Positions 1-11,270 of a stretch of 11,270 nt of DNA are shown piece after piece. Source of the stretch: Candidatus Omnitrophica bacterium UBA5776 (GTDB lineage: Bacteria; Omnitrophota; Gorgyraeia; Gygaellales; Profunditerraquicolaceae); the NCBI GenBank assembly GCA_002418595.1, contig DIEK01000062.1, positions 10,367 through 21,636 on the forward strand. Reading direction: 5' to 3'. Under the pieces are notes generated by a model that saw only the letters and a list, made by a program, of their open reading frames with translations, had not been told where the DNA came from and ran no database searches. The stretch's first letter is position 1, and each line of letters starts with the position of its first letter. A program made the translations under genes and the position numbers.

Positions 1-8
1 TTCCGAAA

Positions 9-83
9 TGGTGCCGAGGGAGGGAATCGGACCCCCCACGCCGGCCTTTTCAGGGCCGCGCTCTACCACTGAGCTACCTCGGC
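9..83 (-). tRNA. tRNA-Phe (anticodon GAA), CCA encoded
   Basis: The minus strand folds into a full cloverleaf: acceptor GCCGAGG/CCTCGGC, discriminator A and genomic CCA; D stem GCTC/GAGC with loop AGTGGTA; anticodon stem CGGCC/GGCCG with loop CTGAAAA, so the anticodon is GAA (plus-strand 49-51) and decodes Phe; variable loop GCGTG; T stem GGGGG/CCCTC. Two bases differ from the usual bacterial consensus. The T loop reads TCCGATT, so position 55 is C where U (the pseudouridine site) is expected. Position 48 is G, giving a G15-G48 Levitt pair instead of G15-C48. All stems pair, so I call it a real gene. Whether the elbow is fully normal is open. Confidence 0.95.
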
Positions 84-107
84 ATCAACGTTTCAGTATA
101 TTTTGGG

Positions 108-135
108 ATTATAACATATTTCCCGCCCCGGGCAA
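108..135 (-). promoter_or_regulatory. Promoter of the tRNA-Phe gene
   Basis: On the minus strand there is a perfect -10 box TATAAT (108-113) and a -35-like TTGCCC (130-135, four of six matches) with a 16-nt spacer. The predicted start lies near position 101, leaving a leader of about 18 nt before the mature tRNA 5' end at 83. This is the normal layout for a single tRNA transcription unit. Confidence 0.6.
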
Positions 136-145
136 GGAAAAACTT

Positions 146-171
146 ATCCGGTGCCATCATCCGGTGCCATT
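146..171. repeat. 13-bp tandem repeat, two copies
   Basis: ATCCGGTGCCATC at 146-158 is followed directly by ATCCGGTGCCATT at 159-171. The two units differ only in the last base. The repeat lies in the 138-nt gap between the lipoprotein gene ending at 222 and the tRNA promoter. I see no other function for this gap and no convincing terminator in it. Confidence 0.8.
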
Positions 172-221
172 ATCAAAATAGAAATGTTTTAACATGTTCT
201 CAAACTGCCCGATTGGGAAAT

Positions 222-644
222 CTATTTCTCGGACAGACGCGCCCCCTCGGCGATGGCCTTGCTGAAGACTTCCTTGGCCATATCTATCCTGGGTTCACCT
301 TCGTTCTTGACGGTTATGCGCAACCGGTTAATCTTTTTGGTCATACGGATTATGCGAATATCCATAATAGTCGAGAGGACGTCAAGCTGTATATATCCCC
401 TTGCCCTGCTTTCCTGCCTGATCACCCCCTTGATACGGCTAACCATATAAACGGCATCCCAAAGGTCCCGGTAGAAAATATCCGTATCTCCCTGTATGGT
501 ATTCCTGCCGACCATCTTACCGGAAGTCAGTAAGGTTTGAGACTTTGACGTCCAGAAGAAGGGAGTGCAGCCTTGCAGCGACTGCATTATCAAAACCGCC
601 GCCGACATTAATACTGCCGCCATTCCCGCTGTTTTTCTCATCAT
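222..644 (-). CDS. Small lipoprotein, DUF3568-like
   Basis: A 140-residue protein that begins MMRKTAG, with a hydrophobic signal segment (residues 8-23) ending in a lipobox-like LQGC, so Cys26 would be lipidated; Thr at +2 suggests the outer membrane. The mature part has an alpha/beta pattern: an amphipathic helix (around 'YRDLWDAVYMV'), then a strand with 'RGYIQLDV', an ILE-rich strand and 'LRITVKN', then a C-terminal helix. That resembles the small DUF3568-type lipoproteins by pattern only. A longer reading frame opens at 791 but overlaps the transporter and small-subunit genes. The start at 644 has an AGGAAAGAG Shine-Dalgarno and an ATGA overlap with the gene upstream, so I prefer it. It is the last gene of the operon. 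Its function is unknown. Confidence 0.75.
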   Translation of the reverse strand: MMRKTAGMAAVLMSAAVLIMQSLQGCTPFFWTSKSQTLLTSGKMVGRNTIQGDTDIFYRDLWDAVYMVSRIKGVIRQESRARGYIQLDVLSTIMDIRIIRMTKKINRLRITVKNEGEPRIDMAKEVFSKAIAEGARLSEK

Positions 645-745
645 TTCAGCTCTTTCCTTGAGAATACCTTGACGAAACAAAAGATATTCAACGCTATTAT
701 ACCAAACCAGAATATAATGAAAAACACCCACCCGCCGGCCGTCAT
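641..745 (-). CDS. 34-residue membrane microprotein, MetS-like NSS transporter small subunit
   Basis: The ATG overlaps the transporter's TGA (ATGA at 742-745) and its own TGA overlaps the ATG of the next lipoprotein gene. The peptide starts MTAGGWVFFIIFWFG, has one hydrophobic segment (about residues 6-26) and ends in a basic tail with VFSRKELK. Bacterial NSS-family transporters such as MetP of Corynebacterium are known to need a tiny single-span partner, MetS, encoded just downstream. Position, size and topology fit that role here. I infer that it assembles with or stabilises the transporter in the inner membrane. Sequence similarity to MetS is not something I can score by eye, so the family name is tentative. 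Confidence 0.65.
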   Translation of the reverse strand: MTAGGWVFFIIFWFGIIALNIFCFVKVFSRKELK

Positions 746-2331
746 TTACCTTCTCTCCCCGACTCTCTTCTTTTCCAGGCCGTCCTGACAAGCGAAACCA
801 GCAGAATGAATATGCCCAGTAGAACGCATCGGGTGGCTAAAACAAAAGGCTTGTCCTGCGGCGGCACCTCTTTCATCATGATCACCGGCAGCCATTGTTG
901 AAAGAACCACATCCCCAGTATAGCAAACAAGAACAAGGGAGTCACATATTTAATGATGAATTTATACACTGAAGGGACGGCGAGATCCGCCCCCTTATGT
1001 ATCTCTTCCCAGGCGTTTTGCATGCCGAGGACCCAACTGAAGAGTATAGTCTCTATAGTGGCGAATACCACCAGAAAAACCGTCCCGCCCCAGAAATCCA
1101 GTTCGTCCACCACCCCGTTCTTGAGAAAAAATATCACGGGCTGGCAAAGAAGAAAAGCCGTAACGGCGAATATTATCACCGCTTTCTGCCTCTTCAGGCC
1201 GAATTCATCCTCCATAAAGGCTATCACCGGCTGCGCGAGAGATACTGAAGAAGTGATACCCGCGAGGAAAAGCAGGAGAAACCAGCAGAAACCGGTGATC
1301 TGGCTCCAGGGCATACTGTTTATGATCAAGGGCATGGTGACGAATCCCAGGTTAAACACGCCCGAGACGGCGATCTCTCCCGTCGCCTGCGGCCCGAAGA
1401 AAACGAAAGCGGCGGGGATTATGATACCGCCGCCAAGTATTACCTCGGCGAACTCGTTGGTGCCTGCTGCGGTAAGACCGGAAAGCGCGACATCGTCCCC
1501 TTTGGAAAGATAACTGGCGTAGGTGAGTATCACGCCTATCCCGACGCTTAACGTGAAGAACACCTGGCCCGCGGCTTCCAGCCAGACCTTTGCCGACTTC
1601 AAAGCCGTGAAATCAGGATTCCAAAGGAAACCGAAGCCGTTGGCTATGTTCCACTCAGGATGCAGGACATTCGGGGCGCCCAGACTGACCACCCGCAGCA
1701 AAAGTATCAATCCCAGAGAAAGAAGAAGCGGCAGCGCCACCTTGCAAAGCCGCTCAATACCTCCCTTGATACCGTAATACAAAACGGCGACGTTCAGGAT
1801 AAACGTACAGATAAAAAAGAAGTAAGCGGTGCCTATACCGGAGAAGTATCCGTTTCTCTCCACACCCTGGAACCCGTGCAGAAAAGCACGCATCATTTCC
1901 TGCCCGGTTATGCCGCGGTAACTCCCGGTGAGGGAAAAAAAGCTGTAGGCCAGCGTCCATGATTCGATGTAGGAATAATATATGAATATGACCAGCGGGC
2001 CGAACAGTCCGATAACGCCGAAGTATTTTATAAACCTGTTCTTGCGCCAGATGGAATGGAATATGCCCGGAGCCGTTCCGTGCCCAAAACCGCCTCCGTA
2101 GCGGCCAAGCGTCCACTCAATCCACATCAACGGGATCCCGAGCAAAAGGAAAGCGATAAGATAAGGGATCATAAAAGCGCCGCCGCCGTTTGCCGCTGCC
2201 TTGGCCGGGAACCTCAAGAAGTTCCCCAGCCCGATGGCGGATCCCGCCACAGCCATGACCACGCCCAGGCGGCTTCCCCAACTCTCTCTTTGCCGCTCAG
2301 GCGAATGCTTAGCCGGAAGTTTCTTGCTCAT
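742..2331 (-). CDS. LeuT-like Na+-coupled amino-acid symporter (NSS family)
   Basis: A 529-residue, about 12-span inner-membrane protein close in motif order to Aquifex LeuT: WGSRLG at the N-terminus, GLGNFLRFP and NGGGAFMIPY in TM1-2, IYYSYIES in TM3, FFTLS in TM6, TNEFAEV in TM7, AGITSS in TM8 and LDFWGG in TM10. By alignment from memory with LeuT, the Na1 and Na2 ligands are kept (A22, N27, T254, N286, A351, T354, S355), as are the gate pair R30/D404 and Y108. The Glu matching LeuT E290 is present, which marks chloride-independent members. Two pocket residues differ: F259 to Ile and I359 to Leu. The start is uncertain. I took the ATG at 2331 (MSKKLP), which leaves 15 residues before RESWGSR; an ATG at 2358 has GAGGAG only 1 nt away. 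It overlaps the upstream lipoprotein gene by 23 nt. The substrate is probably a hydrophobic amino acid. Confidence 0.92.
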   Translation of the reverse strand: MSKKLPAKHSPERQRESWGSRLGVVMAVAGSAIGLGNFLRFPAKAAANGGGAFMIPYLIAFLLLGIPLMWIEWTLGRYGGGFGHGTAPGIFHSIWRKNRFIKYFGVIGLFGPLVIFIYYSYIESWTLAYSFFSLTGSYRGITGQEMMRAFLHGFQGVERNGYFSGIGTAYFFFICTFILNVAVLYYGIKGGIERLCKVALPLLLSLGLILLLRVVSLGAPNVLHPEWNIANGFGFLWNPDFTALKSAKVWLEAAGQVFFTLSVGIGVILTYASYLSKGDDVALSGLTAAGTNEFAEVILGGGIIIPAAFVFFGPQATGEIAVSGVFNLGFVTMPLIINSMPWSQITGFCWFLLLFLAGITSSVSLAQPVIAFMEDEFGLKRQKAVIIFAVTAFLLCQPVIFFLKNGVVDELDFWGGTVFLVVFATIETILFSWVLGMQNAWEEIHKGADLAVPSVYKFIIKYVTPLFLFAILGMWFFQQWLPVIMMKEVPPQDKPFVLATRCVLLGIFILLVSLVRTAWKRRESGREGK

Positions 2332-2788
2332 CTGCACCGACGGTCGGTTTCGTATCATTCTCCTCAGGGACGGCGGAAGGTTCCCGCTCCGGCTCCGGAG
2401 GAGGAAGCAGCGCCGACAGTTCCTCCTTCACCGTATTCCTGGCGTAACTGCTGGGAGAGGCTATCTCGATCTCGGTTTTCCCTCCCTCAAGCCCGCGCAG
2501 AAAGACACCGGCGACGGTAGTATTCTCGGCGGACATATAAAACGCTATCGCCCCTTCGTTGCGCTCCCGGCGATAAATATACCTGCCTGCCTTCTTCAAC
2601 TCGGCCAAAACCGCGGTATAAACCGCATCGCGATCCCCGGGAACAACCATTTGAACCGATTTTACCCGGGATGCTTCTAAGTCTCTTATCGAAGTCCCCA
2701 GCACGCCGTGCATCCTCCCTCCCACAGAAGCGCATCCGGAAAACAGAACGCTGCCCGCCACCGCCAAAACTATCAGAATCTCTCTCAT
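2309..2788 (-). CDS. Small lipoprotein with acidic proline-rich tail
   Basis: A 159-residue protein with a lipoprotein signal peptide: short basic start MREIL, hydrophobic core, and lipobox LFSGC with Cys19. The mature domain (about residues 35-125) has an alpha/beta pattern: a helix (DAVYTAVLAELKKAG), then strands (AIAFYMS, TTVAGVFLRG, KTEIEIAS) and a helix (NTVKEELSALL). From about residue 127 the tail is rich in Pro and Glu, likely disordered. The start is supported by AAGGAGG about 10 nt upstream. The gene lies 29 nt after the patatin-domain gene and overlaps the transporter gene. The order of helix and strands is similar to the lipoprotein at 222-644, so they may share a fold. No function can be assigned. 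Confidence 0.85.
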   Translation of the reverse strand: MREILIVLAVAGSVLFSGCASVGGRMHGVLGTSIRDLEASRVKSVQMVVPGDRDAVYTAVLAELKKAGRYIYRRERNEGAIAFYMSAENTTVAGVFLRGLEGGKTEIEIASPSSYARNTVKEELSALLPPPEPEREPSAVPEENDTKPTVGADEQETSG

Positions 2789-2817
2789 CTTTTTCCCGCC
2801 TCCTTATAATACGGGGA

Positions 2818-4812
2818 CTATACCAATTCCCTGATCTGCTGTAAATGCAGTCTGGTCTCTTTTTCTCCTCTTAACGAGAATTCAGCGGCCCGGTGCAGGT
2901 CAAGCCAGAACAGGCCGGAAGTATCCGGATTGATAACAACGTCCGCCAGAGCTGCTTCCTTGCGCGCCAGTTCCGACTGCATATATTCCACGCTGCTGAA
3001 AATAAGGTCAAGGATATTCAGGCTCAGCCTGCTCTTCAGGAATCTCGCCAGCGCAGGGTGTCTCGACTGCTCCTGCGATATCTCTTCCTGCGCGCGTTCC
3101 AGCCCTTTGGACAATCTTTCCTTAGAAGGGGTAACGTTGACGGCTATTATCCTGCGCGCCCCGGACTGCACCAGCACTTCCACCGGCAGCGGATGAGCAA
3201 TCCCCCCGTCGAGCAAAATATCCCCACCGGAAATAAAAGGCCTGAATATTCCCGGCATAGAACAACTGGTCATTATCGCGTCCACCAGCGAGCCGCTTTC
3301 CAGCACGCGCGCCTCTTTCCTTCGTATATCGCTGGCGACGATCTTCAACGGCAGTTTCACGTCCCTGAAAGTCTTGTTCCCGAGGTGCCTTTTCAGGAAC
3401 CGGTAAAGCTTATTACCTTTTATAAACCCTGTCCAGGGAAATGTCAAGTCAATGAGTTTCCAGGCGCAGGTATAGTCTTTGAATTCAGCGGCAATCTCCA
3501 GAATCTCCCCGCTGGATTTACCGGTGACCCAGAGGCTGGCAATCACTCCCCCCATGCTGGAGCCGGAAATGACGTCTATCGGGACCTTCTCCTCTTCCAA
3601 CACTTTAAGAACGCCCAAATGGCAGAGCCCGTAGGCAAAACCGACGCCCAGGGCAAGGCCGGTAGTGCAGCCGCCGCTCTCTCTGGCAATGCGCCGCACG
3701 GCCAGGGAATACCCGGTTGCCGGGTTCTGCTCCGTCTCCAATCCTTCGGCCGGAGGGCCTATCACGGGCAGCGTGGCAAAAACGCTCCTGTTGAGCACGC
3801 CGGCTCTCTCCTCCGGGCGCAGACGCGCATATCCGTAATCGTTGACGATCAACTTTATATTCTCTCCGGAGAAAGATTTTTCTTTCTCCAGCTTGTCCGA
3901 GAAATTACCGGTCTTGCGCAATTCGGCGGAAGACGGCCCGCTTATCAGGTGAAGCGTTTGCGCCTGCCGCAAGAGCCCGGATACGAATTCGTCTCCGAAA
4001 GGCGGCAGGTCTATTATTATGTAATGGTATTTAGAAAACAGCGAACTGAGGATATCGACCACGGTAGCCGCCGATTCGTCTCCGGTACCGGAATAATTCA
4101 AACACAAGAAATCCAAGCCTTCCCTGCCTTTCATTATCATAGGAGAGACATCGAAACCGCGGTATTGCCTGTAATCAGACAGGTCAAGCTCGGGATAACA
4201 ATTCCCTGTCCCGAAAATGGCCGGCATAGCGTGCAGTTTATTCTTATGCCTGACTTCCACCACAAGGATGTTCTTTAAAGTCTCTCTGCGCAGACTGAAG
4301 GCCAGGTTGGCGGTGTAAAAAGTCTTGCCGCTGTTGGGGGACAGCCCCATCACCGCGATTATCTCCGTCTCGAAGACTTTTTTTCTCGCCGTCTCCCTGC
4401 TTCTCAAACGGCGCGAAAGCGTCCGGCTGAGATCAAGCCCCATACGCGGGATTCTCTCAAGAAGGACATCGAAATTCTCTCTTTTTATTATCACCAGTCT
4501 GCTGTCGTTGAAAGCCTCGGCCGTCACTGAATGCGATTCTCCGGTCAAGAGGGAAATAATGCCGAAATACTGCCCGCGGTGCAGGTAATCTATGAAAAGG
4601 TTCCTGCCGTGATCATCCCGGAGGTAAGCCGCCACCCTTCCGGAAAGAACACAATAGAAAGCTCCCGGAGGGTCTCCGTAATTATATATGATCGCCCCTT
4701 TGGGATAAGCGACGATATCGTATTTCCCCTCGAGCATCCGGTATTCTTCGGGGCTGAATCCGGCGAAAAAGGGAAGGCTTCTCAATATCTCAATACCGAA
4801 TTCAGGCGTCAT
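2818..4812 (-). CDS. Cyclic-nucleotide-binding-like / P-loop ATPase-like / patatin phospholipase fusion
   Basis: A 664-residue protein with three regions. Residues 10-125 have a CAP_ED-type beta-roll (AYPKGAIIYNYGDPPGAFYCV, then FGIISLLTGESHSVTAEA). In the binding cassette the usual GE..L and R[ST] are changed to GIISLL and HS, so the Glu and Arg that hold cAMP are missing. Residues 150-350 look like a MinD/BY-kinase P-loop domain: P-loop SPNSGKT (159-164) followed by TANLAFSL, and Walker B IIIDLPPFGDE (265-275); the Walker A' region is degenerate (VVEVRHK). Residues 383-640 are a patatin-like serine hydrolase: glycine loop GVGFAYG (389-395, with Tyr where Arg or Lys is usual), nucleophile Ser419 in GSSMG, and Asp535 in LLDGG. 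It would hydrolyse membrane phospholipids or lysolipids. No signal peptide is seen. The ATG forms an ATGA overlap with the GH1 gene. Confidence 0.88.
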   Translation of the reverse strand: MTPEFGIEILRSLPFFAGFSPEEYRMLEGKYDIVAYPKGAIIYNYGDPPGAFYCVLSGRVAAYLRDDHGRNLFIDYLHRGQYFGIISLLTGESHSVTAEAFNDSRLVIIKRENFDVLLERIPRMGLDLSRTLSRRLRSRETARKKVFETEIIAVMGLSPNSGKTFYTANLAFSLRRETLKNILVVEVRHKNKLHAMPAIFGTGNCYPELDLSDYRQYRGFDVSPMIMKGREGLDFLCLNYSGTGDESAATVVDILSSLFSKYHYIIIDLPPFGDEFVSGLLRQAQTLHLISGPSSAELRKTGNFSDKLEKEKSFSGENIKLIVNDYGYARLRPEERAGVLNRSVFATLPVIGPPAEGLETEQNPATGYSLAVRRIARESGGCTTGLALGVGFAYGLCHLGVLKVLEEEKVPIDVISGSSMGGVIASLWVTGKSSGEILEIAAEFKDYTCAWKLIDLTFPWTGFIKGNKLYRFLKRHLGNKTFRDVKLPLKIVASDIRRKEARVLESGSLVDAIMTSCSMPGIFRPFISGGDILLDGGIAHPLPVEVLVQSGARRIIAVNVTPSKERLSKGLERAQEEISQEQSRHPALARFLKSRLSLNILDLIFSSVEYMQSELARKEAALADVVINPDTSGLFWLDLHRAAEFSLRGEKETRLHLQQIRELV

Positions 4813-6026
4813 TCAGGCAACTCTCCCGTCCTGCAGACACGCGAGAACCACGATGCGCTTTCCCTCGCCCTGCGCTCCTGAGTGGCATAATCCACTTCCA
4901 CCAGCCCGAAACGAGGAGCGAATCCCTTATCCCACTCGAAATTATCCAGCAGCGACCAATAGAAATAACCTTTAAGATCAACCCCGGCTTTTATCGCGCC
5001 CGCGGCGGCTTCAAGATGACTTTTTATGAAACCGGCCCTTTCCCGGTCGTCGACTGTGGCTATCCCGTTCTCCTGTATGAGCACCGGCAACGCGTATTTC
5101 CTGAGGCTGAGCAGTATCTCCGACAGCCCGTGCGGATAAATATCCCATCCTAATGAACTCTTGTCCCAGGCATTATCGGAACGCGTCCCCGACAGAAGAG
5201 ACCGTAGGCCGGGGATTTCCACGCTCACAAGTTGCCGGGTGTAATAATTCAATCCGATATAATCAAGCGTCCCGGCATGAAAAGCGGCGTCCAGGAACAT
5301 GCGGTTGAACATCATATCACGCAAGAAGACTCCCAGTTGATTCCATATCCCGGGCTTCCAGGGCATAAAATACTGCATATGGTGAGCCACGCTTACCGAA
5401 GGCGCCGTATTCTTATAAACCCCGCACCTGTCATGTATTATGCGGTAAGCCAGTTCATGCGCCGAGAGCAGATTACGAGAGACCCGCACAGCTTTAATGA
5501 ACGAATGCTGCTGGGGAGGCCAGACGCCGGTAAGATAAGAATGGTAGGCGTAAACAAGCGGTTCATTTACGGTCACCCAGTAACGGGCTTTACCCGAAAG
5601 AACGCCGGTTATTTTTTCTATATAACGGCAAAAATAGGCCGTATTGGCGCGCTTCAGCCATCCGCCCTTGCGGCTGAACCAGGCCGGGCTGGTAAAATGA
5701 TAAAGAGTTACCACCGGTTCCAGATCGTTGGCGGCAAGAGCGTCCAGGACGGAAGAATAATGGTCCAGGGCGGATTGCGAAAAATGTCCTTCTTCCGGTT
5801 CTACACGGCTCCACTCGATCGAGAAACGGTGGGCGTTATGCCCCAGGGAACGGGCGAGGGCGAAATCTTCCTTATAAAGGGAGAAATGCCGGCAGGCGGC
5901 GGAAGACCTATCAAGCCCGCCGCCCGACTGCTCCCATTTCCACCAATCGTTGAAGAAGTTGTCTCCTTCCACCTGATGAGAGGAAGTCGCGGCGCCCCAG
6001 AGGAACCCTTCAGGAAAAGTAAACAT
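4809..6026 (-). CDS. GH1 family beta-glycosidase
   Basis: A 405-residue protein, slightly shorter than most GH1 enzymes, which begins as they do (FPEGFLWGAATSSHQVEG). The acid/base is Glu155 in TVNEP and the nucleophile is Glu319 in IQENG. Gln18, His110, Asn154 and the C-terminal YWSLLDNFEW segment (Trp357, Glu364, Trp365) fit the sugar-binding -1 subsite. The usual HW pair is HF here (YHFTSPAWF). The reaction is retaining hydrolysis of beta-glucosides, beta-galactosides or related sugars. No signal peptide is present, so it should be cytoplasmic. The start at 6026 is fixed by family alignment; I see no Shine-Dalgarno before it (AATAACGACAG). It is the first gene of the operon, downstream of a riboswitch and terminator, and is translationally coupled to the next gene by an ATGA overlap. 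Confidence 0.93.
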   Translation of the reverse strand: MFTFPEGFLWGAATSSHQVEGDNFFNDWWKWEQSGGGLDRSSAACRHFSLYKEDFALARSLGHNAHRFSIEWSRVEPEEGHFSQSALDHYSSVLDALAANDLEPVVTLYHFTSPAWFSRKGGWLKRANTAYFCRYIEKITGVLSGKARYWVTVNEPLVYAYHSYLTGVWPPQQHSFIKAVRVSRNLLSAHELAYRIIHDRCGVYKNTAPSVSVAHHMQYFMPWKPGIWNQLGVFLRDMMFNRMFLDAAFHAGTLDYIGLNYYTRQLVSVEIPGLRSLLSGTRSDNAWDKSSLGWDIYPHGLSEILLSLRKYALPVLIQENGIATVDDRERAGFIKSHLEAAAGAIKAGVDLKGYFYWSLLDNFEWDKGFAPRFGLVEVDYATQERRARESASWFSRVCRTGELPE

Positions 6027-6075
6027 CTGTCGTTATTATATTTAGCAGCCGGTTGAAAACGGAAGAGAAGTATTC

Positions 6076-6091
6076 TTATATTATAATATAA
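6076..6091. repeat. 16-bp perfect AT-only palindrome
   Basis: TTATATTATAATATAA equals its own reverse complement. It includes the candidate -10 box of the GH1-operon promoter (6080-6085) and sits just past the terminator. It could be an operator, or simply AT-rich promoter DNA. Confidence 0.6.
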
Positions 6092-6107
6092 ACAAAAAAA
6101 ATCCCAA
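6080..6107 (-). promoter_or_regulatory. Candidate promoter of the GH1 operon, overlapping the terminator
   Basis: The minus strand has a perfect TATAAT (6080-6085) and TTGGGA (6102-6107, four of six) with a 16-nt spacer. The predicted start is near 6073, giving a leader of about 47 nt before the GH1 ATG. The -35 box lies inside the 3' arm of the terminator hairpin. If active, the operon can be expressed without read-through from the riboswitch RNA. AT-rich DNA gives chance matches, so this is moderate evidence only. Confidence 0.45.
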
Positions 6108-6126
6108 CGTAAAAGTTGGGATTTTT
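6094..6126 (-). terminator. Strong intrinsic terminator behind the riboswitch
   Basis: On the minus strand a 12-bp stem (AAAAATCCCAAC / GTTGGGATTTTT, plus-strand 6097-6108 and 6115-6126) with a 6-nt loop is followed by a run of eight U (6094-6101, partly in the stem). It lies 11 nt past the riboswitch outer helix. The T run on the other strand could make it work in both directions. No upstream segment shows an obvious long antiterminator pairing with its 5' arm. Confidence 0.9.
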
Positions 6127-6137
6127 CTCAAGTATAA

Positions 6138-6177
6138 GCCGATAAAGGTGACAACACAACTTGCTGCCGCACCTTTA
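6138..6177 (-). promoter_or_regulatory. Candidate expression platform: competing pairings downstream of the aptamer
   Basis: The RNA segment ACCTTTATCGGC (plus-strand 6138-6149) is perfectly complementary over 12 nt to the transcript's 5' end (6291-6302). The same segment can instead pair, as CACCTTTA (6143-6150), with TAAAGGTG (6170-6177) to form an 8-bp local hairpin. The two pairings exclude each other, and the 5' strand is also needed near the aptamer's P1. This is the geometry of a structural switch, but how it would reach the terminator is not visible. Confidence 0.5.
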
Positions 6178-6178
6178 A

Positions 6179-6302
6179 CCGGTAGCCCAGCCACCATATT
6201 ACCCACCTCTTTTGACCGTCTTAGCGGCCTCAACTGAACGTGATGTAACGTAGGTCTGTGGCTTTGCGCCCCCCGGTTTTCCCGAGGTTTACCTTTATCG
6301 GC
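6179..6302 (-). ncRNA. GEMM-I (cyclic di-GMP-I type) riboswitch aptamer
   Basis: The RNA reads GGTAAACC, then hairpin CCTCGG-GAAAA-CCGGGG, then GGCGCAAAGCCAC, AGACCTACG, an extended P3 arm, TATGGTGG and finally CTGGGCTACCGG. These match the conserved blocks of GEMM-I RNAs (GCAAACC, GNRA-capped P2, GACGCAAAGCC, CCTAA with TATGG as tetraloop receptor, GGGTTACC). Aligned from memory to the Vibrio Vc2 aptamer, the ligand-contacting bases G20, A47 and C92 are all present. G20 is the choice expected for c-di-GMP rather than cGAMP. The P3 arm carries about 42 extra nt with its own hairpin (GGCCG/CGGTC). The predicted transcription start falls at about its first base and a terminator follows. It most likely regulates the GH1 operon. 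Confidence 0.85.
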
Positions 6303-6309
6303 TACAAAA

Positions 6310-6338
6310 AGTATACCTCATCTCCCCGGTTTTTTCAA
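6310..6338 (-). promoter_or_regulatory. Strong sigma70-type promoter of the riboswitch RNA
   Basis: On the minus strand TTGAAA (6333-6338) and TATACT (6310-6315) are separated by exactly 17 nt. The predicted start is at about 6302, the first base of the riboswitch outer helix (GCCGATAAAGG). That agreement between promoter and RNA structure supports both calls. Confidence 0.8.
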
Positions 6339-6365
6339 GGCAGAGCTTTTTGAATCAAACCGCTT

Positions 6366-6866
6366 TTATTGCAGCGGGATAGTTTGTTCCGTTTCAACGG
6401 TCCCGGCTGAGGAAGTTAAATGCTTCTCCAGGACGGCCCAGGTCTTTGGGCCGACTTTGCCGTCTGCCGCCAACCCGTTGGATTTCTGGAATTCCTCTAT
6501 AGCCGCTTTCGTCTTTGGTCCCACTTTGCCGTCTATATTGCCGGAATAATACCCCGCGTTCTTAAGCGCGGTCTGGATATCCTGGGCGGAAGGTTTATAC
6601 GGCCCTGAAGGAGGTAAAGGTTCCAGTACCGGAACGGCCGCCGCGGAAACCGCTTCAGCCGCCTTCTCTCCGGCGACCGGTGTCACGGCGGGAAGCCTGT
6701 TTTCCTGTATCGCAATCTTATTATCCAGGGTCTGCCCCCCCAGAGAATCAGCCGACATAGGAGCCTGCATCTCCTCAAGACTCTGCTGTTTTTTATTGCA
6801 CCCGTTTACGGCCAGAAAAGATACGGCCACCGCTATCACCGCTGTGAAGATCTTAGTTCTGCCCAT
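6366..6866 (-). CDS. Lipoprotein with C-terminal peptidoglycan-binding domain
   Basis: A 166-residue protein. It has a signal peptide MGRTKIFTAVIAVAVSFLAV ending in VNGC with Cys23 as the lipidation site; a low-complexity linker (about 30-92) rich in Ala, Pro and Glu; and one PG_binding_1 domain (about 93-150) with GYYSGNIDGKVGPKTKAAI and FQKSNGLAADGKVGPKTW. It should tether a membrane to the cell wall. It carries no hydrolase domain. The start at 6866 follows AAAGGAG by 11 nt; in-frame starts at 6887 and 6929 would put extra charged residues before the signal peptide. It appears to have its own promoter and sits between the pyrimidine operon and the riboswitch. A 5-bp hairpin at its stop codon is too weak to call a terminator. 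Confidence 0.88.
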   Translation of the reverse strand: MGRTKIFTAVIAVAVSFLAVNGCNKKQQSLEEMQAPMSADSLGGQTLDNKIAIQENRLPAVTPVAGEKAAEAVSAAAVPVLEPLPPSGPYKPSAQDIQTALKNAGYYSGNIDGKVGPKTKAAIEEFQKSNGLAADGKVGPKTWAVLEKHLTSSAGTVETEQTIPLQ

Positions 6867-6933
6867 TGTTCCATCTGCTCCTTTCATGAATAATACTGGA
6901 GCCCCCTCACGCAAAATCCGGAGACTCATGTTT

Positions 6934-6957
6934 CCGGCAAAGCCAAGGCTTCACCGG
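6934..6957 (-). promoter_or_regulatory. Hairpin in the leader of the peptidoglycan-binding lipoprotein gene
   Basis: CCGGTGAAGCC-TT-GGCTTTGCCGG forms two short stems (CCGG/CCGG and AAGCC/GGCTT) separated by a TG/TG mismatch. It lies about 68 nt before the start codon in a long leader. No T run follows, so it is not a terminator. Any role is unknown. Confidence 0.3.
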
Positions 6958-7029
6958 TACTCGCCGCATATCCGATTCTATACTTACTCCGACGCACTCC
7001 CCCGACACCCGCGGGCAGGGAATGAATTT

Positions 7030-7057
7030 ATTTTAACCCTTATTACCGGAAAATCAA
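7030..7057 (-). promoter_or_regulatory. Candidate promoter of the peptidoglycan-binding lipoprotein gene
   Basis: TTGATT (7052-7057, four of six) and TAAAAT (7030-7035, five of six) have a 16-nt spacer on the minus strand. The start would lie near 7023, leaving a leader of about 157 nt before the ATG at 6866. That leader holds the small hairpin at 6934-6957 and nothing else I recognise. Confidence 0.5.
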
Positions 7058-7130
7058 ATCATATTTAGGGTCCCGCTTCCCGGCGCCCATCTCTACACAG
7101 TCCTTCCTGATCCGCCCGCGCACTCTGAAA

Positions 7131-8777
7131 TCAAGGCTGTTTATCATAGGTGGAATAATAATACGGAGTGAAAGCCTGGAACTCGGCGGCGCAGGTATCA
7201 ACAAGCTTGAAATCCGGAAATATACCCAGAGATATTCTTAAAGAAGATATCTCTTCTTCCTTCTTGCCGGTCAACGAAGCGATCTGTTTATCGCTGAAAC
7301 CCATTTTTTTCGCTTCCAGAAGCGTATCCTTGTCGAGACCGCTTTCTCTCGTTCTCAAGCGCGTCTCCATCTCGACGATCTCCCGTATATTGTGCAGGAA
7401 CCAGTTGTCGATCCGGGTCAACTCATGGATCGTTTCGAGTTCCACTCCCGACCGGAAGGCATCCGCCAGCAGAAAAATGCGTTCCGGGGACGCCGTCCTG
7501 AGCCCGGCGTAAAGAGATTCCAGTTCCTCTCCCGCGCACCTGCCGAGGCTCTCCAAACCGTATTTCTTTATCTCCAGGGAACGCAGTCCCTTCTGCAGGG
7601 CCTCCTTGAAAGTCCTGCCGATGGACATAGTTTCCCCCACCGATTTCATGGAAACCGAAAGCACCGGTTCCGCCGAAGGGAACTTCTCAAAAGTGAATCT
7701 CGGTATCTTCACCACGCAATAATCTATGGCCGGCTCGAAACAGGCCGGGGTCTTCAGTGTTATATCGTTGGCGATCTCGTCAAGCGTATATCCGACCGCG
7801 AGCCTGGCGGCGATCTTGGCAATGGGAAAACCCGTGGCCTTGGATGCCAGCGCTGAACTCCTGGAAACGCGGGGATTCATCTCTATAACCACCATCCTGC
7901 CGTCGGAAGGATTAACCGCGAACTGTATATTGGAGCCGCCGGTCGAAACCCCTATTTCTCGTATACAGGCGATCGCCGCGTCGCGCATACGCTGGTATTC
8001 CTTGTCGGTAAGAGTCTGCGCGGGGGCCACAGTTATGCTGTCCCCGGTATGCACTCCCATCGGGTCGAGATTTTCTATCGAACACACGACCACGACATTA
8101 TCCTTGATATCGCGCATCACCTCCAGCTCATATTCCTTCCAGCCGGAGACCGATTCCTCTATGAGTATCTCGCTGATCATGCTCGATTCCAGCCCGCGCT
8201 TGGCCAAAACGCGGAATTCTTCGGCATTGTACGCTACGCTTCCGCCGGTGCCGCCGAGAGTGAAACTGGGCCGGATGATCACCGGAAAACCCACATCCTG
8301 CGCCACTCTCAATGCCTGTTGCAGATTATAAGCCTTGTTGCTTTTCGGCAGGTCGAGCCCTATCTTTATCATCGCCTCCTTGAAAAGCCTACGGTCTTCG
8401 GCCTTCTTGATGGCCTTGATATCGGCGCCGATCAATTCCACGCGGTATTTCCTGAAGACCCCGCGCGCGTCCAGTTCCACCGCCGTGTTCAAAGCGGTCT
8501 GCCCGCCGAGGGTCGGCAGCAGCGCGTCCGGCTTTTCCCGCGCGATGATGCGTTCCACGATCTCCGCGGTGATAGGCTCTATATAAGTCCTGTCGGCGGT
8601 ATCAGGATCGGTCATAATGGTGGCGGGATTGGAATTGACCAGAACCACCTTGTACCCCTCCTGCCTCAGCACCTTGCAGGCCTGAGTGCCGGAATAATCG
8701 AACTCGCACGCCTGGCCGATCACGATCGGGCCGGAACCGATAATAAGTATTTTTTTTATGTCGGTGCGCTTAGGCAT
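7131..8777 (-). CDS. carB: Carbamoyl-phosphate synthetase large subunit, N-terminal half only
   Basis: 548 residues that match CarB up to the end of its oligomerisation domain. They include the N-terminal opening ([26 protein letters not shown]), the [10 protein letters not shown] loop, GGQTALNTA, the ATP-grasp core ([59 protein letters not shown]) and then the helical oligomerisation region ending in YYYSTYD. This half makes carboxyphosphate and carbamate from bicarbonate, ATP and ammonia. Normal CarB is about 1070 residues; here a TGA comes exactly at the linker before the second synthetase unit, whose GGGPNRIGQG-type start is absent downstream in all three frames that I checked. Split CarB genes are known, for example in Aquifex and some methanogens. 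The start overlaps carA by 8 nt. Confidence 0.93.
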
Positions 8778-9879
8778 TTTTCTTCCCGCGGCATTTGTGT
8801 TTCGCTGCCGAATCTACGAAAGAAGCGAAGAGATAGGCGGCGTCGTGCGGCCCAGGAGACGCCTCCGGATGGAACTGGACGGAAAAAACAGGCAGTTTCC
8901 TGTGTTTCATCCCCTCATGCGTATCATCGTTGAGATTTATATGAGTGACCTGCAGCTCTTTTTCGTTCAACGATTTCATATCCAAACAAAATCCGTGATT
9001 CTGCACGGTAATAGCCACTCTACCGCTGTTCAAATCCTTTACCGGATGATTAGCTCCGTGATGCCCGAACTTTAATTTATAAGTCCTGCCGCCGAAAGCC
9101 AGACCGAGCATCTGGTTGCCGAGACAGATGCCGAATATTGGAATACCGGAGGAGGCCAGTTCCTTGACCGTGCCTATAACGTAAGTCACAGCCGCGGGAT
9201 CGCCCGGACCGTTGGAAAGCATAATGCCGTCCGGTTTCCAGGACAGTATATCCGAGGCGGAGGTAACGGCGGGAAAAACCCTGACCCGGCAGCCGAGCCC
9301 GGCAAGAATACGCATGATGTTGTATTTCACACCGCAGTCCAGGACAGCCACTTTATATTTACCATTGTCGTTCCAATCATAGGCTTGCCGGCAGGAGACA
9401 TCCTTTACAAGATCGATGCCCACAAGGCCGCTCCAGGAACGCGCCTTTTCCAGCAGCGCCGTCACGTCGTCGCATACTGCCCCGGCGGCGATAACGGCTT
9501 TAAGCGCTCCGGCCTCCCGTATGCGCAGCGTAAGCGCGCGGGTATCCACTCCCTCCACCGCGGGTATGCCGTGCGCGCAAAGATAATCCGGCAACGAACT
9601 CTTAGACCTCCAGTTGCTGGCAATCCTGCTGCATTCTTTAACCACCAGGCCTTCCACGAAAGGCCGGCCGGATTCCGCGTCTTCTTCATTGATGCCGTAA
9701 TTGCCTATCAAAGGGTAGGTCATGGCCACTATCTGCCCCTTATAGGAAGGATCGGTGATTATCTCCTGATACCCGGACATGCTGGTATTGAAGACAATCT
9801 CCCCGCAGCGGACCCCCTGCGCACCGAATGATCTCCCCCGGAATACGCTGCCGTCTTCCAGGACCAAAGCAGCCTGCAT
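8770..9879 (-). CDS. carA: Carbamoyl-phosphate synthetase small (glutaminase) subunit
   Basis: A 369-residue protein of normal length. The N-terminal CarA domain (residues 1-150) has [21 protein letters not shown] and [11 protein letters not shown]. The C-terminal class I glutamine amidotransferase domain has LSNGPGDP, nucleophile Cys252 in [16 protein letters not shown], and His337/Glu339 in [10 protein letters not shown]. It releases ammonia from glutamine and channels it to CarB for pyrimidine and arginine synthesis. I chose the ATG at 9879 ([10 protein letters not shown]), with AGAGG five nt upstream; a GTG at 9906 only extends it into pyrG. The gap to the pyrG stop is 2 nt, so the two are probably coupled. 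Confidence 0.96.
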
Positions 9880-9881
9880 GT

Positions 9882-11270
9882 TTACCTCTTTATTTTTAGA
9901 GCGCACTTGATAAAATCGCGGAATATCGGATGGGCCTTGTCGGGCTTCGACTTGAATTCAGGATGGAACTGCACCGCCATGAAGAACGGATGGCCGGGCA
10001 ACTCCACGATCTCGACAAGATTCTTTTTCGGGTAAATACCGGAGAAGACCATACCTTTCTTCTCCATCAAACGGCGGTATTTATTGTTGAATTCGTATCT
10101 ATGCCGGTGCCGCTCTTCTATCAGCCTTTTTCTGTAACAACACTGCGCCCGGGTATTAGGCGATATCTGACAGGGATAAGCGCCCAGGCGCATGGTACCG
10201 CCCATATCCTCCACGTCTTCCTGTTCCTTTAAAAGGCTGATTACCGGATCCCGGGTATCGGGGGCGAACTCGCTGGAATCAGCGCCCTTGAGACCGCAGA
10301 TATTCCTGGCGAATTCGATGACCGCGCATTGCATCCCAAGGCAGATGCCGAAGAACGGGAGGCGCTTGGTCCTGGCATATTCGACGCTCTTTATCTTCCC
10401 TTCAATGCCGCGGGATCCGAACCCGCCCGGCACCAGAATACCGCAGACATTGCGCAGATAATGTTCCGCCCCTTCTTTATCAATATCCTCGGAATCTATC
10501 TTTTCCACTTCCACTCTGCAGTCGTTCGCGATACCGGCGTGCGCCAAAGCCTCGTAAATAGACTTATAGGCGTCCTGCAGGCCGATATATTTGCCGACTA
10601 CGGCGATCCTGGTCTTGTGGCGCGGGGAAACAGCCTTCTCCACCACGCTTTTCTCCCAATTCTTCAGGGTGGAAGGCCTGGCTCTAATGCCGAAATGTTT
10701 CAGTATGAGCCTGTCGAGAGACTGGTCCTTGAATATCAAAGGAAGCTGATAGATCGAATCCACATCCTTGGCCTCGATAACCGCCTCCTGCGGCACGCTG
10801 CAGAAAAGCGATATCTTCTCTTTCAATTCCATCGAGAGGCTTTTTTCGCTGCGGCAGATGAGGATGTCCGGCTGTATCCCTATCTCGCGCAGGGTGCCGA
10901 CACTGTGCTGAGTAGGCTTTGTCTTCATCTCTCCGGCGACCTTTATATAAGGGACCAGGGTGAGATGGGCGTAAAGAACGTTATTCTGTCCGGCGTCCAG
11001 CCTGAACTGGCGCACAGCTTCCAGAAAAGGAAGGCTCTCGATGTCTCCGACCGTGCCGCCGATCTCCACCAGCACCACCTGCGCCCTGGAGACGGCCGCC
11101 ACTTTCTTGATGCGGTCCTTTATCTCGTTGGTAATGTGAGGAATGACCTGGATGGTCCTGCCGAGGTAATCTCCCTTGCGTTCGCGCGAGATCACGGCGT
11201 GATATACCTGTCCGGTGGTAACGTTGTTGAATTTGCCGGTCCTGGCGGAAGTGAAGCGTTCGTAATGCCC
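9882..11270 (-). CDS. pyrG: CTP synthase, N-terminus outside the window
   Basis: 462 residues are visible, from GHYERFTSARTGKFNN to the stop. The frame runs off the right edge, and by comparison with the E. coli enzyme about 70 N-terminal residues are missing. The synthetase domain shows TTGQVYHAVI, ERKGDYLGRTIQVIPHIT, EIGGTVGDIESLPFLEA and MKTKPTQHSVGTLREIGIQPD. The glutamine amidotransferase domain shows LVPGGFGSRG, the nucleophile Cys in GICLGMQ, and His/Glu in QFHPEF. It converts UTP to CTP using ATP and glutamine in the cytoplasm. It heads the visible pyrimidine operon with carA and carB, which makes sense because CTP is the pathway's end product. Its promoter is outside the window. Confidence 0.97.
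   Translation of the reverse strand, partial: GHYERFTSARTGKFNNVTTGQVYHAVISRERKGDYLGRTIQVIPHITNEIKDRIKKVAAVSRAQVVLVEIGGTVGDIESLPFLEAVRQFRLDAGQNNVLYAHLTLVPYIKVAGEMKTKPTQHSVGTLREIGIQPDILICRSEKSLSMELKEKISLFCSVPQEAVIEAKDVDSIYQLPLIFKDQSLDRLILKHFGIRARPSTLKNWEKSVVEKAVSPRHKTRIAVVGKYIGLQDAYKSIYEALAHAGIANDCRVEVEKIDSEDIDKEGAEHYLRNVCGILVPGGFGSRGIEGKIKSVEYARTKRLPFFGICLGMQCAVIEFARNICGLKGADSSEFAPDTRDPVISLLKEQEDVEDMGGTMRLGAYPCQISPNTRAQCCYRKRLIEERHRHRYEFNNKYRRLMEKKGMVFSGIYPKKNLVEIVELPGHPFFMAVQFHPEFKSKPDKAHPIFRDFIKCALKIKR

Follow-up and report, generated by a model that had tools for sequence, protein, structure and literature searches.

The nearest known counterpart of the RNA described here is, by analogy, the merRNA of Bdellovibrio bacteriovorus, a non-coding c-di-GMP riboswitch that is described as having no conserved ORF after it and for which its authors propose a role as a c-di-GMP reservoir in this predator (PMC3627812). 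Two other reports concern riboswitches of this class. The Bc1 riboswitch of Bacillus thuringiensis has two terminators 28 bp apart, and downstream expression was reported to be unchanged by c-di-GMP in vivo (PMC11218506), and the C. difficile class I riboswitches Cdi-1-4, -5, -6, -7, and -10 are described as having no downstream coding sequence (PMC6200980). G20 of the Vc2 aptamer is given as a selectivity position for cyclic dinucleotides (PMC9262584). Most Omnitrophota have been proposed to be predators or parasites (PMC10066038); the terms "riboswitch" and "c-di-GMP" are absent from the main text of that genome survey of the phylum, and a search of the open-access literature for Omnitrophota or Omnitrophica together with a riboswitch found nothing. 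Riboswitches are usually read by default as the leader of the next gene; at the Omnitrophota locus considered here, comparison between genomes supports a separation of the RNA from its neighbour.

The RNA unit and its closing helix

The window, by which we mean the whole stretch of 11,270 nucleotides that was analysed, contains a single c-di-GMP-I aptamer according to Rfam, on the minus strand from 6303 to 6178. The original prediction had placed a GEMM-I aptamer between a minus-strand promoter of 17-nt spacing and a strong U8 terminator, and these parts are borne out: the RF01051 covariance search that it suggested gave 59.7 bits (gathering 35, E 6.7e-10) over the complete model (1-87), the scan for promoters found TTGAAA-17-TATACT (P1, 6338-6310, 10/12 consensus positions), and the terminator, T2, has a 16-bp stem (6130-6093). 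It had also put the start of the RNA near the predicted +1. Since the -10 hexamer ends 6-8 nt before GCC(GAT) in 77 of the 84 homologues that have a promoter, which places +1 at the closing helix described below, the RNA in the window probably does begin at about 6303. The fold of 6304-6090 has a calculated energy of -88.9 kcal/mol (z = -6.45), which none of 200 shuffled sequences equals.

Table 1. Coordinates of the RNA unit and adjacent genes in the window, and of convergent genes next to elements of family f25
Feature	Position	Strand	Basis or remark
P1 -35 hexamer TTGAAA	6333..6338	minus	scan; same layout upstream of homologues
P1 -10 hexamer TATACT	6310..6315	minus	scan; spacing in homologues
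c-di-GMP-I (GEMM-I) aptamer	6178..6303	minus	RF01051, 59.7 bits
5' arm AGCCGATAAAGGT	6291..6303	minus	RNA 5' end and aptamer 5' strand; includes ligand-recognising G
Local hairpin P4	6143..6177	minus	TAAAGGTG (6170-6177) pairs with CACCTTTA (6143-6150); alternative partner of 3' arm
3' arm ACCTTTATCGGCT	6137..6149	minus	exact complement of 5' arm; closes RNA
Intrinsic terminator T2	6093..6130	minus	16-bp stem and U8, arms AAAAATCCCAAC/GTTGGGATTTTTTTTG; scan, consensus match
Promoter-like TTGGGA-16-TATAAT	6080..6107	minus	scan; overlaps T2 end
TATAAT	6035..6040	minus	ends 8 nt before GH1 ATG; probable leaderless GH1 promoter
GH1 glycosidase gene	4809..6026	minus	PF00232; neighbour, probably own transcription unit
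cNMP-binding / P-loop / patatin fusion gene	2818..4812	minus	PF00027 and PF01734
Peptidoglycan-binding-domain gene, upstream of unit	6366..6929	minus	PF01471
Convergent genes, f25	L236:263-1300; L238:2-1000; L240:2-943		also at L237, L239, L241, L242

In the RF01051 alignment, a G (in AAAGG) occupies the position of Vc2 G20 and a C (in GCUACC) that of C92. The exact column of G20, the assignment of C92, and the rule that A20 denotes a cGAMP-type aptamer are taken here as assumptions; on these recognition residues the assignment of the aptamer to the c-di-GMP type of GEMM-I is supported, and a cGAMP-type ligand was rejected on the sequence, position 20 being G and not A. A GNRA tetraloop on P2 is absent, the P2 loop having five bases (GAAAA) in both the alignment and the fold, but this is a peripheral feature outside the ligand pocket. 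GEMM-I is common in this group, with a match in 180 of 195 genomes searched when that of the window is counted; the latter, an Omnitrophota MAG that is 83% complete, has one GEMM-I match and three GGDEF matches.

Not noticed in the original prediction were the TATAAT before the GH1 ATG and an inverted repeat that encloses the aptamer. AGCCGATAAAGGT (6291-6303) is perfectly complementary to ACCTTTATCGGCT (6137-6149), giving a helix of 13 bp whose arms are 141 nt apart across the aptamer, and the minimum-energy fold of the window RNA is closed by this helix. The helix passes through the conserved aptamer AAAGG and thus contains the G equivalent to Vc2 G20; because this ligand-recognising G is paired in it, formation of the helix and binding of c-di-GMP are predicted to be mutually exclusive. 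The 3' arm has an alternative partner in P4, which was found by the inverted-repeat search and is also present in open-state folds. T2 (6126-6097), in contrast, shares no strand in the window with either the closing helix or P4, and an antiterminator for it was considered and rejected, as neither the inverted repeats of at least 7 bp nor the folds contain a strand that sequesters its 5' arm. It should be noted that the 9 nt after the closing helix in the window are poor in U (5/9), which we count against a stand-alone RNA.

Several other candidates were dismissed. A match to rnk_pseudo (6177-6091, 27.2 bits, gathering 55) falls on the terminator and is attributed to chance. T2 is not a generic terminator used throughout the genome, its exact sequence, which is palindromic and read on both strands, being present at one genomic site only. 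A small peptide inside the RNA was considered for the 67 of the 100 elements described below in which a suitable start was found; the three possible frames between the aptamer RUG and the 3' arm are about equally frequent among them (23, 23, and 21), and a conserved internal reading frame was not found in these 67. With regard to a trans target that the arms might pair with, sites matching the arm sequence CCGATAAAGG in 20 genomes number about 10 per genome, 2 of them from the element, versus about 5.5 for a reversed control of different composition.

Related elements in the class

The anatomy of related elements, their conservation, and their gene contexts can be read directly from the genomes. 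A 3' pattern consisting of the 3' arm and T2 is present once in each of 28 of the 128 genomes of the order (reversed control, 0), and a 5' motif in 55 of these 128 and in 150 of 384 genomes of the class (reversed control, 8 of 384). An element was accepted as closed if its helix scored at least 9.5 and reached GG, reverse-complement duplicates having been removed. The resulting set of 100 closed elements represents 100 genomes and 22 family-level groups, and 46 of the elements are in the family of the window. Its sources are the 110 loci retrieved with only the 5' motif, of which 57 qualified, the 28 loci with the 3' pattern, of which 26 were included (the other two are cut by contig ends), 80 regions upstream of patatin-fusion genes, which gave 16, and L014. 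Because motif and synteny were the means of collecting homologues, the number of families is at least 22. Loci failing the cut-off include L246 and L270 (10.5, GG not reached), L254 (9.0), and L241 (8.5), the last of which has one mismatch in the 3' arm and otherwise resembles its kin in f25. In the remaining 5'-motif loci the helix score is lower or the pairing lies elsewhere. Some of these loci are classical GEMM units and others are not GEMM at all, and in some, such as L196, a terminator includes the 3' strand of the aptamer itself; with so many 5'-motif loci lacking the closing helix, the idea that it is universal in the GEMM-I RNAs of the class was rejected. Among the 57 closed loci found across the class, 54 pass the Rfam cut-off for RF01051 or RF03167 (L210, L252, and L263 fail), and the RF03167 matches indicate that relatives of some of these aptamers have already been seen by others.

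Two side observations were made during this collection. L186 and L190-L193, of families f24 and f51, carry near position 1500 a conserved non-GEMM element around CCCCGATAAAGGCAAACCCGACGGCAYCCACAACC, flanked by a possible inverted repeat, and large insertions are present in the P2 region of the aptamer in L078, L081, L089-L091, L094, L209, and L210.

A promoter matching at least 9 of 12 consensus positions precedes 84 of the 100 elements, as against 8.5% of shuffled sequences with kinship ignored, and 6 of the 16 elements without one belong to f45. At the other end, a separate hairpin terminator lies within 170 nt in 70 elements (21 of 500 shuffles, kinship again ignored), a U-run directly follows the helix (6 or more U among 9 nt) in 60 (10.8% of 1285 control windows), and one or the other is present in 93. 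The helix is closed in the minimum-energy fold of 98 elements and the closed form is favoured over the open by a median of 7.45 kcal/mol, a calculated value that excludes ligand and tertiary contacts. Because the loci were selected for the helix, only two-sided changes count as independent support for it; such covariation, counted with kinship ignored, occurs at pair 3 (A-U 76, G-U 14, G-C 10), pair 9 (C-G 99, U-A 1), and pair 11 (G-C 86, G-U 7, A-U 4, A-C 3), and the outermost pair is standard in 82 of 100. P4 was rejected as a universal component, its energy being in the lowest 5% of shuffles in only 41 of 100.

We regard it as extremely improbable that these elements are decaying or selfish leftovers, i.e. 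former riboswitches kept by chance or mobile units. No element was detected at the operon in those members of genera g13, g30, and g60 that were fetched, and in G039 (L154) an aptamer-less remnant lies upstream of GH1, in which the 5' arm and a covarying 3' arm form a short hairpin with a U-run; the element is therefore not essential everywhere. However, between the window and a sibling species (L035/G001) the RNA shows 2 differences in 212 positions, each of them located in the loop of P4, whereas GH1 differs at 84 of 1218 and the peptidoglycan-binding gene at 47 of 564, which indicates that the unit is under strong constraint, and both helix and promoter are kept across the 22 families.

The GH1 operon and other neighbouring genes

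The original prediction set the riboswitch ahead of a six-gene operon and described a regulon comprising a GH1 glycosidase, a patatin fusion, and a LeuT-like transporter as unfamiliar. Five of the six genes are ORFs, and the sixth proved to be a tRNA. The RNA probably does not mark a new GH1/patatin/LeuT regulon, and a role as expression platform of the operon is not upheld: a similar terminator and a leaderless GH1 promoter occur without the aptamer in relatives, T2 lies off the switching helix, and the neighbours elsewhere are unrelated or convergent. A regulon should not, we suggest, be named from the position of an aptamer alone.

These comparisons were made on stretches upstream of 80 patatin-fusion matches in 78 genomes, matches without an N terminus being left out; nearly all come from genomes without the exact 3' pattern, G024 being excepted. 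Rfam c-di-GMP-I matches are present in 14 of the 80, all with the 5'/3' pair, which L161 and L166 have without an Rfam match. The region before GH1 was inspected at 28 loci that fail as elements, comprising 27 without any element and the remnant L154. In most of these loci, though not in L120 and L125 among others, the peptidoglycan-binding gene leads directly into a T2-like hairpin, after which come TGnTATAAT and the GH1 start. Readable GH1 starts numbered 36 at loci with the element and 49 at loci counted as lacking it, two of the latter (L082 and L093) being elements truncated at a contig end. In the first group 30 starts, and in the second 43, have a TATAAT that ends 5-11 nt upstream, compared with 2 and 1, respectively, in a control window; an SD-like run precedes one start in each group. 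GH1 is therefore probably leaderless and transcribed from its own promoter. Both T2 and this promoter are recognized as consensus matches; their independence of the aptamer is supported by these sequences. In L014, L146, L148, and L167, the T2 loop contains extra hairpin sequence, yet the TCCCAAC/GTTGGGA arms are retained wholly or for the most part.

With respect to the proteins, the 2818-4812 fusion consists of a cyclic-nucleotide-binding domain, a ParA/MinD-like P-loop stretch, and a patatin domain. It has relatives in 113 of the 128 order genomes at E <= 1e-40, a relative from f24 has an AAA_31 match in the middle, and it is 96% identical to its counterpart in isolate WOFB22. The carB-like ORF at 7131-8777 (548 aa) contains only CPSase_L_D1, D2, and D3, which make up the large subunit's first half, suggesting that carB is split.

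The main alternative to a free-standing RNA is a classical cis-acting ON switch, in which c-di-GMP would block the closing helix and permit read-through into the GH1 operon, with T2 as a partial terminator. In the window's family the unit mostly remains adjacent to GH1; GH1 lies downstream of the element in most members of f1 and also in f4 (L160) and f7 (L076), and the patatin fusion follows it in f24. This synteny may reflect a cis link, and the closing helix with its U-run in 60 of 100 elements is a plausible ligand-controlled terminator. In addition, at L227 and L220 a ribosome-site-like (SD-like) run precedes the next gene and no T2 was detected, and in f39 a PilZ gene, identified by Pfam for L208 and by BLAST to L208 for L209 and L210, follows L208-L210, again with no terminator detected. 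These cases resemble cis switches, they count against a stand-alone RNA as does the synteny, and a cis role may exist in some lineages. On the other hand, the strands of T2 are outside both alternative helices and similar hairpins precede GH1 where there is no aptamer. With an SD-like run at 1 and a nearby upstream TATAAT at 30 of the 36 GH1 starts, a read-through mRNA would be poorly translated. Given also the unrelated and convergent neighbours in other families, we consider an ON switch unlikely as the general explanation.

To characterize these neighbours, 20 proteins were compared with Pfam, 16 from same-strand ORFs after the RNA and 4 from convergent genes, the same-strand ORF tested being the longest that starts within 450 nt and not always the first. 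The same-strand neighbours include the patatin fusion (f24), CorA, CobA, Thi4, an IlvD-type dehydratase, MerR, M48 and M20 peptidases, a methyltransferase, a pilin, PilZ, and a PAS-GAF histidine kinase, and four have no Pfam match; the Thi4 gene after L243 has a TPP riboswitch of its own. In 74 of 100 elements the start of a same-strand ORF lies no more than 250 nt away (none in 20, contig ends in 6), which again counts against the stand-alone reading, and some of those counted (L238, L239) lie opposite a convergent gene. In G024 the unit is apart from the GH1 operon (the upstream stretch of GH1 is L125) and faces a convergent gene that is rubrerythrin-like, just under the Pfam cut-off.

Convergent genes are also the basis of a further alternative, an antisense or interference device in which c-di-GMP would let polymerase pass the closing-helix terminator and continue into the opposite strand of a convergent gene or across the promoter that follows. 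The set includes five elements from f25; each has a U-run at its end, with no T2 found, and is followed by a convergent gene. The proteins encoded by these genes, and by the corresponding genes at two more f25 loci, are homologous, with 63-70% identity to the L238 protein, and of three that were scanned all have MshEN and two a GGDEF match. In L236, L238, and L239 the last codons of the convergent gene are within the RNA 3' arm, and for c-di-GMP-I riboswitches of other bacteria an antisense action has been proposed (PMC9943018). However, the majority of elements do not converge on a c-di-GMP gene, and T2, present in 70 of 100 including the window, should block such read-through, so that a device of this kind appears very unlikely. 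The occurrence of PilZ, GGDEF, and MshEN near the RNA does indicate that a c-di-GMP theme recurs without a fixed gene.

Possible function and relationship to known riboswitches

The explanation that we consider best, and on balance probable from the sequences, is that the unit from P1 to T2 is a discrete gene for a non-coding c-di-GMP-I aptamer RNA of about 210 nt in which the closing helix competes with the ligand. Separation from the neighbours is argued by their unrelated or convergent nature in other families, by the occurrence of the GH1 promoter and T2 without the aptamer, by the displaced unit of G024, and by the presence of the closing helix in 57 of 110 loci picked by the 5' motif alone. 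In the course that we infer for transcription, ligand binding, kinetics, and output, the RNA would be made 5' to 3' and the aptamer would form ahead of the competing 3' arm. With c-di-GMP present, the folded aptamer would hold the 5' strand and the 3' arm would pass into P4, leaving the RNA open and ligand-loaded; without ligand, the helix, favoured by about 7.5 kcal/mol in the calculation, would close and seal the pocket and the recognition G. In those lineages whose helix is followed by a U-run, closure would itself create a terminator with the aptamer as its loop, and T2 would shield the leaderless GH1 promoter from P1 transcription. Most likely, the RNA would act away from its neighbour, as a holder of c-di-GMP or as a c-di-GMP-gated regulatory RNA. 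The analogy with merRNA and the lack of a fixed target gene favour such a holding or trans role over cis control.

Compared with other c-di-GMP-I riboswitches (RF01051, and RF03167 for some homologues), the Omnitrophota RNA has the same aptamer fold and recognition residues but differs in that an anti-aptamer strand located a long way downstream is predicted to pair with the ligand-recognising G and to close the RNA as a whole, and in that it is not evidently the leader of the next gene. The conserved architecture would link ligand binding to closure of the whole transcript. The C. difficile RNAs are similarly transcribed c-di-GMP-I aptamers with no gene detected after them, but their reads are very low, the authors suggest that they are nonfunctional or do not act in cis, and the description given there includes no conserved architecture across a class (PMC6200980). 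Like the Omnitrophota unit, Bc1 has a c-di-GMP-I aptamer followed by a weak first and a strong second terminator; however, it is described with a ribosome site and a cis gene, and its T1 is an ordinary hairpin that does not enclose the aptamer (PMC11218506).

The closest likeness is to merRNA, which is also a non-coding c-di-GMP riboswitch RNA; the Omnitrophota unit has, by sequence, its own promoter and terminator. The two differ in that merRNA is 445 nt long, whereas the predicted Omnitrophota RNA is about 210 nt. We put forward tentatively, as a possibility rather than an expectation, that a free-standing c-di-GMP-binding RNA exists in at least 22 families of one Omnitrophota class, that its own ends pair through the ligand-recognising G so that each molecule is fixed during synthesis as either sealed and blind or open and loaded, and that it is a second and far more widespread case of the merRNA type, serving as a reservoir or record of c-di-GMP and not as a gene switch. 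If this is correct, the function of stand-alone riboswitch RNAs could be tested on many natural variants, and dedicated RNAs would bind c-di-GMP across a large uncultured and proposedly predatory group, in parallel with Bdellovibrio.
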